Of a stretch of 64,000 nt of DNA, positions 1 through 64,000 are shown in pieces. The notes under the pieces are model-generated. The model was not told the origin of the DNA. It did not search any database and was given only the letters and a program-made list of their open reading frames with translations. Numbering within the stretch: the first letter of the stretch is position 1; every line of letters begins with the position of its first letter. A program made the translations under genes and the position numbers. The stretch is taken from contig JAPOYA010000003.1 of the NCBI GenBank assembly GCA_026706815.1, forward strand, positions 1-64,000, written 5' to 3'. This DNA is from Acidimicrobiaceae bacterium (lineage in GTDB: Bacteria > Actinomycetota > Acidimicrobiia > Acidimicrobiales > Aldehydirespiratoraceae).

Positions 1-1
1 C

Positions 2-823
2 CCCCGTGCTCACGGCAGCAGCGCCGACCTTGCCGCTGACCCAGACGTCGATGTCGTCTATGTGGCCAGCGTTCAACCCGCCCATGTCCACGACACCGTG
101 ATGTTCCTCGACGCCGGCAAACATGTGCTGGTCGAGAAGCCGATCGCCCTCAATGCCGCCGAGGTCGACTGCATGACCGCCGCCGCGCAGGCCAACGACC
201 GGTTCTTGATGGAAGCAATGTGGATGCGCTTCAACCCCGCGCACGTCGAGGCGGTCAAGCGCATCAACGCCGGTGACATCGGCAAGGTTCGTCGCATCCA
301 TGCCGACTTCTCGTTCGCCATGCCGTTCTACCCCGGCCACCGGCTCTGGAACCTCGGCACTGGCGGCGGCGCGCTCCTCGACCTCGGCGTGTACCCGCTC
401 ACCTTCGCCTGGTGGATCCTCGGTGAACCCTCCAAGATCACCGCTGCGGGACACGTCGCCGAATCCGGGGTCGACGCCGAAACCACGCTGCTGTGCAGTT
501 GGCCCAACGGGGCGACCGCAACTCTCACCTGTGGCATCGACCTGGTCGGAACCCTGACCGCTCGGGTCGAAGGCACCGATGGATTCATTGAGTTTCCCAC
601 TCCAGCGCACGCCACCAACACGGTCGTTGTGCAAAGCGGCGATGAGCGCGAAGAGATCACCGAGTCGCCCGCATCGCTGCACTATCAGGTCGCCGAAGTC
701 CACCGTTGCCTCGACGCGGGCCAACAGCAGAGCCCGCGAATGACCTGGGCCACAAGCCGCGCCATGATCGCGGCTTGCGACTCGATACGCGCACAGCTCG
801 GCGTCCGCTACCCAAGCGACTGA
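2..823 (+). CDS. Gfo/Idh/MocA family oxidoreductase, 5'-truncated by the window edge
   Basis: The frame is already open at base 2, so the start and the N-terminal glycine-rich nucleotide-binding loop lie outside the window. About 273 residues are visible. They begin in the Rossmann fold with a DVDVVYVAS strand, followed by AGKHVLVEKPIA, the family's EKP motif whose lysine is a conserved active-site residue. The C-terminal half has GGGALLDLGVYPL, typical of the alpha/beta substrate domain. The family performs NAD(P)-dependent oxidation or reduction of sugars, inositols or dihydrodiols in the cytoplasm; the substrate cannot be told from sequence. The first ATG inside the window, at 62, is internal to the domain and is not the real start. 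The gene ends with TGA at 821-823 and the next intact gene is on the opposite strand. Confidence 0.9.
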   Translation, partial: PRAHGSSADLAADPDVDVVYVASVQPAHVHDTVMFLDAGKHVLVEKPIALNAAEVDCMTAAAQANDRFLMEAMWMRFNPAHVEAVKRINAGDIGKVRRIHADFSFAMPFYPGHRLWNLGTGGGALLDLGVYPLTFAWWILGEPSKITAAGHVAESGVDAETTLLCSWPNGATATLTCGIDLVGTLTARVEGTDGFIEFPTPAHATNTVVVQSGDEREEITESPASLHYQVAEVHRCLDAGQQQSPRMTWATSRAMIAACDSIRAQLGVRYPSD

Positions 824-869
824 ACCGCCCGACAACCCCGATTGCCTGGAATCCAAACGTCAGATACCG

Positions 870-1032
870 GCAACCGCGACGTTGTTTGAACTCCGAAGCC
901 AGACGCGCCAGGTCGTCGGGGTCGTGTGTGAGCGCTCCGAACCGCCGCGCGAACCCGCTGATGACGCAGCGTGTCAACGCGGGGACGAGCCAACGCGCAC
1001 AGCGCCTCAGAATCAAAAACTAGGACGGCCAA
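870..1032 (-). pseudogene. Remnant of a VapC-like PIN-domain toxin, internally deleted
   Basis: Reading leftward from an ATG or near-start at 1032, the frame gives AVLVFDSEALCALARPR, which resembles the first strand and helix of a PIN domain, with the first catalytic Asp in FDSEAL. A second frame then gives FGALTHDPDDLARLASEF, which resembles the last PIN strand, the usual form being a TSDPDDLRRLA-type motif. The roughly 70 central residues that carry the other acidic residues are absent and the two parts are out of frame. The start overlaps the end of the antitoxin-like fragment upstream, as in intact vapBC operons. I infer a dead toxin gene produced by an internal deletion. The similarity was recognised by eye and the exact limits are approximate. 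Confidence 0.45.
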
Positions 1033-1160
1033 AGGTTGTCGTAACGTTCAACGAGGTCGGCCGAGACCGGTCCAAACTCTTGATCCAACGATTCGAGGCA
1101 GTCCTCCACGCGATCGCGTTCGAGCTCGTTGGCTACGGCGCGTGCGGAACAGGCACAGTG
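1020..1160 (-). pseudogene. C-terminal fragment of a putative antitoxin paired with the PIN remnant
   Basis: The leftward frame ending with TAG at 1020-1022 encodes ARAVANELERDRVEDCLESL followed by an EFGPVSADLVERY segment and a WPS end. This charged amphipathic helix with an EFGPV turn resembles the toxin-binding tail of small antitoxins next to PIN toxins. No start codon or DNA-binding N-terminus is in frame, because the segment runs back into the 3' end of the FtsK-like gene that stops at 1189. The N-terminal part was probably lost when this locus was joined to the secretion gene. Stop and start of antitoxin and toxin remnants overlap by about 13 bases. The call rests on context and weak resemblance. 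Confidence 0.4.
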
Positions 1161-1188
1161 ACGAATCCTGCCACAGCATGAAATCCAA

Positions 1189-4100
1189 CTACCGGGCACT
1201 GGCCAGCACCACTTGGACGATTTCGAACTCGGAATCTGCGACGAGAACACCGCGGCCGGCGATGTTGGGGAGGTCAAGGCGGGCCGGGAGGGAGACGCCG
1301 AGGAGGTCGCCGTCGATGGGATCGGGTTTCAGCAAGATCCCTACCCTCGACGAACGAATGTCTGCGGCCCAGTGGCCGTAGGCGGAACGAAAGCGATCCG
1401 GTCTCGCCGCGGCCATGATGTGAACTCCCTCCCGAGGTGAGGCCACCAGATCTGCGAGGGTGCCGTTCGAGTCTGTGAGATCCAGGCAATCGTCGATCAA
1501 CACAACCATCGGACCAGACGACAGCGCCTCAACGAGCGATTCGACACCGACGGGCTCACGACCCGTCCGGGCAGCGAGATCACTGCCGTTGCCCGAACCG
1601 TCACCGACGATTACGCAGCGCTCGCCACAAGCGATTGCGACGGCGGCCAACACGTTCGTGCGCCCAGAGCGCGCCGGACCCAGAATCAACGCATGTTCGC
1701 CGCGGTGAAGCCGCAGCGGACTCAGACTCAACTCGCGATCCCCGACCGCCACCAGCAACTCGGTCTCGACAGGCCCGACTTGAGCCGATGCTCCCACGCC
1801 GGGAGCCTCCATCACCACCTCGAGCACACCGACCTTATGGGGCGCAACCGACGGCGCGGCCCAATCACTGCGTGCCAGCACCGACTCAGCCACAGACGGC
1901 GCATCTCTGATCACCTGGGCGATGGCATTGTCGCCGGCGCGCAGCACCCGCCCAGAACCGAACGCCTCGGTCGACTCCTTCACTCCGAACCGCAAAGCGT
2001 CAGAGGGGTCGCTCACGCGGTGCAACAACACCGTCCCGACGGTCGCGGCCATTTGAGGGGGAAGATCAGCCGCACGTCGAAGTGAGACCGCCACAGTCAC
2101 ACCGACAGAGGGCCCGTCAGCCCAGATGCGCTCCAAAGCCTCATGCACACCCTGCTCACGCACCCGATCATGGGCTCGGGACAGACCACCGAGATCATCG
2201 ACCACCAATAAGATCTGCGCCGCCTCCCCATCGCCGGCGCGTCGGCGCGCAATCTCTTCGTCCAGCCAGCGCAGCAACCGGACACGAAGCTCCTTGTCGG
2301 TGGGGCCGACAACCGTGCCGCAATGCGCCAGTCCAATCAGCGGGTCGAGTCCACCGGCGTCGTGGTCGACAATGTGGACATGGGGAGCCGTATCACCGGC
2401 GCCGCGAGTCACTGCCAATGTCGCGGTGGCAAGTGTCGTCGTCGCCCCCATCCCGGGTGCGCTGATCACCACCAGGTGACCGTCATCGAGCGTCCAGCCA
2501 GACACCGTCTGGCGCTGCTCGTCAGGCTCATCAACCAGCAGCCAACCCGAAGGCTCCCCCAGCTCGGATCGGCAAATTTCGCTGGGCAGTGCAGGTGGCC
2601 ACGGCGAACGCGGTGCTCTGCCGCCCGCGCGGACATGGGCCTCGCGGATCGTGGCTACCAGACGCTCCAGATCGGTCGGGCCACTCTGTTCATCAGCAAT
2701 GCGTTCATCAGCAATGCGTGCAGCGAGCGCCTGTGCACCGCCGCGCACACAAACCGCTGCCTCTGTGCTCGAACGCCCCGTCGACAACGCAGACTGAAAT
2801 GGAGTGAACTCACCGGGCCCGAAACGGGCGATCGCCCGACCAGGACGGCCGCGCGGAATCCCCGCAGCGTCACCTGCGTCGATGATGTCGACCGATTCAC
2901 GCGGGTCGCTCACCCGCAGGGCGATCCGACAGGTCGCGTTGGCACGGATGTCGTCGGTGACCACCCCGGCCGGTCGCTGGGTGGCCAACACCATGTGCAC
3001 GCCGAGGCTGCGCCCCCGCTGGGCGATTCCAACCAGAGAATCCAAGAACTCAGGCAAGTCCGCAGCCAGAGAAGCAAACTCGTCGACCACCACCAGCAGA
3101 CGGGGCAGAGGCTCAACCGAAGCACCCTGCGTGCGATTCAGAGCGCTCTGAACCCGATACGCCGCGAGGTCCTCCGCGCCGACCTCGCGCAGGCGATGCT
3201 CCCGATAGCGCAGCTCCGCCTCCAGACAACGCAGCGCGCGAGCTCCGAGACGTTCGTCAAGGTCAGTCACAAGCCCCGCGACATGGGGAAGATCAGCACA
3301 GCAGTCGAAAGCCGCTCCGCCCTTGTAGTCAATGAGCACCATCGCCACATGGTCCGGATCAGCCGACGCCGCCACACCGGCGACCAGCGACCGAAGCAGT
3401 TCAGACTTCCCCGAGCCGGTCGTGCCGCCGATCAGCACGTGCGGGCCGTCCGCGATCAAGTCAAGCACCACAGGCCCCTGCCCGTCTGCGCCTATGGGCG
3501 CCGCCAAATCGGCGTTGCCAGAACTTCGCCGCCACCGACGCCGAATCTCGCGCTCGTCGTCGCCGCTCACACCGAGCAAACCCAACAGGCCGCACGCGGC
3601 TGGAATCCCAGCACCCACCAGAGGCAGCTCGGGATCGTCAAGGCGAGCCAAACGCCGCGCAGCTCGTTGAGCGACCGCTGCGTCGATCCCCCAGCCCAAC
3701 GCAGACCGACCAACCCCATGCTGACGTGGATCGACCAGTTGAACCCGACCCAGATCATCGGCGGTCACCACCAGATCACAACCCGCGGGAAGGCGATGAG
3801 CGTCTTGCACCAACACGATGGCCGCTGTTCGCTCGCTGCCCAGCAGACGTCGGCCGACCGTTGAGCGGCCTTGAAACGGGTCGGCGCCGTCGATCACCGC
3901 GAGAATCACCCGTTCAGCAGCCACGGCCAGCAATGCGTCGGCGGTTCCAACCTCCATCGTGGAGACGACGGTGGCTCCCCGCCGGGCTGTGAGGTGATCA
4001 GCGGTATGGGGCAGCCAACGGCACCAATCCCAAATCTCGGTGTCATCGGCTCCGACCGCGACTGCGAGATCGGCGGGTCCGTGATGCACCGCTGCCTGCA

Positions 4101-5298
4101 GAACAAGAGCTCTCGCCAGTGCCACGGTGACTTCCCGGTCGCCCACCAAACCGACGATTCGTCCCGCCGAGAGATCCACTTCGACCGGCACATCGCTCAT
4201 CAGAGGCAGATCCGCCACGAGGACCGCGGCTCGTTCTGCCGGCGGTTTGTCTTCGGGTGTGACGAGCGTGGGCGAAAACGCCTCGTCTGCCACGCCTATC
4301 GCAACCCGAAAGGCGTCGAGATGTTCGGCGCGGCGTTCCCAGCAATGCACCGAAGGACCCTCGGCCCGGCGCACGACCTCAGCCGGGTCGGGATGCAAGC
4401 CGCGTCGCCGTGTCATCTCAGCGACACGGCACGCCGGCAGGTTCGTCGCCAATCCAGACAAGGCCTCTTCGAGTTTTGCCACCGCACGGCGATGATCCCG
4501 GCGATTGCGGCGACGCCGCTCCCACCAGGCGCCGATCGTGATCACCGGCCCGAGCGCGGCGAACAGCGCAAACAAAGGACTCAACAAAACAGCGATCACC
4601 AGCCCCGCGACGATCGGCAGCACGATCCCCGCCACAGACAGGGCCTCGCTGTCGGCCGGTTCAGGTGCTTCACAAGGTGCGTCGATTTCGGGGAGGCCAA
4701 CATCAGGCAGACGGCGAGGTGGACGGTTGAAAGGGATCGTGCCACCGGAGGCTCCGAGCGCCGAGGTGACCGCCACCGGCCGGTCGTCTGAGACGGTGCG
4801 AATCGTCAAGCGAGTTGCGCCGACGCGCACAATCCCGCCTTCGGGGAACACTGATTCCGCGCCTGGCGGAACCTGGTGGCCGTCGACGGAGGTGCCGTTC
4901 TGGGATTGGTGGTCGACGATCGCGCCGGGTGTGATCGTGCAGTGACGACTCGACACTGTCGGGTCGTCAAGACGCACATCGGCCTGGGATTCGCGCCCCA
5001 CCATCACGCTGCCCGACAGCGGGAACGGGTAGGCCACACCGGCCCGGACGCCGCCGACAATGGCAAGCGTCCGGGCGGTGGGGGTGGCTGTGGCTTGATT
5101 GGGTGCCGTTTCCAGCACCGAACCTTCGCAAAGAGCAACAGACGACAATGGTGCGTCAAGGCTCAGAAGTTGTCCGTCCAGAATCGCAGGCCCAGACACT
5201 CCAAGCGCGGATAGTAGGTCTTCAACCGGTGCGTTCAGATCGCCGATTTCGAGTTCGGCGACCCGTTCGCCAACTTCGCAACGGTGAACGATCCGCAC
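1189..5298 (-). CDS. Type VII secretion-like FtsK/SpoIIIE ATPase with ubiquitin-like and FHA domains (EccC/EssC-like)
   Basis: A 1369-residue membrane ATPase expected to drive export of WXG100-type substrates. Residues 1-62 look like a ubiquitin-like (YukD-type) fold. Residues 78-168 form an FHA phosphothreonine-binding domain, with GR at 101-102, SSRH at 116-119 and NGT at 134-136. Two membrane segments lie at about 221-258, followed by an Arg-rich stretch. The first FtsK domain is complete, with Walker A GGTTGSGKS at 624-632 and Walker B LLVVVDE at 734-740. The second (APGMGATTT near 947) and third (GPARSGRTN near 1207) ATPase domains lack the P-loop lysine, so they may bind nucleotide weakly or act structurally. 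The gene starts 47 bp downstream of the WXG100 gene on the same strand. EccB, EccD and mycosin partners are not in this window. Confidence 0.9.
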   Translation of the reverse strand: MRIVHRCEVGERVAELEIGDLNAPVEDLLSALGVSGPAILDGQLLSLDAPLSSVALCEGSVLETAPNQATATPTARTLAIVGGVRAGVAYPFPLSGSVMVGRESQADVRLDDPTVSSRHCTITPGAIVDHQSQNGTSVDGHQVPPGAESVFPEGGIVRVGATRLTIRTVSDDRPVAVTSALGASGGTIPFNRPPRRLPDVGLPEIDAPCEAPEPADSEALSVAGIVLPIVAGLVIAVLLSPLFALFAALGPVITIGAWWERRRRNRRDHRRAVAKLEEALSGLATNLPACRVAEMTRRRGLHPDPAEVVRRAEGPSVHCWERRAEHLDAFRVAIGVADEAFSPTLVTPEDKPPAERAAVLVADLPLMSDVPVEVDLSAGRIVGLVGDREVTVALARALVLQAAVHHGPADLAVAVGADDTEIWDWCRWLPHTADHLTARRGATVVSTMEVGTADALLAVAAERVILAVIDGADPFQGRSTVGRRLLGSERTAAIVLVQDAHRLPAGCDLVVTADDLGRVQLVDPRQHGVGRSALGWGIDAAVAQRAARRLARLDDPELPLVGAGIPAACGLLGLLGVSGDDEREIRRRWRRSSGNADLAAPIGADGQGPVVLDLIADGPHVLIGGTTGSGKSELLRSLVAGVAASADPDHVAMVLIDYKGGAAFDCCADLPHVAGLVTDLDERLGARALRCLEAELRYREHRLREVGAEDLAAYRVQSALNRTQGASVEPLPRLLVVVDEFASLAADLPEFLDSLVGIAQRGRSLGVHMVLATQRPAGVVTDDIRANATCRIALRVSDPRESVDIIDAGDAAGIPRGRPGRAIARFGPGEFTPFQSALSTGRSSTEAAVCVRGGAQALAARIADERIADEQSGPTDLERLVATIREAHVRAGGRAPRSPWPPALPSEICRSELGEPSGWLLVDEPDEQRQTVSGWTLDDGHLVVISAPGMGATTTLATATLAVTRGAGDTAPHVHIVDHDAGGLDPLIGLAHCGTVVGPTDKELRVRLLRWLDEEIARRRAGDGEAAQILLVVDDLGGLSRAHDRVREQGVHEALERIWADGPSVGVTVAVSLRRAADLPPQMAATVGTVLLHRVSDPSDALRFGVKESTEAFGSGRVLRAGDNAIAQVIRDAPSVAESVLARSDWAAPSVAPHKVGVLEVVMEAPGVGASAQVGPVETELLVAVGDRELSLSPLRLHRGEHALILGPARSGRTNVLAAVAIACGERCVIVGDGSGNGSDLAARTGREPVGVESLVEALSSGPMVVLIDDCLDLTDSNGTLADLVASPREGVHIMAAARPDRFRSAYGHWAADIRSSRVGILLKPDPIDGDLLGVSLPARLDLPNIAGRGVLVADSEFEIVQVVLASAR
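2688..2717. repeat. 15-bp perfect tandem duplication inside the FtsK-like gene
   Basis: The unit GTTCATCAGCAATGC occurs twice in a row. Because 15 is a multiple of three the reading frame is preserved, and the duplication adds a second IADER-like pentad in the linker between the first and second ATPase domains of the leftward gene. Confidence 0.9.
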
Positions 5299-5345
5299 GC
5301 TGAACCTGTCGCACCAGCCGTGAGATCACCGAAAATCCGACAACC

Positions 5346-5621
5346 TCAAACTGTGTCGAGCGCAGAAACACCCGCCTGGAGTTCGCGGCTGATGAACGAC
5401 GAGTGCTCGCCGAGCGCCTCAGACAGATTCATCAGGTTTGGACGAAACTCGGTGTTCCAAAGCTGGTGGAAACGGTCCGCGCGATTGCCTTGCCAGGTTG
5501 TGCCCTCCAGCCCGGACTGAATCGCTCGAATCACGTCCTGCACCGCTTGCTGTTGCCGAGCAAAGTTGCCCGCCAGCTGCTCCATTTGTGACTTGCTCAT
5601 GACCAGCATGTCGCCCGCCAT
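5346..5621 (-). CDS. WXG100 family protein (ESAT-6-like secreted substrate)
   Basis: A 91-residue protein of the normal WXG100 size. A central Trp-x-Gly turn (TWQGNRADRF, residues about 42-51) separates two amphipathic helices, the pattern of EsxA/CFP-10-type helical hairpins exported by type VII systems. No signal peptide is present, as expected for the family. Internal methionines at positions 5 and 8 are alternative starts, but a strong Shine-Dalgarno sequence, AAGGAGGA at 5625-5632, sits three bases upstream of the ATG at 5619-5621 and favours that start. The FtsK-like ATPase gene follows 47 bp downstream on the same strand, so the pair is probably one transcript. I infer that this protein is the cognate substrate or a structural co-export partner of that ATPase. 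Confidence 0.92.
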   Translation of the reverse strand: MAGDMLVMSKSQMEQLAGNFARQQQAVQDVIRAIQSGLEGTTWQGNRADRFHQLWNTEFRPNLMNLSEALGEHSSFISRELQAGVSALDTV

Positions 5622-5749
5622 ATGTCCTCCTTAACTTCAGTGGTTGACAGAGGGGGAAATATGGATCGGGGATCCGCTGGAGCAACTCTCGCAGATTTCA
5701 ACTTGAAAAGCAACTAAATACTCCAAAAAATATTTAAAACACTCGCTGT
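5622..5749 (-). promoter_or_regulatory. Leader and likely promoter of the WXG100-FtsK operon
   Basis: A 128-bp gap between the leftward WXG100 gene and the end of the upstream crotonase gene. It contains the strong Shine-Dalgarno sequence at 5625-5632 and a conspicuous AT-rich block at about 5701-5741, which stands out in this GC-rich window. The block is the most likely place for the leftward promoter, with candidate -10 hexamers such as TATTTA on the minus strand. No exact transcription start can be fixed by eye. Confidence 0.5.
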
Positions 5750-6547
5750 TCAGGTCTGATCGCTCGAAATCTCACGTTTGACCGCCCCGAGCGGGTCCGC
5801 TCTGAAGGCTTGCACGGAAGCTTGATGGGCGGCGAGTGCCTGGAATTCTTGGCCGGCGCGTATCGCAGCGCGCCCGCCGGCGACGTCGAACTGGCGGTGA
5901 ACCATGCGCTTGTGCAGTTGTGCCAGATCGGTCGGGATCGCCGCGACGCGCTGCGCGACCTGCAGCACAGCCGCCTCTAGCTCAGCTGCGGGATAGGACC
6001 GATTGGCCCAGCCGACACGAGCCGACTCCACTCCGTCGATCACGTCACCTGTCAGCATTGCTTCCATGGCGTGACGCAAACCCAGCAGCGGTTCGTGATA
6101 CTGCCAATCCGGCGGCGAAGCGACCCGCACAACCGGATAGCTGATCTGCGCGTCATCGGCGACATAGACAAGATCACACGCCGAGGCCAACTCAGTCGCC
6201 CCGGCCATCGCATAGCCGTGTACCTGGGCAATCACAGGCTTCGCCAAATCCCAGATCGAGAACCAGCCGTCGCTGGCCTGGCGACTCCAAGCCCCGTCAC
6301 CGGGCGCCGAATGATACGGCGTGTGGGCCATCAGCGGGCTGCGCAGGTCATATCCCGACGAGAAGCAAACACCGGCGCCGCGCACAATCGACACGTGAAC
6401 GTCGGAGTCGTGGTCATGTTCCTGCAACGCGGCGAACAACTCAGCTCGCAAGGGGGTGGAGATGGCGTTGCGCTTGTCAGGCCGGTTCAACGTCACATAA
6501 CGAACCTGCGGCGCCGCTTGCTCCACAGTCACCAAATTCTCACTCAT
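5750..6547 (-). CDS. Enoyl-CoA hydratase/isomerase (crotonase) family protein
   Basis: A crotonase-fold acyl-CoA enzyme of about 265 residues. An oxyanion-hole segment (VCFSSGYDL) and AGATELASACDL carry the backbone amides expected to polarise the thioester. The glutamate in ATEL aligns with the first catalytic Glu of rat enoyl-CoA hydratase. The second catalytic Glu (QPE in the rat enzyme) appears replaced in SYPVVRVASPPD, so hydratase activity is doubtful and isomerase, hydrolase or decarboxylase chemistry is possible. I chose the ATG at 6547 over the upstream one at 6580 because it overlaps the stop of the LLM gene (ATGAGTGA) and a GAGGAA ribosome site precedes it. The two genes are therefore translationally coupled and probably act in one pathway. 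Confidence 0.85.
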   Translation of the reverse strand: MSENLVTVEQAAPQVRYVTLNRPDKRNAISTPLRAELFAALQEHDHDSDVHVSIVRGAGVCFSSGYDLRSPLMAHTPYHSAPGDGAWSRQASDGWFSIWDLAKPVIAQVHGYAMAGATELASACDLVYVADDAQISYPVVRVASPPDWQYHEPLLGLRHAMEAMLTGDVIDGVESARVGWANRSYPAAELEAAVLQVAQRVAAIPTDLAQLHKRMVHRQFDVAGGRAAIRAGQEFQALAAHQASVQAFRADPLGAVKREISSDQT

Positions 6548-7628
6548 CGGATTCCTCGCTCCCCGCGCCGTCAACGGCACTCGTGTGCATGGTTTCTCGG
6601 CTGCCGGTCACATCAGCGGCGACCTCAAGGCCTTCGGTGGAGTTGCTCCGCACAATCAGCCCTGTCACTCCGGCCGGTACGACCTCGTGCCAGCGGTTCC
6701 GGCAACGTTGTGCCGATCCGAACAGAGAGCCGGAGTCGATGTACTCATCGGGCACGGCAGCGATCGCCTCGTCCTTGCGCCCGGCCAACCACAGATCCTG
6801 GATCCGTTGAGCGGCCTCGGGAAAACCCCGCCGGGCCATCGCCTCTTTGTGGAAGTTCTTGCTCTCGCTGCCCATACCTCCCACATACATCCCGGCCAAG
6901 GGCTTCTTCGCCTCAATAGCGGCTTTCACATCGTCGGTGATCTCTATCGTCAGCCCGCCCATGATGTCGAAATCATCGGGACGGCCGCCCCGGCGAGCCC
7001 AACCCCGCTCAAGATTCGGTCCGTGTGCCTGCCATCCATCGGCTCCATAACCCATCGGGAGCCAGCCGTCACAGACCTCAGCCGCCAACGCCGTGTTCAG
7101 CGGCGCGCCGGCCGCAATCCAGATCTCGATGTCGCCCACAGGATGCAGGATCGATTTGAGGGCCTTCGATTGACCGATAGCACCCGGACCCCTATAAGGC
7201 AGTGAGATCTCAGCGCCGTCGTGGCTCACGGGCCCCTCTCGGGCGATGACCTTGCGCATGATCGCCACGTAGTCGCGCAGCCTGTTGACCGGTGATCCCC
7301 ACGGCTGGCCGTACCAGCCCTCCACGATCTGGGGCCCCGAGACGCCCAAACCGACAATGACCCGATTTCCGCCGGCCATCGCGTCGATCGTCAACGCGGC
7401 CATGGCCGTAGCCGCGGGAGTGCGGGCTGCCAGTTGCACGACCCCGGTCGCCAACTTGATCCGGTCGGTGTGGGCAGCAAGAAAAGCCAGCGGAGTCAAA
7501 GCATCGGAGCCATAGGCCTCAGCCGTCCATACCGAGTGATACCCGAGCCGTTCAACGAACTGCACCTGTTCAACCGGAACCTCGAGATGCGCCGCACGGT
7601 ACAGATCAAGTCCCAGACCGAGTTTCAC
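6540..7628 (-). CDS. LLM-class flavin/F420-dependent oxidoreductase
   Basis: About 362 residues with the luciferase-like TIM-barrel signature. The N-terminus LGLGLDLY is followed by GYHSVWTAEAYGSDALTPL, then TGVVQLAARTPAATAM and a phosphate-binding GLGVSGPQIVEGWYG segment typical of F420-dependent family members in Actinobacteria. Such enzymes transfer hydride between F420H2 and organic substrates in the cytoplasm; the substrate here is unknown. A TTG at 7637 is possible as start, but the GTG at 7626-7628 fits the family N-terminus better. The gene overlaps the downstream crotonase by 8 bp. It is divergent from the MFS exporter across only about 40 bp, so their promoters must overlap, suggesting joint control of uptake or efflux and metabolism of one compound class. 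Confidence 0.88.
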   Translation of the reverse strand: MKLGLGLDLYRAAHLEVPVEQVQFVERLGYHSVWTAEAYGSDALTPLAFLAAHTDRIKLATGVVQLAARTPAATAMAALTIDAMAGGNRVIVGLGVSGPQIVEGWYGQPWGSPVNRLRDYVAIMRKVIAREGPVSHDGAEISLPYRGPGAIGQSKALKSILHPVGDIEIWIAAGAPLNTALAAEVCDGWLPMGYGADGWQAHGPNLERGWARRGGRPDDFDIMGGLTIEITDDVKAAIEAKKPLAGMYVGGMGSESKNFHKEAMARRGFPEAAQRIQDLWLAGRKDEAIAAVPDEYIDSGSLFGSAQRCRNRWHEVVPAGVTGLIVRSNSTEGLEVAADVTGSRETMHTSAVDGAGSEESDE

Positions 7629-7669
7629 GGCTTCCAACTTACGGGGCCGACCGATAGCGTGCGCAACTG

Positions 7670-9139
7670 ATGACCAAACCGGACACGTTGTGGGGGCCGC
7701 GTCATCGTCCGGTCATGACTGCGCTGATCTCGATCATCGCTATCGCCTCCTACAACAACCTGGCGGCAACCGCGGTCCTGCCCGACATCGGCGACGACCT
7801 CGGTCGCATCAACCTGCTCCCCTGGGTCATCACCATCGAATTGCTGACATCCGCGGTTGCGGTGCTGGCGGCCGGGCCGATCGTCGACAGTGCCGGAGTC
7901 CGCAAGACCTTCCAGTTCGCCGGGATCGGGTTCATGATCACCTCGGTCATCGTGGCCGCGGCCCCGTCAATGCCTGCTCTGATCGCGGCTCGGGCCGTCC
8001 AAGGGATATTCGCCGGCGGTGTGATGACCGTGGCCACCGCCGGAATCGGGGTCGCAATACCGTCGGCGCTTCGACCTCGGGCGTTCGCTGCAATATCAAC
8101 GGTGTGGGGAGTGATGGGCGTAGCCGGACCGGCGATCGCCGCGCTGCTCGTCGCGGTCTCCAGCTGGCGAGCGATCTTCATCGCCAACATTCCCGTGACC
8201 GCGATCGCCTTGCTGATCGGTTGGAACGAACTTCCCGACCGTCAGGGCACCGTCGTCCGAAGCACCGCTCCCAAAGGCGCCAAACGGATCGATGGCGTCG
8301 GCCTCGTGCTCGTCACCATCATCACTGCCGCCGCCCTCAGCCTCACCGCAGCAACGCCGGTGGTCGTGATCGGCGGCGCCGCGACAATGGCGGCGGGGGT
8401 TTGGCTCTACCGCTGGTGGGCGAAGCGAATCCCCGAGCCCATCCTGCGCCTGCCGCACCTCAACGCTCTCAGGTATCGCAGCGTCCATCTCACCTCGATG
8501 GCCGTTCTTGCCGCGGGGGTCGGCGTCAACTCGCTGCTGCCGCTCTATGTCCGCGGGGTACGACAGCAGAGCACGACCGTCGCCGCCTTCTCGGTGCTGT
8601 GCATGACCGTCGGCTGGACCGCCGGGGCCTGGCTCTCGAGTCAGCTTCAAGACCGTTGGCGGGGCGAGACAGTCAGTGTCGTGGGGTCGGTCATCGCCTT
8701 CCCCGCCGCGGTTGCTGTCGCTGTTGCCATCGGTCTCGACGCGTCCCTGCCGATCGTCTATGTGACGTTCGTGTGGCTCGGGGTGGGAGTCGGAACGATC
8801 ACCTCAACCGGTGCCGCACTGCTCCAGAACCGCACCGAACTGGCCGAAATGGGACGCCTCAACGGTGCTCACCAATTCCTGAGGACGATCTCTTTGACCA
8901 TCGGGATCGCTGCCGTCGCGGCGATCACCCTCGCCGTCGTCAACCACCGGACCGGGGACGTCGAGGCAGTGCGCGAACTGCTCAGCGATGATCCCGGAGA
9001 CGTCCCAGCGGGCCTGATCGATGCTCTGAGCGACGGCTACGCCACAGCCGCCACAGCCGCGGCAGCCATCGCCGCCTTCACCGTCCCTACCGCCTTCCAT
9101 CTTCACCGCACCGGCCGTCGGCGCACCCCCAAACCCTGA
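7670..9139 (+). CDS. MFS transporter, DHA2-like drug:proton antiporter
   Basis: A 489-residue polytopic inner-membrane protein with roughly 13-14 hydrophobic segments. The first half carries the family pattern: an early ATAVLPDIGDDL segment matching the conserved helix-1 region, ARAVQGIFAGGVMT resembling motif B (an Arg in helix 4), and GVAGPAIAALL resembling the antiporter motif C (a Gly/Pro-rich helix 5). These features point to export of hydrophobic compounds driven by proton flux. It is transcribed divergently from the LLM-crotonase pair across a very short gap. The substrate cannot be predicted, and a metabolite exporter is as likely as a drug pump. Confidence 0.87.
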   Translation: MTKPDTLWGPRHRPVMTALISIIAIASYNNLAATAVLPDIGDDLGRINLLPWVITIELLTSAVAVLAAGPIVDSAGVRKTFQFAGIGFMITSVIVAAAPSMPALIAARAVQGIFAGGVMTVATAGIGVAIPSALRPRAFAAISTVWGVMGVAGPAIAALLVAVSSWRAIFIANIPVTAIALLIGWNELPDRQGTVVRSTAPKGAKRIDGVGLVLVTIITAAALSLTAATPVVVIGGAATMAAGVWLYRWWAKRIPEPILRLPHLNALRYRSVHLTSMAVLAAGVGVNSLLPLYVRGVRQQSTTVAAFSVLCMTVGWTAGAWLSSQLQDRWRGETVSVVGSVIAFPAAVAVAVAIGLDASLPIVYVTFVWLGVGVGTITSTGAALLQNRTELAEMGRLNGAHQFLRTISLTIGIAAVAAITLAVVNHRTGDVEAVRELLSDDPGDVPAGLIDALSDGYATAATAAAAIAAFTVPTAFHLHRTGRRRTPKP

Positions 9140-9150
9140 CACCCGAACTG

Positions 9151-9174
9151 CTTCGGAGTGCCGGACCCCCGAAG
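9151..9174. terminator. Possible bidirectional hairpin between convergent genes
   Basis: CTTCGG at 9151-9156 and its complement CCGAAG at 9169-9174 can form a 6-bp stem with a 12-nt loop, between the 3' ends of the MFS gene and the NYN gene. No clear U-tract follows on either strand, so terminator function is only suggested by position. Confidence 0.3.
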
Positions 9175-9211
9175 TCTTCCGTAGACCATCCCCGTAAGTC
9201 CGATAGACTTC

Positions 9212-9736
9212 TCAAACGCCGCATGGACCGGGGGACGCTGCTTGGCCTACTGTGGCCTTCGCGTGTGGCCTTCGCGAACGGGGTCGGGGCTTCCGGTACC
9301 AACCTATCGGCGGGAGCCGGATTGTCTGGTCGGCGGCTCGGCTCAACGTCTTCGACACTCCCCCATCTGGGCCGATCGCCACGACCTTGAGTCCTGCTTC
9401 ACCCGCCTCCTCCGCAAGTCCGGTGAAAATATGATCACCCGAGCCGATCACGAGGCTGTCGAACGTGGCGAGGTCGTAGTCGTGGGCAGCGTCGATCAGC
9501 GCACGGTCCGCCGCGTCCCGCAAGTCGTTGACCACCACCCACCGGCAACCCCACTGGCGCACATCGAACGCCAACTTCTTCCAGAGTCTCCTGCCAGAAG
9601 CAACAACCGACAGGTCGCCGGGTTTGTGCTTCGCCAGCGCAAGGCACCGCGCCAAACGGTCCAAGGCCAAACCGTGCGCGTCCAACCCATCGCCTGCAAG
9701 GTTCTCAATGTCTACAAGGAACAGACTCCGATCCAT
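9212..9736 (-). CDS. NYN-domain (PIN-like RNase) protein
   Basis: About 174 residues. The N-terminal strand SLFLVDIENLAG carries the first acidic residue of the NYN/PIN-like fold. DAADRALIDAAHDY and VIGSGDHIFTGLAEEA supply the further conserved acids (D..L..DA and the SGD motif), and GLKVVAIGPDGGVS is the closing strand. NYN proteins are metal-dependent nucleases, probably acting on RNA in the cytoplasm. The open frame extends upstream to 9988, but the ATG at 9736 has a GGGAG ribosome site and begins right at the domain, so I use it. The last 20-30 residues are basic and low in complexity, and a 13-bp tandem duplication there shifts the frame relative to a single-copy version, so the annotated C-terminus may be recent. 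Confidence 0.8.
   Translation of the reverse strand: MDRSLFLVDIENLAGDGLDAHGLALDRLARCLALAKHKPGDLSVVASGRRLWKKLAFDVRQWGCRWVVVNDLRDAADRALIDAAHDYDLATFDSLVIGSGDHIFTGLAEEAGEAGLKVVAIGPDGGVSKTLSRAADQTIRLPPIGWYRKPRPRSRRPHAKATVGQAASPGPCGV
9251..9276. repeat. 13-bp tandem duplication in the 3' end of the NYN gene
   Basis: TGTGGCCTTCGCG occurs twice head to tail. The unit is not a multiple of three, so gaining or losing a copy changes the reading frame and the C-terminal tail of the NYN protein. Confidence 0.9.
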
Positions 9737-10041
9737 GTTGGCTCCCAGCGTTGTGTGTGCTTCCACGAGTACCACGAGGGTGTGACAGCACTGCCAGTAG
9801 CCCGCATTCGGACCAAAGGTCGTCGGGCAGGAGCGACCTGTCTTCCGCCACTTGGCCCGTCGCCACCCAAACGTTGGCGCAACGTCCTCACGGTAGACGC
9901 AGGCTGGTACCGGCAACAGCGGGGTGGCGGCGATACCTTCCCATTGGTCGATCATCGCGCCGACGACGTGAAGGCGGGCGGACTCCACCGGTGCTTGCGA
10001 CAGATCGGCCGTGATGGTCGGTTGACGTCAGTATCCAACCG
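9737..10041. other. Stretch with no recognised gene
   Basis: About 305 bp between the NYN start and the IS30-like remnant. The leftward NYN frame stays open through most of it (to 9988) and includes a DQWEGIAATPLLPVP-like segment that I do not recognise. Because a good ribosome site lies at the downstream NYN ATG, this may be untranslated leader or decayed coding sequence. The promoter for the leftward NYN gene should lie here, but I could not fix its hexamers. Confidence 0.4.
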
Positions 10042-10174
10042 ATGGAGGTTTTCAGTATCGCACAGCGGCTCAGTTTCGATGAGCGCGCCCGGATCGAGGC
10101 GATGCGCGCCGCGGGGGGTCAGCGTGGCGCCGACGGCGTCGGTTCTGGTTGGCGCGATAGCCTCAGGGGTGTGA
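10042..10174 (+). pseudogene. N-terminal remnant of an IS30-family-like transposase, frameshifted
   Basis: The frame from the ATG at 10042 gives QRLSFDERARIEAMRAAG, close to the first helix of IS30-type transposase HTH domains, whose usual form is LSxEERxxIExLxxxG. After the six-G run at 10113-10118 the continuation appears in another frame as GVSVAPTASVLVGAIASGV, matching the recognition helix with its typical GxSxxxIAxxLGR pattern. Adding or removing one G would join them. The remnant ends at TGA 10172-10174, overlapping the GTG of the dehydrogenase. The catalytic DDE domain and terminal repeats are missing. The call is by visual resemblance. Confidence 0.45.
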
Positions 10175-11364
10175 AGGCGCTTCGGTTCAGCCGCAAAGAA
10201 GTCCGCTATGTGGCTGCCATGGCGGCGTCGCGCCTACGGCCTGGGGCGGGCGCGGGAGTCGGCCCGCTGTCGCTTGTCGAAGACGACGCACCCGAACTGC
10301 CGGGCGAAGGCTGGCACCGTGTCTGGCCCCGCCTGTCGGGTATCTGCGGCAGCGATCTGGCAACCATCGACGGACATTCGTCACGCTACTTCGAAGATTT
10401 CGTCTCTTTCCCGTTCGTTCTCGGACATGAGATCGTCGGTGAGACCGCCGATGGCCGTCGAGTGCTGATCGAACCCGTGCTGGGCCACGCCGCCCGTGGC
10501 TTTCCGCTGCCCTTCGATGGCGCTGCCCCCGCCGATGGCAACGACTACCGGCACCTGACGTGCGGTCACCTCGAACCCGGGTTGCAGACAGGTTTCTGCG
10601 AGAGCACGGGTGGCGGCTGGGCAACCGAGTTCGTCGCACACGACAGCCAGCTGCACGATGTGCCCGAACAGATGAGCGACGAGACCGCCGTCACGATCGA
10701 GCCTGTAGCCGGAGGCGTGCACGCCGCGCTGCGAGCAGGTGTGGAAGACGGCGACACGGTGGCGGTGATCGGCGCCGGCCCGATGGGTCTGGTGACGGTT
10801 GCGGCGCTGCGCAATCTCACCGAACCCGGATCGATCATGATCGGGGCCAAATACCCACAGCAACGCGATCTCGCCGCCGAATTCGGGGCAGACGTGGTGA
10901 GCGCTCCCGACGAGTTGAGCCGAGCGGTGCGCCGGGCGACCGGGTCTTTCATGGTGGGTCCCCGACTTTCCGGGGGGGCTGATGTGGTGATCGACGCTGT
11001 CGGGTCGGCCGAATCGATCACCGAGGCCATCGGGCTGTGCAGGCCGAGAGGGCGGGTGGTGCTGCTGGGAATGCCCGGCGTTATCGACGTGGACCTCACC
11101 CCGGTCTGGCACCGCGAGACCGAACTTGTCGGCTCCTATACCTACGGAAGCGAACTGCTCAGAAACGGTCGCTCGACCACGAGCTTCGAATTGGCGATCG
11201 AGCTCGCCGAGCGGGTGCCTTTCGACAAGATGCTGTCGGCTGCCTATCCGCTCGACCGTTACCGCGATGCCTTGACACACGCTGCCGAAGCGGGCAGCCG
11301 CGGCGCCGTCAAGATCGCCTTCGATCTTCGCGACGAACGCCGCCGAGGCCTACCGAGCGAATAG
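10171..11364 (+). CDS. Zinc-type (MDR) alcohol/polyol dehydrogenase
   Basis: About 397 residues of a medium-chain dehydrogenase. The N-terminal catalytic domain has SGICGSDLATIDG, with a Cys and Asp typical of the catalytic zinc site, and PFVLGHEIVGE with the zinc-binding His and Glu. The structural-zinc lobe is reduced: only two cysteines appear in the CGHLEPGLQTGFC segment instead of four. A Rossmann NAD(P) domain follows with VAVIGAGPMGLVTVAAL. A longer open frame starts at 10042, but its first 43 codons are the IS30-like remnant; the GTG at 10171 begins directly at the conserved VKALRF strand. The function is NAD(P)-dependent alcohol oxidation with unknown substrate. The gene stands alone, with an acidic-protein gene 79 bp downstream. 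Confidence 0.85.
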   Translation: MKALRFSRKEVRYVAAMAASRLRPGAGAGVGPLSLVEDDAPELPGEGWHRVWPRLSGICGSDLATIDGHSSRYFEDFVSFPFVLGHEIVGETADGRRVLIEPVLGHAARGFPLPFDGAAPADGNDYRHLTCGHLEPGLQTGFCESTGGGWATEFVAHDSQLHDVPEQMSDETAVTIEPVAGGVHAALRAGVEDGDTVAVIGAGPMGLVTVAALRNLTEPGSIMIGAKYPQQRDLAAEFGADVVSAPDELSRAVRRATGSFMVGPRLSGGADVVIDAVGSAESITEAIGLCRPRGRVVLLGMPGVIDVDLTPVWHRETELVGSYTYGSELLRNGRSTTSFELAIELAERVPFDKMLSAAYPLDRYRDALTHAAEAGSRGAVKIAFDLRDERRRGLPSE

Positions 11365-11443
11365 CCGAACCTTTGACTGATATGGGCATCCGACTCGGTG
11401 GGGCAGGTCGTCAGTTCGCCTCCAACCCGACAGAATAGGACCA

Positions 11444-11965
11444 ATGGCCGAGATCACCCTTGACGACAAGACAACCGCGGCGCTGACACTCTTCAACGAG
11501 TACGTGGCAGCCGACCGCGAACGCACCCAGCGTGAAAAGAGGTTGAAGAAGGCCGAACGGGCCAAGGACGACGCCGCGGCACTGGTCAAGAAGCTGTCCA
11601 AAGGCGGGTCGTCGAAAGAACGCTCAGAAGCCGAAGCCGCATACCTTGCCGCCGCCGAGAAGTGGAAGGCCATGCGCGACGGCAAGGAACCGCCTGCGGA
11701 CTCCCCGGGCGCCAAAACCACAAGATCTGCAGAACCAGAGGCAGACGCAGACACAGCGACCGAAGCCGAGGCCCGAACAGACGACAAAACCGAAGCCGAG
11801 GCCCAAGGGGACGACGACAAGACCCGAACCGAGCCTGGGCCGGAAGCCGAAGCCGAGGAAGCAACCGAAGCCCAACCCGAAGCAGAAGTCAGACTAGAGA
11901 CTGAAGCGACTGCCGAGGCCGATACCGGCGACGAAGCCGACTCGAACGAGAAACCCGGCGACTGA
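11444..11965 (+). CDS. Hypothetical acidic coiled-coil protein
   Basis: I recognise no family. The 173-residue product has two parts. Residues 1-85 are helical and highly charged (Lys/Arg/Glu-rich heptad-like spacing, with an EKRLKKAERAKDD run), probably a short coiled coil. Residues 86-173 are a low-complexity Glu/Ala/Thr/Asp tail with repeated EAEA and TEAEA groups and almost no hydrophobic residues, so probably disordered. There is no signal peptide or membrane segment. An AGGA ribosome site sits a few bases before the ATG. Codon use looks like the neighbours. It could be a nucleoid-associated or scaffold protein, but that is a guess. Confidence 0.7.
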   Translation: MAEITLDDKTTAALTLFNEYVAADRERTQREKRLKKAERAKDDAAALVKKLSKGGSSKERSEAEAAYLAAAEKWKAMRDGKEPPADSPGAKTTRSAEPEADADTATEAEARTDDKTEAEAQGDDDKTRTEPGPEAEAEEATEAQPEAEVRLETEATAEADTGDEADSNEKPGD

Positions 11966-12013
11966 AGCCGCAGTCAATGAGGTTTGCGCGGCCTCGAACC
12001 GGCTCGAGGGTCA

Positions 12014-12035
12014 GGCCGGCCGGGTGACGCCGGCC
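12014..12035. terminator. GC-rich hairpin downstream of the acidic-protein gene
   Basis: GGCCGGC at 12014-12020 and GCCGGCC at 12029-12035 form a perfect 7-bp stem with an 8-nt loop. It lies in the 180-bp gap between convergent genes ending at 11965 and 12146, where a shared terminator is expected. There is no U-tract, so intrinsic termination is uncertain. I see nothing else in the gap. Confidence 0.35.
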
Positions 12036-12145
12036 GTATCGAAGCCGAGACGGCCAAACCCGCACAGAAGCGGCACGACGATCGGACGGGCAACCGCCAA
12101 GTCCGAGTGGTGGATCATCTGACAGGCCACCGCTGGGGCGACCGG

Positions 12146-12916
12146 TCAGTGCGGGTGCATTCCGCCGTCTACGACCAGTACCTGGCCAGTCATGTACGAC
12201 GAGGCGTCGCCGGCCAAGAAGAGTGCCGCACCCACCATCTCGTCGGGTTCAGCGCAGCGTTTCAGGAGAGTCTGCGCTCCCATGTGCTCAGCGGCGCCTT
12301 CACCCACGTTTCGCACCATGTCGGTGTCTACCGGGCCGGGAGCCAAAGCGTTGACCCGAATACCCTGCCCAGCGAGTTCCCCCGCGAAGGAGCGGGTGAC
12401 CGACAACAACGCCGCCTTCATCGACGCATAGATGGAGACGCCTCGCGCGAACTGGAAAGCCCCCACCGAGATCACGTTGACAACCGCCCCGTGCCCGCTG
12501 ATGCCGAGGTGGGGGACGGCGGCGCCGATGAGAAGGGCGGGGCCTCGCAGGTTCACCTCGAATGACTTCTGCCAACTGCCCGCGTCCTGGCTGCCCACCG
12601 GGGCTGCCAGAGGATTGGCAGCGTTGTTCACGACGATGTCGAGCCCGCCGAACCGATCCACGGCCGCGCCGACGATGGTCTCGGCGCTGTCGTGATCGCC
12701 CATGTTGACGGCGATGCCAAGGGCCTCCGCCCCCATCGACTCGAGGTGAGCCTGCGCAGCGACACAGGCGGCTTCTTTCCGGCTGGCGACCACGACGTTC
12801 GCTCCTGCGGCAGCGAATCCCTCGGCGACAGCTCGTCCGATGCCGCGAGTCCCACCAGTGACAACCGCAGTTCGACCGCTGAGATCGAACAAAGACCGCA
12901 ATTCGCTCTCATCCAC
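12146..12916 (-). CDS. SDR family NAD(P)-dependent oxidoreductase (classical type)
   Basis: About 256 residues of a classical short-chain dehydrogenase. The cofactor motif is TGGTRGIG near the N-terminus, followed by the DIVVNNAAN segment (NNAG-like). The catalytic Ser lies in VISVGAF, with YASMK supplying the active-site Tyr and Lys. The C-terminus ends in a GGM-type loop (VLVVDGGMHPH). The frame is open to 13039, but the added 41 residues are low-complexity. I use the GTG at 12914-12916, which starts just before the conserved FDLSGRTAVVTGG core, although its ribosome site is weak. The likely role is a ketone/alcohol interconversion in lipid or xenobiotic metabolism. It diverges from the M16 protease gene. 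Confidence 0.85.
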   Translation of the reverse strand: MDESELRSLFDLSGRTAVVTGGTRGIGRAVAEGFAAAGANVVVASRKEAACVAAQAHLESMGAEALGIAVNMGDHDSAETIVGAAVDRFGGLDIVVNNAANPLAAPVGSQDAGSWQKSFEVNLRGPALLIGAAVPHLGISGHGAVVNVISVGAFQFARGVSIYASMKAALLSVTRSFAGELAGQGIRVNALAPGPVDTDMVRNVGEGAAEHMGAQTLLKRCAEPDEMVGAALFLAGDASSYMTGQVLVVDGGMHPH

Positions 12917-13045
12917 AGCTGCCGACCCTACCCTGCCCAGACCGCAGAGGGATGCCAAAGCCGACCACACCGAGCCAAGCACAGGGATTGAGCCCGAGCA
13001 CCGCCCTGTTGTTCTAGAGTGCCGCTCGTAGACGACCAATAGAAC

Positions 13046-16012
13046 GTGGCCCAGATGAGAACAAACCTGCGAAAGTCCAATGTCGCCAGATCAACGGCGG
13101 TGTTGTTGACGACTTGGCTGTTGATTGCAGCGGGGTGTTCAGACTCGACACAACAGGACAATACGCAGGCCGCTGCCGACAACGACAGCGTCGAGCATCT
13201 CGCAAGCTCCTCATGCGCACCCCGCTCCGACAGGGCGGGCGACCACAACGCCGACCAAGGCCGGACCGAACCCCCCTCCGTGCCGCGATCCACCACCGTG
13301 ATCATCGCGGAGGGCGCCGGAGGAGACGTACACGTCGGACAACTCGACAACGGACTCACCTACTATTTGGACTCCAACTGGACGCCCCACGATTCGCTGA
13401 CACTGGTCCTGGCAGTCAAGGCAGGGTCGCTCCACGAGACCGAGCCGGCAAGCGGCGTGGCCCACTTCGTTGAACACATGATGTTCAACGGAACCGAGGA
13501 GTTCCCCGGAAACTCGGTCTACGACAAGGTGTTGGAGTTCGGTTTGGAAATGGGGCCCGACCTCAACGCCTTCACAACCTACGACGAGACGTTCTACTTG
13601 CTGACCGGACTCAGCGACGACGCCGAAGCCGTGGGGACCGGGTTCAGGGTGCTGTCGCAATGGGCGCACGCAGCAACAATTTCACCAGACTCGGTCGACA
13701 GTGAGCGGGGCATCGTACACGACGAGTACCGTACTCGCCACGAGACCAGCGAGGGCGTATTACTTGACTCCTCGTTACGCCTGTTGACAGAGGGCACGCC
13801 CTACGAGCAGCGTGCGCCAATCGGCGAAGCCGCGAGCATCGAGGAGACAACCGCAGCCGAGTTGCGAGAATTCTACGACACTTGGTACGTGCCCGCGAAC
13901 ATGGCGATCATCGCGGTGGGCGACCTCACTGTCGACGAACTCGAGTCGTTGGTGGAGGAGCATTTCGGTTCGATCCCGGCACAGGATCCACCAACGGCCC
14001 CCGACACGAACTCGCCGCTGAGGCCCGAGACCAGAGTCGAGATAACCGATACTCCCGGCCAAGCGGACCCTCAACTTTCTTTGTACCTGCAGGTTCCCGT
14101 TTGGGACCCGGCCACCCCGGAAGGCGAGCGGGCCGAAATGTTGGAGCTTCTGTCGACCTACGCCATCGGCAGTCGCCTCAAGTCCGCGCACGAACAGGGC
14201 CTGCTGTCTCAAACCGACGAGCCTCTCTGGTTGGCCTACAACCCCACGGCGGGTCTGCGCTACTTCGCCACGACGTTCAAGGCCGCTGATCTGCCCAAAG
14301 CAGTCGGTGATATGTGGAGCGTGCTGCTGAGCCTGGCCGACCACGGGTTCGGGGACAACGAACTGGCAGAGGCGAAGGCCCGTATCCTGAGCGAGCTGCA
14401 GCTGGTGGCCGACAACGTTGAGATCACCTACAACTCCCAATACGCCTTCCAGTACGCCAACCACTTCCTTCGCGGCACCAGCCTCGAAACCTCGCCCGAG
14501 CGGCTAGACCGAGCCGAGGCGCTGTTCGAAAGCATCGAAGCCGAAGAGTTGAGCGACCACCTGCGGTCGATCCTGTCGCAGAGCGGGCCGATCGTCTCGG
14601 TCAATGCGCAGGACGTCGCACAAATCCCCTCCGCCTTCGAGTTCCGGTCGGCGCTCGAAGGCGCCAAGACGGTCGACCTGGGAGAGGCGCCGGCGCCGAT
14701 CAATGCCCTGATGGCTCCGCCCGATCCCGTCGAACCGGTCGCAGAAGGTCCGATCTCGGAGTTGAAGGCCGGATTCTACGACACTCCGTACGAATGGGAG
14801 TTCGCCAACGGCGCGCGGGTCAATTTCGGCCGATTGAGCGATCCGGGCGTGATCAGGTTGGAGGCGGCGTCGTTGGGCGGATGGTCGAGGCTTGAACCCG
14901 GAGATCGACCGCTCGCTGAAGTCATCGCCCCGCTGGCTGTGTCCCGAAGCGGCGTTGGCGATCTGACATCGGCACAGATCACTCAACACCTGGGGGCGAA
15001 ACTGGTCTCGGTCAGGCCGTTCATCGCAGAGACCACCGAGGGTTTCAGCGGTTGGGCTCCGCCGACGGAGGCAGAAACGCTCTTCGCGATGCTGCATCTG
15101 TTGATCTGCGAAGCTCGAGTGGACGAGCAGGCGCTCAACAGTGCCGTCACTGCCGCTCAGCGAACTGCGCGTGAAGTCGACTGGACGTCACAAGTCAGAG
15201 CCGCCTACAACGAAGCGCGCTACGGGAACCAGATTGAATGGTTCCACCCGGTCGCAGCCCCTGAGGTCCTTGACGAGATGACCGCGGAATCACTGCTCGA
15301 CATCTACCGGAACCGGCTCGGCGGCGCCGAGGGCTTGCTGGTGGCGGTCTCCGGTGACCTCGAACGCGACACTGTCGAAGACCTCGCACGCCGGTACATC
15401 GGTACGCTGCCGTCCGGCGAGCCAGAAACCTTTGCCAACCGCAGGCCCGCCCAACCTGACGGGATCGTGCGTACCGAGGTGATGCTCGCCAAGGACGCCG
15501 GCCCCACGGGTATCACCTTCTACCACGAAACGGCGCAGCCGATAGATCCTCAAACCGAGACGGTGCTCAGGGTGCTGGAGGCAGTGCTCAACACCCGCTT
15601 GTTGAACGACGTTCGGGAAGATCTTGGCGCCAGCTACAGCGTGACCGCGACGCTCGAACCCCGATTCACGCCCGAATCAGCCTTGGTCTCCGAGATCGAC
15701 GCCGGCGGTGCACCCGAGTCGATTGAGGAGATCCGCGACGAAATCCTTCGGATCCTCAACGAGTTGGCAACTAGTGGACCCGACCCCGCCCAACTCACCG
15801 ACGCCCACAGTGTTGTGTCAAACAGACTCAGCCATCGGGTGTACGGCGTTGAAGCCCTGCTCCGCCGCCTGCACTCCGCGGACTCCGAGATTCCCGGCGT
15901 GAATCCAGACAGCCCAGACGTCGTTGAGGCGACCGCTGATGAAGTGAAGGCTTTGGCGGCTGCTCTCTACGGCACGGGCCGACACATCGAGGTCACGCGC
16001 GTTCTCCCCTGA
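13046..16012 (+). CDS. M16 family zinc metallopeptidase, predicted lipoprotein
   Basis: 988 residues, the size of full two-half pitrilysin-type enzymes. The N-terminus has basic residues, a hydrophobic stretch and LLIAAGC, a lipobox-like site, so the protein is probably anchored on the outer face of the membrane. The inverted zinc motif HFVEH (HxxEH) is at residues 140-144 and the distal ligand is likely Glu227 in IVHDEYR. The second half lacks HxxEH and would serve as the inactive clamshell half. The expected activity is degradation of peptides in the cell envelope. The frame starts with GTG at 13046; an ATG at 13055 is an equally possible start, and neither has a good ribosome site. Confidence 0.88.
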   Translation: MAQMRTNLRKSNVARSTAVLLTTWLLIAAGCSDSTQQDNTQAAADNDSVEHLASSSCAPRSDRAGDHNADQGRTEPPSVPRSTTVIIAEGAGGDVHVGQLDNGLTYYLDSNWTPHDSLTLVLAVKAGSLHETEPASGVAHFVEHMMFNGTEEFPGNSVYDKVLEFGLEMGPDLNAFTTYDETFYLLTGLSDDAEAVGTGFRVLSQWAHAATISPDSVDSERGIVHDEYRTRHETSEGVLLDSSLRLLTEGTPYEQRAPIGEAASIEETTAAELREFYDTWYVPANMAIIAVGDLTVDELESLVEEHFGSIPAQDPPTAPDTNSPLRPETRVEITDTPGQADPQLSLYLQVPVWDPATPEGERAEMLELLSTYAIGSRLKSAHEQGLLSQTDEPLWLAYNPTAGLRYFATTFKAADLPKAVGDMWSVLLSLADHGFGDNELAEAKARILSELQLVADNVEITYNSQYAFQYANHFLRGTSLETSPERLDRAEALFESIEAEELSDHLRSILSQSGPIVSVNAQDVAQIPSAFEFRSALEGAKTVDLGEAPAPINALMAPPDPVEPVAEGPISELKAGFYDTPYEWEFANGARVNFGRLSDPGVIRLEAASLGGWSRLEPGDRPLAEVIAPLAVSRSGVGDLTSAQITQHLGAKLVSVRPFIAETTEGFSGWAPPTEAETLFAMLHLLICEARVDEQALNSAVTAAQRTAREVDWTSQVRAAYNEARYGNQIEWFHPVAAPEVLDEMTAESLLDIYRNRLGGAEGLLVAVSGDLERDTVEDLARRYIGTLPSGEPETFANRRPAQPDGIVRTEVMLAKDAGPTGITFYHETAQPIDPQTETVLRVLEAVLNTRLLNDVREDLGASYSVTATLEPRFTPESALVSEIDAGGAPESIEEIRDEILRILNELATSGPDPAQLTDAHSVVSNRLSHRVYGVEALLRRLHSADSEIPGVNPDSPDVVEATADEVKALAAALYGTGRHIEVTRVLP

Positions 16013-16030
16013 GCGTGATTCGTGCGACGA

Positions 16031-16963
16031 CTAGTCGCGCAAGGCCGCCTCGAGCATGGAGAAGAAGTGGTCGCTCGGGTAGTGGGTCACAATATCGACG
16101 TTGGGTTCGCCGCCGCCGAAACCGAGCCGGTCGACCTCCATCACACCGCGTTGGGGGCCGTCGCCTACCATCACGTCCACATGCAAGCGCTGTGTCGTCG
16201 CCACGCTCGGGTCGATCGCATGGGCCATAGCGATCGGATCAGGCAGGTCGTCTCCCGCCAGCCCGTTCTCCATGGCGAACCTCCGGACCACCTGCGAGAT
16301 GTCGACCGCGAACTGCGACAGCGGGGTGCCGACGGCTTGCAGAGCCTCGAAGCGGTCGGCGTCGACCACTGCTGAGGCGATAGAGATGTCCCAGCCCACG
16401 AACTCGATGGGGAACCCGGCACGGGAAACCACGGCGGCCGCTTCGGGGTCGGCCCAGAAGTTGTACTCCGCCATGGCCGACACGTTGCCAGGCCCATGCA
16501 CACCGGTCCCGCCCATCACCACCACCCGGTCGACTGCGTCCGCGATCTCCGGCGCCAGCAGCACTGCGATGGCAAGGTTGGTCAACGGGCCCAGGGCCAC
16601 CAGCGTGATCTCACCGGGAGCACCCAGAATCGTCTCCACGATCACCTCGGCCCCGCGTCCCTCAGCGGGCACTCGACCCGACAGCGGATAGCCGGCGTCG
16701 CCCATCCCGTCTTCGCCATGGACGTACTGTGCTGTCTCAAGCGAGCGCATCATCGGCGATGCCGCACCCGCATGCACCGGCACTTCGGCTTCGGCACCGC
16801 ACAACTCCACCGTGTAGAGCGCGTTCTGGACTGCCTGGTCGAGGCCGACATTGCCCGACACAACGGTGATCGCCTCGACGGCGACGTCGGCGTGTCGCAG
16901 CGCCATGACCAGAGCAACGGCATCATCACTGGCGGTATCGGTGTCAATCAAGAATCTGCGCAT
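16031..16963 (-). CDS. Inosine-uridine preferring nucleoside hydrolase family protein
   Basis: 310 residues. The N-terminal DTDTASDDAVAL matches the DxDxxxDDAxA calcium-binding signature of nucleoside N-ribohydrolases, whose first and third acidic residues chelate the catalytic Ca2+. GPLTNLAIAV and VVMGGTG are further family segments. The enzyme is expected to hydrolyse the N-glycosidic bond of ribonucleosides to base plus ribose in purine or pyrimidine salvage. The gene converges with the M16 gene (18-bp gap) and diverges from ileS (80-bp gap). Substrate preference cannot be assigned from the visible residues. Confidence 0.9.
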   Translation of the reverse strand: MRRFLIDTDTASDDAVALVMALRHADVAVEAITVVSGNVGLDQAVQNALYTVELCGAEAEVPVHAGAASPMMRSLETAQYVHGEDGMGDAGYPLSGRVPAEGRGAEVIVETILGAPGEITLVALGPLTNLAIAVLLAPEIADAVDRVVVMGGTGVHGPGNVSAMAEYNFWADPEAAAVVSRAGFPIEFVGWDISIASAVVDADRFEALQAVGTPLSQFAVDISQVVRRFAMENGLAGDDLPDPIAMAHAIDPSVATTQRLHVDVMVGDGPQRGVMEVDRLGFGGGEPNVDIVTHYPSDHFFSMLEAALRD

Positions 16964-17043
16964 CCGCCGAGCCTAGACCCAGCCAAGCACCAACTCGTTC
17001 CCAGCGGGAGGCCAACGGCCGCGCGCCGGTAACCTGTGGGGCC

Positions 17044-20000
17044 ATGAACAACGCCGCGAACGCGCCGTATCCGCATGTCCAGAAAGCGGATCTGCCGGAC
17101 ATTGAGCGGCGCATTCTCCAATATTGGGCGGCCAACGGCATCTTCGAGACTTCGGTCGAGCAACGTCCGCTCGACGCGGAATACGTGTTTTATGACGGGC
17201 CGCCGTTCGCCAATGGACTCCCTCACCACGGGCATCTGCTCACCGGTTACGTCAAGGATGCGGTCCCCCGCTACTTCACGATGAAAGGCCGCAGGGTTGA
17301 GAGGCGCTTCGGTTGGGACTGTCACGGGCTGCCCGCCGAGATGGAGGCCGAGAAGGAACTCCCGGTGGCGGGCAGAGCTTCGATCATCGAGTACGGCATA
17401 GAGAAGTTCAACGAGCACTGCCGCTCCTCGGTGCTGAAATACACCAGAGAATGGGAGAAAACGGTCACCCGGCAAGCCCGCTGGGTCGACTTCGACAACG
17501 ACTACAAGACCATGGACCGCGACTACATGGAATCGGTCATGTGGGCGTTCAAACAGCTCTGGGACAAGGGGTTGATCTACCAGTCGAACCGGGTGCTGCC
17601 CTACAGCTGGGGCGCCGAGACGCCCTTGTCGAATCACGAGATCCGCCTCGACGACGCCACCCGGCCCCGTCAAGACCCGGCGATCACCGTGGCGTTCGAA
17701 CTCGACGACCCCGCCGGACTCCCCGGTTCCGGCGACACCGGCGCCGACGGGAGAGTGTCGATTCTGGCTTGGACCACCACACCGTGGACACTGCCGTCGA
17801 ACCTCGCCCTCAGCGTGGGGCCCGACCTCGCATATGCGGTGATGCGCGATGCCGACGGCAGCCGCTACGTGTTGAGCGAAGCCGCACTCGAGACCTACGA
17901 ACGCCAGCTGCGCGACGCCTCCCACATCGGCACCGTCAGCGGATCCGAGCTCGTCGGCCGCACCTATGCGCCGCTGTTCGACTTCTTCGCGGATATGGCG
18001 CAAGTCGATCCGCAAAACCCCCGCCACGGCAAAAACCGTGCCTTCGTCATCCTCGAAGGCGACTTCATCGACACTTCCGAAGGCACCGGCGTCGTGCACA
18101 TGGCGCCCGGATTCGGGGAGGACGACCAGCGCGTGGCAGCCGAAGCCGGCATAGGAACCGTGGTACCAGTGGACGATTCTGGTTGTTTCACCGAAGAAGT
18201 GACTGATTGGGCCGGCGTCAACGTGCTCGAAGCCAACGCCGGGATCATCAAGCGGTTGCGCGACACGGGTCGTCTGGTACGTCACGACAGCTACACCCAC
18301 AACTACCCGCACTGCTGGCGCACCGACACGCCGATCATCTACAGGGCCATGCCGAGTTGGTACGTGAGAGTCACCGAGATCCGCGACCGCCTGCTGGAGA
18401 CCAATCAGGAGATCAACTGGGTGCCCGGGCATATCCGCGACGGCCGCTTCGGCATGTGGCTCGAAGGGGCAAGAGACTGGTCGATCTCGCGCAATCGTTT
18501 CTGGGGCTCGCCCATCCCCGTCTGGGTCAGCGACAATCCCGATTTCCCCCGCACCGACGTGTACGGCAGCCTCGATGAGTTGGAGGCCGACTTCGGGGTG
18601 CGGCCCGACAACCTCCACCGACCCTTCATCGACGAACTGGTACGGCCCAACCCCGATGACCCGAGCGGCGAGTCGATGATGCGCCGGGTCCCCGAAGTTC
18701 TCGACTGCTGGTTCGAGTCCGGCGCCATGCCCTTCGCCCAGGTCCACTATCCGTTTGAGAACAAAGAATGGTTCGACGAGCATTTTCCCGCTGATTTCAT
18801 CGTCGAGTACATCAACCAGTCACGAGGCTGGTTCTACACGCTGCACGTGTTGGCCACCGCGCTGTTCGACCGGCCCGCATTCCAGAATGTCATCTGCCAC
18901 GGAATCCTGCTGGCCGATGACGGCGCCAAGCTCTCCAAGAAGCTGCGCAACTACACAGAGCCGGAAGACATCTTCTCGACGCAGGGCTCCGACGCTCTGC
19001 GCTGGTACTTCATGTCGTCCAACATCGTGCGCGGCGGTGACGCTCGGATCTCTGACCAGGCCATCGACGATGTCGTCCGCCAGGTGATCCTGCCGATCTG
19101 GAACGCCTATTCGTTCTTCACGCTCTACGCCAACGTCGAGAGCTACCGGGCCTCGTTCCGCACCGACAGCGACGAGCTGCTCGACCGTTACATTCTCGCC
19201 AAGACCCGCGACCTCATCGCCAAGACCGAGGCTCGGATGGACGCCTACGACCTGGCCGGAGCGGCCGCGGAGATCCGCTCTTTCATCGACGCGCTCAACA
19301 ACTGGTACATCCGCCGTTCCCGGGACCGCTTCTGGGGCGTGGACGGCAGCGGCGCAGACGTAGGCGGGCTCGACACGCTCTACAGCGTGCTCATCACGCT
19401 TGTGCAGGCAGCCGCACCCTTCTTGCCGATGATCAGCGAAGAGATCTGGCTGGGCCTGTCCGGAGCCGACGAGTCTCTGGCGCCTTCGGTGCACCTCTGC
19501 GACTGGCCGTCGGTCGACGATTTCCCTGCCGACGATGAACTGGTGGCCGCAATGGACCGGCTTCGAGACGTCGCCTCCACGGCATTGCGGCTGCGCGAGG
19601 ACGAAGGTCTGCGGGTGCGACTGCCGCTGGCATCGCTCACCGTGGCGGGCCGTGACGCAACCACTCTGGAGCCGTTCAGCGAACTGCTAGCCGATGAGCT
19701 GAACGTCAAAGCAGTACACGTCACCGACGAGATCGGGAGCCTTGCCACGTTGATTCTGCGCCCCGACGGCAAAGCGCTCGGTCCGCGCCTCGGTTCGGCT
19801 GTTCAAGCTGTGTTCGCCGCTGCCCGCGCCGGCCAATGGGAGGCCAACGCCGACGGCACCGTTTCGGTCGCCGATCAGGTGCTGAGCGCGCAGGAATACG
19901 AACTGGTGCTGGAGTCCCCCGAAGGCGTGGCTGCCGCGGCGCTGCGCTCCAACGACGCTGTCGTCAGTATCGACGCCAACCTCACTCCAGAACTCGAAGC

Positions 20001-20265
20001 CGAAGGACTCGCCCGAGACATGGTCCGCGAGATCCAGAACGCCCGCCGAGCCGAAGACCTTGTCGTCACCGACCGCATCGAAGTCTGGGTCACGGCCGGG
20101 TCCGCTGCCGCTCTCGACTCGCTCGCAGAACACAGCGACTATGTGTCTGAGCAGGTGCTGGCCACTCGAATCAGCACTGAGGCGGCCCCTAGAGACCTGC
20201 GCGTCCACGAAGCCGAGATCGACAGCGGACCGTTCTGCTTCTCGCTGCGCACGACTCTCCCGTAG
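17044..20265 (+). CDS. ileS: Isoleucyl-tRNA synthetase
   Basis: 1073 residues of a class I aminoacyl-tRNA synthetase charging tRNA-Ile. The HIGH signature appears as HHGHL within NGLPHHGHLLTGYVKD, and the KMSKS loop as KLSKK before LRNYTEP. The CP1 editing domain has WTTTPWTLPSNLAL, which removes mischarged valine. The length and the lack of a C-terminal zinc-binding cysteine cluster fit the IleS2 type, which is known for lower mupirocin sensitivity. This subtype assignment is inference. The start ATG at 17044 lies 8 bp after a TAACCT hexamer, so the leader is short. The downstream gene begins about 90 bp after the stop on the same strand. Confidence 0.96.
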   Translation: MNNAANAPYPHVQKADLPDIERRILQYWAANGIFETSVEQRPLDAEYVFYDGPPFANGLPHHGHLLTGYVKDAVPRYFTMKGRRVERRFGWDCHGLPAEMEAEKELPVAGRASIIEYGIEKFNEHCRSSVLKYTREWEKTVTRQARWVDFDNDYKTMDRDYMESVMWAFKQLWDKGLIYQSNRVLPYSWGAETPLSNHEIRLDDATRPRQDPAITVAFELDDPAGLPGSGDTGADGRVSILAWTTTPWTLPSNLALSVGPDLAYAVMRDADGSRYVLSEAALETYERQLRDASHIGTVSGSELVGRTYAPLFDFFADMAQVDPQNPRHGKNRAFVILEGDFIDTSEGTGVVHMAPGFGEDDQRVAAEAGIGTVVPVDDSGCFTEEVTDWAGVNVLEANAGIIKRLRDTGRLVRHDSYTHNYPHCWRTDTPIIYRAMPSWYVRVTEIRDRLLETNQEINWVPGHIRDGRFGMWLEGARDWSISRNRFWGSPIPVWVSDNPDFPRTDVYGSLDELEADFGVRPDNLHRPFIDELVRPNPDDPSGESMMRRVPEVLDCWFESGAMPFAQVHYPFENKEWFDEHFPADFIVEYINQSRGWFYTLHVLATALFDRPAFQNVICHGILLADDGAKLSKKLRNYTEPEDIFSTQGSDALRWYFMSSNIVRGGDARISDQAIDDVVRQVILPIWNAYSFFTLYANVESYRASFRTDSDELLDRYILAKTRDLIAKTEARMDAYDLAGAAAEIRSFIDALNNWYIRRSRDRFWGVDGSGADVGGLDTLYSVLITLVQAAAPFLPMISEEIWLGLSGADESLAPSVHLCDWPSVDDFPADDELVAAMDRLRDVASTALRLREDEGLRVRLPLASLTVAGRDATTLEPFSELLADELNVKAVHVTDEIGSLATLILRPDGKALGPRLGSAVQAVFAAARAGQWEANADGTVSVADQVLSAQEYELVLESPEGVAAAALRSNDAVVSIDANLTPELEAEGLARDMVREIQNARRAEDLVVTDRIEVWVTAGSAAALDSLAEHSDYVSEQVLATRISTEAAPRDLRVHEAEIDSGPFCFSLRTTLP

Positions 20266-20354
20266 AGTTGGTCGAGACAGCAAGCGAGCAGCGTCCCTCG
20301 AAGCGGTTTCAGGACGGTGTGTCAAAACGTCGGGTATTCGGACAGACTGCTGGG

Positions 20355-21749
20355 GTGACGAGGCCAGTTGTCAACCTTGTTGATCCTGCGGATCTGACAG
20401 AAGAAGATGTGGTGGAGGCTCTCGCGCGTATCGCGGCCCAGGATGCTGGGCTGGCGCATTCGGCGGACCATGCCTATGAAGTACTGACATGGGGAGAGGG
20501 GCCGGGAGTGCTCCGCCAGGCAGGTCTGCAGTTCTGGCTCTGGTATACGGTGCCCACGAAGTACATCACCGACGAGGCGGGGTATATGAGCCGCTTGGCG
20601 CAGGGAGCCGCTGCACTGTTCGACGAACTCGGATTGCACGCGTATTCAGCTATCTGCCGGTCGTCTATCACCGCGGAGGTGCATGCCGCATATGACCGCA
20701 GCGGCACCGAGGGGCAACGGGTGGCGAGCCGGGCAATCGAGAAGTCCGGCGTCAGCCCCTCCGATTTGGCCGATTTCTCCTGGAGCGACTTCATGGGCGG
20801 CGAGGAGTCGTCAGCCCACTCGGCGGTCGAGGATGCTTTGGAGCGGGCTATCGCAGCCAGAGACTTGGTGGTGGGGGGTCGTGGCTGGCGTGTTGCGCAG
20901 GCTGCGGTGGTGGAGTCCGCCTTGGACGGCGACCACCCTGATCTGCCGGGCCAGTCGTGGCGCACGGCGGTGCTAACCGAGCGGCTGGAATGTTGGATCG
21001 GCGCGGCCGAGCGCCAGAGCAACCGACTTGGATCGGCCCGAGCAGCGGTGGCGAACCGGATATTGCACCCTGCCCAACCTCCCAGCGGCCTCCTTGCCGC
21101 GGTCGCTCCCCTGATATGGCTCCTTGATCGCCACGGCGATGAGCAGCCCTTGACCCAGGCGGGCTATCTCACACCGTCGTTCGTGAGGTCGCTGCAGGAC
21201 GAGCGACCGGGGGCACTCAAGGCTCCTTTGTCTCGTGAGATAAGCAAGGAAGGAGACGATGTCGCGTTGTTGGTCCTGCGGGAGTGGCTGCAACTCGCCG
21301 GGGCGCTGCGCAAGCGCAAGTCGAAGCTGGTGCGGACCAGCGCCGGGGCGGCAATGGCCACAGACCCGGCCCAAGCCTGGAATGCCCTGACTCGGCACTT
21401 GGCTCCTCGGGGATGGGAAGGCTTCGTAGCAGAGGCTGCGCTGCTGCACCTGCTCGACGCTGCAAACCGCGATGTGGAGCCGTCATATGATTCAGTTCTA
21501 GCGTTCGTGGCCGCCGTTGCCGAAGACATGGGATGGACAACCACAGAAGAGGGAGAGCGGCGAGTGCCCTCAGAGATCGACGTGGCATGGGCACTGTTCG
21601 ACAGCCGCCGCCTATGGGAGACATGCGACCTGATCACCGCACAGAGAACCTGGCAAGATCAGCGTTTCGCGTTGACTGAGGCGGGCGAAGCAGCCGCACT
21701 CGGCTACCTGCGCCACACCGCCGCCGGTCCCCGCACCTCGCTGGAATGA
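20355..21749 (+). CDS. Uncharacterised protein with pRiA4b ORF-3-like helical region
   Basis: About 464 residues, mostly helical, with no signal peptide or membrane segment. The segment PLTQAGYLTPSFVRSL, followed by LREWLQLAGALRKRKSKLVRTSAG and a DPAQAWNAL motif, resembles the C-terminal winged-helix-like region found in plasmid pRiA4b ORF-3 family proteins, whose function is unknown. The N-terminal half, with FSWSDFMGG, is not recognised. The frame extends upstream to 20268, but the GTG at 20355 removes a low-complexity leader. This gene is the first of an accessory block with a HEAT/nuclease-like protein and a DNA methyltransferase. Whether the three work together is unknown. Confidence 0.65.
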   Translation: MTRPVVNLVDPADLTEEDVVEALARIAAQDAGLAHSADHAYEVLTWGEGPGVLRQAGLQFWLWYTVPTKYITDEAGYMSRLAQGAAALFDELGLHAYSAICRSSITAEVHAAYDRSGTEGQRVASRAIEKSGVSPSDLADFSWSDFMGGEESSAHSAVEDALERAIAARDLVVGGRGWRVAQAAVVESALDGDHPDLPGQSWRTAVLTERLECWIGAAERQSNRLGSARAAVANRILHPAQPPSGLLAAVAPLIWLLDRHGDEQPLTQAGYLTPSFVRSLQDERPGALKAPLSREISKEGDDVALLVLREWLQLAGALRKRKSKLVRTSAGAAMATDPAQAWNALTRHLAPRGWEGFVAEAALLHLLDAANRDVEPSYDSVLAFVAAVAEDMGWTTTEEGERRVPSEIDVAWALFDSRRLWETCDLITAQRTWQDQRFALTEAGEAAALGYLRHTAAGPRTSLE

Positions 21750-21831
21750 AGCCCGTGGGCGTACAGGTTTCGAAGCAATACTCCGAGCGTTTTTCAGGAG
21801 GGTCACTGCTGTGGGCTGGTGCCGAAGGCAG

Positions 21832-23301
21832 TTAACGGAATCGTATTTTCTGAACGTCGAGCGCGTCCAAGCCCTCTTTACCGTCCTGTCTGAGCCAATC
21901 CTCTTGACCTAGCCACATGGGGAGCAACGCATCTTCGATGTCGGGAGTCAAGCGGTCCCCAGCAAGGCTCCTGACCAATGCAGGAGGTAATTCACCCAGC
22001 GCTCGAAGCGCCAAAAGGCGAGTGTTGCCCTCAGTCTCCGCGGCATTGAGCAGTGCGCCAACACAGCGGTGACGCTGGAGAAGCTGGGCGGCTGTAGGGG
22101 CTTTGATCGCGTCCCCTTCCGAGAGCCAATCGAACAGTTTGCTCAGCAGATCTCTTGAAATCTCATCAACCGCCGAAATCGCGTGCAACGCCACCAAAGA
22201 TTCCGAGTCAACGAATCTGTCGAGCAACATCTCGGGTTTTCTCGCCTCACCCTGACCCAACCCCCAAGCCGCCGCCGCTCGCAACTCGCTTGGAAGACCT
22301 GACAACGCCGCTATCTCAGCAAGAGCGTCCGCTGCAGCGTCATCCGGCAGTTCGGCAATCGCTAGCACCGCTTCCATTTGCTGGTCGACTCCGGTTGCCG
22401 GGTCGGTGATCTCCTTCATGATCTTGCTGACCCAATGGTCGGGTTGAAGCCGAGCCAGAGAAACCCGTGCTTCAAGGCGGATCCTCCAATCCACAAGGCT
22501 TTCTTCGCCAATTCGGGCTAGAACGTCCAAGTGCTCACGATGCCCCAAAGCTCCTGCCGCTTTAATCGCCGCGTATTTCTCTACGTCATCGTCTGAGGCC
22601 AAAGCGGTGCCCAAGTCCCAAGAGTCGCCTGGACATACCGGGTTCGGCTCCTGCTCGACAACCCCCGCGAGTACCTTGTCTCCTCCCTGGAAGCGTTCAC
22701 CGGGTTTGGAATAGACAGACCTCGGGTCCGTCCAGTTCTTCCACTGCCAATAACGCTGCACCCTTCCGTCCGCTCCTTTGAAGACAATCCGACCTTCATC
22801 GTCTACCGCGACAAATTGCCCGCGTTTCGCCGGCACCCAACAAGGCCATGAGAGCGTGACTTCAGAACCTTCCGATGCTGCTTTGGGGCTTGAGCGCTTA
22901 GCCTGCGCGACGCTAGATCGAAGGGCATCCGTCGAGAAGAAGATCACAGGACCACAACGAGGCGGGTCCCAGTCGATGTCTGCTAGGAGGAATGCGAACA
23001 GGTCCTCACCGCGCATCCCACCTGCGTCCCACTGGCGCCCGGGCGCGTCTGAGTGAGAGAGCATGATCTTGAGCTTCGACTTCGCCCTTGACTCAACTCT
23101 CAGTCCGCATCGCACGCACAGAAGATCAGGAAGCCGCAACCGCTTGATCTTTGTCTGCCACACCTTGTTGGCCATCGCATAACGCTCAAGTTCTATGGGG
23201 CGATGCGCGAATTTCGCTCGAAGGCAGTCAGCCACCGCAGCAGTCCCCACAGCGCCGACCGACACAAAACGTGCAAAGTCAGCGTCTTCTTTGAAACCCA
23301 C
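21832..23301 (-). CDS. Putative PD-(D/E)XK nuclease with C-terminal HEAT repeats, partner of the adjacent methyltransferase
   Basis: About 489 residues. The N-terminal third contains KRLRLPDLLCVRCGL and VESRAKSKLKIMLSHS. A proline-aspartate, a gap of about ten residues, then Glu-x-Arg-x-Lys on a strand resembles a PD-(D/E)XK nuclease core. A CVRC pair and AGRQWDAG-type residues follow. The C-terminal half (from about residue 240) consists of alpha-helical HEAT-like repeats with LGHREHLDVLARIG, SLVDWRIRLEARVSLA, ELPDDAAADALAEIA and SELRAAAAWGLG. The frame is open to 23403, but conservation appears to begin at GFKEDADFARF, so I chose the GTG at 23299-23301. It is transcribed away from the methyltransferase across 86 bp. 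The fold reading is by eye; a non-nuclease DNA-binding role is possible. Confidence 0.6.
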   Translation of the reverse strand: MGFKEDADFARFVSVGAVGTAAVADCLRAKFAHRPIELERYAMANKVWQTKIKRLRLPDLLCVRCGLRVESRAKSKLKIMLSHSDAPGRQWDAGGMRGEDLFAFLLADIDWDPPRCGPVIFFSTDALRSSVAQAKRSSPKAASEGSEVTLSWPCWVPAKRGQFVAVDDEGRIVFKGADGRVQRYWQWKNWTDPRSVYSKPGERFQGGDKVLAGVVEQEPNPVCPGDSWDLGTALASDDDVEKYAAIKAAGALGHREHLDVLARIGEESLVDWRIRLEARVSLARLQPDHWVSKIMKEITDPATGVDQQMEAVLAIAELPDDAAADALAEIAALSGLPSELRAAAAWGLGQGEARKPEMLLDRFVDSESLVALHAISAVDEISRDLLSKLFDWLSEGDAIKAPTAAQLLQRHRCVGALLNAAETEGNTRLLALRALGELPPALVRSLAGDRLTPDIEDALLPMWLGQEDWLRQDGKEGLDALDVQKIRFR

Positions 23302-23316
23302 ACCAAGGCCGTTCTG

Positions 23317-23344
23317 GACGCATACATGTCGGAGTGTATGTGTC
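23317..23344. promoter_or_regulatory. Imperfect dyad in the divergent promoter region, candidate operator
   Basis: GACGCATACA at 23317-23326 and TGTATGTGTC at 23335-23344 are inverted copies with nine of ten positions matching, separated by 8 bp. The dyad is centred between the divergent starts of the nuclease-like and methyltransferase genes, where restriction-modification operons often carry a controller or methyltransferase binding site. No separate C-protein gene is seen. Confidence 0.55.
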
Positions 23345-23348
23345 GAAT

Positions 23349-23371
23349 ACCCCGAACTTGTCACACGGGGT
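23349..23371. promoter_or_regulatory. Second inverted repeat upstream of the methyltransferase
   Basis: ACCCCG at 23349-23354 and CGGGGT at 23366-23371 are perfect 6-bp inverted arms separated by 11 bp. The repeat lies just upstream of the methyltransferase start at 23388 and could be an operator or an RNA hairpin in its leader. Confidence 0.4.
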
Positions 23372-23387
23372 GGGTAAGGTCCACTGT

Positions 23388-25118
23388 GTGAGCGAAAACG
23401 CACTTCATGGTCTGCCGTCTACCGTTTCAGTCAAACGCAGCGATCCCGTGTACATGGCCCATGCGTACCTGACCAAAGTTCCAGTCGCAGGGATCGTGCC
23501 GTTCATCGAGGAGTTCACCAGCGAGGGTGACATCGTGTTGGACCCCTTCGCTGGATCAGGGATGACGGGAGTGGCCGCGTTGATAACCGGCAGACGGGCA
23601 AGGCTGTGCGATGTGTCGGTGCTTGGGCGACATATCGGAACCAACTATTTGAACTTGGTATCCGAGGAGCATCTGCGGAAGCATGCCGACGAGGTTCTAA
23701 TTCGCGCCGCGGAACACCTCGGCGATGTGTACGGCGTTCCCTGCGACCAGTGCGGAGCCGACGCCCAGATCGCCAAGACCGTTTGGTCGTCTGTCATGGA
23801 GTGCTCAGACTGCTGCGGAAGTTTCAACTACTACCGCACTCTGGAGGCAGCCGACTGGAAGAAGGAGCACATGGCCTGCCCACGATGCGGAAGTTCCGTT
23901 TCAAGCAGGTGTCGGCGGCTTTTTGAAACGCCGGTCGTTGACTCAATCGTATGCGAGTGTCATCGGACTCAAATTGAGCAACCCCATCAATCGCCACCGG
24001 TGGATGTAAGCCCTAACGGACATTGGCGGCCAGACGTCTCCGTCGACGAATCCCGTCAGATGTATGTCGCATCGGCACTGGGCCGCCATGGCCTTACCTC
24101 GGTAGCGTCGTTCTATTCCCCCCGCAATCTCCGCGTCCTGGCCACGCTTTGGGCCGAGATAGGCGAAATTGCCGACGAGGACTTGCGCGGGAAGCTTAGC
24201 TTCGTGTTCACAGCCATTTTGACACGGGCGAGCAAGCGATACCAGTGGTCGCGCCAGCGCCCCTTGAACGCGGCGAATGCCAACTACTACGTAGCCCCCG
24301 TGTTCTACGAGTGGAACGTCTTTGACCTCTTCAACCGAAAGGCAGAAGCTGCAATCCGCTCCGACCGCTGGATTCTCGATCAACGCCGCGATCGTATCGG
24401 CCCGCAAGCAGGCGAAGGCTTCGATATCGCGTACCACCGTGCCAATGCCGCAGCCCTACCCTTCGACGACGACTCAGTTGACTACGTGTTCACTGACCCC
24501 CCGTTCGGCGCCAACATTTTCTACTCCGACATGAACCTCTTCCAAGAGGCTTGGATGTCCGAGTTCACCGATCCAGACGAGGAGGCAGTGATCGACCGGG
24601 TGGACACCGGAACCGCCAGAACGGCTGACCGCTACGAGCGGATCATGGTTGGTGCTCTACGGGAGTGCCTTCGGGTCCTGAAGCCTGAGGGGTTCATCAC
24701 CCTGCTCTTCGGCAACAGCTCCGGCAAGATGTGGCAGCTCCTCCAACGGTCCATATCAGCCGCCGGGCTGGAGGTGGTTCCTGAGCTCATTGCAATGCTG
24801 GACAAAGGCCAGCGCTCGGTCAAAGGACTCGCTTCTGGTTTCGAGAACACAGCCACTCTTGATCTAATGCTCACACTGCGACCTGCTACGGGTCCGCCAT
24901 CAGAATTGACTGAACCCCCGCGGGCGGACTTGGAGGAACTTGTCCATAGGCAGCTTGCCGCAGGTCTCGACGTCAATCCCAGTTTGCTCTATCTGGAACT
25001 ACTTCGACACGGTTTCCGCTCTGGATGGAACCTCAGTCAGATCAATCTGCGAAACGTGAACGAGATAATCCAAAACGCCGATCGAACGGTCGACCGACGC
25101 AGCGCCCGAGTGCTTTGA
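23388..25118 (+). CDS. DNA methyltransferase with zinc ribbons (COG1743-like, probably adenine-specific)
   Basis: About 576 residues. The SAM-binding motif I, DPFAGSGMTG, is at residues 52-61, and the catalytic motif IV, DPPF, at 370-373 (in YVFTDPPFGANIFYS). The order I then IV fits alpha/gamma-type amino methyltransferases. Between them, three CxxC pairs (CDQC near 119, CSDC near 139, CPRC near 164) form Zn-ribbon-like elements, as in the COG1743 group of adenine-specific methylases. DPPF rather than DPPY is an allowed variant. The GTG at 23388 has a GGGTAAGG ribosome site; a longer in-frame start at 23334 would overlap the dyad. With the divergent nuclease-like gene it looks like a modification subunit. 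The recognition site is unknown. Confidence 0.82.
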   Translation: MSENALHGLPSTVSVKRSDPVYMAHAYLTKVPVAGIVPFIEEFTSEGDIVLDPFAGSGMTGVAALITGRRARLCDVSVLGRHIGTNYLNLVSEEHLRKHADEVLIRAAEHLGDVYGVPCDQCGADAQIAKTVWSSVMECSDCCGSFNYYRTLEAADWKKEHMACPRCGSSVSSRCRRLFETPVVDSIVCECHRTQIEQPHQSPPVDVSPNGHWRPDVSVDESRQMYVASALGRHGLTSVASFYSPRNLRVLATLWAEIGEIADEDLRGKLSFVFTAILTRASKRYQWSRQRPLNAANANYYVAPVFYEWNVFDLFNRKAEAAIRSDRWILDQRRDRIGPQAGEGFDIAYHRANAAALPFDDDSVDYVFTDPPFGANIFYSDMNLFQEAWMSEFTDPDEEAVIDRVDTGTARTADRYERIMVGALRECLRVLKPEGFITLLFGNSSGKMWQLLQRSISAAGLEVVPELIAMLDKGQRSVKGLASGFENTATLDLMLTLRPATGPPSELTEPPRADLEELVHRQLAAGLDVNPSLLYLELLRHGFRSGWNLSQINLRNVNEIIQNADRTVDRRSARVL

Positions 25119-25138
25119 ATCGGTCCCTCCAGCGAATT

Positions 25139-26104
25139 TCAGTCGAGGCGGCGGCCTTCTTCCACCAGGTTGATCTCCCAGATCACCTTCGCCAACGCAT
25201 CGCCGGCGGTGATCGTCGGGAACCTCAATGGATTCTCCGGCGTCACTGTCGTGGGGACCGGCGCCAGAATCGTCCACGGCTCGGGATGGGCGAACTGCAC
25301 CACCGAATAGCGGTCGCCCTGCTGACCCGCCCCTGAGACCACTCGGTGGAATCCTGGTGGAATCAGCCCGTTGGTGAACCGTTCGAGCATCAACCCGGTG
25401 TTGATGATCGCTCCGTCGTCGGGGGGCACCGCGTCAACCCAGCCGTGGGCTACTCTGACCTGCAGACCAGCCGCTGTGGCGCGCGGCAACGCGGTTATCA
25501 GGTTTATGTCGGCGTGCTCAGCAGCCCATACGTGCTGCTCGTCGGGCGCCTGATCCATCGCGGGGTAGTGGATCGCCCTGGTGAGGTTGGCGCCGTCGGT
25601 GAGCATCGCCTCGAAGAAGGACTCGTGCAGTCCCAGACCGACCGCGATGATCCGCGACACGCGGATCTGCAGCGCCACTACAGTGTCGTGGAATCTCAGG
25701 AGCAGTTCGCCCATGCCCGGGATGTCTTCGTCGGGCAGCGTCGGCGGCCCGTAGCGGAAGGGGTACTGGGTACGAAGCGGATGTCCCTTGGGCCTCGGGG
25801 CACTCCAGTTGAGCATCTCTTTGAAGTCGGGCACATCGGCGATGGCCGCTGTCTCCACAAGCAGTCCCGTGTACCCGGTTTGACCATTGCTGCCAGCTAC
25901 TTTGTACGTGTCCTTGCGGTCTTGGGGCAACGAGAAGAACTCTTCGAGCTTGCCGTACACCTCGTCGATCATGGCGATGCTCATGTCGTGTTCCACGTAG
26001 ACGAACCCTGTGGTGAGGCTCTTCATCACGCCATCGACCACCGCTTGGCGGGCCGAGCGGTCGCCTCGTTCAAAAGCCAACAAGTCGACGTCCAGGATCT
26101 CCAT
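25139..26104 (-). CDS. 2-oxoglutarate/Fe(II)-dependent dioxygenase (isopenicillin N synthase-like)
   Basis: 321 residues of the isopenicillin N synthase/gibberellin oxidase-type family. The N-terminal DIOX_N-like segment includes EFFSLPQDRKDTY. The double-stranded beta-helix carries EHADINLIT, with the facial-triad His and Asp (HxD), a distal His in GFHRVVSG, and RYSVVQF, whose Arg-x-Ser binds the 2-oxoglutarate carboxylate. It should hydroxylate or cyclise a small molecule, with O2 and Fe(II), in the cytoplasm. The gene is monocistronic, converging with the methyltransferase (20-bp gap) and divergent from nrdA. The substrate is unknown. Confidence 0.9.
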   Translation of the reverse strand: MEILDVDLLAFERGDRSARQAVVDGVMKSLTTGFVYVEHDMSIAMIDEVYGKLEEFFSLPQDRKDTYKVAGSNGQTGYTGLLVETAAIADVPDFKEMLNWSAPRPKGHPLRTQYPFRYGPPTLPDEDIPGMGELLLRFHDTVVALQIRVSRIIAVGLGLHESFFEAMLTDGANLTRAIHYPAMDQAPDEQHVWAAEHADINLITALPRATAAGLQVRVAHGWVDAVPPDDGAIINTGLMLERFTNGLIPPGFHRVVSGAGQQGDRYSVVQFAHPEPWTILAPVPTTVTPENPLRFPTITAGDALAKVIWEINLVEEGRRLD

Positions 26105-26155
26105 TCCGAAACATTAGCTCTGATCTGGTACTTCAAAGAAAAGAGGTCGTTCGAG

Positions 26156-26197
26156 TTGAAGGCCGCTGGTCGATCTGATTACGCTTGTGTAATTACA
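26156..26197 (+). promoter_or_regulatory. Candidate nrdAB promoter with a palindromic operator
   Basis: TTGAAG at 26156-26161 and TACGCT at 26180-26185 form a plausible -35/-10 pair with 18-bp spacing. A perfect 10-bp palindrome, TGTAATTACA, lies at 26188-26197, where the transcription start would be, within a longer partly symmetric GCT/AGC-flanked site. A regulator could block the polymerase there. It does not match the NrdR-box pattern I know, so the protein is unidentified. Confidence 0.45.
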
Positions 26198-26255
26198 TGA
26201 GCGTAGGGCACTCGGGCCACCACCACTAAGTGCCCAGAACTGAGAGGCAACGCAA

Positions 26256-28796
26256 ATGGTGATGCAACAGGATCGGCTGAGCGCCGTACAGAGCACACCA
26301 GCAGCCTCAACCGTCACCACCAGCATGCGAGTGCGCAAGCGCAACGGCACGCTCGAACCCGTCGACGTCAACAAGATCGTCAACGCAGTGGCCAGGGCGA
26401 CCGAAGGACTCCACGGCGTCGACCCTATGATCGTGTCCACCCGCACAATCGCTGCGCTGGCCGACGGCGCCACCACCCGCGAGCTCGACGAGCTGTCGAT
26501 CCGCACCGCTGCGAGCCTGATCGTTGAAGAGCCCAACTACTCCAAACTCGCGGCCCGCCTGCTCTCGACCTACATAGACAAAGAGGTGCGCAACCAGAAC
26601 GCTCCATGGTTCTCCGAGTCCGTCTCGTTGGGCCACACGCTCGGGCTCATCGGCGACGAGGTGTTCGGGTTCGTAGGCGACAACGCCCCGGAGCTCAACG
26701 CCGCCATCGACAGCCAACGAGACCGCAACTTCGAGTTCTTCGGTATCCGCACGGTCTACGACCGCTACCTGCTGCGCCACCCCGAGACCCGCAAGGTCAT
26801 CGAAACGCCCCAGTACTTCTTCCTGCGAGTCGCCTGCGGACTGTCCGGCAACCCCGAAGAGGCGATCTACTTCTACGACCTGATGTCGTCGTTGGCCTAC
26901 CTGCCGTCGAGCCCCACGCTCTTCAACTCCGGCACCAAGCACCCGCAGATGTCGAGTTGCTACCTTCTCGACTCTCCCGAAGACTCGCTCGAAGGCATCT
27001 ACAAGCGCTACACCGACATAGCCCAGCTCTCGAAGTTCGCTGGCGGAATCGGCGTCGCCTGGCACAGGATCCGTTCCAAGAACAGTCTCATCGTCGGCAC
27101 CAACGGACTCTCCAACGGCATCGTGCCATGGCTGAAGACCCTTGACGCGTCCGTTGCCGCGGTCAACCAGGGAGGCCGTCGCAAAGGCGCGGCCTGCGTC
27201 TACTTGGAGGCTTGGCATGCCGACATCGAGCAGTTCCTCGAACTGCGCGACAACACCGGCGATCACACCCGGCGCACGCACAACATCAACCTGGCCAACT
27301 GGATCCCCGACCTGTTCATGGAGCGGGTCAAGCAAGGCTGGAAATGGAGCCTCTTCGACCCCAAGAAGGTCCCGGAGTTGATCGACACGTACGGTGACGA
27401 GTTCCGCGCCATATACGAACAAGCCGAAGCGGACGGACTCCAAGAGAAGCAAGTCGAAGCCCGCGAACTCTACCAACGCATGATGCGGGCACTCGCCGAG
27501 ACGGGCAACGGTTGGATGACCTTCAAAGACTCGGCCAACCGCAAGTGCAACCAGACCGGCCCCGGTTCAACCGGCGAAACCAACTCCCGCGACCGGGTCG
27601 TGCACCTGTCCAACCTGTGCACCGAGATCCTAGAGGTCACAAGCCAAAGCGAGACCGCGGTGTGCAACCTCGGTTCGGTCAACCTCGGCGAATTCGTCAC
27701 GCCGACCCCCTCCCCAACTCCCCAAACACTCGCGGCCGCAACCACCAACGGCACGACTCCCGACCAGACAGCCACAGCTCAGCCCGCTGCAACCGGTACA
27801 AAAACGATGGACTACCAGCGGCTCGGGCAGGTAGTGCGCCAAGTCGTGCCCTTCCTTGACCGAGTGATCGACATCAATTTCTACCCGACCCCCGAGGCCA
27901 GCACCTCCAATCATCGCTGGCGGCCCGTCGGTCTCGGATTGATGGGCTTGCAAGACGTCTTCTTCAAGATGGGACTGCCCTTCGACTCGCCCGAAGCGCG
28001 CGAGGTCTCCAGCCGCATCAGCGAGGAGATCTACTTCAACGCCCTGTGGGCCTCAACCGAGCTGGCTGAAAGCCACGGGCCGCACGCCGCCTTCGCCGAG
28101 ACCAGAGCAGCCCGAGGCGACCTGCAGTTCGACCTGTGGGGCGTCGAGCCGTCGGATCCCGAGCGTTGGGGATCCCTGCGCCAACGCATCGCTGAGCACG
28201 GCCTGCGCAACTCGCTGATGATCGCCATCGCTCCGACCGCAACCATCGCTTCGATCTCCGGATGCTACGAGTGCATCGAGCCGCAGGTGTCCAACCTTTT
28301 CAAACGCGAGACGCTCTCCGGAGAGTTCATGCAGATCAACCGCTACCTCGTCGCAGAACTGCAACGACGAGGTTTGTGGGACGCTGAGATGATCGCCGAC
28401 GTCAAGAAGGCGGAGGGCTCGATTCAATCGATCGACCGTGTGCCCGACGACCTGAAGACCGTCTATCGAACGGCTTGGGAGATCCCGATGAAGTCGCTCA
28501 TCGATATGGCCGCCGACCGTGGCGCCTTCATCGACCAGAGCCAGTCGCTGAATCTGTTCATGGAGGCCCCGACCATCGGAAAGCTGTCCTCCATGTACAT
28601 GCACGCTTGGGAGAAGGGCTTGAAGACCACGTACTACCTCCGGAGTCGCCCGGCGACACGCATCAACAAGACCACAACTGCGGCACCGGGCAGCGGCGGC
28701 CCGACCAACGGCAGAAGGGACAAACAAACCTTCACAGACTCAGAAGCTCTTGCCTGCTCACTCGAAAACCCCGAGACATGCGAGGCATGCGACTGA
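26256..28796 (+). CDS. nrdA: Ribonucleoside-diphosphate reductase class I, alpha subunit
   Basis: 846 residues; reduces ribonucleotides to deoxyribonucleotides with NrdB. An N-terminal ATP-cone (about 24-115) mediates allosteric activity control. The catalytic barrel has the redox cysteines C235 and C470 and the active-site NLCTE (N453, C455, E457). Near the C-terminus, TTYYLRS holds the tyrosine pair of the radical pathway, and the tail CEAC (C842, C845) is the thioredoxin-reducible pair. Residues about 481-517, right after CNLGSVNLGEF, are a Pro/Thr/Ala/Gln-rich low-complexity insert that is unusual inside this barrel. A second, shorter low-complexity linker precedes the tail. A GAGAGG ribosome site supports the ATG. 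The stop overlaps the nrdB start (TGATG). Confidence 0.96.
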   Translation: MVMQQDRLSAVQSTPAASTVTTSMRVRKRNGTLEPVDVNKIVNAVARATEGLHGVDPMIVSTRTIAALADGATTRELDELSIRTAASLIVEEPNYSKLAARLLSTYIDKEVRNQNAPWFSESVSLGHTLGLIGDEVFGFVGDNAPELNAAIDSQRDRNFEFFGIRTVYDRYLLRHPETRKVIETPQYFFLRVACGLSGNPEEAIYFYDLMSSLAYLPSSPTLFNSGTKHPQMSSCYLLDSPEDSLEGIYKRYTDIAQLSKFAGGIGVAWHRIRSKNSLIVGTNGLSNGIVPWLKTLDASVAAVNQGGRRKGAACVYLEAWHADIEQFLELRDNTGDHTRRTHNINLANWIPDLFMERVKQGWKWSLFDPKKVPELIDTYGDEFRAIYEQAEADGLQEKQVEARELYQRMMRALAETGNGWMTFKDSANRKCNQTGPGSTGETNSRDRVVHLSNLCTEILEVTSQSETAVCNLGSVNLGEFVTPTPSPTPQTLAAATTNGTTPDQTATAQPAATGTKTMDYQRLGQVVRQVVPFLDRVIDINFYPTPEASTSNHRWRPVGLGLMGLQDVFFKMGLPFDSPEAREVSSRISEEIYFNALWASTELAESHGPHAAFAETRAARGDLQFDLWGVEPSDPERWGSLRQRIAEHGLRNSLMIAIAPTATIASISGCYECIEPQVSNLFKRETLSGEFMQINRYLVAELQRRGLWDAEMIADVKKAEGSIQSIDRVPDDLKTVYRTAWEIPMKSLIDMAADRGAFIDQSQSLNLFMEAPTIGKLSSMYMHAWEKGLKTTYYLRSRPATRINKTTTAAPGSGGPTNGRRDKQTFTDSEALACSLENPETCEACD

Positions 28797-29887
28797 TGGC
28801 CCTCACCGACGATCTGAGCTTCGCCACCGCTCCGGCAGTGCCTGCCGAGGGCCACGCCGGTCATTACGCCACACCGGCCAATGCCGAATCCAACATCTTG
28901 GACCCCGGCTTCAACCTGACGTTGCGTCCAATGCGCTATCCGAAGTTCTTCGAGATGTACAAGGACGCGATCAAGAACACCTGGACCGTCGAAGAGATCG
29001 ACTTCTCCGACGACCTCACGGACCTCGATCGCAAGCTGATGCCGGCTGAGAAGCACCTCATCAGCCGACTCGTAGCGTTTTTTGCAACAGGCGATTCGAT
29101 CGTGGCCAACAATCTCGTTCTCAACCTCTACGAGCACATCAACTCGCCCGAAGCCCGGATGTATCTGTCACGACAGCTGTACGAAGAGGCGCTGCACGTC
29201 CAGTTCTACTTGAACCTGCTCGACAACTACATCCCCGACGCAGATGAGCGAGCCGCAGCTTTCGCCGCCATCGACAACATTCCGTCGATACGGGCAAAGG
29301 CTGAGTTCTGCTTCAAGTGGATGGACTCAGTCGGCGACGGTCCGCTGCTGACCGCCGAGGATCGCAAACGGTTCCTGATGAACCTGATCTGCTTCGCGAC
29401 CTGCATTGAAGGCCTGTTCTTCTTCGCCGCCTTCGCCTATGTCTATTTCCTGCGTTCCAAGGGCCTCCTCAACGGTTTGGCCGCAGGCACCAACTGGGTG
29501 TTCCGCGACGAATCGATGCACATGAACTTCGCCCTCGAGGTGATCAACACCGTGCGGGCCGAAGAACCAGACCTCTTCGACGCAGAACTAGGTGAACGCA
29601 TCACCGCGATGCTCACCGAAGCCGTCGAGGCTGAATTCATGTTCGCACAGGACCTGCTAGGCGAAGGCGTGCCCGGCATGTCCACCGCCGACACCCGCGA
29701 CTACCTCGAGTTCGTGGCAGATCAGCGGCTCGTTCAACTGGGCCTTCCCCGTCGTTTCGGTTCTCGCAACCCGTTTGCCTTCATGGAGCTGCAGGACGTG
29801 CAGGAGTTGTCGAACTTCTTCGAGCGGACCGTTTCGGCATACCAGGTCGGGGTAGAGGGCGAAGTCTCCTTCGACGAGGACTTCTGA
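28796..29887 (+). CDS. nrdB: Ribonucleoside-diphosphate reductase class I, beta subunit
   Basis: 363 residues of the ferritin-like radical-generating subunit. Predicted metal ligands are Asp in FFATGDSIV, Glu and His in YEEALHVQFY, Glu in CIEGLFFFA, and Glu and His in DESMHMNF. HVQFY places a tyrosine where E. coli Tyr122 forms the radical, which argues for a tyrosyl-radical enzyme rather than a Phe-containing class Ic type. The C-terminus ends in an acidic SFDEDF tail like those that dock on NrdA. I chose the ATG at 28796 because it overlaps the nrdA stop as TGATG; an open frame extends to 28475 but lies within nrdA. It is co-transcribed with nrdA. Confidence 0.96.
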   Translation: MALTDDLSFATAPAVPAEGHAGHYATPANAESNILDPGFNLTLRPMRYPKFFEMYKDAIKNTWTVEEIDFSDDLTDLDRKLMPAEKHLISRLVAFFATGDSIVANNLVLNLYEHINSPEARMYLSRQLYEEALHVQFYLNLLDNYIPDADERAAAFAAIDNIPSIRAKAEFCFKWMDSVGDGPLLTAEDRKRFLMNLICFATCIEGLFFFAAFAYVYFLRSKGLLNGLAAGTNWVFRDESMHMNFALEVINTVRAEEPDLFDAELGERITAMLTEAVEAEFMFAQDLLGEGVPGMSTADTRDYLEFVADQRLVQLGLPRRFGSRNPFAFMELQDVQELSNFFERTVSAYQVGVEGEVSFDEDF

Positions 29888-29906
29888 CCCGACCAACAAG
29901 CCCGAA

Positions 29907-29946
29907 TCTCAGTCGACCAACGCTCTCAGTCGATCAACGCTCTCAG
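29907..29946. repeat. 17-bp tandem repeat, 2.4 copies, at the 3' junction of nrdB and the P450
   Basis: TCTCAGTCGACCAACGC is followed by a copy with one mismatch and then by TCTCAG. The partial third copy contains the leftward stop codon of the P450 gene (29943-29945). No terminator is otherwise visible in this 55-bp gap. Confidence 0.85.
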
Positions 29947-31259
29947 CGGTCGACGGAGCCGCCGTAGCCGGTGGTGCCCGAAGCACCTGCTGCAGCACCG
30001 AGGCGCTGCAGCGGGGTGGCATGGGTGGAAGGCGTCGGGGTGAACTCAACGGGCATCCTCTTCACGCCACCAATGAAATTCGAGCGTAGGTGGTCGACAT
30101 CTCCGGCCAGATGAATGTCCGGTAGACGCTCGGCGATGCCCTTGAACATCAATCGAATCTCCATGCGAGCCAGGTTCGCGCCAAGGCAGAAGTGAGGTCC
30201 GCCACCTCCGAAGCCAACGTGTTCGTTGGGCGTGCGCTCAATGTCGAAACGCCATGGATCCTCGAAGGCTCTCGGGTCGCGGTTGGCGGAAATATGCCAC
30301 ATCACAACCTTGTCGTTCTCCTTGATCTTGACGCCGCCCAATTCATAGTCCCGCGTGGCCTGACGCCGGAAATGGAGTACCGGCGTGGCCCAGCGCACCA
30401 CCTCGTCTGCCATGGTCGGGGTGTACCGGTCAGGATCTGAACGGTATTTCTCCCACTGTTCGGGGAACTGGAAGAAGCCGTGCATGCCGTGGGTAATCGC
30501 GTTTCGGGTGGTCTCATTGCCTCCCACACAAAGCAACAGGAAGAACATGTCGAATTCGACGTCACTGAGCTTCTCACCGTCGACGTCCGCAGACAGCAAG
30601 GTGGTGATGATGTCGTCTGCGGGCTTGTTGCGACGCTCTGTCTGCAAAGCATTGGAGTATTGCAAAAGCTCGGCGCAAGCGGCGATCGACTCTTCGTGGG
30701 AGGTCGCGAAGTCCGGATCATCGACGCCGGTCATGGTGTTGGTCCAGTCGAATATCTTCGAGCGGTCTTCAAGTGGGATGCCTACCATCTCCGCGATTGC
30801 CTGCAAGGGAAGTTCAGCGCTCAGGTCGTTCACGAAGTCGGCATGGCCCTGTTCGGACACCTTGTCGATAATCATGTCGGTGCGATTCAACAGGTAGTCC
30901 TCAAGCAGGTTGATCATGCGCGGGGTGAAGCCGCGGCTGACGATGCGGCGGTAGCGCGTGTGCTTGGGAGGATCCATCGTGAGCATTATCGAGTCGTTCT
31001 GGAATCGCTCGATTGAGTCGGCCCCGTTTCGCTCCCCCATCTGAGTGCCACCGCGGTTGGATGAGAACACCTCTGCATTGCGGTTGACTTCCTTGAAGTG
31101 CGCGAGACGCGTGATCGCCCAATAACCAGGGCCCGTGTCCCCCTCGTCAATCCAGTGAATCCCGGGGTCGGTTTCACGCAAGCGTTCAAGCATGTCGTGG
31201 TGTTCCTGACGCTGGAACGCGTCCATGTCCCACAAATCAACACTGTCGGTGACTGCCAT
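29943..31259 (-). CDS. Cytochrome P450, CYP125/CYP142-like
   Basis: 438 residues. The heme loop FGGGGPHFCLGANLARME contains the axial cysteine, GGNETTRN is the I-helix oxygen-activation motif, and DEVVRW provides the ExxR-type pair. The N-terminal GDTGPGYWAITR and MDPPKHTRYRR segments are typical of the CYP125/CYP142/CYP124 group, which hydroxylates the side-chain terminus of sterols and branched lipids in Mycobacterium. The longer open frame to 31598 is rejected because the ATG at 31257-31259 has an AGGAG ribosome site and starts the family core. A 28-residue Gly/Ala/Thr tail after the last helix is unusual. It lies 61 bp downstream of the citrate-synthase gene on the same strand. Redox partners are not nearby. 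Confidence 0.9.
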   Translation of the reverse strand: MAVTDSVDLWDMDAFQRQEHHDMLERLRETDPGIHWIDEGDTGPGYWAITRLAHFKEVNRNAEVFSSNRGGTQMGERNGADSIERFQNDSIMLTMDPPKHTRYRRIVSRGFTPRMINLLEDYLLNRTDMIIDKVSEQGHADFVNDLSAELPLQAIAEMVGIPLEDRSKIFDWTNTMTGVDDPDFATSHEESIAACAELLQYSNALQTERRNKPADDIITTLLSADVDGEKLSDVEFDMFFLLLCVGGNETTRNAITHGMHGFFQFPEQWEKYRSDPDRYTPTMADEVVRWATPVLHFRRQATRDYELGGVKIKENDKVVMWHISANRDPRAFEDPWRFDIERTPNEHVGFGGGGPHFCLGANLARMEIRLMFKGIAERLPDIHLAGDVDHLRSNFIGGVKRMPVEFTPTPSTHATPLQRLGAAAGASGTTGYGGSVDR

Positions 31260-31320
31260 GCCAACTCCTAAAAATTGCCTTCCTGTGAAGGAACTCAGAG
31301 TACGGCGCGTCGGAAAGAAA

Positions 31321-32436
31321 TCAAACTGTGGGAGCGACAACCGGCTCAGGGCCGATGTAACGCGCGCTGGGCCGCATGATCTTGCCCTCGGCGTGCTGCT
31401 CGACCACATGCGCCGCCCAACCGATCGATCTGCTGACCGAGAACGTCGGGGTGAACATATCTCGGGGCAGGCCAACCAGTTCCAGAACCACACCGGCCCA
31501 GAACTCGACGTTGGTGACGATCCGCTGATCGGGTCTCCACTCGGCCAGCACCGCCAGGATCTCCCCTTCGATCCCCGCAGCGCGGTCCACGAGTTCACCT
31601 CCTAGACGCTCAGCGGCCTCGCGCAATACAACGCCGCGTGGATCTTCTGCCCGATACACCGCATGACCGAATCCCATGATCTTGTCGCCCGCGCCGAGCC
31701 GAGCGCGGGTCCAGTCCGCCGCAGCGGACGGATCGCCGATCTCGTCGATCATCTGCATGCAACGGCTCGGGGCGCCGCCGTGCAGGGGACCCGTGAGCGC
31801 CCCCACAGCGGCAACCAACGACCCGGCCATGTCCGCGCCGGTGCTCGCTACCACTCGACCCGTGAACGTCGAGGCGTTGAATCCATGGTCGAGCGTCGCC
31901 ACAAGGTACTGCTCAATGGCACGTTCAGCCTCAGTGCTCGGAACCGAGCCGGTCACCATGCGGAAATAGTCGGCGGCATGGCCCATCTGAGGATCAGGAT
32001 CCACCGGAGTCAACCCCCTCCGCCGTCGATAGTGGCGGGCGAGGATCGTGGGCACAACCGCAGCAAGGCGCATCGCGTCGCCGCGTATCTCTTCGGGGTT
32101 GCGGTCAAGCAGTGGACCCCGGTCCTCTTGATCACCCACTGCAAGCATGCCGATCCGCAGAGCCGCCATCGGATCGGCGACCCAGCGAGCGCTCTCGTCG
32201 AGCAGCCGCGAGACCGGCTCGGGCAGCGCTCGCAGCAAAGCGGTCTCTGCCTGCGGCGCCTCGGGAGGCAGCGCACCGCTCATCTGCAGTGTCCACACAT
32301 CTTCAAGCGAGCGGGTGCGGGCGAGTTCCGCGGCGTCGTACTGCCGGTAATGGAAGAATCCCTCTCGGCCTCTCACCGCACCGAGCATCGTGTCGGCCAC
32401 CGCCAAGCCCTTGAGTCCCGGGGGCGCGATTTCCAT
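31321..32436 (-). CDS. Citrate synthase/2-methylcitrate synthase family protein
   Basis: 371 residues, the short form of the family. GPLHGGAPS and GFGHAVYRAEDPR contain the active-site histidines, and FSVSRSIGWAAHVVEQ supplies the CoA-binding arginine region. The enzyme condenses acetyl-CoA or propionyl-CoA with oxaloacetate. An AAGGAGAGG ribosome site precedes the ATG. It follows meaB by 111 bp on the same strand, so a propionate-related role (methylcitrate synthase) is suggested, but no prpD or prpB homologue is present and a plain citrate synthase is possible. A catalytic aspartate could not be located with certainty by eye. Confidence 0.85.
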   Translation of the reverse strand: MEIAPPGLKGLAVADTMLGAVRGREGFFHYRQYDAAELARTRSLEDVWTLQMSGALPPEAPQAETALLRALPEPVSRLLDESARWVADPMAALRIGMLAVGDQEDRGPLLDRNPEEIRGDAMRLAAVVPTILARHYRRRRGLTPVDPDPQMGHAADYFRMVTGSVPSTEAERAIEQYLVATLDHGFNASTFTGRVVASTGADMAGSLVAAVGALTGPLHGGAPSRCMQMIDEIGDPSAAADWTRARLGAGDKIMGFGHAVYRAEDPRGVVLREAAERLGGELVDRAAGIEGEILAVLAEWRPDQRIVTNVEFWAGVVLELVGLPRDMFTPTFSVSRSIGWAAHVVEQHAEGKIMRPSARYIGPEPVVAPTV

Positions 32437-32547
32437 GGGTGTCCTCTCCTTGTTCCTGCGGGATTCCGCCAGTTGAATATTGCCGTGCAGCAGGGCAGGA
32501 CAACAACACGGGCCCCACGCTTGGGCGGGGCGGTCTCGCGAGTCTGC

Positions 32548-33549
32548 TCAGCCTTCCAGCAGGCGGTCGACGGCAACGCTCGGGCTGAGCTCCCCTGCTG
32601 CTACGGCGGCTTCAAGTTCAGCGTTTCGGGCCGCGAACGCAACATCTCCGCTGACTCGGTCCAGCAGCCGCTCGCGTACCAATTTGCGCATCCATTCAAG
32701 TTGTTGCCCTCTGCGGCGTTCGTCGCGTTCACCGGTTTCTTCAAGCGCGCGGCGGTGCTTTTGGACCAGCGCCCAGATCTCGTCGAGACCCTGGCCTGTG
32801 AGCGCGGAACAAGTTACGACGGGTGTGCTCCAGTCGGGGCTCTGCGGCGCCAACAGCTGCAGCGCTCGGCGATAGTCGGCCGCGGCTAGTTCCGCCCGTT
32901 GCGAGTTGTCACCGTCTGCTTTGTTGACGGCCACCAGATCGGCCAACTCCAAGACGCCTTTCTTGATTCCCTGCATTTCATCGCCCGCCCCCGCCAGCAT
33001 CAGCACCAAGAAGACGTCGACCAAGGAATGAACAATCGTCTCCGACTGCCCGACGCCGACAGTCTCAACGATGATGACGTCGTAGCCGGCAGCCTCGAGC
33101 ACCAGCATCGACTCGCGGGTTGCGCGGGCCACTCCTCCCAGAGTTCCGGCCGCCGGTGCGGGCCTGATGAAAGCCCTGTCGTCGGCAGACAGTTTCGTCA
33201 TCCTTGTCTTGTCGGCGAGGATTGAGCCGCCACTGCGCGAACTCGAAGGATCGACAGCGACCACCGCGACACGGCTGCCAGACGCAGCGAGTCTGATGCC
33301 AAGCGTCTCGATGAACGTCGACTTCCCCACTCCTGGGACGCCGGTGATCCCGATCCTCTCCGCATCGCCGGTATGAGGCAGCAACACCTCGAGCAGCGCA
33401 GCGGCTCTCTGTCGATGTTCAGATCTGGTCGATTCGACAAGCGTGATGGCGCGGCCAATGGCGCTGCGGTCACCGGCAAGCACCGCGGCAGCGAGATCGC
33501 TGTCGCTTGCGGCTGGTTCGCCTTCGCCGTCTCGGATTGCGCTTGACAT
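32548..33549 (-). CDS. meaB: Methylmalonyl-CoA mutase-associated GTPase MeaB (ArgK family)
   Basis: About 333 residues of a SIMIBI-class GTPase that protects and reloads adenosylcobalamin in methylmalonyl-CoA mutase. The P-loop is GVPGVGKST. VDPSSSRSGGSILADKTRM is a highly characteristic MeaB/ArgK switch segment, followed by ETVGVGQSE and the guanine-specificity motif NKAD. A short helical C-terminus provides dimerisation. GTG at 33552 and ATG at 33549 are adjacent possible starts; I use the ATG. It begins about a dozen bases after the stop of mutB on the same strand, so it is certainly co-transcribed and coupled with its client enzyme. Confidence 0.95.
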   Translation of the reverse strand: MSSAIRDGEGEPAASDSDLAAAVLAGDRSAIGRAITLVESTRSEHRQRAAALLEVLLPHTGDAERIGITGVPGVGKSTFIETLGIRLAASGSRVAVVAVDPSSSRSGGSILADKTRMTKLSADDRAFIRPAPAAGTLGGVARATRESMLVLEAAGYDVIIVETVGVGQSETIVHSLVDVFLVLMLAGAGDEMQGIKKGVLELADLVAVNKADGDNSQRAELAAADYRRALQLLAPQSPDWSTPVVTCSALTGQGLDEIWALVQKHRRALEETGERDERRRGQQLEWMRKLVRERLLDRVSGDVAFAARNAELEAAVAAGELSPSVAVDRLLEG

Positions 33550-33560
33550 CACCGCCGACG

Positions 33561-35714
33561 CTACAACAGAGCGAGCAGCTCGACCGCAGCGTCGGCGATG
33601 ACCGTTCCCGGGGGATAGACAGCCACCGCGCCCATCTCCAGCAACGGCTCTACGTCGTCTGGGGGGATCACGCCGCCGACAGTGATCTTGATGTCCGGGC
33701 GGCCGAGTTGTTCGAGTTCGCGGATCAACTCGGGCACAAGGGTGAGATGGCCGGCCGCCAGTGACGAGGCCCCCACGACATGGACGTCGGCCTCAACGGC
33801 TTGGCGTGCGACCTCCGCCGGAGTTTGGAACAGCGGGCCGATGTCGACGTCGAATCCCAGATCGGCGAAAGCCGTGGCAATCACCTTTTGACCCCGGTCG
33901 TGGCCGTCCTGGCCCATTTTGGCCACGAGAATACGGGGACGACGCCCTCGGGCTTCGGCAAAGGCCTCGACTTGTCCTCTGACTTCGGTGATGGAATCGT
34001 CGTTGGCGCCCATTTCGGCTCGGTACACCCCTTCGATAGTACGGATCTGAGCTGCATGACGACCGTAGACGTTCTCCAGGGCGTCGCTGATCTCCCCAAC
34101 TGTTGCTTTTTCACGGGCCGCGTCTATGGCCAGTGCCAAAAGGTTGCCGTCGCCGGTCTTCGCGGCCGCGGTCAACGCCGTCAGCGCGGACTCCACGCTG
34201 TGGTCGTCTCGTTCGGCTCGCAACTGCTCCAGCTTGACGATCTGGGCGGCTCGCACGTCGGCGTTGTCGATCTTGAGGACTTCAACGTCCTCGCTCTGTC
34301 CGAGTCGCGGATCAAGCCGGTATTTGTTGACTCCGATCACTGCTTGAGCCCCGGAGTCGATCCGGGCTTGGGTTCGTGCGGCTGCTTCCTCAATCCTCAT
34401 CTTGGGGATTCCCGCTTCGATAGCCGCCGCCATGCCACCCATGCTTTCCACTTCGCTGATGTGGTCCCAGGCGACTTGCGCTAGATCGTGGGTCAGTTTC
34501 TCAACGTGATAACTGCCACCCCAAGGATCGACGGTGCAGGTCGTGCCGCTCTCCTGCTGCAGGAACAGTTGAGTGTTGCGAGCAATTCGGGCAGAGAAAT
34601 CGGTGGGCAGCCCGAGCGCCTCGTCCAAGGCGTTGGTGTGAAGCGATTGGGTGTGGCCCTGCGTGGCGGCCATCGCTTCCACGCAGGTGCGAACGACATT
34701 GTTGTAGACGTCCTGGGCAGTGAGACTCCAGCCGCTGGTCTGCGAATGCGTGCGCAAAGACAGCGACTTGGGGTTTTCAGGCCCGAACTGCGCCATCAAC
34801 TTCGCCCACAGCAGGCGGGCGGCGCGGAGCTTCGCGACTTCCATGAAGAAGTCCATGCCGACACCCCAAAAAAAGCTGAGCCGTGGGGCAAACGAGTCGA
34901 TCGGCAAACCGGCCGAGACGCCGGCCCGCACGTATTCGATACCGTCGGCCAAGGTGTAGGCCAGTTCCAGATCAGCGGTCGCCCCGGCTTCTTGGATGTG
35001 GTACCCCGAGATCGAGATCGAGTTGAACTTCGGCATCTCCTGCGACGCGAAGGCGAAAATGTCCGAGATGATCCGCATGCTCGGAGCCGGCGGGTAGATG
35101 TAGGTGTTGCGGACCATGAACTCCTTGAGAATGTCGTTTTGGATGGTCCCCGCAAGCTGACGCGGTTTCACCCCCTGCTCTTCGGCTGCCACGACATACA
35201 GGGCAAGAACCGGCAGCACTGCGCCGTTCATGGTCATGGAGACGCTCATCTGATCGAGGGGGATTCCCTCGAACAACTGGCGCATGTCGAGGATCGAGTC
35301 GATTGCGACGCCTGCCATTCCCACATCACCCGATACGCGGGGATTGTCGGAGTCATAACCGCGGTGCGTCGCCAGGTCGAACGCGATTGAGAGGCCTTTT
35401 TGGCCGGCAGCCAAGTTGCGGCGGTAGAAGGCGTTGGATTCCTCGGCTGTGGAGAACCCCGCGTACTGTCGGATGGTCCACGGCTGGTTCACATACATCG
35501 TCGGATAGGGGCCTCGCAGGAAGGGTGCGAACCCGGGCAATGTGTGCGGGAAATCGAATTCGGCAATGTCTGCCGCGGTGGCTACTGCCGCAATATCGAT
35601 TCCCTCCGGTGTAGGGCTGACATGGGTGCGTCCGGCGGCGGTCTGCTCTTCGTCGAGACCGTTGAACTCGGCGTCGTCGAAGTCGACCGTCGTGAAATCC
35701 GGTATCACGCTCAT
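33561..35714 (-). CDS. mutB: Methylmalonyl-CoA mutase, large (catalytic) subunit
   Basis: 717 residues. The N-terminal TIM barrel binds the CoA ester ([34 protein letters not shown]), and the C-terminal Rossmann domain binds adenosylcobalamin through the DxHxxG motif in [11 protein letters not shown]. It interconverts methylmalonyl-CoA and succinyl-CoA, linking propionyl-CoA from valine, odd-chain or sterol breakdown to the TCA cycle. Substrate-binding Tyr and Arg fit the canonical mutase rather than the isobutyryl- or ethylmalonyl-CoA relatives (the [11 protein letters not shown] segment is the canonical form). It follows mutA by 61 bp. The two form the heterodimer. Confidence 0.97.
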
Positions 35715-35775
35715 TGCTTCACCGTATCGGTCACCGCACCTCCATCGGCGATGATCCCGACGCTGCTCGAGGGGG

Positions 35776-37590
35776 CTAGACCCCGAGATCCGCGTGGAGA
35801 CGGGTCAGGGCTTCAATCACGTCCATACCCTGATACCAGAACTCGTCGACGCCGGCGGCCTCGAGATCGCCTCGCAGGTCGCCTGGAGGGCCTGCGAGGA
35901 TCACTCGCTTGGCGCCCGCCTCCCGCAACGCCAATGCCGTGCCGACTCCGCGAAGCGCATAAACGGGATCCGACGAACAGATCACCGCCACCGAAGCGCC
36001 AGACTCACTGAAGCGGGCTTCGGCTTCCAACGGCGATTGAGAACCGTCTGCTTGTGCGCCTGAGCCGGCTACGCCGCCAACCGCCAGGAGGTTCGACACC
36101 CAGGTGCTTCGATTCGTGTGGGCCGCCAATTCCCCGAGCGCGGCGATATGCACTCGAGGTCGGCCGCCGGTAGTCAACAGATGACGGTCTGCTGCGTCTC
36201 TCAAAGCCTCGAACGGCGCTGCCGGCCGGCGCAGCGGGAGGCCCGCTCCGTCCGAGCCCTCGAGTGAGGCGAGTTCCTGGTCGGATTGCCCTTGGTCTGT
36301 CGAATCCGGATATTCCGAGATCCCAGTGACGACCTCGCGGCGAGTGTGGAGTGCTTCAAGCCTTCGCTGCCACGTACGGTCGATCGCTGAACGAACAGAG
36401 CCATCGGCAAGGGCAGCCTCGATCCCGCCCGCAGCCTCGACTTCGGCAAACTCAGCCCAAGCTTTGGCGGCGAGCCGGCCGGTCAGGGACTCTACGAACC
36501 AAGCACCCGAGGCGGGATCCACCACTCGAGCGAGGTGTGACTCTTCAATCAGGACCGTCTGGGTGTTGCGGGCAAGCCGTCGAGAGAATTCGTCGGCTGG
36601 ACCGATTGCCTCAGTGAAGGGCAGCACGGTGACCGCATCGGCGCCGCCGACACCGGCCGAGAAGGCTGCTGTCGTGGCCCGCAACATGTTGACCCACGGG
36701 TCTCGGCGGCTGTAGACGGCACGACTGGTGACCGCTTGTTGGAGTTGGGGCGCAGCGGCGGGGTCGACGCCGGACGCCTCCAGCACACGCGCCCAGAGCC
36801 GCCTTGCGGCACGCAGTTTGGCCATGTTGGCGAACTGGTCGGCGCCGACGCTGAGTCTGAAACCGATGGTGTTCGCGCCGAGAATCGGAGCGACGTCGAA
36901 GGACTCGAGCAGCCGCAGATAGGCGACTCCGGTAGCGATGCTGTAAGCGAGTTCGCAAGCCTCCCCGGCGCCGGCCTCAGCGTAGCGGGTCGAGTCGACG
37001 CTCAAGGTCCGACCTGACGGCAGCGAGGGGGCCAGCGAAGCGGCCACACTGACCACATCGCCTGCATCGGCGAACCCGCCGCGCAGCACCTCGCCTATCG
37101 GGTCCAGCCCGAGCCATCCGGCGGTGGCGGCCAGACTCCCCTGCTGTTGGATCACCGCAATCATCGCACGCGCCGCATTGATGTCGGCATGAGGAGCCAG
37201 GACCACCTCGGCCAGGTCGAACAGAACCCCTGCGGTGGCCCTCTGCAGAGCGTCAAGGGTCCAGTTCGGGGTCGGGGGAGTCAACTCAGCGGAGGTGACG
37301 CCGCGCTCGAGCTCCTCCAGAATCGTGCGGTTGCATGCGTCCGGGTCCCCGCCGTTGAACTGCTGACGCACATTCCAGCCGCGCTCGAGCCGCGCAACGT
37401 CGACGGGAACGAACTTGGCGGGCGCCGCCGATTCTGATGCTGTGTAGAGCGGGAGGACGTCCAAGCCGTCGAGTGTCGTTGAGACGAGCACCTCGTCGAA
37501 TGACCGGCCGCGCAGCACTCTTGCGACTGCTTCGCTCCAATCCGAGAACTCGGCCTTTGCAGGCCCAGAGTCGAATTCCGGTCGGGTCAC
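35776..37590 (-). CDS. mutA: Methylmalonyl-CoA mutase, small subunit
   Basis: About 604 residues. Homologous to the large subunit but catalytically inactive: the barrel and C-terminal domain are diverged and the cobalamin DxHxxG is missing (the region reads [14 protein letters not shown]). It stabilises the heterodimer with MutB. The segment [14 protein letters not shown] matches the conserved mutase helix. The open frame begins at 37641, but I use the GTG at 37588-37590, which lies at the start of the homologous region and has a weak GGAAC ribosome site. It is the first gene of the leftward mutA-mutB-meaB group. Confidence 0.93.
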
Positions 37591-37648
37591 AGTTCCATTT
37601 TGGGATCGTTTTTCGGTTTTGCCACGCGGACCACAGAGCAATTATCTC

Positions 37649-37661
37649 CCCGCGACGCGGG
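37649..37661. other. Short GC hairpin in the mutA upstream region
   Basis: CCCGC and GCGGG form a 5-bp stem with a 3-nt GAC loop in the 182-bp gap between the end of the nitronate monooxygenase gene and mutA. On the minus strand a GATAAT hexamer follows immediately, a possible -10 for mutA. The flanking sequence is AT-rich for this window. The assignment of terminator or operator is open. Confidence 0.3.
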
Positions 37662-37772
37662 ATATATGTTTTCGAACACGACCACAACGACAATTACAAC
37701 AACCTCTTCGAATGCGTCTACTGGTCCATTGCATCGCTCACCGCAGGCGCAGAGGGCATCGCCCCTGTCACC

Positions 37773-38912
37773 TCAGTAGTCGAGTTGGCCCTGGAGGCCT
37801 TCGACCGCCTCGATGAACTCTTCGACCATGTCCATCACAACGGCGCTCGCAGACTTTCGCTGGTTCATGCTGCCGACAATCTGTCCGACGAAATAGTTGG
37901 CCAACTTCTCGGCCCCGGATCCCGAGATGTGGGCTGCACGGTCGATCCGTCGCTGCGCGGCCGCCGTGAGGACCGGTTGCAGGGGCATGCCCAGCGGGTC
38001 GGGCGAGTCCTCTCGCTCCCACTCCCGGGTCCACGCCGACTTCAACATCCGGGCTGGTTTTCCGGTGAGTGATCTTGACCTGATCGTGTCTGCAGATGTG
38101 GCCGCAAGGAACTTGTCCTTCACCACCGGGTGGGTTTCAGCCTCATCGGTGGTCAACCAGACAGACCCGCACCACACGCCCTGGGCGCCCAGTGCCATGG
38201 CGGCAGCCATCTGACGTCCGCTGCCGATACCCCCGGCTCCCAACACTGGGAGCGATGTGGCATCGACGATCTCGGGAATCAACACCATGGATCCGATTTC
38301 GCCCGTATGACCTCCCGCTTCGGAACCTTGCGCGACGATCAGGTCGACGCCGGCACGCTCGTGCGCCTCAGCGTGCGAGGGTCTACCCGCCAGGGCGCCC
38401 ACCTTGCGGCCCGCCCCTTTCACTGCCTCGATCATCTCCGGCGGCGGCGGGCCCAGCGCGTTCGCCACGAAAGCCGTCCGCTTGGCCAACGCAACATCGA
38501 TTTGAGGAGCCGCTGAGTTCGCGGAGAAGGGCGCAGCCCCGGCGCGGTCCATGCCGCCTGACTGTGTGCGATCATCCGGGGGCATCTCGGGAACCTCGTA
38601 GCGGGCCAGGATGTCGTCTACGAATTCGCGGTGTTCTGGTGGAATCATCTTGACGAGATCCGCTGTGGTGAAACCGCCGGAGTCGTCACCGGCATAGCGG
38701 GCCGGGATTATCAGGTCGACGCCGTACGGCTTGTCTCCAACCGCGTCCTCTATCCACTCAAGGTCGATTTCAAGTGCTTCGGGGGTGTGGCCGACCGCGC
38801 CCAGAACTCCCATCCCTCCAGCTCTCGAGACCGCAGCCACCACGTCTCGGCAATGGCTGAACGCGAATATCGGGAACTCCAGATCGAACATTCTCGTGAC
38901 GTTGTTGTGCAT
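37773..38912 (-). CDS. Nitronate monooxygenase (2-nitropropane dioxygenase family)
   Basis: About 379 residues of an FMN-dependent TIM-barrel enzyme. DLEFPIFAFSHCRDV starts the family core, VAQGSEAGGHTGEIGS carries the conserved phosphate-binding and catalytic His segment, and VLGAGGIGSGRQMAAAMALGAQGVW binds the FMN phosphate. The family oxidises alkyl nitronates; some members act as enoyl reductases or F-type oxidoreductases. The start is set at the ATG at 38910-38912, which has an AAGGGG ribosome site. The upstream M at 38963 is rejected. It is divergent from the thiolase across 98 bp and sits upstream of mutA with 182 bp between. Confidence 0.88.
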   Translation of the reverse strand: MHNNVTRMFDLEFPIFAFSHCRDVVAAVSRAGGMGVLGAVGHTPEALEIDLEWIEDAVGDKPYGVDLIIPARYAGDDSGGFTTADLVKMIPPEHREFVDDILARYEVPEMPPDDRTQSGGMDRAGAAPFSANSAAPQIDVALAKRTAFVANALGPPPPEMIEAVKGAGRKVGALAGRPSHAEAHERAGVDLIVAQGSEAGGHTGEIGSMVLIPEIVDATSLPVLGAGGIGSGRQMAAAMALGAQGVWCGSVWLTTDEAETHPVVKDKFLAATSADTIRSRSLTGKPARMLKSAWTREWEREDSPDPLGMPLQPVLTAAAQRRIDRAAHISGSGAEKLANYFVGQIVGSMNQRKSASAVVMDMVEEFIEAVEGLQGQLDY

Positions 38913-38998
38913 GACTGGATCCCCTTGTCGACTCAGTCTCTCCGCGGGCAGGGCCATTCGCAATACCCAGAAGTCAGCGAGCGTTCACATGGTTCGGA

Positions 38999-39010
38999 TA
39001 CACTGCGCGC
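38999..39010 (+). promoter_or_regulatory. Candidate -10 element for a leaderless thiolase transcript
   Basis: TACACT at 38999-39004 ends 6 bases before the thiolase ATG at 39011. That spacing places transcription start on the start codon itself, and no Shine-Dalgarno sequence is visible. The -35 region is weak. The same geometry occurs at the VapBC promoter (TATTCT, 6 bases, ATG at 60927). Confidence 0.45.
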
Positions 39011-40195
39011 ATGAGCACCCCAGAAGTCGTGATCGTCGACGCCGTCCGCAGCCCGATCGGCAAGCGCAACGGCGAATTGTCCACCATGCACAGCATCAAC
39101 CTGCTGGGTGATGTGCAGAAGGCGATCTTTGATCGCACCGGAATGGACCCAGCCGAGGTAGGGCAGGTTGTCGGCGGCTGCGTCGGCCAGGTCGGGATGC
39201 AGACCATGAATACCGCCCGCAACGCCTGGCTCGCCGCGGGGCTGCCCCTCTCGGTGGCCGCCACCACGGTCGACGCCCAGTGCGGTTCGAGCCAGCAGGC
39301 AACCAACCTCGCCTACTCGCTGGTGAAGTCCGGGGTCGTCGATTCGGCATTGGGTTGCGGAGTCGAACTGATGAGCCGGATCAAGATGGGGGCGGCCATT
39401 CCGGATCCCGACGACACGGGGGTCCCGGTCAACGCCCGCTACTGGAAGAACTACGAGTGGACCTCGCAGTTCGAGGGCGCCGAGCGTATCGCAGACAAAT
39501 GGGATCTCTCCCGGCGAGAAGCTGACGAGTTCGGGCTGCGCAGCCAGCAACTGGCTGCCAAAGCATGGGAAGAGGACGCCTTCGGCTCACAGATCGTTCC
39601 CGTCGAAGCACCGCTGTGGGACGAGGAGGGCAAACCTGCCGGGGAGCACAACTCCGTCACCAGAGACGGCGGCTTGCGCGAGACCACCATCGAGGCACTC
39701 GCCAACCTCAAACCGGTTGCGCGTGACGACGGAGTGCACACCGCCGGCTCCTCAAGCCAGATCAGCGACGGTGCGGGCGCGGTGCTGATGATGACCCGCG
39801 CCAAGGCCGACGGACTCGGCCTGAAACCACTGGCGGTGATCGTCGACACTTGTCTCGTCGGCACCGACCCGGTGCTGATGTTGACCGGGCCCATCGACGC
39901 CACCCAGAAACTCCTCGCCGACAACAATCTCACAATCGACGACATCGGACTCGTCGAGATCAACGAGGCCTTCGCCTCAGTAGTGTTGGCCTGGGAACGA
40001 GAGCTGTCTCCCGATATGGGCACAGTCAATCCCAACGGCGGGGCCATTGCCCTCGGTCACCCCCTGGGAGGGACGGGATCGATCCTGATGACCAAGGCGG
40101 TACACGAGATGCAGCGCAGCGACATCGAGTACGGCATTGTCACCATGTGCTGTGGTGGCGGCCTGGGAACCGGAACCCTGCTTCAGAAGGCCTGA
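39011..40195 (+). CDS. Acetyl-CoA C-acyltransferase (thiolase)
   Basis: 394 residues of a degradative-type thiolase. The nucleophilic cysteine is in DAQCGSSQQA, GHPLGGTGS holds the catalytic His, and CCGGGLGTGT the second cysteine. The enzyme cleaves 3-ketoacyl-CoA to acetyl- or propionyl-CoA plus a shortened acyl-CoA. The nearest known functions in Actinobacteria include fatty acid and sterol side-chain beta-oxidation; the chain preference is not readable from sequence. No ribosome site is present and the transcript may be leaderless. It diverges from the nitronate monooxygenase gene and converges with the SnoaL-like gene (19 bp). Confidence 0.93.
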   Translation: MSTPEVVIVDAVRSPIGKRNGELSTMHSINLLGDVQKAIFDRTGMDPAEVGQVVGGCVGQVGMQTMNTARNAWLAAGLPLSVAATTVDAQCGSSQQATNLAYSLVKSGVVDSALGCGVELMSRIKMGAAIPDPDDTGVPVNARYWKNYEWTSQFEGAERIADKWDLSRREADEFGLRSQQLAAKAWEEDAFGSQIVPVEAPLWDEEGKPAGEHNSVTRDGGLRETTIEALANLKPVARDDGVHTAGSSSQISDGAGAVLMMTRAKADGLGLKPLAVIVDTCLVGTDPVLMLTGPIDATQKLLADNNLTIDDIGLVEINEAFASVVLAWERELSPDMGTVNPNGGAIALGHPLGGTGSILMTKAVHEMQRSDIEYGIVTMCCGGGLGTGTLLQKA

Positions 40196-40214
40196 CCGAC
40201 ACTCGTGGCGGCCC

Positions 40215-40772
40215 TCACCGCTGGGTCCAGAACTCCTGCCAGCGTTCGTCGTCGTAGGGGATCGAACCCAGGCCTATCTGCCTTTCCGGCCAATTGGCTG
40301 CTGCTTGTGCCAGCGGGTCGGGCTCATCGTGCCGCCAGCCGAGCCACAGCAGGTGGCGCCGACTGGTGAACTTCCACACACCGCCGACACGTATGTAGCG
40401 GTCTTCGTACTTGATCAACTGCTGGATGAAGCCCTCTTTGCCGTCGTCGATGAATCCGTGGGCCCAAACCGTGCCCCGCGCAGTTTGAGCATCACCCGCA
40501 CAAGAGGCGCTGTCGGGGCTCGTTCGGTCGAACTCGATCAGATGATTGGCCACCAGCAGCACTGCCAAACCGATCTGCCCGAGTGCTCCGTCAAAGAAGC
40601 GGCGTGCTCCGTCTGCGCCTTTGCCATGCGTCCCGAACCGCGCGTCGGGGCTGTAGAGCGAAGCCAGGAAATCGATGTCCCGTCGGTCGACAGCGTCCGC
40701 GTATGCGAAAGCCAGTCGACGGATCTCGTCTCGCGCCAGCGCCTGCTCGACGGCTGTCATTTCATCAGTCAC
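40215..40772 (-). CDS. SnoaL-like (nuclear transport factor 2 fold) protein
   Basis: 185 residues with the cone-shaped alpha+beta barrel pattern of the SnoaL/NTF2 superfamily: an N-terminal helix (ALARDEIRRLAFAYADAVDRRD), FLASLYSPDARFGTH, then strands with HLIEF and TVWAHGFID. Members act as isomerases, dehydratases, cyclases or ring-hydroxylating beta-like subunits. The GTG at 40770-40772 is preceded by a very strong GGAGGAGGG site; the ATG at 40760 is therefore internal. It is the last gene of a leftward group with SRPBCC, CysQ-like and SDR genes, and probably works on the same small substrate. The biochemical role is unknown. Confidence 0.82.
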   Translation of the reverse strand: MTDEMTAVEQALARDEIRRLAFAYADAVDRRDIDFLASLYSPDARFGTHGKGADGARRFFDGALGQIGLAVLLVANHLIEFDRTSPDSASCAGDAQTARGTVWAHGFIDDGKEGFIQQLIKYEDRYIRVGGVWKFTSRRHLLWLGWRHDEPDPLAQAAANWPERQIGLGSIPYDDERWQEFWTQR

Positions 40773-40789
40773 CAAGACCCTCCTCCGAT

Positions 40790-41236
40790 TCAGTCCGATT
40801 CCGACACCGCGACAACGTGGTCGAGGAAACGGTCGATCGTGGCGACGGCCAACTCCAAGAACGCCTCGCCTTCGGGAGTCGGCTCCGGATCGACGACCAC
40901 CCCCCAGGACAGGTGGCACTCTCCTCGGTCGTCACGCAGCACAAATGTGGCGTGATACAGGTCGAGACCCGTGGGTCCGGTCACCGAATAGGCGCGCCGC
41001 CACGGTGGTTCGAACGACAGCACCGTTTCCACCAGTTGCTCGTCTGAGCCGAGCAGCTCCTGCTGATCCGGCAGGCTGAGATGCAGCACCGCTCCCGGGC
41101 CATGCGGCGGTGGATCGCCCTCGATGACATAACCGCCTGTCAGCTTCTCGATCAGGTTGTTCAAGGCGTTCCAAGTGTGCTCGCGGGGCGCGTTGACGTG
41201 CCTTTCCAGTGAGCGGGACTGGTGCTTCCTGTTCAT
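40790..41236 (-). CDS. SRPBCC (START/Bet v1-like) ligand-binding protein
   Basis: 148 residues with the SRPBCC helix-grip pattern: an early strand with LERHVNAPREHTWNAL, central LVETVLSFEPPWRRAYSVTGP, and a long C-terminal helix FLELAVATIDRFLDHVVAVSES. Such proteins bind hydrophobic ligands or act as cyclases. No metal site is visible. Its start overlaps the end of the CysQ-like gene by a few bases and its stop lies 17 bp before the SnoaL-like start, so it is translated within a tight operon. It may bind the intermediate handled by the neighbouring SDR and SnoaL-like proteins. Confidence 0.75.
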   Translation of the reverse strand: MNRKHQSRSLERHVNAPREHTWNALNNLIEKLTGGYVIEGDPPPHGPGAVLHLSLPDQQELLGSDEQLVETVLSFEPPWRRAYSVTGPTGLDLYHATFVLRDDRGECHLSWGVVVDPEPTPEGEAFLELAVATIDRFLDHVVAVSESD

Positions 41237-41239
41237 GAA

Positions 41240-41995
41240 TCAAAACCTCCGCGTCGACATGGCATCCACAATCGTGTCGCGCAGATCCGGTCGACAGATT
41301 ATGAGGCCGGGCGACCACGGGTCGGTCTTGTTGAACCAGAGCTCACTGCCGTCGAGCCGGCAGGCGATCAGACCCGCAGCCTCGGCCACCGCAGCCGGCG
41401 CGCACACATCCCATTCGTAGAGCCCACCGCCGTGCACATATGCATCGACTTCACCGCGTACCACGGCCATCGCTTTCACACCTGCTGACCCGACGGCCAG
41501 GATTTCCGCACCGAGCGCCCGTTGCAGCAACCGGCCATCGATGTGGCGGCGCGACCGCGAGACCAAGACCCGAGGTTGATCGCCGACCCGGGACATGATC
41601 GGCACGGGAGTCGGTTCGGTGGCCCACGTCGTGCCCCATCCCGGCACCGCCACGGCCCCCGCTGTTGGTTTGCCGGCTTCAACCAATGCCACATGCACCG
41701 ACCAGTGAGCACTCCATCCGAAGTCGTTCGACCCGTCGAGCGGGTCGACAATCCATACCCGCTGCGCGGTCAGACGAGAACTCCGGTCGCGTCCCTCTTC
41801 GGAGAGGACCGCGTCGTCCGGACGATGTTCGGCCAATTCCCCGACAATGAAATCGTGGGCCGCACGATCACCCGCGTACTCGAGCGACGTCCAGTGCCGA
41901 TGCGGGCCCTCAGACTTCGCGAGCATGCGCTGCAGCATCTCGCCGGTCTCCGACGCAATACGAAACGCCAACGCATGATCGGAGGAATCGGCCAT
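41240..41995 (-). CDS. Inositol monophosphatase family protein, CysQ-like phosphatase
   Basis: 251 residues of the lithium-sensitive Mg2+-dependent phosphatase family. WIVDPLDGSNDF is the DPxDGTxxF metal-binding motif (DPLDGS here), SEEG supplies another acidic ligand, and YEWDVCAPAAVAEAAG is the second signature. Such enzymes hydrolyse inositol monophosphate, PAP/PAPS (CysQ) or fructose-1,6-bisphosphate. The EGRDRSSRLTAQRVWIVDPL arrangement looks most like CysQ. The physiological substrate is not decidable. It lies 9 bp after the SDR stop and overlaps the SRPBCC start region, so it is in the middle of a leftward operon. Confidence 0.85.
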   Translation of the reverse strand: MADSSDHALAFRIASETGEMLQRMLAKSEGPHRHWTSLEYAGDRAAHDFIVGELAEHRPDDAVLSEEGRDRSSRLTAQRVWIVDPLDGSNDFGWSAHWSVHVALVEAGKPTAGAVAVPGWGTTWATEPTPVPIMSRVGDQPRVLVSRSRRHIDGRLLQRALGAEILAVGSAGVKAMAVVRGEVDAYVHGGGLYEWDVCAPAAVAEAAGLIACRLDGSELWFNKTDPWSPGLIICRPDLRDTIVDAMSTRRF

Positions 41996-42004
41996 TCAGG
42001 AAGC

Positions 42005-42844
42005 TCAGATCCCCCACGCCGAGACGCCGCCGCCGGCAGCTATATGTTGCGCACGAGCGACGATCTCCTCTCCGTACTGCGGATGGGGAAGGATGTAGAA
42101 CCTCTCGTCCACGATCGCTTCTAACACCTGCTGCGCGACTTCGCTGGGCGGCATCCCCGAAGCAACCAGATCTCGCGCCGCCTCGCGCCTGAATTCTAGT
42201 TCTTCGCTCGGTTCCGTGAGCGACGCCAGATGTTCAGGGATGTTCCGGTCAGAGTCGGCGATGCGAGTGCGCACGAATCCGGGGCACAGCACCGAGACTC
42301 TCAGGTTCGTGGTGTCGCGGGTCTCAAGGGAGAGCACCTCGCTCACAGCGACAACGCCGTACTTTGCCACTGTGTAGGAACCCAGCGACGGCGTCGGAAG
42401 CAGCCCGGCCATTGAAGCTGTATTGACTATCGCGCACGGTTCGCCGTGAGCGACCATTTGGGGGCCGAAGGCCTTGATCCCATAGATCACTCCCATCAGA
42501 TCAACACCGAGCACCCAGTCCCAGACTCCAATGTCATCTGGTTCCAGTATTGGCCCGCCGCCCGCGACCCCTGCGTTGTTGAACAGGATATGGACGTCTC
42601 CGAAGCGGTCGTCGGCAGCCGCTGCGAGAGCCCTGACTGAGTCATTGTCGGCAACGTCGGTGCGTTGGCCGAGCACACTCACGCCGTTCGCCTCGAACTC
42701 TGCAACCGCCGCGTCGAGGGCCGGCTGTTCGATGTCGGCAATGACCAGGTTCATGCCCTCGCTGCCCAATCGTGTGGCCACCGCGTGGCCGATACCGCTT
42801 GCACCGCCAGTTATCACCGCAGTCTTTCCGCTGAAATCGCGCAT
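42005..42844 (-). CDS. SDR family oxidoreductase
   Basis: About 279 residues. TGGASGIGHAV is the classical cofactor loop, HILFNNAGVAGG is NNAG, NTASMAG holds the catalytic Ser, and YTVAKYGVV the YxxxK pair. The core begins MRDFSGKTAVIT. The ATG at 42842-42844 has an AAGGATC site, so I do not extend to 42991. It begins a four-gene leftward run (SDR, CysQ-like, SRPBCC, SnoaL-like) with 68 bp to the upstream methyltransferase gene. The C-terminus HPQYGEEIVARAQHI is not the usual GG loop, so it may be a distinct subgroup with a lipid or steroid-like substrate. Confidence 0.85.
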   Translation of the reverse strand: MRDFSGKTAVITGGASGIGHAVATRLGSEGMNLVIADIEQPALDAAVAEFEANGVSVLGQRTDVADNDSVRALAAAADDRFGDVHILFNNAGVAGGGPILEPDDIGVWDWVLGVDLMGVIYGIKAFGPQMVAHGEPCAIVNTASMAGLLPTPSLGSYTVAKYGVVAVSEVLSLETRDTTNLRVSVLCPGFVRTRIADSDRNIPEHLASLTEPSEELEFRREAARDLVASGMPPSEVAQQVLEAIVDERFYILPHPQYGEEIVARAQHIAAGGGVSAWGI

Positions 42845-42912
42845 CTGTTGATCCTTGCATCTAATGCCGCATGAGCAGAAGTCAGGTCGCGGCAGATCTC
42901 CGGCGGGGCCGG

Positions 42913-43524
42913 TCAGCTGCCCGAACTGAGTTGGTGGAGCGACACGGCGTAGCTCCCATTGCGGTACCGGTCCTGCTCCCAGGTCGCCCATCTCCCGACC
43001 AATGACAAACCGGCCGCTGCGCAGTGCCGGTCGTAGTCGTCGAGGCTGAGCTGTCCGAGCTGTCCGAGCTGTCCGAGCTGGAAACCGGCCACCAGCAGTC
43101 CCTCAGATTCGAGGTGGCGGGCCATATTGGCCAGCACCTTCGCCTCGGTGTCCGGCTCCACAAAGATCATCACGTTTCCGGCCATCAGGATCAGATCGAA
43201 CCGTCGACCCAAGTCCACTTCGCACAGGTCGTCTTGGAGCCAGCACAGCTCGGGCGCCTTCAATTCTGCTTCAGCCAGCATGTCCGGGTCGAGATCCACG
43301 CCGACGACGGAGACTCCCCGCCGGTCGAGCTCGATGGCGACGCGGCCCGTGCCGCATCCCGCATCGAGAACCGCCGCTCCCGCTGCGCGGCCGTAGGACT
43401 CGAGCAGCAGCGACACCAAGTCCGCCTCTCCGTGGACGGACTCGCCAGCAGCCTCCATCGCGGCCCATCTGCCGTCGTAGTCGGCACCGCTGCGACCGCC
43501 GCCGCGGTCGTTCCATCTGCTCAC
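42913..43524 (-). CDS. Class I SAM-dependent methyltransferase
   Basis: 203 residues. Motif I is VLDAGCGTGRVA, then VVGVDLDPDML (motif II), and CEVDLGRRFDLILMAGNVM. The Rossmann-like methyltransferase core is therefore complete, while the acceptor region is short. An unusual QLGQLGQLGQL run comes from a 9-bp DNA repeat (43048-43080) and would extend a loop near the C-terminal strand. The acceptor molecule is unknown. It is at the head of the leftward group ending in the SnoaL-like gene, and diverges from the S41 protease gene with about 110 bp between. Confidence 0.85.
   Translation of the reverse strand: MSRWNDRGGGRSGADYDGRWAAMEAAGESVHGEADLVSLLLESYGRAAGAAVLDAGCGTGRVAIELDRRGVSVVGVDLDPDMLAEAELKAPELCWLQDDLCEVDLGRRFDLILMAGNVMIFVEPDTEAKVLANMARHLESEGLLVAGFQLGQLGQLGQLSLDDYDRHCAAAGLSLVGRWATWEQDRYRNGSYAVSLHQLSSGS
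43048..43080. repeat. 9-bp tandem repeat, about 3.7 copies, inside a methyltransferase gene
   Basis: GAGCTGTCC repeats three times plus GAGCTG. It encodes LGQ triplets in the leftward gene. The unit keeps the frame, so copy number can vary without killing the gene. Confidence 0.92.
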
Positions 43525-43634
43525 GGGTCCCCTTCCTGATCGCCCCCGGATCGCCGAAGAACCATACCGCCCAGAGCCGTGCAGCCACTGCGCGTGAGGC
43601 AGTCCGCATCGGGGCGGCTGCTAGAGTTCCGCAG

Positions 43635-46004
43635 GTGAAATGCACTTGGCGCGACCGGCGAGATCGGCGGAACCGGTGCGACCGGCGAGATCGCAGCCCC
43701 CGGTCGTCGGCTCACTCTCGTGAGACCTCAGGACTGCTCAGCAGGAAAATGGGCTTCCTGCTGGGGGGAGTGCTGCTCGCATCGGCCTCAGTGCTCCTGC
43801 TCGCACCAGCGAGTTCAGCCCAAGATCCAGCAGCTGAGCGGGTCGACTGCGATCAAGCTGCCGATGATTTCGTGCTGCTCTGTCTGGCTTATGTGTCTGT
43901 CGTCGAACATTTCGTGGACGCGGTGGTGGTGGCAGACCTGGCGGAGGCCGCCAGACGGGGCGTCGTTCAGGCCGACCTCGCACCCAGGGCATTCCATCCG
44001 CCGCCCTGTGCACTGCCGGCTCCCGAATTCGAAGAGGTGTGTGTTGAGATCGACCGAGCCCAAGACACCCGCGCAGCCGCGCTTGCCGCAGCCAGCTCAA
44101 TGCTCGCGTCCCTCGATGACAGCTACACACGACTGCTGCAGCCCCCGGCGACAGAAAGGTTCTTCCGCCTTTTGAACACGGGAAGATCCAGGGCTGGAAT
44201 CGGCATCGAATACGCGCTGCTGGGAGCGGACCAGAGCGTGTGCTCTGTGCCCAGCGACACCTGCTTGTTGACCATAACCGAGGTGTATCCGAGAAGTCCT
44301 GCTGAGGCGCTGGGCCTGATGGCAGGCGACGTGATCGTCGAGTACGGGAAAACCGTGTCAGGACATTCCTGCAGCGAGCTATCGGGCTTGGACGACCTGG
44401 GCTACCCCGGTGAGTCTGTGGGGATCGTGGTGCGGCGCGACGGCGTCGAGGCATACTTCAGATCGACGACAACCGAAGTGATCGACCCTTTAGTGTCGAG
44501 TCGGGTCGTCGATGACAGCATCGGCTACATCCAACTCGACGCGTTCGCGGCTGATGCCGCGGCGTTGTTCGAGGAGCACCTCGGCGATCTCCTCGAAACC
44601 GGAGTCGAGTCGATCGTCGTCGATCTGCGCGACAACCCCGGCGGGTATTTGAGCGCCACTGAGGAGATCGTCAACCTCTTCCTCGAAACGGGTGACCTCA
44701 ATCATCGAAAGCAGTCCGTGCGCATGGACTCGTCGATCTTCGCGGATTCTGACGGCATCGCCTCAGACGTCATCGCGCTCCCGATGGCGGTGATCGCCAA
44801 TGGCGGCTCAGCTTCGGGTTCTGAGCTGTTCCTGTCGGCGATGCGGGACAACGGCCGGGCCAAGATCGTCGGGACGACCAGCTTCGGAAAGTCCAGCGGG
44901 CAGCTCACGTTCGTCGGCAGATCCTTCTACGGCTCTGTGCTCGGCTCAGTCAATGTCACGACCCTCAGATTCCTCGGGGCAGACGGCGCCGGCGCCGAGG
45001 GCGGGATCGAGCCCGACACGGTCGCGGAGATATCGGACTGCGCACATCCCGTCAGCGTCGCACGGGAGGCCGTCGCCTCGCTTGTCCCACGCGTCTCGCA
45101 GCTGGCGTTCAATTCCACTCCGATCGCCGACGCCTACGAACCGGGGGAGAAAGTCTCGGTGTCAGTTCATTTCGACGCTCCGATCATCGTCGACGCCGGC
45201 AGCGGCGAGCCGTTCCTCAACCTCTCAGTCGGGCCGAACGTCCGACAGGCCGCGTACACCGCGACGTGGACTGAGAACGGCGTCAGCGCCATCGAGTTCG
45301 AATACACGATCGACGATGACGCCGACCACGACGGCATCAGCATCGGCGCCGACGCGATCAACCTGAACGGGGCGACGATTCGCAGGGTCACGACCGGCTC
45401 AGACGCTCTTGTCGGCCATGAGCCGCTGACCGACGACCCGACCCAAATCGTCGCGACTGGTCCCGAATGGTATTTCGGCGATATCAGCGAGGCGCCTTTC
45501 GTCGACGCCATCAACTGGCTGCGCCACGCCGGAATCACCACAGGCTGCACACCGACCGCCTACTGCCCGGACCAACCCGTCACCCGCGGCCAAATGGCCG
45601 CCTTCCTGAACCGAGCACTGCAACTGCCCGCCGGCGACCAAGACCACTTCACAGACGACGACAACTCAACCTTCCAAGACGACATCAACCGCCTCCGCCA
45701 CGCCGGAATCACCACAGGCTGCACACCGACCGCCTACTGCCCGGACCAACCCGTCACCCGCGGCCAAATGGCCGCCTTCCTGAACCGAGCACTGCAACTG
45801 CCCGCCGGCGACCAAGACCACTTCACAGACGACGACAACTCAACCTTCCAAGACGACATCAACCGCCTCCGCCACGCCGGAATCACCACAGGCTGCACAC
45901 CGACCGCCTACTGCCCGGACCAACCCGTCACCCGCGGCCAAATGGCCGCCTTCCTCTACAGGGCTCGTGAGCACATCGAGGCCGCCGCTCCACAGGGCCT
46001 GTGA
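43635..46004 (+). CDS. S41 family C-terminal processing protease with PDZ domain and S-layer-homology-like repeats
   Basis: 789 residues if translation begins at the GTG at 43635; an ATG at 43749 would begin directly before the hydrophobic segment and lacks basic residues. Residues 40-62 are a signal-like segment with SSA/QD as a likely cleavage site, so the enzyme is exported. A PDZ domain spans about 188-280, and the S41 core has the likely nucleophile Ser392 in GGSASGSEL and general base Lys419 in TTSFGKSSGQ. A beta-rich region follows. The C-terminus has three S-layer-homology-like modules, the second and third virtually identical, each with a GCTPTAYCPDQ loop carrying two cysteines. The repeats probably tether the enzyme to the cell wall. 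The gene overlaps the SulP gene by 4 bp. Confidence 0.88.
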   Translation: MKCTWRDRRDRRNRCDRRDRSPRSSAHSRETSGLLSRKMGFLLGGVLLASASVLLLAPASSAQDPAAERVDCDQAADDFVLLCLAYVSVVEHFVDAVVVADLAEAARRGVVQADLAPRAFHPPPCALPAPEFEEVCVEIDRAQDTRAAALAAASSMLASLDDSYTRLLQPPATERFFRLLNTGRSRAGIGIEYALLGADQSVCSVPSDTCLLTITEVYPRSPAEALGLMAGDVIVEYGKTVSGHSCSELSGLDDLGYPGESVGIVVRRDGVEAYFRSTTTEVIDPLVSSRVVDDSIGYIQLDAFAADAAALFEEHLGDLLETGVESIVVDLRDNPGGYLSATEEIVNLFLETGDLNHRKQSVRMDSSIFADSDGIASDVIALPMAVIANGGSASGSELFLSAMRDNGRAKIVGTTSFGKSSGQLTFVGRSFYGSVLGSVNVTTLRFLGADGAGAEGGIEPDTVAEISDCAHPVSVAREAVASLVPRVSQLAFNSTPIADAYEPGEKVSVSVHFDAPIIVDAGSGEPFLNLSVGPNVRQAAYTATWTENGVSAIEFEYTIDDDADHDGISIGADAINLNGATIRRVTTGSDALVGHEPLTDDPTQIVATGPEWYFGDISEAPFVDAINWLRHAGITTGCTPTAYCPDQPVTRGQMAAFLNRALQLPAGDQDHFTDDDNSTFQDDINRLRHAGITTGCTPTAYCPDQPVTRGQMAAFLNRALQLPAGDQDHFTDDDNSTFQDDINRLRHAGITTGCTPTAYCPDQPVTRGQMAAFLYRAREHIEAAAPQGL
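45522..45955 (+). repeat. 174-bp tandem repeat, 2.5 copies, encoding S-layer-homology-like modules
   Basis: Copies start at about 45522, 45696 and 45870; the third is cut at about 45955. As far as I can see the first two are identical in nucleotides over 174 bp, including third codon positions, which indicates recent duplication or gene conversion. The unit encodes 58 residues with the core RGQMAAFLNRAL and FTDDDNSTFQDDI. Confidence 0.95.
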
Positions 46005-47578
46005 GGCGACTTCCCACACCGACGACGGGCGACCTCGTCGCCGGGATCTCGGTCGCGCTGGTGCTGCTGCCGCAATCACTGGCGTACGCCGAGATCGCCG
46101 GCGTCCCGCCGCATGTGGGCCTCTTCGCCGCGGCTCTGCCTCCCCTGCTGGCAGCGCCCTTCGTGTCCTCGCCGTATCTCCAGACCGGCCCGGTAGCGCT
46201 CACCTCGCTGCTGACCTTCGGCGCCCTCTCCGGCCTCGAAACCACTGGAACAGCGCCGTATGTCGAGCTTGCCGCGCTGTTGGCGCTGATCGTGGGCGTT
46301 GCTCGAGCGGTCCTGGGCTTGCTGCGCGTGGGCATCGTCGCCTATGTCATGTCGCAACCGGTTCTGACCGGTTTCACCGGCGGTGCAGCGATATTGATCG
46401 TGGCGTCGCAAGTGCCCTCGATGTTCGACGCGGACCCCGACGCCGATGGAGTGATGGAGGAGGCTCTGTGGGTGCTGTTGCGACCGAGCGAGTGGGACAT
46501 GACCGCGGTCGTGCTCAGCGTCACCACGGTTCTGGTCGTTGTGGGCGGGCGCCGAGCCCACCGGCTCTTTCCCGGCGTGCTGACAGCCGTTGTCGCGGCC
46601 GTGGTCTGGAGCGAGTGGAGCGACTACGACGGCACGGTCGTCGGCGACCTTCCGGGAGGCTTCATAACGCTCAGCCTCGGCCTTCCCTACGGCCAGATCC
46701 CGTCGCTGCTCGTAGCCGGGATCGTCATCGCGCTGGTCGGGTTCGCCGAGCCCGCGTCCATAGCCCGAACCTTCGCCACCGCTGATCGCACCCCCTGGTC
46801 GGCGAATCGAGAGCTTCTGGGTCAGGGCGTCGCCAACATTGCATCGGGGATTTCGGGGGGCTTTCCCGTCGGCGGATCCTTCTCCCGAAGTTCGCTGAAC
46901 CGCTTCGCTGGAGCGCAGACGCAGTGGTCCGGCGCGATCACCGGGGCGTTCGCACTGGCCGCCATCCCACTGTCGGCGACATTGGAGTCCCTGCCCACCG
47001 CGGTGTTGGGGGCGATCGTGTTGACCGCCGTCTATCGCCTCATCGACGTGCCGGCCATGCTGCAGATCGCCCGCGGCTCGGGACTCCAGGGTCTCGTCGT
47101 CTTCGGCACTTTCGCGGCAACCCTGATATCGGCGCCCAACGTCGAGCGCGGCGTCATCGCAGGAGTCGGTCTCGCATTCATTGTCCATCTCATCCGCGAG
47201 CTTCGTGTGGACCACAGACACGAGGTCGAAGACGGCACCCTGGTGCTGCGGCCCCACGGAGTGATCTGGTTCGTCACCGCCCCGCACCTTGAGACAAGCT
47301 TCATCGCGGCCAGAGCCGAACACCCTCAACTCCAGAACCTGCGCATCGACTTCGCCAACGTCGGGCGCGTCGACTACGGAGGCGCAGCCAAGCTGGCGGA
47401 GCTTGTGGACGACGCTGTCGACGCTGGCCTCAACGTCGACATTGTCAACATTGCGCCCCATGCGAAACGCGCCATGGCCGTCCACCTCGGGGGGCGCTAC
47501 GGGGTCCCCACACTCGACCAGCTGGCCGACGACGAACGGCGCCAATGGAGGCTCCGCCGCAAGCCGCCCAGCCCGTAG
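46001..47578 (+). CDS. SulP family anion transporter with STAS domain
   Basis: 525 residues: 10-12 membrane helices, then a cytoplasmic STAS domain. The N-terminal LVLLPQSLAYAEIAGVPPHVGLFAA is the family signature, GGFPVGGSFSRSSLNR is the conserved helix-8 region, and the C-terminal NLRIDFANVGRVDYGGAAKLAEL is the STAS strand and helix. It probably transports sulfate, bicarbonate or another anion across the inner membrane. The GTG start at 46001 overlaps the TGA of the S41 gene (GTGA), giving translational coupling. The relation of an anion carrier to a cell-wall-anchored protease is not obvious. It converges with an LLM gene 36 bp downstream. Confidence 0.92.
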   Translation: MRRLPTPTTGDLVAGISVALVLLPQSLAYAEIAGVPPHVGLFAAALPPLLAAPFVSSPYLQTGPVALTSLLTFGALSGLETTGTAPYVELAALLALIVGVARAVLGLLRVGIVAYVMSQPVLTGFTGGAAILIVASQVPSMFDADPDADGVMEEALWVLLRPSEWDMTAVVLSVTTVLVVVGGRRAHRLFPGVLTAVVAAVVWSEWSDYDGTVVGDLPGGFITLSLGLPYGQIPSLLVAGIVIALVGFAEPASIARTFATADRTPWSANRELLGQGVANIASGISGGFPVGGSFSRSSLNRFAGAQTQWSGAITGAFALAAIPLSATLESLPTAVLGAIVLTAVYRLIDVPAMLQIARGSGLQGLVVFGTFAATLISAPNVERGVIAGVGLAFIVHLIRELRVDHRHEVEDGTLVLRPHGVIWFVTAPHLETSFIAARAEHPQLQNLRIDFANVGRVDYGGAAKLAELVDDAVDAGLNVDIVNIAPHAKRAMAVHLGGRYGVPTLDQLADDERRQWRLRRKPPSP

Positions 47579-47613
47579 AGACCCGCTGGGCCCGGGCCTT
47601 GCGCCAGTGGTCT
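47579..47613. terminator. Stem-loop between convergent SulP and LLM genes
   Basis: AGACCCGCTGG at 47579-47589 and CCAGTGGTCT at 47604-47613 can pair over about 9 bp with one bulged position, around a GC-rich loop. It occupies the whole 36-bp gap between two 3' ends, the typical place of a shared terminator. There is no U-tract. Confidence 0.4.
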
Positions 47614-47614
47614 G

Positions 47615-48625
47615 TCAGCCCTTCACCAACTCCGCGATGACTCGCAGTTCGGTTGCGGTGCGGGCTGACACATTGAGCATTGTGACCGGACTCTCGTCCC
47701 ATGCCTGAAGACGGTCGCGGATCCGGTCGGCTGAGCCGACGAGGGAGATCTCATCGGCGAACTCGGTGGGGACCGCAGCGATCGCCTCGTCGCGCCTGCC
47801 CTCGAAGAAGAGGTCCTGGATCTTGTAGGCCTCCTCCTCGTATCCCATTCGAGCCATCAACTTGGTGTGATAGTTCTGTCCCTTGGCGCCCATCCCACCG
47901 ATGTAGAACCCCAGCGATGCCTTTGTGGGGTAAAGCGCCTCTTCCACGTCGTCGTGGACGCGCAGCGAGACGTTGACCGCGATCTCGAAGTCGGGCCTCG
48001 CCCACGCCAGCTCGTCGGCGTAGACCTCGGGGCGGAACGGCGAGTAGTACAGGGGGATCCAGCCGTCGGCGATTTCGACCGTTTGAGCAATGTTCTTCGG
48101 TCCTTCGGCGCCGATCCATATCGGAATCTCACGCAGCGGATGGGTCATCACCTTCAATGGCTTCCCCAAACCCTCTGAACCGGTGCCCTCATAGGGCATC
48201 TGGAAGTGTTCGCCTTGGAACGCCATGGGACCCTCGCGTCGAAACACCTGGCGCAGAATCTCCACGTACTCGCGAGTCCGGGCGAGGGGCTTGCGCGAGG
48301 GCATGCCATACCATCCCTCGACGACCTGGGGTCCGGACACGCCGAGGCCCAGGATCGTTCGTCCGTTGGAGATGTGATCGAGGGTGATGGCATGCATGGC
48401 AGTCGCCGTCGGCGTCCGAGCTGAGAGTTGCACCACGCCGGTTCCGAGTTTGATGCGCTCGGTGTGGGCCGCTATCAGCACAAGCGGGCTGAACGCGTCC
48501 GAACCCCATGACTCGGCGGACCAGACTGCGTCGAAACCGGCCTTTTCCGCCTCTACGCTCAACTCCACGAGGTTGTCGGGCATGCCCCGACCCCAGTAGC
48601 CCCAGATCAGTCCCAGATCCAACAC
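47615..48625 (-). CDS. LLM-class F420-dependent oxidoreductase
   Basis: 336 residues with the luciferase-like barrel. LGLIWGYWGRGM starts the protein, GFDAVWSAESWGSDAFSPLV and TGVVQLSARTPTATAM follow, and GLGVSGPQVVEGWYGMPS is the phosphate loop. It closely resembles the LLM enzyme at 6540-7628 in these segments, so the two are paralogues. The GTG at 48623-48625 has a perfect GGAGGAG site 5 bases upstream, which rules out the longer frame to 48703. It is a hydride transfer enzyme of unknown substrate. It diverges from the M15 peptidase gene across 196 bp, where I found no clear promoter hexamers beyond a short TACCGT direct repeat. Confidence 0.88.
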   Translation of the reverse strand: MLDLGLIWGYWGRGMPDNLVELSVEAEKAGFDAVWSAESWGSDAFSPLVLIAAHTERIKLGTGVVQLSARTPTATAMHAITLDHISNGRTILGLGVSGPQVVEGWYGMPSRKPLARTREYVEILRQVFRREGPMAFQGEHFQMPYEGTGSEGLGKPLKVMTHPLREIPIWIGAEGPKNIAQTVEIADGWIPLYYSPFRPEVYADELAWARPDFEIAVNVSLRVHDDVEEALYPTKASLGFYIGGMGAKGQNYHTKLMARMGYEEEAYKIQDLFFEGRRDEAIAAVPTEFADEISLVGSADRIRDRLQAWDESPVTMLNVSARTATELRVIAELVKG

Positions 48626-48821
48626 GGTCTCCTCCTCTGCAAGCGGCCGAATGCTCACCAGTCGTCGATGAAGTTCTAGGCCGTATCCGCGATGGTCGGC
48701 CAATCGACGTCGGAGTGCCGCGCGCGGCCGTGCGCGTCAGTCATGGGAATGGGTGGGCCTGACGCGTTCACGGCTGTCGCTTTGATACCGTCAATACCGT
48801 TCGTTGCAATTGTGTGACAAA

Positions 48822-50063
48822 ATGCTCTGCACGTCGCGATCGCCATTTCCCCCCTCACGAAATCGCCGCAATCGGAGGATTCGCGTCGTTGCGGCGGCCC
48901 TGGCATTCTCTGCGCTCGCCGCAACAGCTTCCATGGCCCAAGCCCAGGCGCCCAGCAACGAACGGGTGAGGGAACTGCGCGAGCAGGAAAGACAAGCCAA
49001 GGAGGACGCCGCAGAAAACCTCGGTGAGATCGACGCCCTCAACAGCGACATCGACGATTTGCTGGGCGCCTACGACACCCTGCTGGCAGCCCGTGACGCC
49101 GCCGAGGCAGCCGCTGACGCAGCAAAAGAGAAATTGGAAGAAGCGGAATTGCAGCAGGCCAGAACCGAAGAGCAGATCGGATCACTGGAAGCAGAGATCG
49201 CCAGAACCAGGCTTCTGCTGCAGGATTCGGCCATTCGCGCCTTCATCTCGCACCAGGGGCCGAACAGCGAGCAGACCGCGTTGAGTGCAGACCCTTGGCA
49301 ACACGAGCGAACCCAGGCCCTGCGCAACTTCGCCAACCGCAGCACCGAGGACATTCTCGACGAGTTGCGCGGCCAGTTGGCCGAACTCGACGCATTGCGC
49401 GACCGGTCAGCACGCTACGTCGCGGAGGTCGTAGAGCTGCGCAATGACGAACTCGAGCGGCTGGGAAGACTCCGCACTGCTACGCAGAGGGAAGAGGACG
49501 CGCTTGAGGACTTGCGCCTCCGGCAGCATTCTCTGACCCACAAGGTGCTGGAGCTCGAAGCCACGGCCACAGGCTTGGCTGCCGAGATCGAGGAGGAAGA
49601 GCGGCGAATAGCCGCAGCTATCGCCGCCGCGGAAAGGCGGGCCAGAGGGATCGCCGTGCCGCCCGGAGCTCCGGTCGACCTGGTGAGCGTGTTGGGGTTC
49701 CTGGTCAATGTCGAGATCGCCGATCAGGTGGAGCGCATTATTTTGGAATTGGAGGCGGAGGGCTTCACCGTCGGCGGCAGTGGCTACCGCACCAACGCCA
49801 GACAGATCGAACTGCGGAAACAGCATTGCGGGACTTCGGAATTCGCTATCTACGAGATGTCGTCGTCTGCGTGCCGCCCGCCCACCGCCCGACCCGGATT
49901 CTCCCGACACGAATTCGGGTTGGCCATCGACTTCACCTACGAGGGCAGGCTCATCCGCAGCCGCGACACGGCGGTTTATCAAGCCATAGCCCGAATCGCC
50001 CCGAACCACGGGCTCTTCAACCTGCCGAGCGAGCCCTGGCACTGGTCAGACACCGGCACCTGA
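48822..50063 (+). CDS. M15 family (VanY-like) D-Ala-D-Ala carboxypeptidase with N-terminal coiled coil
   Basis: About 413 residues. Basic residues (RNRRNRRIR), then a hydrophobic stretch ending in MAQAQAP, form an export signal. A long coiled coil (EREQERQAKEDAAENL through DEEERRIAAAIAAAERR, about 50-280) follows, as in cell-wall hydrolase regulators. The C-terminal M15 domain has GSGYRT, SRHEFGLAIDF with zinc-ligand His and Asp, and EPWHWSD with catalytic Glu and the last His. It should trim peptidoglycan peptides in the cell envelope. A TTG at 48804 is possible but the ATG at 48822 is preferred. The DUF-like coiled coil may place the enzyme at division sites, which is inference. Confidence 0.88.
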   Translation: MLCTSRSPFPPSRNRRNRRIRVVAAALAFSALAATASMAQAQAPSNERVRELREQERQAKEDAAENLGEIDALNSDIDDLLGAYDTLLAARDAAEAAADAAKEKLEEAELQQARTEEQIGSLEAEIARTRLLLQDSAIRAFISHQGPNSEQTALSADPWQHERTQALRNFANRSTEDILDELRGQLAELDALRDRSARYVAEVVELRNDELERLGRLRTATQREEDALEDLRLRQHSLTHKVLELEATATGLAAEIEEEERRIAAAIAAAERRARGIAVPPGAPVDLVSVLGFLVNVEIADQVERIILELEAEGFTVGGSGYRTNARQIELRKQHCGTSEFAIYEMSSSACRPPTARPGFSRHEFGLAIDFTYEGRLIRSRDTAVYQAIARIAPNHGLFNLPSEPWHWSDTGT

Positions 50064-50071
50064 CAGGCCAT

Positions 50072-50101
50072 TCGGCTAGCGGGATATCGGCTAGCGGGAT
50101 A
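50072..50101. repeat. 15-bp perfect tandem duplication over the stop codon of the glycerophosphodiesterase gene
   Basis: TCGGCTAGCGGGATA occurs twice. The second copy contains the leftward TAG stop (50091-50093) of the downstream gene, and the first copy carries a second potential stop in the same position of the unit. It lies in the 27-bp gap between the M15 gene and that gene. Confidence 0.92.
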
Positions 50102-51314
50102 TTGCATCGACAGCGGAGGCGGGACGGCCGGCGATCAGGCCGTCCACCCCCCTTTCGAGAAGCTCGGCGTAGAACTCGCTTGTCTCCACCACATCGGTGC
50201 CGCTCAGCCAGACCCAGACGTGTCTGCCCTCGTCATGCACCCTCCCAATGAGCTCCGGGTCGACCACTTCAACTCCCTCGAAGGTCAACGGGACCTGCAG
50301 TACTCGATACCGGGGATCGAGAGGCTCCCCCGACAGGAACCACGCGAGCATGGCATTGAGGCCGGGACTCGTCGCAACGCCGGGCGCCAGTTCGTTCATC
50401 GCGGCCAGTGTCTCGTCGTTGAACGACGCCACGATCACCGACTGTTCCCGTCCCAGCTCCGCGATCTCCGCCGCGAGCACCTCGGCTGCGGCGAGGCCGG
50501 TCCGAAGATCGGGTTCACCGTCCGGACCGCTCTGGAGTTTGATCTCCACGTCGAGCACATGATTCGGGAACCGCTCTGCCACTTCTCTGAACGTCGCCAC
50601 TGAGAAGTCGTCGGGCCCGAACCCGGGCGGTGGTTCAACCTCGCCCGTGCGGACTCCGCGGAAGACGTATTCTTCATCGGGTCGGGTCTGGTCACCCCAG
50701 CGGCCGGGCAGGAACCAGTATGCGTTGTCCAGTGCTTTGACCTCCGACAGCGTCAACTCGGCTACTGGACCAGTTGCCTCGGTCGTGCGGTCCACTGTGT
50801 CGTCATGTTGCACGATGAGCACTCCGTCGGCGGTGAGCTGCACATCGAGTTCGAGGATGTCCGCGCCGACAGCCGCCGCCTGCGTGTACGCGTAGATCGT
50901 CGAGTGCGGATAGTCCTGGTCGCCGCCCGCGTGGGCGATCACCAGGGGACGGTCGAGCTCGAGGAGCCGGTCGAGCGTCGACGCTTCCGGTCGAGGCGCC
51001 TCGGTGGTCGCCGTTGTCGAGGGGGCCTGTGAGGGGGCCTGCGTGGCAGTGGTCGCCGGCGCTTGTGTCGTGGAAGTCGTCGTATCCTCAGCGGCAGGTG
51101 TCGCCGGCGTTGTCGAGGTCGTCGACGGCTCGGTCACCGCAGTCGGCTGTTCAGCGCCGTCATCACCGCTGCTGCAACCGGCCGCAAACAGCGCCGCGAC
51201 CACCGCTATGGACCCGAGCCTGCGCGGCCCAGCCAATGTCCGCAGACCAACAGTTCCCTTCACAGCGTTGCCATCCCCCTTCACAGCGTTGCCATCCGTC
51301 TTCGATACCCACAT
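50091..51314 (-). CDS. Glycerophosphodiester phosphodiesterase family lipoprotein
   Basis: 407 residues. After a short N-terminus come a hydrophobic stretch and LFAAGCSSG, a lipobox with Cys, then a long Thr/Pro/Ala-rich linker (about 50-110), as in surface-anchored enzymes. The GDPD TIM barrel has VIAHAGGDQDYPHST at the usual HRG..PENT position, although here Arg and Asn are changed, and GADILELDVQLTADGVLIVQHDDTVDRTT with the metal ligands Glu/Asp. FRHVLDVEIKLQ continues the barrel. It cleaves glycerophosphodiesters outside the membrane, perhaps for phosphate or glycerol uptake. The first 20 residues include two copies of GNAVKGD from a 21-bp duplication, so the true start is uncertain; GTG at the second copy is an alternative. 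Confidence 0.85.
   Translation of the reverse strand: MWVSKTDGNAVKGDGNAVKGTVGLRTLAGPRRLGSIAVVAALFAAGCSSGDDGAEQPTAVTEPSTTSTTPATPAAEDTTTSTTQAPATTATQAPSQAPSTTATTEAPRPEASTLDRLLELDRPLVIAHAGGDQDYPHSTIYAYTQAAAVGADILELDVQLTADGVLIVQHDDTVDRTTEATGPVAELTLSEVKALDNAYWFLPGRWGDQTRPDEEYVFRGVRTGEVEPPPGFGPDDFSVATFREVAERFPNHVLDVEIKLQSGPDGEPDLRTGLAAAEVLAAEIAELGREQSVIVASFNDETLAAMNELAPGVATSPGLNAMLAWFLSGEPLDPRYRVLQVPLTFEGVEVVDPELIGRVHDEGRHVWVWLSGTDVVETSEFYAELLERGVDGLIAGRPASAVDAISR
51256..51297. repeat. 21-bp perfect tandem duplication in the N-terminal codons of the lipoprotein gene
   Basis: A 21-bp unit starting CCCTTCACAGCGTTGCCATC occurs twice in a row. It encodes a second GNAVKGD heptad and also carries AAGGGGATGG-type purine runs on the minus strand, which could duplicate a ribosome site and start codon. 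Confidence 0.92.
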
Positions 51315-51436
51315 CGTTGAGTCTCTTCGCCAGAAGGTATCATGCGCCGCTGCCGTCCACTTTGTTCAGCCTGCTCAAGGACTCCGTCTCCAGCGATGCC
51401 GTGGCGCGCACAGCGGCGCCTAGTCGGCGGCAAGGT

Positions 51437-52423
51437 TCAACCTTGTGTGTGTCGCAGGGCTGGGATCACTCGGGCAACGGTGAGCTCGACCGACTCCCAG
51501 GCCGATTCAATCGGCATGCCGCCCGCCAATGGGTGCAGCGACAGCGCGCCCGTCCGGCGAACCCGGTCCACCGCCTGCTCTGGCGTCAAGAACTGGTAGA
51601 TGCCCTCGGCGCGCAGCTCTTCCTGGTTGGTTGCATGGGTATGGACCGCTGACGTCTGGCCCGGGGGCTGCCAGGAGTCATAAACCGAGGCCTCCAGCCA
51701 GAAGTGCTTGCCGAGTTTGGCCCAAGCCTCATCGGGGTCGTCGACCACATGGACCATGGCTACTTGTTCGGGTGAAATGCAGAACCCCTGCGTGCCCAGC
51801 CTTTCGCACTCGGCATAATACAGCGCCTCGATCTCCGGGTTGGGAGCAGGGAGCTGCAGGGGCAGACCGAAGCGCGCGGCGCGTTTCGCGGCAGCCGGGC
51901 CGGAACCCCCGATCATCACCATGGGGTGCGGACGGGTGTACGGCATTGGACCGACCTTGATCGTCGCGCCGTTGTATTCGAACTCCTCACCTGACCAGAC
52001 CTTCTGCATGGTCTCGAGGGCATGGTCGAGGATTCTGCCGCGGCGTTTCCAGTCCTTTCCGACCGCGGCGTATTCAGCGGGGCGGTAACCGAGCCCTGTG
52101 GTGATCGCGATCCGGCCCTTGCTCATCAGATCAATCACCGCAAGCTCCTGTGCCAAGCGCACCGGGTCATGCAGCGGCACCAGCAGCGCGGTGATCGCCA
52201 CTGACAGGTTCTCGGTGCGATTGAGGATCATCGCGGCGTTGAGCAGCGGCGTCGGACTCCAGCCGATTTCGGTGGCCTGATGCTCCTCCAGGCTCACCAT
52301 CGCGAAACCACCCTTGTCGGCGTACTCGGCGAGGTCGAAACCGGCCCGGTAGCGGTCGCTCATGTGCTCGGGGTCGGTCGGGTCCGGGTGCATGAAGTTG
52401 AGCCGCATCATCATGAAGGCCAC
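51437..52423 (-). CDS. LLM-class flavin-dependent oxidoreductase
   Basis: 328 residues, less similar to the two F420-type paralogues and closer to the bacterial luciferase-like or alkane-monooxygenase group. RLNFMHPDPTDPEHMSDRYRAGFDLAEYADKGGF starts the barrel; HQATEIGWSPTPLLNA and TTGLGYRPAEYAAVGKDW are typical. The GTG at 52421-52423 has an AGAGGAG site about 9 bases upstream; the frame extends to 52522 but that part is low-complexity. The 311 bp upstream contain no gene. It needs a reduced flavin or F420 supplied by another enzyme; the substrate is unknown. Confidence 0.85.
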   Translation of the reverse strand: MAFMMMRLNFMHPDPTDPEHMSDRYRAGFDLAEYADKGGFAMVSLEEHQATEIGWSPTPLLNAAMILNRTENLSVAITALLVPLHDPVRLAQELAVIDLMSKGRIAITTGLGYRPAEYAAVGKDWKRRGRILDHALETMQKVWSGEEFEYNGATIKVGPMPYTRPHPMVMIGGSGPAAAKRAARFGLPLQLPAPNPEIEALYYAECERLGTQGFCISPEQVAMVHVVDDPDEAWAKLGKHFWLEASVYDSWQPPGQTSAVHTHATNQEELRAEGIYQFLTPEQAVDRVRRTGALSLHPLAGGMPIESAWESVELTVARVIPALRHTQG

Positions 52424-52734
52424 AGCAGCACTCTCCTCTTTATCCTGGTTTGTTCTGGGTCCTGATCGGATCTGGGTCTGGGGTTGAGTCGATCGGCGGA
52501 CGGCGCGGCGGCGCCGCAACACCTGCCTAGCGAGAATGTAACCGGCATGGCGACAACGCCCGTCATCAGCAAACGGTCGATGACCACTTCAGCGGCTCGT
52601 TCTCAGCGGCTCGTCCAAAGGCGCTGGGACCGCGGTTGGCGGCAACCCGGGAGATGAAGACCACAGAACTTGCTCACCGGCTTTCAGTCTTGTTTGATCT
52701 ACTGGAGCGACACAATCGACGAGGGAGAAATGCA
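52424..52734. other. 311-bp divergent intergenic region
   Basis: Lies between the LLM gene (leftward) and an SDR gene (rightward). It holds the AGAGGAG ribosome site of the LLM gene, a GCGGCGCCGC palindrome, and a 14-bp near-perfect tandem TCAGCGGCTCGT-type repeat around 52588-52615. Near the SDR start, GGGAG lies about 8 bases before the ATG. I saw no gene and no clear -35/-10 pair. Confidence 0.4.
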
Positions 52735-53586
52735 ATGACCATCGACCTATTCCGATATGACGGCAAACGGGTCGTGGTTGTGGGTGGAGCCACCGGCATG
52801 GGCGCCAGCACCGCGCGCATGGCCGCCGGGATGGGCGCGGAAGTCGTGGTCATCGATGTCGCGGAGGTTGAACACGACGGCGCCCAGTCGATCCAGGCGG
52901 ACCTTCGCAGCCAGACCGAGGTCGATGCCGCTATCGACGCGATCGACAGCCCTGTTCACGCTGTGTTCGCCTGCGCAGGCGTGGCAGACGGCACACCGGG
53001 ATTGATGCTCGTCAACTTCACCAGCCAACGCCATCTGATCGAGCGCATGGTCGCAGACAACAGACTGGTCTCCGGTGGTTCGGTTGCTTTGGTCTCATCA
53101 GTAGCCGGACTGGGCTGGCGCAAGAACATCGAGCAGGTGAAGGAGTTTCTCGCCTGCGGCGATTGGGCTGCAGCCGCCGCTTGGACCGATGCGCACCCGG
53201 AGACCGACAACTACGGTTTCAGCAAAGAGGTGATCAACTGTTACGTAGCCCAGCAGGGTTTCCCCTTGCTCCGCAGGGGAATCCGCATCAACGCGATTCT
53301 GCCGGGCCCGACCGACACTCCTCTCGCCAGGGCCAACGCCGGCCTATGGCTCACCTTCGGCGCCGACTACCGCGAGGCGACGAACTCCCCGACTCTGCAG
53401 CCCGACCAGATGGCCTCGACCATGATCTTCTTGTGCTCGGCGGCCGCCAGCGGCGTCAACGGCGTGACCATGCTGGTCGACCAAGGCCATGTGAGCGCCT
53501 CTTTGGTCGACTCCTTCGACGCTCCCCTGGTGAAGATGATCGCCGGTGAGATGGAGTTCGACCTCGCCGCACTCGGCTTCGAGTAG
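52735..53586 (+). CDS. SDR family oxidoreductase with extended substrate loop
   Basis: 283 residues. The cofactor loop is VGGATGMGAST, the catalytic segment is LVSSVAGLGW followed by YGFSKEV, and a long loop (EFLACGDWAAAAAWTDAHPETD) is inserted between Ser and Tyr. That loop length and the absence of a typical NNAG (the segment reads VFACAGVADG) resemble 3-alpha-hydroxysteroid dehydrogenase-like SDRs. The ATG at 52735 has a GGGAG site. The next gene converges 2 bp after its stop. The substrate is uncertain, but sterol or terpenoid alcohols are plausible given the neighbouring enzymes. Confidence 0.85.
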   Translation: MTIDLFRYDGKRVVVVGGATGMGASTARMAAGMGAEVVVIDVAEVEHDGAQSIQADLRSQTEVDAAIDAIDSPVHAVFACAGVADGTPGLMLVNFTSQRHLIERMVADNRLVSGGSVALVSSVAGLGWRKNIEQVKEFLACGDWAAAAAWTDAHPETDNYGFSKEVINCYVAQQGFPLLRRGIRINAILPGPTDTPLARANAGLWLTFGADYREATNSPTLQPDQMASTMIFLCSAAASGVNGVTMLVDQGHVSASLVDSFDAPLVKMIAGEMEFDLAALGFE

Positions 53587-53588
53587 CG

Positions 53589-54347
53589 CTAGCGCAGGCC
53601 TCCGTCGAGGCGCAGGATGGCGCCGGTGGTGAAAATGCCGGCGTCGCCGGCGAAATAGAGGGCTGCGCCGACAACCTCCTCGGGTCGACCGGCCCGACCC
53701 AGGGAGATCTGATTGCCGATTCCAGCGATCGCCTCAGGCGACCACGCCTTGGAGATATCGGTCAGGAACGGGCCTGGTTGGATGCAGTTGACCCGGACTT
53801 CGGGGCCGTACGCCTTCGACAGGCTCTCGGTGAGGTTGTGAAGGCTTGCTTTGGCCATGCCGTATACAACTTCGCCCGGCGTCGGTTTCACCGCCGCGCT
53901 CGAACTGACGAAGATGATCGACCCTGAACCGCGCTTCTTCATGCGTTCCCCGACCACCGCTGTCAACCGGAAGGCTCCCTTGAGGTTGACGTCCATCACC
54001 TTGTCGTACAGTGCCTCTGAGATTTCGGCGATCGAGGGATACAGGGGCGACATCCCGGCGTTGTTGACCAGGATGTCAATTTCACCGAACCGCCGGTGAG
54101 CCGCTTCAGCGAGTGCCTCCACCTGGTCCCAGTGCCCCACATGGCACTCGAGCGGCAGGGCTTCGACCCCGAAGGCTCGGGCCTCGGCGGCCACCGCTTC
54201 GCAGTTGTCGAGCTTGCGGCTGGCGATCACAACGTTGGCTCCGTGTTCCGCAAAGGCCAGAACCATTGCGCGCCCGAGTCCCCGACTGCCGCCAGTGACC
54301 ACGGCAGTGCGACCGGTCAGATCGAATAATTCAGCCGCGTGGGCCAT
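53589..54347 (-). CDS. SDR family NAD(P)-dependent oxidoreductase
   Basis: 252 residues. TGGSRGLGRAM is the cofactor loop, DILVNNAGMSP the NNAG motif, FVSSSAAVKPTPGEVVYGMAK the catalytic Ser-Tyr-Lys set, and DGGLR the C-terminus. It is a classical SDR, similar to ketoreductases acting on cyclic or acyl substrates. The ATG at 54345-54347 has a GGAGAG site; the longer frame to 54527 is rejected. The start faces the next LLM gene across about 200 bp, a divergent pair. The stop is 2 bp from the stop of the preceding SDR. Confidence 0.88.
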   Translation of the reverse strand: MAHAAELFDLTGRTAVVTGGSRGLGRAMVLAFAEHGANVVIASRKLDNCEAVAAEARAFGVEALPLECHVGHWDQVEALAEAAHRRFGEIDILVNNAGMSPLYPSIAEISEALYDKVMDVNLKGAFRLTAVVGERMKKRGSGSIIFVSSSAAVKPTPGEVVYGMAKASLHNLTESLSKAYGPEVRVNCIQPGPFLTDISKAWSPEAIAGIGNQISLGRAGRPEEVVGAALYFAGDAGIFTTGAILRLDGGLR

Positions 54348-54550
54348 GTCTCTGCTCTCCGATGTCGACTGGTGCTTTCGGGATTTCGGGCCAGGCGCCA
54401 GTATGCGCCCTCGGCAACACTCTGCCATGCCGCAGTCCATTCCCTGAACCAGTGGATCCATGACGAGTGGCGTCTCGACTGCGAGGGTAGTCGCGAGCAT
54501 CGAGGCACTTGACTCGGAGTTCGACAACGCGGTCGGCTAAGACTGGGAGC

Positions 54551-55498
54551 ATGAGTGACACTCGAGTCGGCACGACGATGAAGTTCTCCGTCACCTATCC
54601 GCTGGTCAGCCACCCCTACAATCCCGAACTCCTGAGCAAAGAGGGCTTGACCCGGTTCGCTCGAACCGCCGAGAACGCGGGATTCGATGCGATGGGTTTC
54701 ACCGACCATCCCGCGCCCACGCATCGTTGGCTCAGCGCTGGAGGCCACGACGCCCTGGATCCCTTCGCGGCACTCGCCTTCGTGTCCGCAGTCACCGACC
54801 GCATGCTGCTGATTCCCAACATTGTGGTTCTCCCCTACCGCAACCCCTTCCTCGTGGCGAAGTCCATTGCGACCATCGACGCCTTGAGCGGAGGAAGGTT
54901 CGTGCTGGCTGCCGGAACCGGCTATCTGAAGGGTGAATACAAAGCGCTCGGAGTCGACTTCAATGAGCGCAACGAATTGTTCGACGAGGCGATAGAGGTC
55001 ATGCGCGGTGTTTGGGCCAACGATGACTTCGCCTACGAGGGCCGCAACTTCTTAGCCCACGGGCAATCCGCCAACCCGAAACCCGGCCGGGTTCCGGTCT
55101 GGATCGGCGGCAACAGCAGGCTGTCACGCAGACGCGTCGCCACAGTCGCCGACGGTTGGGTCCCTTTCCCGGCGCCACGCGCCTTGGCCCGCACAACCAA
55201 GACCCCATCACTGGAAACGCCTGAGGACCTGGCTCAGATGCTCGAATATCTTTGGCAACAGGTCGACCGGGCAGGGCGCAACAGATCAGAGATCGACGTT
55301 TGCCTCGGCACTTCCGCCGGGGGCTCTCTGGGCGAAGACGCCTTCAATGCCGACGCCCACATCGCCGGGCTCACCGAACTGCGCGCACTGGGGGTCACCT
55401 GGGCTTCGGCGACCGTGCCGGGAGACTCGATCAACCACGCCACCGAGGCACTGCAGCGTTACGGAGAAGAGGTCATCGCCGCCTACAAGGCCGGTTGA
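54551..55498 (+). CDS. LLM-class flavin/F420-dependent oxidoreductase
   Basis: 316 residues. KFSVTYPLVSHPYNPELLSKEGL begins the barrel, GFDAMGFTDHPAPTHRWL and PNIVVLPYRNPFLVAKSIATIDAL follow, and GGRFVLAAGTGYLKGEYKALGV is the phosphate and substrate segment typical of F420-dependent members. VWIGGNSRLSRRRV is the C-terminal barrel strand. The alternative ATG at 54578 would trim nine residues; the ribosome site before 54551 is close and imperfect. It diverges from the SDR gene at 53589 and converges with another LLM gene (26 bp). The substrate is unknown. Confidence 0.87.
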   Translation: MSDTRVGTTMKFSVTYPLVSHPYNPELLSKEGLTRFARTAENAGFDAMGFTDHPAPTHRWLSAGGHDALDPFAALAFVSAVTDRMLLIPNIVVLPYRNPFLVAKSIATIDALSGGRFVLAAGTGYLKGEYKALGVDFNERNELFDEAIEVMRGVWANDDFAYEGRNFLAHGQSANPKPGRVPVWIGGNSRLSRRRVATVADGWVPFPAPRALARTTKTPSLETPEDLAQMLEYLWQQVDRAGRNRSEIDVCLGTSAGGSLGEDAFNADAHIAGLTELRALGVTWASATVPGDSINHATEALQRYGEEVIAAYKAG

Positions 55499-55527
55499 CG
55501 CTCACGTAGACACGTAGACACGCTCAC
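55498..55527. repeat. Short repeats in the convergent LLM junction
   Basis: ACGCTCAC occurs at 55498-55505 and again at 55520-55527, and ACGTAGAC is duplicated in tandem between them. The second ACGCTCAC includes the leftward stop codon of the gene at 55524; the first copy contains the equivalent bases. Confidence 0.85.
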
Positions 55528-56510
55528 ATACTCGACAGCGCCGGCTGCACCTGGCCGGTGAGCAGTTCCATCTGGCGTTCGACCAAATCTTCTGGCATTC
55601 CGCCGATTGAAGCCCATACGTACAGGTGTTCAACGGGCAGGCCATCGCAGATTCCGGCAATTCGAGTGATCGCTTCGTCGACTGTCAGAATCTGCATTGC
55701 ACCCACCACGCCCGAGCCTCGGCCCTCGCGGACTTCGTCTTCTGTGAGCCGTCGAGGGGCCCGCCCGGCGTCGAGCGCGGCCTGCCGACGGTAACTGTTC
55801 AGCTGGTGAGTGCGGTGTGGGACAATCCTCTCGAAGGCCTCCTCAGGGTCGTCGGCGACCAGGAAGTCGACCACCCCGCCCACTCGGGCCGTCTCGGCGC
55901 CATGGCCCGACGCCTCGAGCGCATCGCGGTAGACGTCGAAACTGTCGCGGTTGTGGGTCAGCAAACCGACGCCCAGACGCCCGGCCCGCGCCGCTCCCTG
56001 CGGTCTCAGATACCCCGCCCACAAAGGCACAGGATGCTGCACCGGGCCAGGAGTGCAACGACCCTCGGCAAAGATCCCGCCGATCTCGCCAAGAGCATGA
56101 TCCGTGTCACGGTAACGGCGACCGAGATCGGCCCCGAAAGCCTCGAACTCTCCGGCGACGTAGCCGGCGCCGAGGCCCAGCTCAAGGCGCCCGCCGCTGA
56201 TCACATCGACGATGGCGGCCTGTTCAGCGATCGCCATCGGGTGCTGCAACGGCGCCACCACCACTGCGGTACCCAGGCGCGCCTGTTTCGTGCGTGCCGC
56301 AACGGCAGCCAGCGCGGTCAGCGGCACCGGCATGTATCCGTCGTCCACAAAGTGATGCTCGCTCACCCAGATCGACCCGATCCCGCGTCTGTCGGCCTCC
56401 TCGATCAGATCTAGGTGCCAGCCGTAGTAAGCGGCCGAGTCGCGCCGCCACGGTTCAGGATTGCGAAAATCGAAATACAAACCCAACCTCGGGCAGACCG
56501 CAGGTGCCAT
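55524..56510 (-). CDS. LLM-class flavin-dependent oxidoreductase
   Basis: 328 residues. PRLGLYFDFRNPEPW starts the barrel, SIWVSEHHFVDDGYMPVPLTAL resembles the bacterial luciferase-type segment, and VDVISGGRLELGLGAGYVAGEFEAFG is the conserved core. GVGLLTHNRDSFDVY and VGGVVDFLVADDPEEA follow. It is a distinct subgroup from the other four LLM enzymes in this window. The ATG at 56508-56510 is the likely start; the open frame continues to 56786 through a decayed gene fragment. No good ribosome site is visible. It probably acts on small organic substrates with reduced flavin. Confidence 0.82.
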   Translation of the reverse strand: MAPAVCPRLGLYFDFRNPEPWRRDSAAYYGWHLDLIEEADRRGIGSIWVSEHHFVDDGYMPVPLTALAAVAARTKQARLGTAVVVAPLQHPMAIAEQAAIVDVISGGRLELGLGAGYVAGEFEAFGADLGRRYRDTDHALGEIGGIFAEGRCTPGPVQHPVPLWAGYLRPQGAARAGRLGVGLLTHNRDSFDVYRDALEASGHGAETARVGGVVDFLVADDPEEAFERIVPHRTHQLNSYRRQAALDAGRAPRRLTEDEVREGRGSGVVGAMQILTVDEAITRIAGICDGLPVEHLYVWASIGGMPEDLVERQMELLTGQVQPALSSM

Positions 56511-56516
56511 CAGTTC

Positions 56517-56677
56517 GCAGATCCCATCAGCCCGCGGGCAGCGGGATCTTGAAGGCCTTCTCGGGGTTCTCGTGAAGGTTTTGACCCAGCTCGCAGGTGC
56601 TTGCAGACCGCGTTCTCGTCGGCGAGCGGAAACCCGATCATCAGGTCGACAGCTTGCGGGTCCGACGGGTAGCTCAT
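56517..56677 (-). pseudogene. 5' remnant of an amidohydrolase-like gene
   Basis: Leftward from an ATG at 56675-56677 with a GAGGAAGAG ribosome site, the frame reads MSYPSDPQAVDLMIGFPLAD, similar to the N-terminus of amidohydrolase-2 (ACMSD-like) proteins of Actinobacteria, which often start with a DxMIGxP-type strand. After about 25 codons a shifted frame gives LGQNLHENPEKAFKIPLPAG and ends in TGA. The metal-binding HxH barrel and everything downstream are missing. The start region looks intact, so the gene was truncated recently. The resemblance is weak and the limits are approximate. Confidence 0.4.
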
Positions 56678-56700
56678 GTCTCTTCCTCTGTCTCTTCCTC
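56677..56700. repeat. 12-bp tandem duplication spanning a ribosome-binding site
   Basis: TGTCTCTTCCTC occurs twice. On the minus strand the unit reads GAGGAAGAGACA, a Shine-Dalgarno-like purine run just upstream of the ATG of the amidohydrolase-like remnant. Confidence 0.9.
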
Positions 56701-56775
56701 TCGTTGCGACACCGGCTCTCGATTAGCGACAAGATCGGGCGCGACTCTTGGCGGCAGACAGTAATCTCCATCACA

Positions 56776-58065
56776 ATGACCACCAACGCCCAATTGCTCG
56801 AGCGTTACCGAGCAGTCCTGCCGTCGTATGTGAATCCGCTGTACGCCGAACCGATCTCCATCGAACGCGGCGAGGGGGGCTACGTGTGGGACGTGGAGGG
56901 CAGTCGCTATCTCGACTTCTTCGGCGGAGTGCTCACCACCATGGTCGGGCACAACAATCCTGAGGTCGTGGCCGCGGTGCAGGGCCAGGCCGCAAAGGTC
57001 ATGCATACGTCGACTCTGTACCTCTCCGAGCCGATGATCGAGCTGGCAGAGCAGATCGCGGCCATTTCGGGCATTCCCGACGCCCGCGTCTTCTTCACCA
57101 CCTCAGGCAGCGAGGCCAACGACACCGCCATCCTGCTGGCCACCAGCTATCGCAAATCCAACCAGGTGCTGGCCATGCGCAACAGCTACCACGGCCGCTC
57201 CTTCACGGCTCAGGCCATCACCTCGCATTCCTCCTGGTCCTCGACGAGCCTCTCGGGCTTGTCGGTGAACTTCATCCAGGGCGGCTACCGGCTGCGCAGC
57301 CCCTTCGGCCACATGAACGACGAGGACTTCACCAACGCCTGCGTCGATGATCTCGTGCAGGTGATCGACATGATGACTGCCGGAGACGTCGCCTGCCTGA
57401 TAGCGGAGCCGATCCAGGGCGTCGGTGGATTCGCCACTCCTCCCGACGGTTTCTTCGGCGAGCTCCACAAGGTGCTGGCCAACCATCAGATCCTGCTTGT
57501 GACCGATGAAGTGCAGACCGGCTGGGGACGAACCGGCGAGCACTTCTGGGGCTATCAGGCCCACAACGTGGTGCCCGACATGCTCACCTTCGCCAAGGGC
57601 GTCGGCAACGGCGCCACGCTGGCAGGGATCGTGGCCCGTGCTGAGATCATGGACACGATCAGCGTGCTCTCCTTCAGCACCTTCGGGGGCAATCCGCTCT
57701 CGTCAGCAGCTGGTCTGGCAACGTTGCGGTACGTGCTCGACAACGATCTGCAGGGCAATGCGCTGGCGATGGGCCGAAGACTCACCGCCGCGCTCGCTCC
57801 GATCGCAGAGAAGAAGCCGTGGATCGCAGAACTGCGCGGCAAAGGCTTGATGCAGGCGATTGAGACGGTCCATCCCGGCTCGACCGAACCCGACGCCCGG
57901 CGAGCCGGTGCGATCTTGGAGGGTTGCAAGCGACGAGGTCTGCTGGTGGGCAAGGGCGGACTCTACGGCAACGCCATTCGCATCACCCCGATGCTCGACG
58001 TCAGTGCAGACGAGTTGAACGAGGGAGTCTCCGCCATCATCGAGACGATCGAAGAGATCGAATAG
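56776..58065 (+). CDS. Class III (omega-type) pyridoxal-phosphate aminotransferase
   Basis: 429 residues. PLYAEPISIERGEGGYVWDVEGSRYLDFFGG opens the family fold, LLVTDEVQTGWGRTGEHFWG contains the PLP-phosphate/pyridine-contacting Asp, and TFAKGVGNG holds the Schiff-base lysine. The family includes 4-aminobutyrate, beta-alanine and 3-aminoisobutyrate transaminases. Given the mmsA gene 33 bp downstream on the same strand, beta-alanine or aminoisobutyrate transamination to the semialdehyde is likely (inference). The ATG at 56776 starts the family core; a longer open frame to 56461 crosses the amidohydrolase-like remnant and is rejected. The ribosome site is not obvious. Confidence 0.9.
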   Translation: MTTNAQLLERYRAVLPSYVNPLYAEPISIERGEGGYVWDVEGSRYLDFFGGVLTTMVGHNNPEVVAAVQGQAAKVMHTSTLYLSEPMIELAEQIAAISGIPDARVFFTTSGSEANDTAILLATSYRKSNQVLAMRNSYHGRSFTAQAITSHSSWSSTSLSGLSVNFIQGGYRLRSPFGHMNDEDFTNACVDDLVQVIDMMTAGDVACLIAEPIQGVGGFATPPDGFFGELHKVLANHQILLVTDEVQTGWGRTGEHFWGYQAHNVVPDMLTFAKGVGNGATLAGIVARAEIMDTISVLSFSTFGGNPLSSAAGLATLRYVLDNDLQGNALAMGRRLTAALAPIAEKKPWIAELRGKGLMQAIETVHPGSTEPDARRAGAILEGCKRRGLLVGKGGLYGNAIRITPMLDVSADELNEGVSAIIETIEEIE

Positions 58066-58098
58066 AAACCTGCGAGCACCCACAGACAGGACCAGCTC

Positions 58099-59586
58099 AT
58101 GAAACAAATCCAACACCTCATCGACAACAGGTCCGCGGCTGGTGCATCCGGACGGACTTCGCCCATTTTCAACCCCGCGACCGGTGAACAGACCGGGGAT
58201 GTCGCTCTGGCTTCCGCATCTGAGGTCGACGCGGCGGTCGCCTCCGCAAAGGCGGCGTTCGCTGAGTGGAGCGAGGCGAGCATCGCCCGACGGACCAAGC
58301 TGATGTTCGCGTTTCGCAATCTCGTCGTGGACAACGCCGCCGAAATAGCGGCCCGGCTCACCGCCGAGCATGGCAAGGTAGCCTCGGACGCGGCCGGCGA
58401 AGTGGCGCGCGCGATCGAGAACATCGAGTTCGCGTGCGGTATTTCCGAGCATCTGAAAGGCAGCCACAGCGAGAGCGCTTCCACAGGAGTAGACGTCTAT
58501 TCGGTGCGACGGCCTCTGGGGGTGGTCGCAGGCATCACACCCTTCAACTTCCCGGCGATGGTTCCCATGTGGATGGTTCCCAATGCTGTGGCATGCGGCA
58601 ACACGTTCGTGTTGAAGCCCTCAGAGCGCGATCCATCGGCGCCGTTGTTCATGGCCGAACTGTTCTGCGAAGCAGGTTTCCCACCGGGAGTGCTGAACGT
58701 GGTGCAGGGCGACAAGGTCGCGGTGGACCGTCTGCTCGCGCATCCCGATGTGGAGGCTGTGAGCTTTGTCGGGTCGACCCCGATCGCCAAGCACGTCTAT
58801 GAGACCGGCAGCGCCAACCACAAGCGGGTGCAGGCGCTCGGGGGAGCCAAGAACCACATGATCGTGCTGCCCGACGCCGACATCGACATGGCAGCCGACT
58901 CCGCGGTCTCGGCCGCTTACGGCTCCGCCGGCGAACGCTGCATGGCGGTCTCAGTGGCGGTGGCAGTCGGCGATGCGGCCGACCCTCTGGTCGATGCCAT
59001 CAAAGTGCGCATGGAGAAGCTGACGATCGGCGACGGCACTGATCCGGCTTCGGAGATGGGGCCGCTGATCACCCGGGAGCACCGCGACAGAGTCTCCGGC
59101 TATGTGACAGCGGGCGAGGCGGCAGGCGCATCCGTGATCGTCGACGGCCGCGAAGCCCAGTTCGACAACGACGGCTTCTTTCTCGGCGTCACCCTGCTCG
59201 ACCATGTGACCCCGGACATGACTGTGTACACCGACGAGATCTTCGGCCCGGTGCTGAGCGTGGTGCGGGTCGGCACCTATCGTGAGGCCGCCGATCTGAT
59301 CGCCGGCAACCCCTGGGGCAACGGCGCGGCCATCTTCACCCGGGACGGCGGCGCAGCACGCCAGTTCCAACAGGACGCGGACGCCGGCATGGTCGGCGTC
59401 AACGTGCCGATTCCAGTGCCCGTCGGTTACCACTCCTTCGGCGGTTGGAAGGACTCCGCCTTCGGCGACACAACCATGTACGGTCCCGAGGGCATTCACT
59501 TCTACACCCGGCCCAAGGTGCTCACCACCCGCTGGCCCGACCCGGCCGGCAGCTCCGTCGACCTGGGGTTCCCCACCAACGAATAG
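58099..59586 (+). CDS. mmsA: CoA-acylating methylmalonate-semialdehyde dehydrogenase
   Basis: 495 residues of the aldehyde dehydrogenase superfamily. GITPFNFPAMVPMWM is the NAD-binding opening, GSAGERCMAVS contains the nucleophilic Cys, and LGGAKNHMIVLPDADID has Asn where hydrolytic aldehyde dehydrogenases have the general-base Glu, consistent with CoA rather than water as acyl acceptor. The reaction converts methylmalonate semialdehyde to propionyl-CoA (or malonate semialdehyde to acetyl-CoA) with NAD+ and CO2 release in valine and beta-alanine catabolism. It is co-transcribed with the aminotransferase. The propionyl-CoA formed would feed the methylmalonyl-CoA mutase encoded at 33.5-37.6 kb. 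Confidence 0.95.
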   Translation: MKQIQHLIDNRSAAGASGRTSPIFNPATGEQTGDVALASASEVDAAVASAKAAFAEWSEASIARRTKLMFAFRNLVVDNAAEIAARLTAEHGKVASDAAGEVARAIENIEFACGISEHLKGSHSESASTGVDVYSVRRPLGVVAGITPFNFPAMVPMWMVPNAVACGNTFVLKPSERDPSAPLFMAELFCEAGFPPGVLNVVQGDKVAVDRLLAHPDVEAVSFVGSTPIAKHVYETGSANHKRVQALGGAKNHMIVLPDADIDMAADSAVSAAYGSAGERCMAVSVAVAVGDAADPLVDAIKVRMEKLTIGDGTDPASEMGPLITREHRDRVSGYVTAGEAAGASVIVDGREAQFDNDGFFLGVTLLDHVTPDMTVYTDEIFGPVLSVVRVGTYREAADLIAGNPWGNGAAIFTRDGGAARQFQQDADAGMVGVNVPIPVPVGYHSFGGWKDSAFGDTTMYGPEGIHFYTRPKVLTTRWPDPAGSSVDLGFPTNE

Positions 59587-59590
59587 AGCG

Positions 59591-60814
59591 TCAGCTTTCT
59601 GCGGTCCCGCCGGAGCCTTCTCTCGGTCCGGGGCTGAACGTGACGGGAAGTGACCGCCAGCCGGTGACGTTGGATGAGTGGAAGCGCACCTTGGCGTCGT
59701 GGTCGACTTCGTAGTCCGGTATTCGGCGCAGGATCTCCTCGAGCGCCACTTTCCCCTCCATCCGGGCCAGAGCCGCGCCCAAACAGAAGTGCGCGCCGTA
59801 ACCGAAACCAAGGTGTCTGTCCGGGCGACGGAAGACGTCGAACTCCTCGGCGGTGGGGCCGAACTCGCGTTCATCATGGTTGGCTGCCCCGATCAGCAGC
59901 AATACCGAATCGCCCTCGCGCATCTTCTGTCCATGGATCTCGAAGTCGCGGGTGAGGGTGCGATGCATGTACTGGGTTGAGTTGTGGTAGCGCAGCACCT
60001 CTTCGATCGTGCCCGGAACGAGTTCCGGGCACGCAGTCACCGCGGCCTTCTGTTCCGGGTGCCTCGACAGCAACTCCATGACGTTTGCAACCATCTTGGT
60101 GGTCGTCTCGTGGCCGGCGATGACGAACAGGATGCAGAAGCCGAGAAGTTCCTCGTCGGTCAGCACCCGCCCCTCGAACTCGAATCCGACGAGATCGCTG
60201 ATGAGGCCCGTTCCCTCACCGGCCTTGCGTTTGGGCAGGTCCTCCATGAAATAGCTGACAAGGCCGAACAGCCCCTCGGCGGCCTCGGGCGGGATCGAGC
60301 ACACACCGTCCTCGCGGATCATCACCTTGTCGCTGTGGGCCCGCAGACCCGGGCGGTCCGCCGCCGGGACGCCCAACACCGCCGAGATCACATCCATCGG
60401 GAACGGGCTGGTGAGGTCGTTCACCGCCTCTGCTCGGCCCGATTCGACGACTTCATCGAGGCAGCCGCTGAATATCCTGCGGATCTCGGCTTCCATTCTC
60501 GCAACGGTGCGGGTCGTGAACACCCGGCTCACCAGCTTGCGCAACACGGTGTGCTCAGGCGGGTCGTATTCGATCATCTGATGGAAACCGGCGCTTTCGC
60601 CGATGGGTCGACGGCTCTCCAGTGCGACACTGCCCCTAGACGACAACAACGCCGTGTCGCGAAAACCCTCCATGACGTCGTCGAAGCGGCTGAGCGCCCA
60701 GAACTCGAGGTCGGGGTTCCAATAGGCGGGAGCTTCGTCGCGCATCCGCTTGTAGGTGACGTACGGATCGTCGTGATGCGCAAACCCGAACGGGTTGTAG
60801 ACGAGTTCGGTCAT
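59591..60814 (-). CDS. Cytochrome P450
   Basis: 407 residues. The heme loop is FGYGAHFCLGAALARME with the axial Cys, the I-helix is VIAGHETTTKM, and EVLRYHNS contains the ExxR. The N-terminus with PFGFAHHDDPYVTYKRMRDEAPAYW is typical of soluble bacterial P450s (class I, needing ferredoxin and reductase). It does not look like the CYP125-type gene at 29.9 kb in the substrate-recognition regions. It converges with mmsA (4-bp gap). No ferredoxin gene is adjacent. The substrate is unknown; a hydrophobic terpenoid, polyketide or xenobiotic is plausible. Confidence 0.9.
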   Translation of the reverse strand: MTELVYNPFGFAHHDDPYVTYKRMRDEAPAYWNPDLEFWALSRFDDVMEGFRDTALLSSRGSVALESRRPIGESAGFHQMIEYDPPEHTVLRKLVSRVFTTRTVARMEAEIRRIFSGCLDEVVESGRAEAVNDLTSPFPMDVISAVLGVPAADRPGLRAHSDKVMIREDGVCSIPPEAAEGLFGLVSYFMEDLPKRKAGEGTGLISDLVGFEFEGRVLTDEELLGFCILFVIAGHETTTKMVANVMELLSRHPEQKAAVTACPELVPGTIEEVLRYHNSTQYMHRTLTRDFEIHGQKMREGDSVLLLIGAANHDEREFGPTAEEFDVFRRPDRHLGFGYGAHFCLGAALARMEGKVALEEILRRIPDYEVDHDAKVRFHSSNVTGWRSLPVTFSPGPREGSGGTAES

Positions 60815-60892
60815 CCCAAGACCGTAGCCAACCCTCTCGCGAGTTTCGATTTTGCGATGCAGGCACCCGAGATTCTCGAACGGGTATTGTGC

Positions 60893-60926
60893 TTGCAGAA
60901 TAACGCTGTAGCGCTATTCTGTATGC
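60893..60926 (+). promoter_or_regulatory. VapBC promoter with an overlapping 26-bp palindromic operator, leaderless start
   Basis: TTGCAG at 60893-60898 and TATTCT at 60915-60920 are separated by 16 bp. The A of the antitoxin ATG (60927) falls where transcription should begin, so the message is probably leaderless. An almost perfect palindrome (22 of 26 positions, 60896-60921, arms CAGAATA and TATTCTG) covers the whole promoter. VapBC complexes repress their own promoters by binding such dyads; that mechanism is inferred here. Confidence 0.7.
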
Positions 60927-61160
60927 ATGGCCACGATTCAGATCCGAGACATTTCCGAGGACACCTATGAGATCATTCGCCGACGCGCTCGAGCCGCTGG
61001 ACAATCCATCCAAGTGTACATGAAAAGGGCCATCGAACGAATGGCGCGGCAACCCGACGACGACGAACTCTTCGCCAACCTTGAGTACTTCGTAGAAGCC
61101 CAGGGGATCAAGCTCGACATCCAAGCCGTTCTCGGCGACATCGACGACGGGCGCAGATGA
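60927..61160 (+). CDS. VapB/FitA-type antitoxin
   Basis: 77 residues. The N-terminal TIQIRDISEDTYEIIRRRARAAGQSIQVYMKRAIERMA is a ribbon-helix-helix DNA-binding unit, with the beta strand TIQIRDI and two helices, as in FitA antitoxins. The C-terminal acidic tail DDDELFANLEYFVEA would wrap the toxin. The ATG lies at the expected transcription start and there is no Shine-Dalgarno site. Its TGA overlaps the toxin ATG by four bases (ATGA), giving coupled translation. It likely represses the operon together with VapC. Confidence 0.85.
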   Translation: MATIQIRDISEDTYEIIRRRARAAGQSIQVYMKRAIERMARQPDDDELFANLEYFVEAQGIKLDIQAVLGDIDDGRR

Positions 61161-61570
61161 ACTCAGGAACGGTCGTCGTTGATGCTTCCACACTCGTCGC
61201 CGCCGTCATCGACGCCGGCTCCGTCGGAAGCCAAGCAAGGGGCCGGTTACGGGGTTGCCGTCGGGTCGCGCCGTTCCTGATTGACGCCGAAACCGGGCAT
61301 GCGCTTCGGAGGATGGCGCTGAGGGGCGATCTCGCCTCCGGCACAGCCGAGGCGGCACGGCTGCGAGCCGAAGGGATGATCCACCGCCGCCTCCCCCACC
61401 ACGGCAAGCTCAACGCCCGGGCCTGGCAACTGCGTCACAGCTTGACGTTCTACGACGCTTTGTACTTGGCGCTGGCCGAGCACCTCGAATGTCCGCTCGT
61501 CACCGCCGACCAGCGAATCGAGCGCGCCCATCCATCCCACGAACTGATCCAGACAATCTGGACTAACTAG
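61157..61570 (+). CDS. vapC: PIN-domain toxin VapC
   Basis: 137 residues. The four acidic positions expected for a PIN nuclease are visible: Asp in VVVDASTLV, Glu in DAETGHALR, Asp in TFYDALYLALAE, and Asp in LVTADQRIE. VapC toxins cleave tRNA or rRNA and are held by the adjacent antitoxin. The start ATG overlaps the antitoxin stop. All catalytic residues look intact, so the pair is likely functional, in contrast to the decayed copy at 0.87-1.16 kb. The target RNA is unknown. Confidence 0.9.
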   Translation: MNSGTVVVDASTLVAAVIDAGSVGSQARGRLRGCRRVAPFLIDAETGHALRRMALRGDLASGTAEAARLRAEGMIHRRLPHHGKLNARAWQLRHSLTFYDALYLALAEHLECPLVTADQRIERAHPSHELIQTIWTN

Positions 61571-61612
61571 ACCGCGGTCGTCAGGTCATCTGTCAGAGAC
61601 ACACAGCCGGAA

Positions 61613-62986
61613 CTAGAGGTGCTGGAGGGACTTGGTGATGCTGACCACGGCTTCGCGGCCGTCTCCGAAGAGCATCAAGGAATTGTCGGCGGCGAACAGC
61701 GGGTTGGGGATCCCCGCGAATCCCGGGCTGAGGCTGCGTTTGATCACCACGACGACATCGCTCTTGTCCACATCAAGGATCGGCATTCCCGCGATCGGGC
61801 TCGACGGGTCTGTGCGAGCGACTGGGTTCACGACGTCGTTGGCGCCGATGACGATCGTCACGTCGGTCTGCTCGAAGGTCGGATTGACGTCATCCATCTC
61901 AACGAGACGTTCGTAACTGACCTCCGCCTCGGCCAGCAGCACGTTCATATGGCCGGGCATCCGCCCGGCAACGGGATGGATGCCGAACACCACTTCCACA
62001 CCGCGTTCCGCCAAGCGCCGGGTGAGGTCCCTCACCGCGTGCTGAGCCTGGGCCACCGCGAGCCCGTAGCCCGGGACGATCGCCACACGCTCAGCCGACT
62101 CGAGCAGCATGGCCACATCATCAGGAGAGGTTGAGCGGACTTTGCCCGCATAGATGTCGTCGACATCGGCGCCGCTGCCCGAGGGTGCAGGGCTGAACAT
62201 CACAGCCGGCAGAGTGCGGTTCATGGCGACGCACATGATCTGGGTGAGGATCAGGCCGCTCGCCCCCACCAGCGAGCCGGCGATGATCAACAGCGAGTTG
62301 TCGAGCACGAAACCGGCCGCCACCGCGGCCATCCCCGACAGCGAATTCAACAACGCGATCACCACCGGCATGTCCGCTCCGCCGATCGGCGCCACCACCA
62401 GCAGTCCGAGAACGGCCCCGACCGCAACCAACAGCCACAGCCACAGAGAATTCTCCGCGTCGACCGCCATCAGCACCGCGAAAACCACCGCAGCCACCAT
62501 CCCGATGCCGCTCAGGAAAGTGATGCCCGGAAATCCTGACCAATGCAACGCCTCGCGGAGCTTGGCGAAGGCGACGAGGCTCCCTGTGAACGCGACCGCC
62601 CCGATCAGCGACGCCAGCGCCGCCGACGACGACAGCCGGGAGGTTTCTGTCGCCAGATCAACGGCTTGGGTGTAGGACGCAGCCGCGACCAGCACCGATG
62701 CGCCTCCGCCGAAGCCGTTGAACAACGCGACCAGTTCGGGCATGGCCGTCATCTGGACCTTCACGGCCAGCAGCGCTCCCACAACCGTGCCCAGAATCAA
62801 TCCGCCCGCGATCCACTCGAAGCCGATGATGGAGTTGTCGGTGAGGGTCACCAGCACGGCGACGAGCATTCCCGCCGCTCCGTACTGGTTGCCTCGCACT
62901 GCGGTGCGGGGCCGACTGAGCCGTTTCAGGCCGAGGATGAACAGCACGGCCGCTACGAGATAGCCCAGAGCGGCCCAGTCGTCCAT
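61613..62986 (-). CDS. pntB: Proton-translocating NAD(P)+ transhydrogenase, beta subunit
   Basis: About 457 residues: 8-9 membrane helices (GYLVAAVLFILGLKRLS at the start, several GA-rich helices) and then an NADP-binding domain III with VPGYGLAVAQAQHAVRDL and DVTIVIGANDVVNPVA. It transfers hydride from NADH to NADP+ using the proton gradient. GTG and ATG are adjacent; the ATG at about 62986 overlaps the stop of the preceding subunit (TGATG). It is the last gene of the leftward pntA1-pntA2-pntB run. Confidence 0.95.
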   Translation of the reverse strand: MDDWAALGYLVAAVLFILGLKRLSRPRTAVRGNQYGAAGMLVAVLVTLTDNSIIGFEWIAGGLILGTVVGALLAVKVQMTAMPELVALFNGFGGGASVLVAAASYTQAVDLATETSRLSSSAALASLIGAVAFTGSLVAFAKLREALHWSGFPGITFLSGIGMVAAVVFAVLMAVDAENSLWLWLLVAVGAVLGLLVVAPIGGADMPVVIALLNSLSGMAAVAAGFVLDNSLLIIAGSLVGASGLILTQIMCVAMNRTLPAVMFSPAPSGSGADVDDIYAGKVRSTSPDDVAMLLESAERVAIVPGYGLAVAQAQHAVRDLTRRLAERGVEVVFGIHPVAGRMPGHMNVLLAEAEVSYERLVEMDDVNPTFEQTDVTIVIGANDVVNPVARTDPSSPIAGMPILDVDKSDVVVVIKRSLSPGFAGIPNPLFAADNSLMLFGDGREAVVSITKSLQHL

Positions 62987-63309
62987 CACAGATCTTCCCC
63001 GTCGGTCTCGGACTGGTCAGCGGCCGCACGACGGCGTCTTGGTCCGAACATATGCAGCATCCGGTGGGTCACCAAGAAACCTCCCACGACATTGATCATC
63101 GCCATGGTGACCGCAACGAATCCCAGGACCGCGGTGAAGGTCGAGTGGTCGGCGCCGGCTGCGAGCAGCGCCCCGACGATCGTTATGCCCGAGATGGCGT
63201 TGGACCCCGACATCAGGGGGGTGTGCAATGTCGGGGGCACCTTGGTGATCAACTCCACGCCGAGGAACACAGCGAGCACCAACAGGGTGGCGGCGATCAA
63301 CAACTCCAC
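62986..63309 (-). CDS. NAD(P)+ transhydrogenase, alpha subunit part 2 (PntA2/PntAB)
   Basis: About 107 residues with three or four hydrophobic helices, including LLIAATLLVLAVFLGVELI and the LHTPLMSGSNAISGITIVGAL segment characteristic of the PntA C-terminal membrane part. In this organism the alpha subunit is split into two genes, as in many Actinobacteria. The GTG at 63307-63309 begins directly at the first helix, 5 bp downstream of the pntA1 stop; the longer frame to 63489 overlaps pntA1 and is rejected. It forms the membrane channel with PntB. Confidence 0.9.
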   Translation of the reverse strand: MELLIAATLLVLAVFLGVELITKVPPTLHTPLMSGSNAISGITIVGALLAAGADHSTFTAVLGFVAVTMAMINVVGGFLVTHRMLHMFGPRRRRAAADQSETDGEDL

Positions 63310-63313
63310 GCCC

Positions 63314-64000
63314 TCAGGCCTCCTCGAGCGCAGCTGCGACGCCGGGATGGACGACCGCGCCGTCGTGGGTGACGAGCATCGCCGAGAGAATCTCGTCGTC
63401 GCTGCGCATCTCGACCTCGCCGTCGGGGGCGAGATGCTCCAGAAACGCCACAAGATTGCGAGAGAACATCTGGCTGGCGTGGCGAGCACACTTCGAAACG
63501 AGATCGGTCGGCCCGAGGACCGTCGCGCCGTTGCGCTCCACCGTCTCGTCGGCTTTCGTGACCTCGCAATTGCCGCCGCGCTCGGCGGCCAAATCGACCA
63601 GCACCGACCCGGCGTCCATGCCGTCGACCATCTCTGCGGTCACCAGCAGTGGAGACGGTCGACCCGGCACCGAGGCAGCGGTGATCACCACATCAGCGCC
63701 GGCTACGTGAGGCGCCAACATCTCCCGCTGGATCCGCGCGACATCGTCGCTCTGGGCGACCGCGTAGCCGTTGATGCTGGTGACCGCGCTCGACCCGACG
63801 GCCGTCGGTGACACCTCCAGGTCCAGCGCCCGGGCGCCTATCGAGCGGATCTGCTCGACCGCCTCGGGGCGCACGTCGTATGCGTCCACCACGCCACCGA
63901 GTCGCCTCGCGGTGCCGATGGCCTGCAGGCCGGCCACGCCTGCGCCCAGCACCAGCACCCGGGCCGGGGCCAGCGTGCCCGCGGCGGTCATCATCAGAGG
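63314..64000 (-). CDS. NAD(P)+ transhydrogenase, alpha subunit part 1 (PntA1), 5' end outside the window
   Basis: The visible 227 residues are the C-terminal part of the NAD(H)-binding domain I. ARVLVLGAGVAGLQAIGTARRLGGVVDAYDVRPEAV is the Rossmann unit, and GADVVITAASVPGRPSPLLVTAEMV the mobile-loop region of the alanine dehydrogenase/PntA family. The gene ends at 63314-63316 and its start lies beyond 64000. With PntA2 and PntB it forms the proton-pumping transhydrogenase. Confidence 0.93.
   Translation of the reverse strand, partial: PLMMTAAGTLAPARVLVLGAGVAGLQAIGTARRLGGVVDAYDVRPEAVEQIRSIGARALDLEVSPTAVGSSAVTSINGYAVAQSDDVARIQREMLAPHVAGADVVITAASVPGRPSPLLVTAEMVDGMDAGSVLVDLAAERGGNCEVTKADETVERNGATVLGPTDLVSKCARHASQMFSRNLVAFLEHLAPDGEVEMRSDDEILSAMLVTHDGAVVHPGVAAALEEA

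Follow-up and report, generated by a model that had tools for sequence, protein, structure and literature searches.

The window analysed here is a stretch of 64,000 nucleotides from an uncultured actinobacterium close to Acidimicrobiales, the genome of which is high in GC, 3.04 Mb in size and divided over 65 contigs. Two genes on the plus strand, vapB and vapC, are flanked by a cytochrome P450 gene and by pntB, both of which are encoded on the minus strand (Table 1). The stop codon of vapB and the start codon of vapC share the four nucleotides ATGA (61157–61160). An ATGA or GTGA overlap at this position was observed in 81 of 150 homologous vapB genes, was absent in 68 and was cut off in one. 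An in-frame TAG is located at 60909–60911, 18 nt 5' of the vapB ATG and with no start codon in between, so the vapB frame cannot begin upstream of 60927. The P450 gene, which is divergent from vapB, has a leaderless-type start in which TACGGT (60826–60821) is followed by six bases and an ATG (60812–60826, minus strand).

Table 1. Features of the vapBC locus, with coordinates as positions in the window.
Feature	Position	Strand	Evidence or remark
Cytochrome P450 gene	59591–60814	minus	One flank of vapBC
vapBC-containing segment that congener G223 lacks between its pntB and P450 genes	60852–61614		Genome comparison
vapBC cassette found elsewhere in G223 (80% identity), with the same homology edges in G379 (80%)	60889–61558	+	Genome comparison
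Extended imperfect inverted repeat, 38 bp	60890–60927		18-nt arms 15/18 paired (83%); 15/19 with centre pair
-35-like hexamer TTGCAG	60893–60898	+	Weak, 3/6 to TTGACA
16-bp spacer	60899–60914	+	Sequence
Left operator half-site AACGCT (one mismatch to AGCGCT), predicted	60902–60907		At -25 in 16/23 T-Q-R antitoxins, at most one mismatch
Right operator half-site AGCGCT, predicted	60910–60915		At -17 in 23/23 T-Q-R antitoxins, at most one mismatch
-10 hexamer TATTCT	60915–60920	+	-12 to -7 from ATG; position kept in homologues
Predicted transcription start, A of vapB ATG (leaderless)	60927	+	Inference from homologue comparison
vapB, 77-aa FitA-like ribbon-helix-helix antitoxin, residues T3-Q5-R7	60927–61160	+	PF22513, FitA and FitAB-DNA matches
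vapC, 137-aa PIN-domain toxin	61157–61570	+	PF01850, PIN folds
pntB	61613–62989	minus	Other flank of vapBC

The original prediction had described the gene pair as a VapBC operon, and this identity was borne out by profile and structure matches. VapB matched PF22513 with a score of 28.6 bits (cut-off 27), and its closest sequence among the solved structures was FitA (PDB 2h1o, 2bsq) with an E-value of about 0.001. The fold search for VapB returned the FitAB-DNA complex as the top match (2bsq_G), which was weak with an E-value of 0.068, and the NCBIfam mycobacterial VapB model gave 27.2 bits, under its 60-bit cut-off. VapC matched PF01850 over the cut-off with an E-value of 8.4e-11, and its predicted structure, with a pLDDT of 93.8, gave VapC and PIN structures as fold matches. 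The four PIN acids that the toxin had been said to contain were identified as D9, E45, D100 and D118. D9, E45 and D100 showed no variation in 20/20 aligned toxins, and conservation at D118 was at least 90%, with a G in its place in the close relative L006. Of the seven VapC relatives found in named records, the best five (66–83% identity) are from metagenome-assembled genomes of Acidimicrobiia/Acidimicrobiales, and the other two are weak and come from elsewhere. The matches support a VapBC pair of the FitAB, or ribbon-helix-helix (RHH), type, in which VapC would act as the toxin.

Other labels for the locus were tried and rejected. Structured RNA was rejected on the basis that Rfam gave no match at the gathering threshold in the region 60000–62000, and a defence-system label was discarded after PADLOC gave no match up to E = 1. 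A phage origin was also discarded, as PHROG gave a single weak match of unknown function for VapB and none for VapC.

The letters of the putative promoter, TTGCAG and TATTCT with 16-bp spacing, were confirmed as originally predicted (Table 1), and six bases separate TATTCT from the vapB ATG. The consensus of 13 close relatives at the -35-like site is TTGCAAA. The -35-like hexamer of the window is weak and a sigma-70 consensus scan of 59500–62400 gave 0 promoter-like sites, so the promoter is predicted from the -10 hexamer and its spacing to the ATG. A 26-bp palindrome with 22 matching positions had also been described, and this was found at 60896–60921, centred between 60908 and 60909, with 11/13 pairs and therefore 22/26 positions matching. 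This palindrome takes in the whole of the -10 and only the CAG of the -35-like hexamer. The claim that the palindrome lies across both hexamers consequently holds for the extended 38-bp form, which covers both and has the A of the ATG as its right end, and fails for the 26-bp form, which takes in half of the -35. Sites of 26 bp with at least 11/13 pairs were found at three of 63,960 window centres, where 20 first-order Markov sequences gave 1.85 on average, and the 26-bp palindrome was therefore rejected as a rare object on its own. Sites of 38 bp with at least 15/19 pairs were found once in the window, where 0.2 were expected, and in 0/2000 local simulations (112 centres). Within the window, chance is an unlikely source of the 38-bp symmetry.

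The distance between the -10 and the start codon was compared among homologues within the order. Of 397 genomes screened with a profile built from 26 antitoxins, 144 had a match among the matches listed. The 152 loci collected comprised 30 and 120 from among the matches listed, plus L033 and L036, a set in which weaker relatives are missing. Two loci without a start codon (L123 and L179) and 10 redundant loci were dropped, leaving 140 non-redundant homologues in which the start positions were set by the protein profile, independent of the promoter. The sequence TANNNT was found at -12 in 84/140 homologues, at -13 in 6/140 and at any other offset between -45 and +9 in at most 9, while NANNNT was found at exactly -12 to -7 in 128/140. 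The exceptions at -12 were 12/140 without NANNNT and 56/140 without TANNNT; when either -12 or -13 was allowed, TANNNT was found in 90 and NANNNT in 136 of the 140. The NANNNT pattern is loose and is frequent at other offsets (36/140 at -4, 24/140 at -32 and 95/140 at +5, inside the gene), so the evidence lies in the peak and not in the pattern. A 5-nt Shine-Dalgarno core was found in the last 18 nt before the start in 0/140. The vapB gene of the window has TANNNT approximately 12 nt before the ATG and is without a Shine-Dalgarno sequence. This conserved spacing across the homologues, together with the lack of Shine-Dalgarno cores, supports a leaderless vapBC transcript with a predicted start at the A of the vapB ATG, which is where the original prediction had placed the expected +1.

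A further 59 loci were obtained from elsewhere in the phylum, 19 of which were delivered by the search and 40 chosen manually among the places that it listed. Of these loci, 27 had TANNNT at -12 and 11 had it at -13, 44 had NANNNT at -12 and 55 had it at one of the two positions, and a Shine-Dalgarno core was found in 0. The outgroup contained 16 Pseudomonadota and one cyanobacterium, and was made up of one seed and 16 loci picked by hand for diversity among 50 listed of 407 records. Unlike the window operon, these 17 FitA-type relatives had no TANNNT at -12 (0/17; 1/17 at -13, the Rhizobium locus L278), NANNNT was at -12 in 3/17, and Shine-Dalgarno cores were present in 6/17 by the strict 5-nt rule. 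Within this sample, then, the leaderless layout is associated with the phylum. A tblastn search of VapB against plasmids gave no match. A second plasmid query gave two records, one alphaproteobacterial, which served as the outgroup seed, and one from the actinobacterium Tsukamurella, the plasmid homologue of which (L277) lacks both NANNNT and TANNNT at these two positions (-12 and -13) and has no annotated vapC adjoining.

The PhdYefM antitoxins of the order (L294–L323, n = 30) had TANNNT at -12 in 5/30 and at -13 in 8/30, with NANNNT 12–13 nt before the nearest start in 22/30; Shine-Dalgarno cores were observed in 7/30, including those starting MKTMTYSESR. As an own-genome control 249 genes were used, giving TANNNT at -12 in 27/249 and NANNNT in 40/249, against a background of crude gene calls with uncertain starts in which genes inside operons were included. 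The cold-shock genes of the order had TANNNT at -12 in 1/28, two of the 30 loci being without a usable start. Both toxin-antitoxin (TA) families, FitA-type and PhdYefM, show the leaderless layout more often than the cold-shock control does. On these counts the predicted layout is usual for FitA-type VapBC in Actinomycetota and not exceptional. The description of the control region as unusually compact was accordingly not upheld, as this antitoxin family usually has such a layout across the phylum sample, and the layout is already published for TA operons of Mycobacterium tuberculosis.

Conservation upstream of vapB was measured in a set of 13 close relatives, the window copy included. The mean fraction of the majority base was 0.41–0.51 over -120 to -41, conservation began abruptly at -40 with values of 0.78, 0.83 and 0.96 up to -11, and the last ten bases (-10 to -1) were less conserved at 0.65. 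The consensus of these relatives was GTGCTTGCAAA..AGCGCTGTAGCGCTATT.TG. A leader carrying a signal of its own was rejected because nothing is conserved upstream of -40 in the 13 relatives. The last T of the right half-site is the first base of the -10. In addition to the two half-sites given in Table 1, AGCGCT with at most one mismatch was found at -6 in 6/23 T-Q-R antitoxins, and half-sites were present at -6 to -1 in 12/14 N-Q-R antitoxins. The outer symmetry (arms of 15–19) was limited to 4 among the first 11 sequences compared, the window's own included, and the outer half of the palindrome is kept only among the closest relatives. We take the operator core to be a predicted tandem AGCGCT-N2-AGCGCT, which is narrower than the palindrome and fills the spacer between the -35 and the -10. 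The palindrome that had originally been proposed to cover the whole promoter is partly fortuitous, since it is the inner AGCGCT pair that is conserved and few sequences have the long outer symmetry. A search of the source genome for the pattern AGCGCTNTAGCGCTA with at most two mismatches gave 12 matches, two of which are the window locus on either strand, compared to 50 for the backwards control, and a genome-wide regulon was rejected on this basis.

Residues 3, 5 and 7 of RHH antitoxins face the DNA, and the antitoxins were classified by these three residues. For each class the k-mer was the best one chosen after the fact, with p-values that ignore relatedness: AGCGCT was found in 22/23 T-Q-R antitoxins compared to 9/117 others, GCGCCA in 20/21 S-Q-K antitoxins (15/119 others) and in 10/10 T-Q-K antitoxins (25/130 others), GCATGT in 13/14 N-Q-R antitoxins (15/126 others) and TTGCAT in 16/24 N-L-R antitoxins (17/116 others). 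With residue classes that omit 4/140 training and 17/57 test loci, a k-mer classifier recovered the class in 106/136 by leave-one-out. When trained in the order and tested outside, it gave a modest 19/40, where 200 shuffles of the labels gave 6.7 on average and 14 at most. The T-Q-R loci outside the order were mostly misassigned, with 1/11 right, and several of these have a K before T3-Q5-R7 together with GCATG-like sites, so residue 2 may matter too.

Pairs of antitoxins with at least 50% identity outside the β-strand gave an operator similarity of 0.052 when of different class (966 pairs) compared to 0.128 when of the same class (1424 pairs). At less than 40% identity the operator similarity was 0.109 for the same class (83 pairs) compared to 0.064 for different classes (2989 pairs). 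These pair similarities indicate that the operator tracks β-strand residues 3, 5 and 7 more than overall relatedness. Half-sites that appear to change in this way with the VapB residues are possibly new. A direct literature search, with subscription journals mostly outside its coverage and so of weak value as evidence for novelty, found no precedent for the residue/half-site series. The second close FitA-type antitoxin of the genome, L002 (G000:C37:71019-71237), belongs to the N-L-R class and has a TTGCA-type half-site; a perfect 10+1+10 palindrome covers its -10 and extends into the first two bases of the ATG. The differing operators of L002 and the window vapB would insulate the two modules from one another.

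Six genomes of the genus were searched for the P450/vapBC/pntB arrangement. In G034 the order P450-vapBC-pntB is the same as in the window (L006). In G223 the P450 and pntB matches are 10 bp apart, constituting an empty site, and the cassette is on another contig (L361 G223:C1, L357 G223:C2). The left homology edge of the cassette coincides with the operator, and judging from the aligned copies the module seems to bring its own control region and nothing more. An empty pntB-P450 site in a congener that carries the cassette elsewhere is possibly a new observation. The distribution of the toxin is patchy, with a match in 124/298 genomes of the order. The copy in G118 (L005/L035, contig C38, vapC 328–738) contains one in-frame stop in vapC, while its vapB is open and the operator core is kept.

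As a whole the data are best explained by an autoregulated leaderless FitAB-type TA operon in which the operator overlaps the promoter, and we consider this highly probable. RNA polymerase would use TATTCT and the weak -35 to start at the A of the vapB ATG, which would give an mRNA without a leader, from which VapB would be translated without a Shine-Dalgarno sequence. The translation of VapC would be coupled through the 4-nt ATGA overlap. Dimers of VapB, held together by VapC, would place their β-strands (T3, Q5 and R7) on the AGCGCT half-sites at -25 and -17, and because these half-sites occupy the spacer and have one base in common with the -10, bound VapBC would exclude RNA polymerase. On degradation of VapB the promoter would open and the antitoxin would be made first, while free VapC would cleave RNA. 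Autoregulation is suggested by what is known of the family and by the covariation between operator and β-strand. The palindrome overlaps the predicted promoter and the half-site covaries with the VapB residues; VapB or VapBC may bind there.

The weak -35, the consensus scan that returned no promoter and the leadered appearance of the Pseudomonadota relatives, with their Shine-Dalgarno cores, could also be accommodated by a leadered vapBC transcribed from a promoter further upstream. The spacing between TATTCT and ATG would then be coincidental, and the palindrome would be an operator or an mRNA structure in the leader. This is very unlikely, however, as the -10 is fixed relative to the ATG across 140 diverged loci, none of which has a Shine-Dalgarno core, nothing is conserved upstream of -40, and window position 60889 is where homology to the cassette starts in two congeners. 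It is most improbable that the module is a decaying remnant with neither toxin nor regulatory function: the interrupted vapC of G118 and the patchy presence in the order would agree with decay, but in the window both genes are open, the PIN acids are kept and the promoter and operator are visibly constrained.

The extent of the operator is more evenly balanced. The true operator may be the AGCGCT-N2-AGCGCT core only, in which case the 26–38 bp symmetry would arise incidentally from a TTGCA-like -35 lying opposite a TGCAT by the start codon and would not be used by VapBC. The positions of AGCGCT at -25 and -17 in the T-Q-R antitoxins (16/23 and 23/23), the small number of sequences with the 15–19 arms and the lower conservation of the last ten bases all point to the core, whereas the half-sites at -6 to -1, found in a minority of T-Q-R and in most N-Q-R antitoxins, and the improbability of a 38-bp symmetry arising by chance in the window point to a longer operator. 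We give this core-only operator an even chance of being correct.

The half-site of FitA is unlike the AGCGCT of the window operon, and MazE6 of M. tuberculosis is an RHH protein. The FitAB system of Neisseria gonorrhoeae (2bsq, 2h1o) resembles the window operon in having an RHH antitoxin and a PIN toxin. Four FitA-FitB heterodimers are described on a 36-bp stretch of the fitAB upstream regulatory region (PMC3920265, PMC3384007). Leaderless genes are given an average of 19.2% in Actinobacteria, and the leaderless signal is described as TANNNT about 12 nt before the start, in PMC3160421. In M. tuberculosis, 32/37 TA gene pairs with a primary start are leaderless according to PMC3898074, and leaderless TA operons of this organism are restated in PMC8485053. 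Transcription of these begins on the start codon, and a TANNNT -10 is present at most promoters of M. tuberculosis, which is the same layout as predicted here. The present case differs from M. tuberculosis in that the layout is predicted from the sequence alone and concerns one antitoxin family in an order and its phylum. The MazEF6 system of M. tuberculosis (PMC9477884) has an operator centred on the -10 TANNNT, like the window operon, but differs in having a MazF-type toxin and a single 18-bp operator; in MazE6 the specific contacts to bases are made by β-strand residues, which vary among paralogues. Published examples from M. tuberculosis already include leaderless TA operons in which the operator lies at the -10, and the window operon is of a known kind.

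It is possible, though we put it slightly below an even chance, that FitA-type VapBC operons of Actinomycetota share a fused unit of ~40 bp, with the operator, the promoter and the start codon inseparable from one another, and in which the half-site is rewritten with three VapB residues (T-Q-R with AGCGCT, x-Q-K with GGCGCC/T, N-Q-R with GCATG, N-L-R with TTGCA and x-T-R with TGCTG/TGCAG). If true, this would constitute a readable specificity code that stops cross-regulation between paralogous modules of one genome, and the cassette would work wherever it lands with no leader needed. The comparison suggests that leaderless expression is widely shared by FitA-type TA systems in Actinomycetota and not by the 17 sampled non-actinobacterial relatives. 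The operon itself is ordinary, and its value may lie in the natural series of 199 related antitoxins (140 from the order and 59 from elsewhere in the phylum) to which it belongs. Nearly all of these have a -10 and an operator near a fixed distance from the start, so the DNA specificity of RHH antitoxins would be testable residue by residue.
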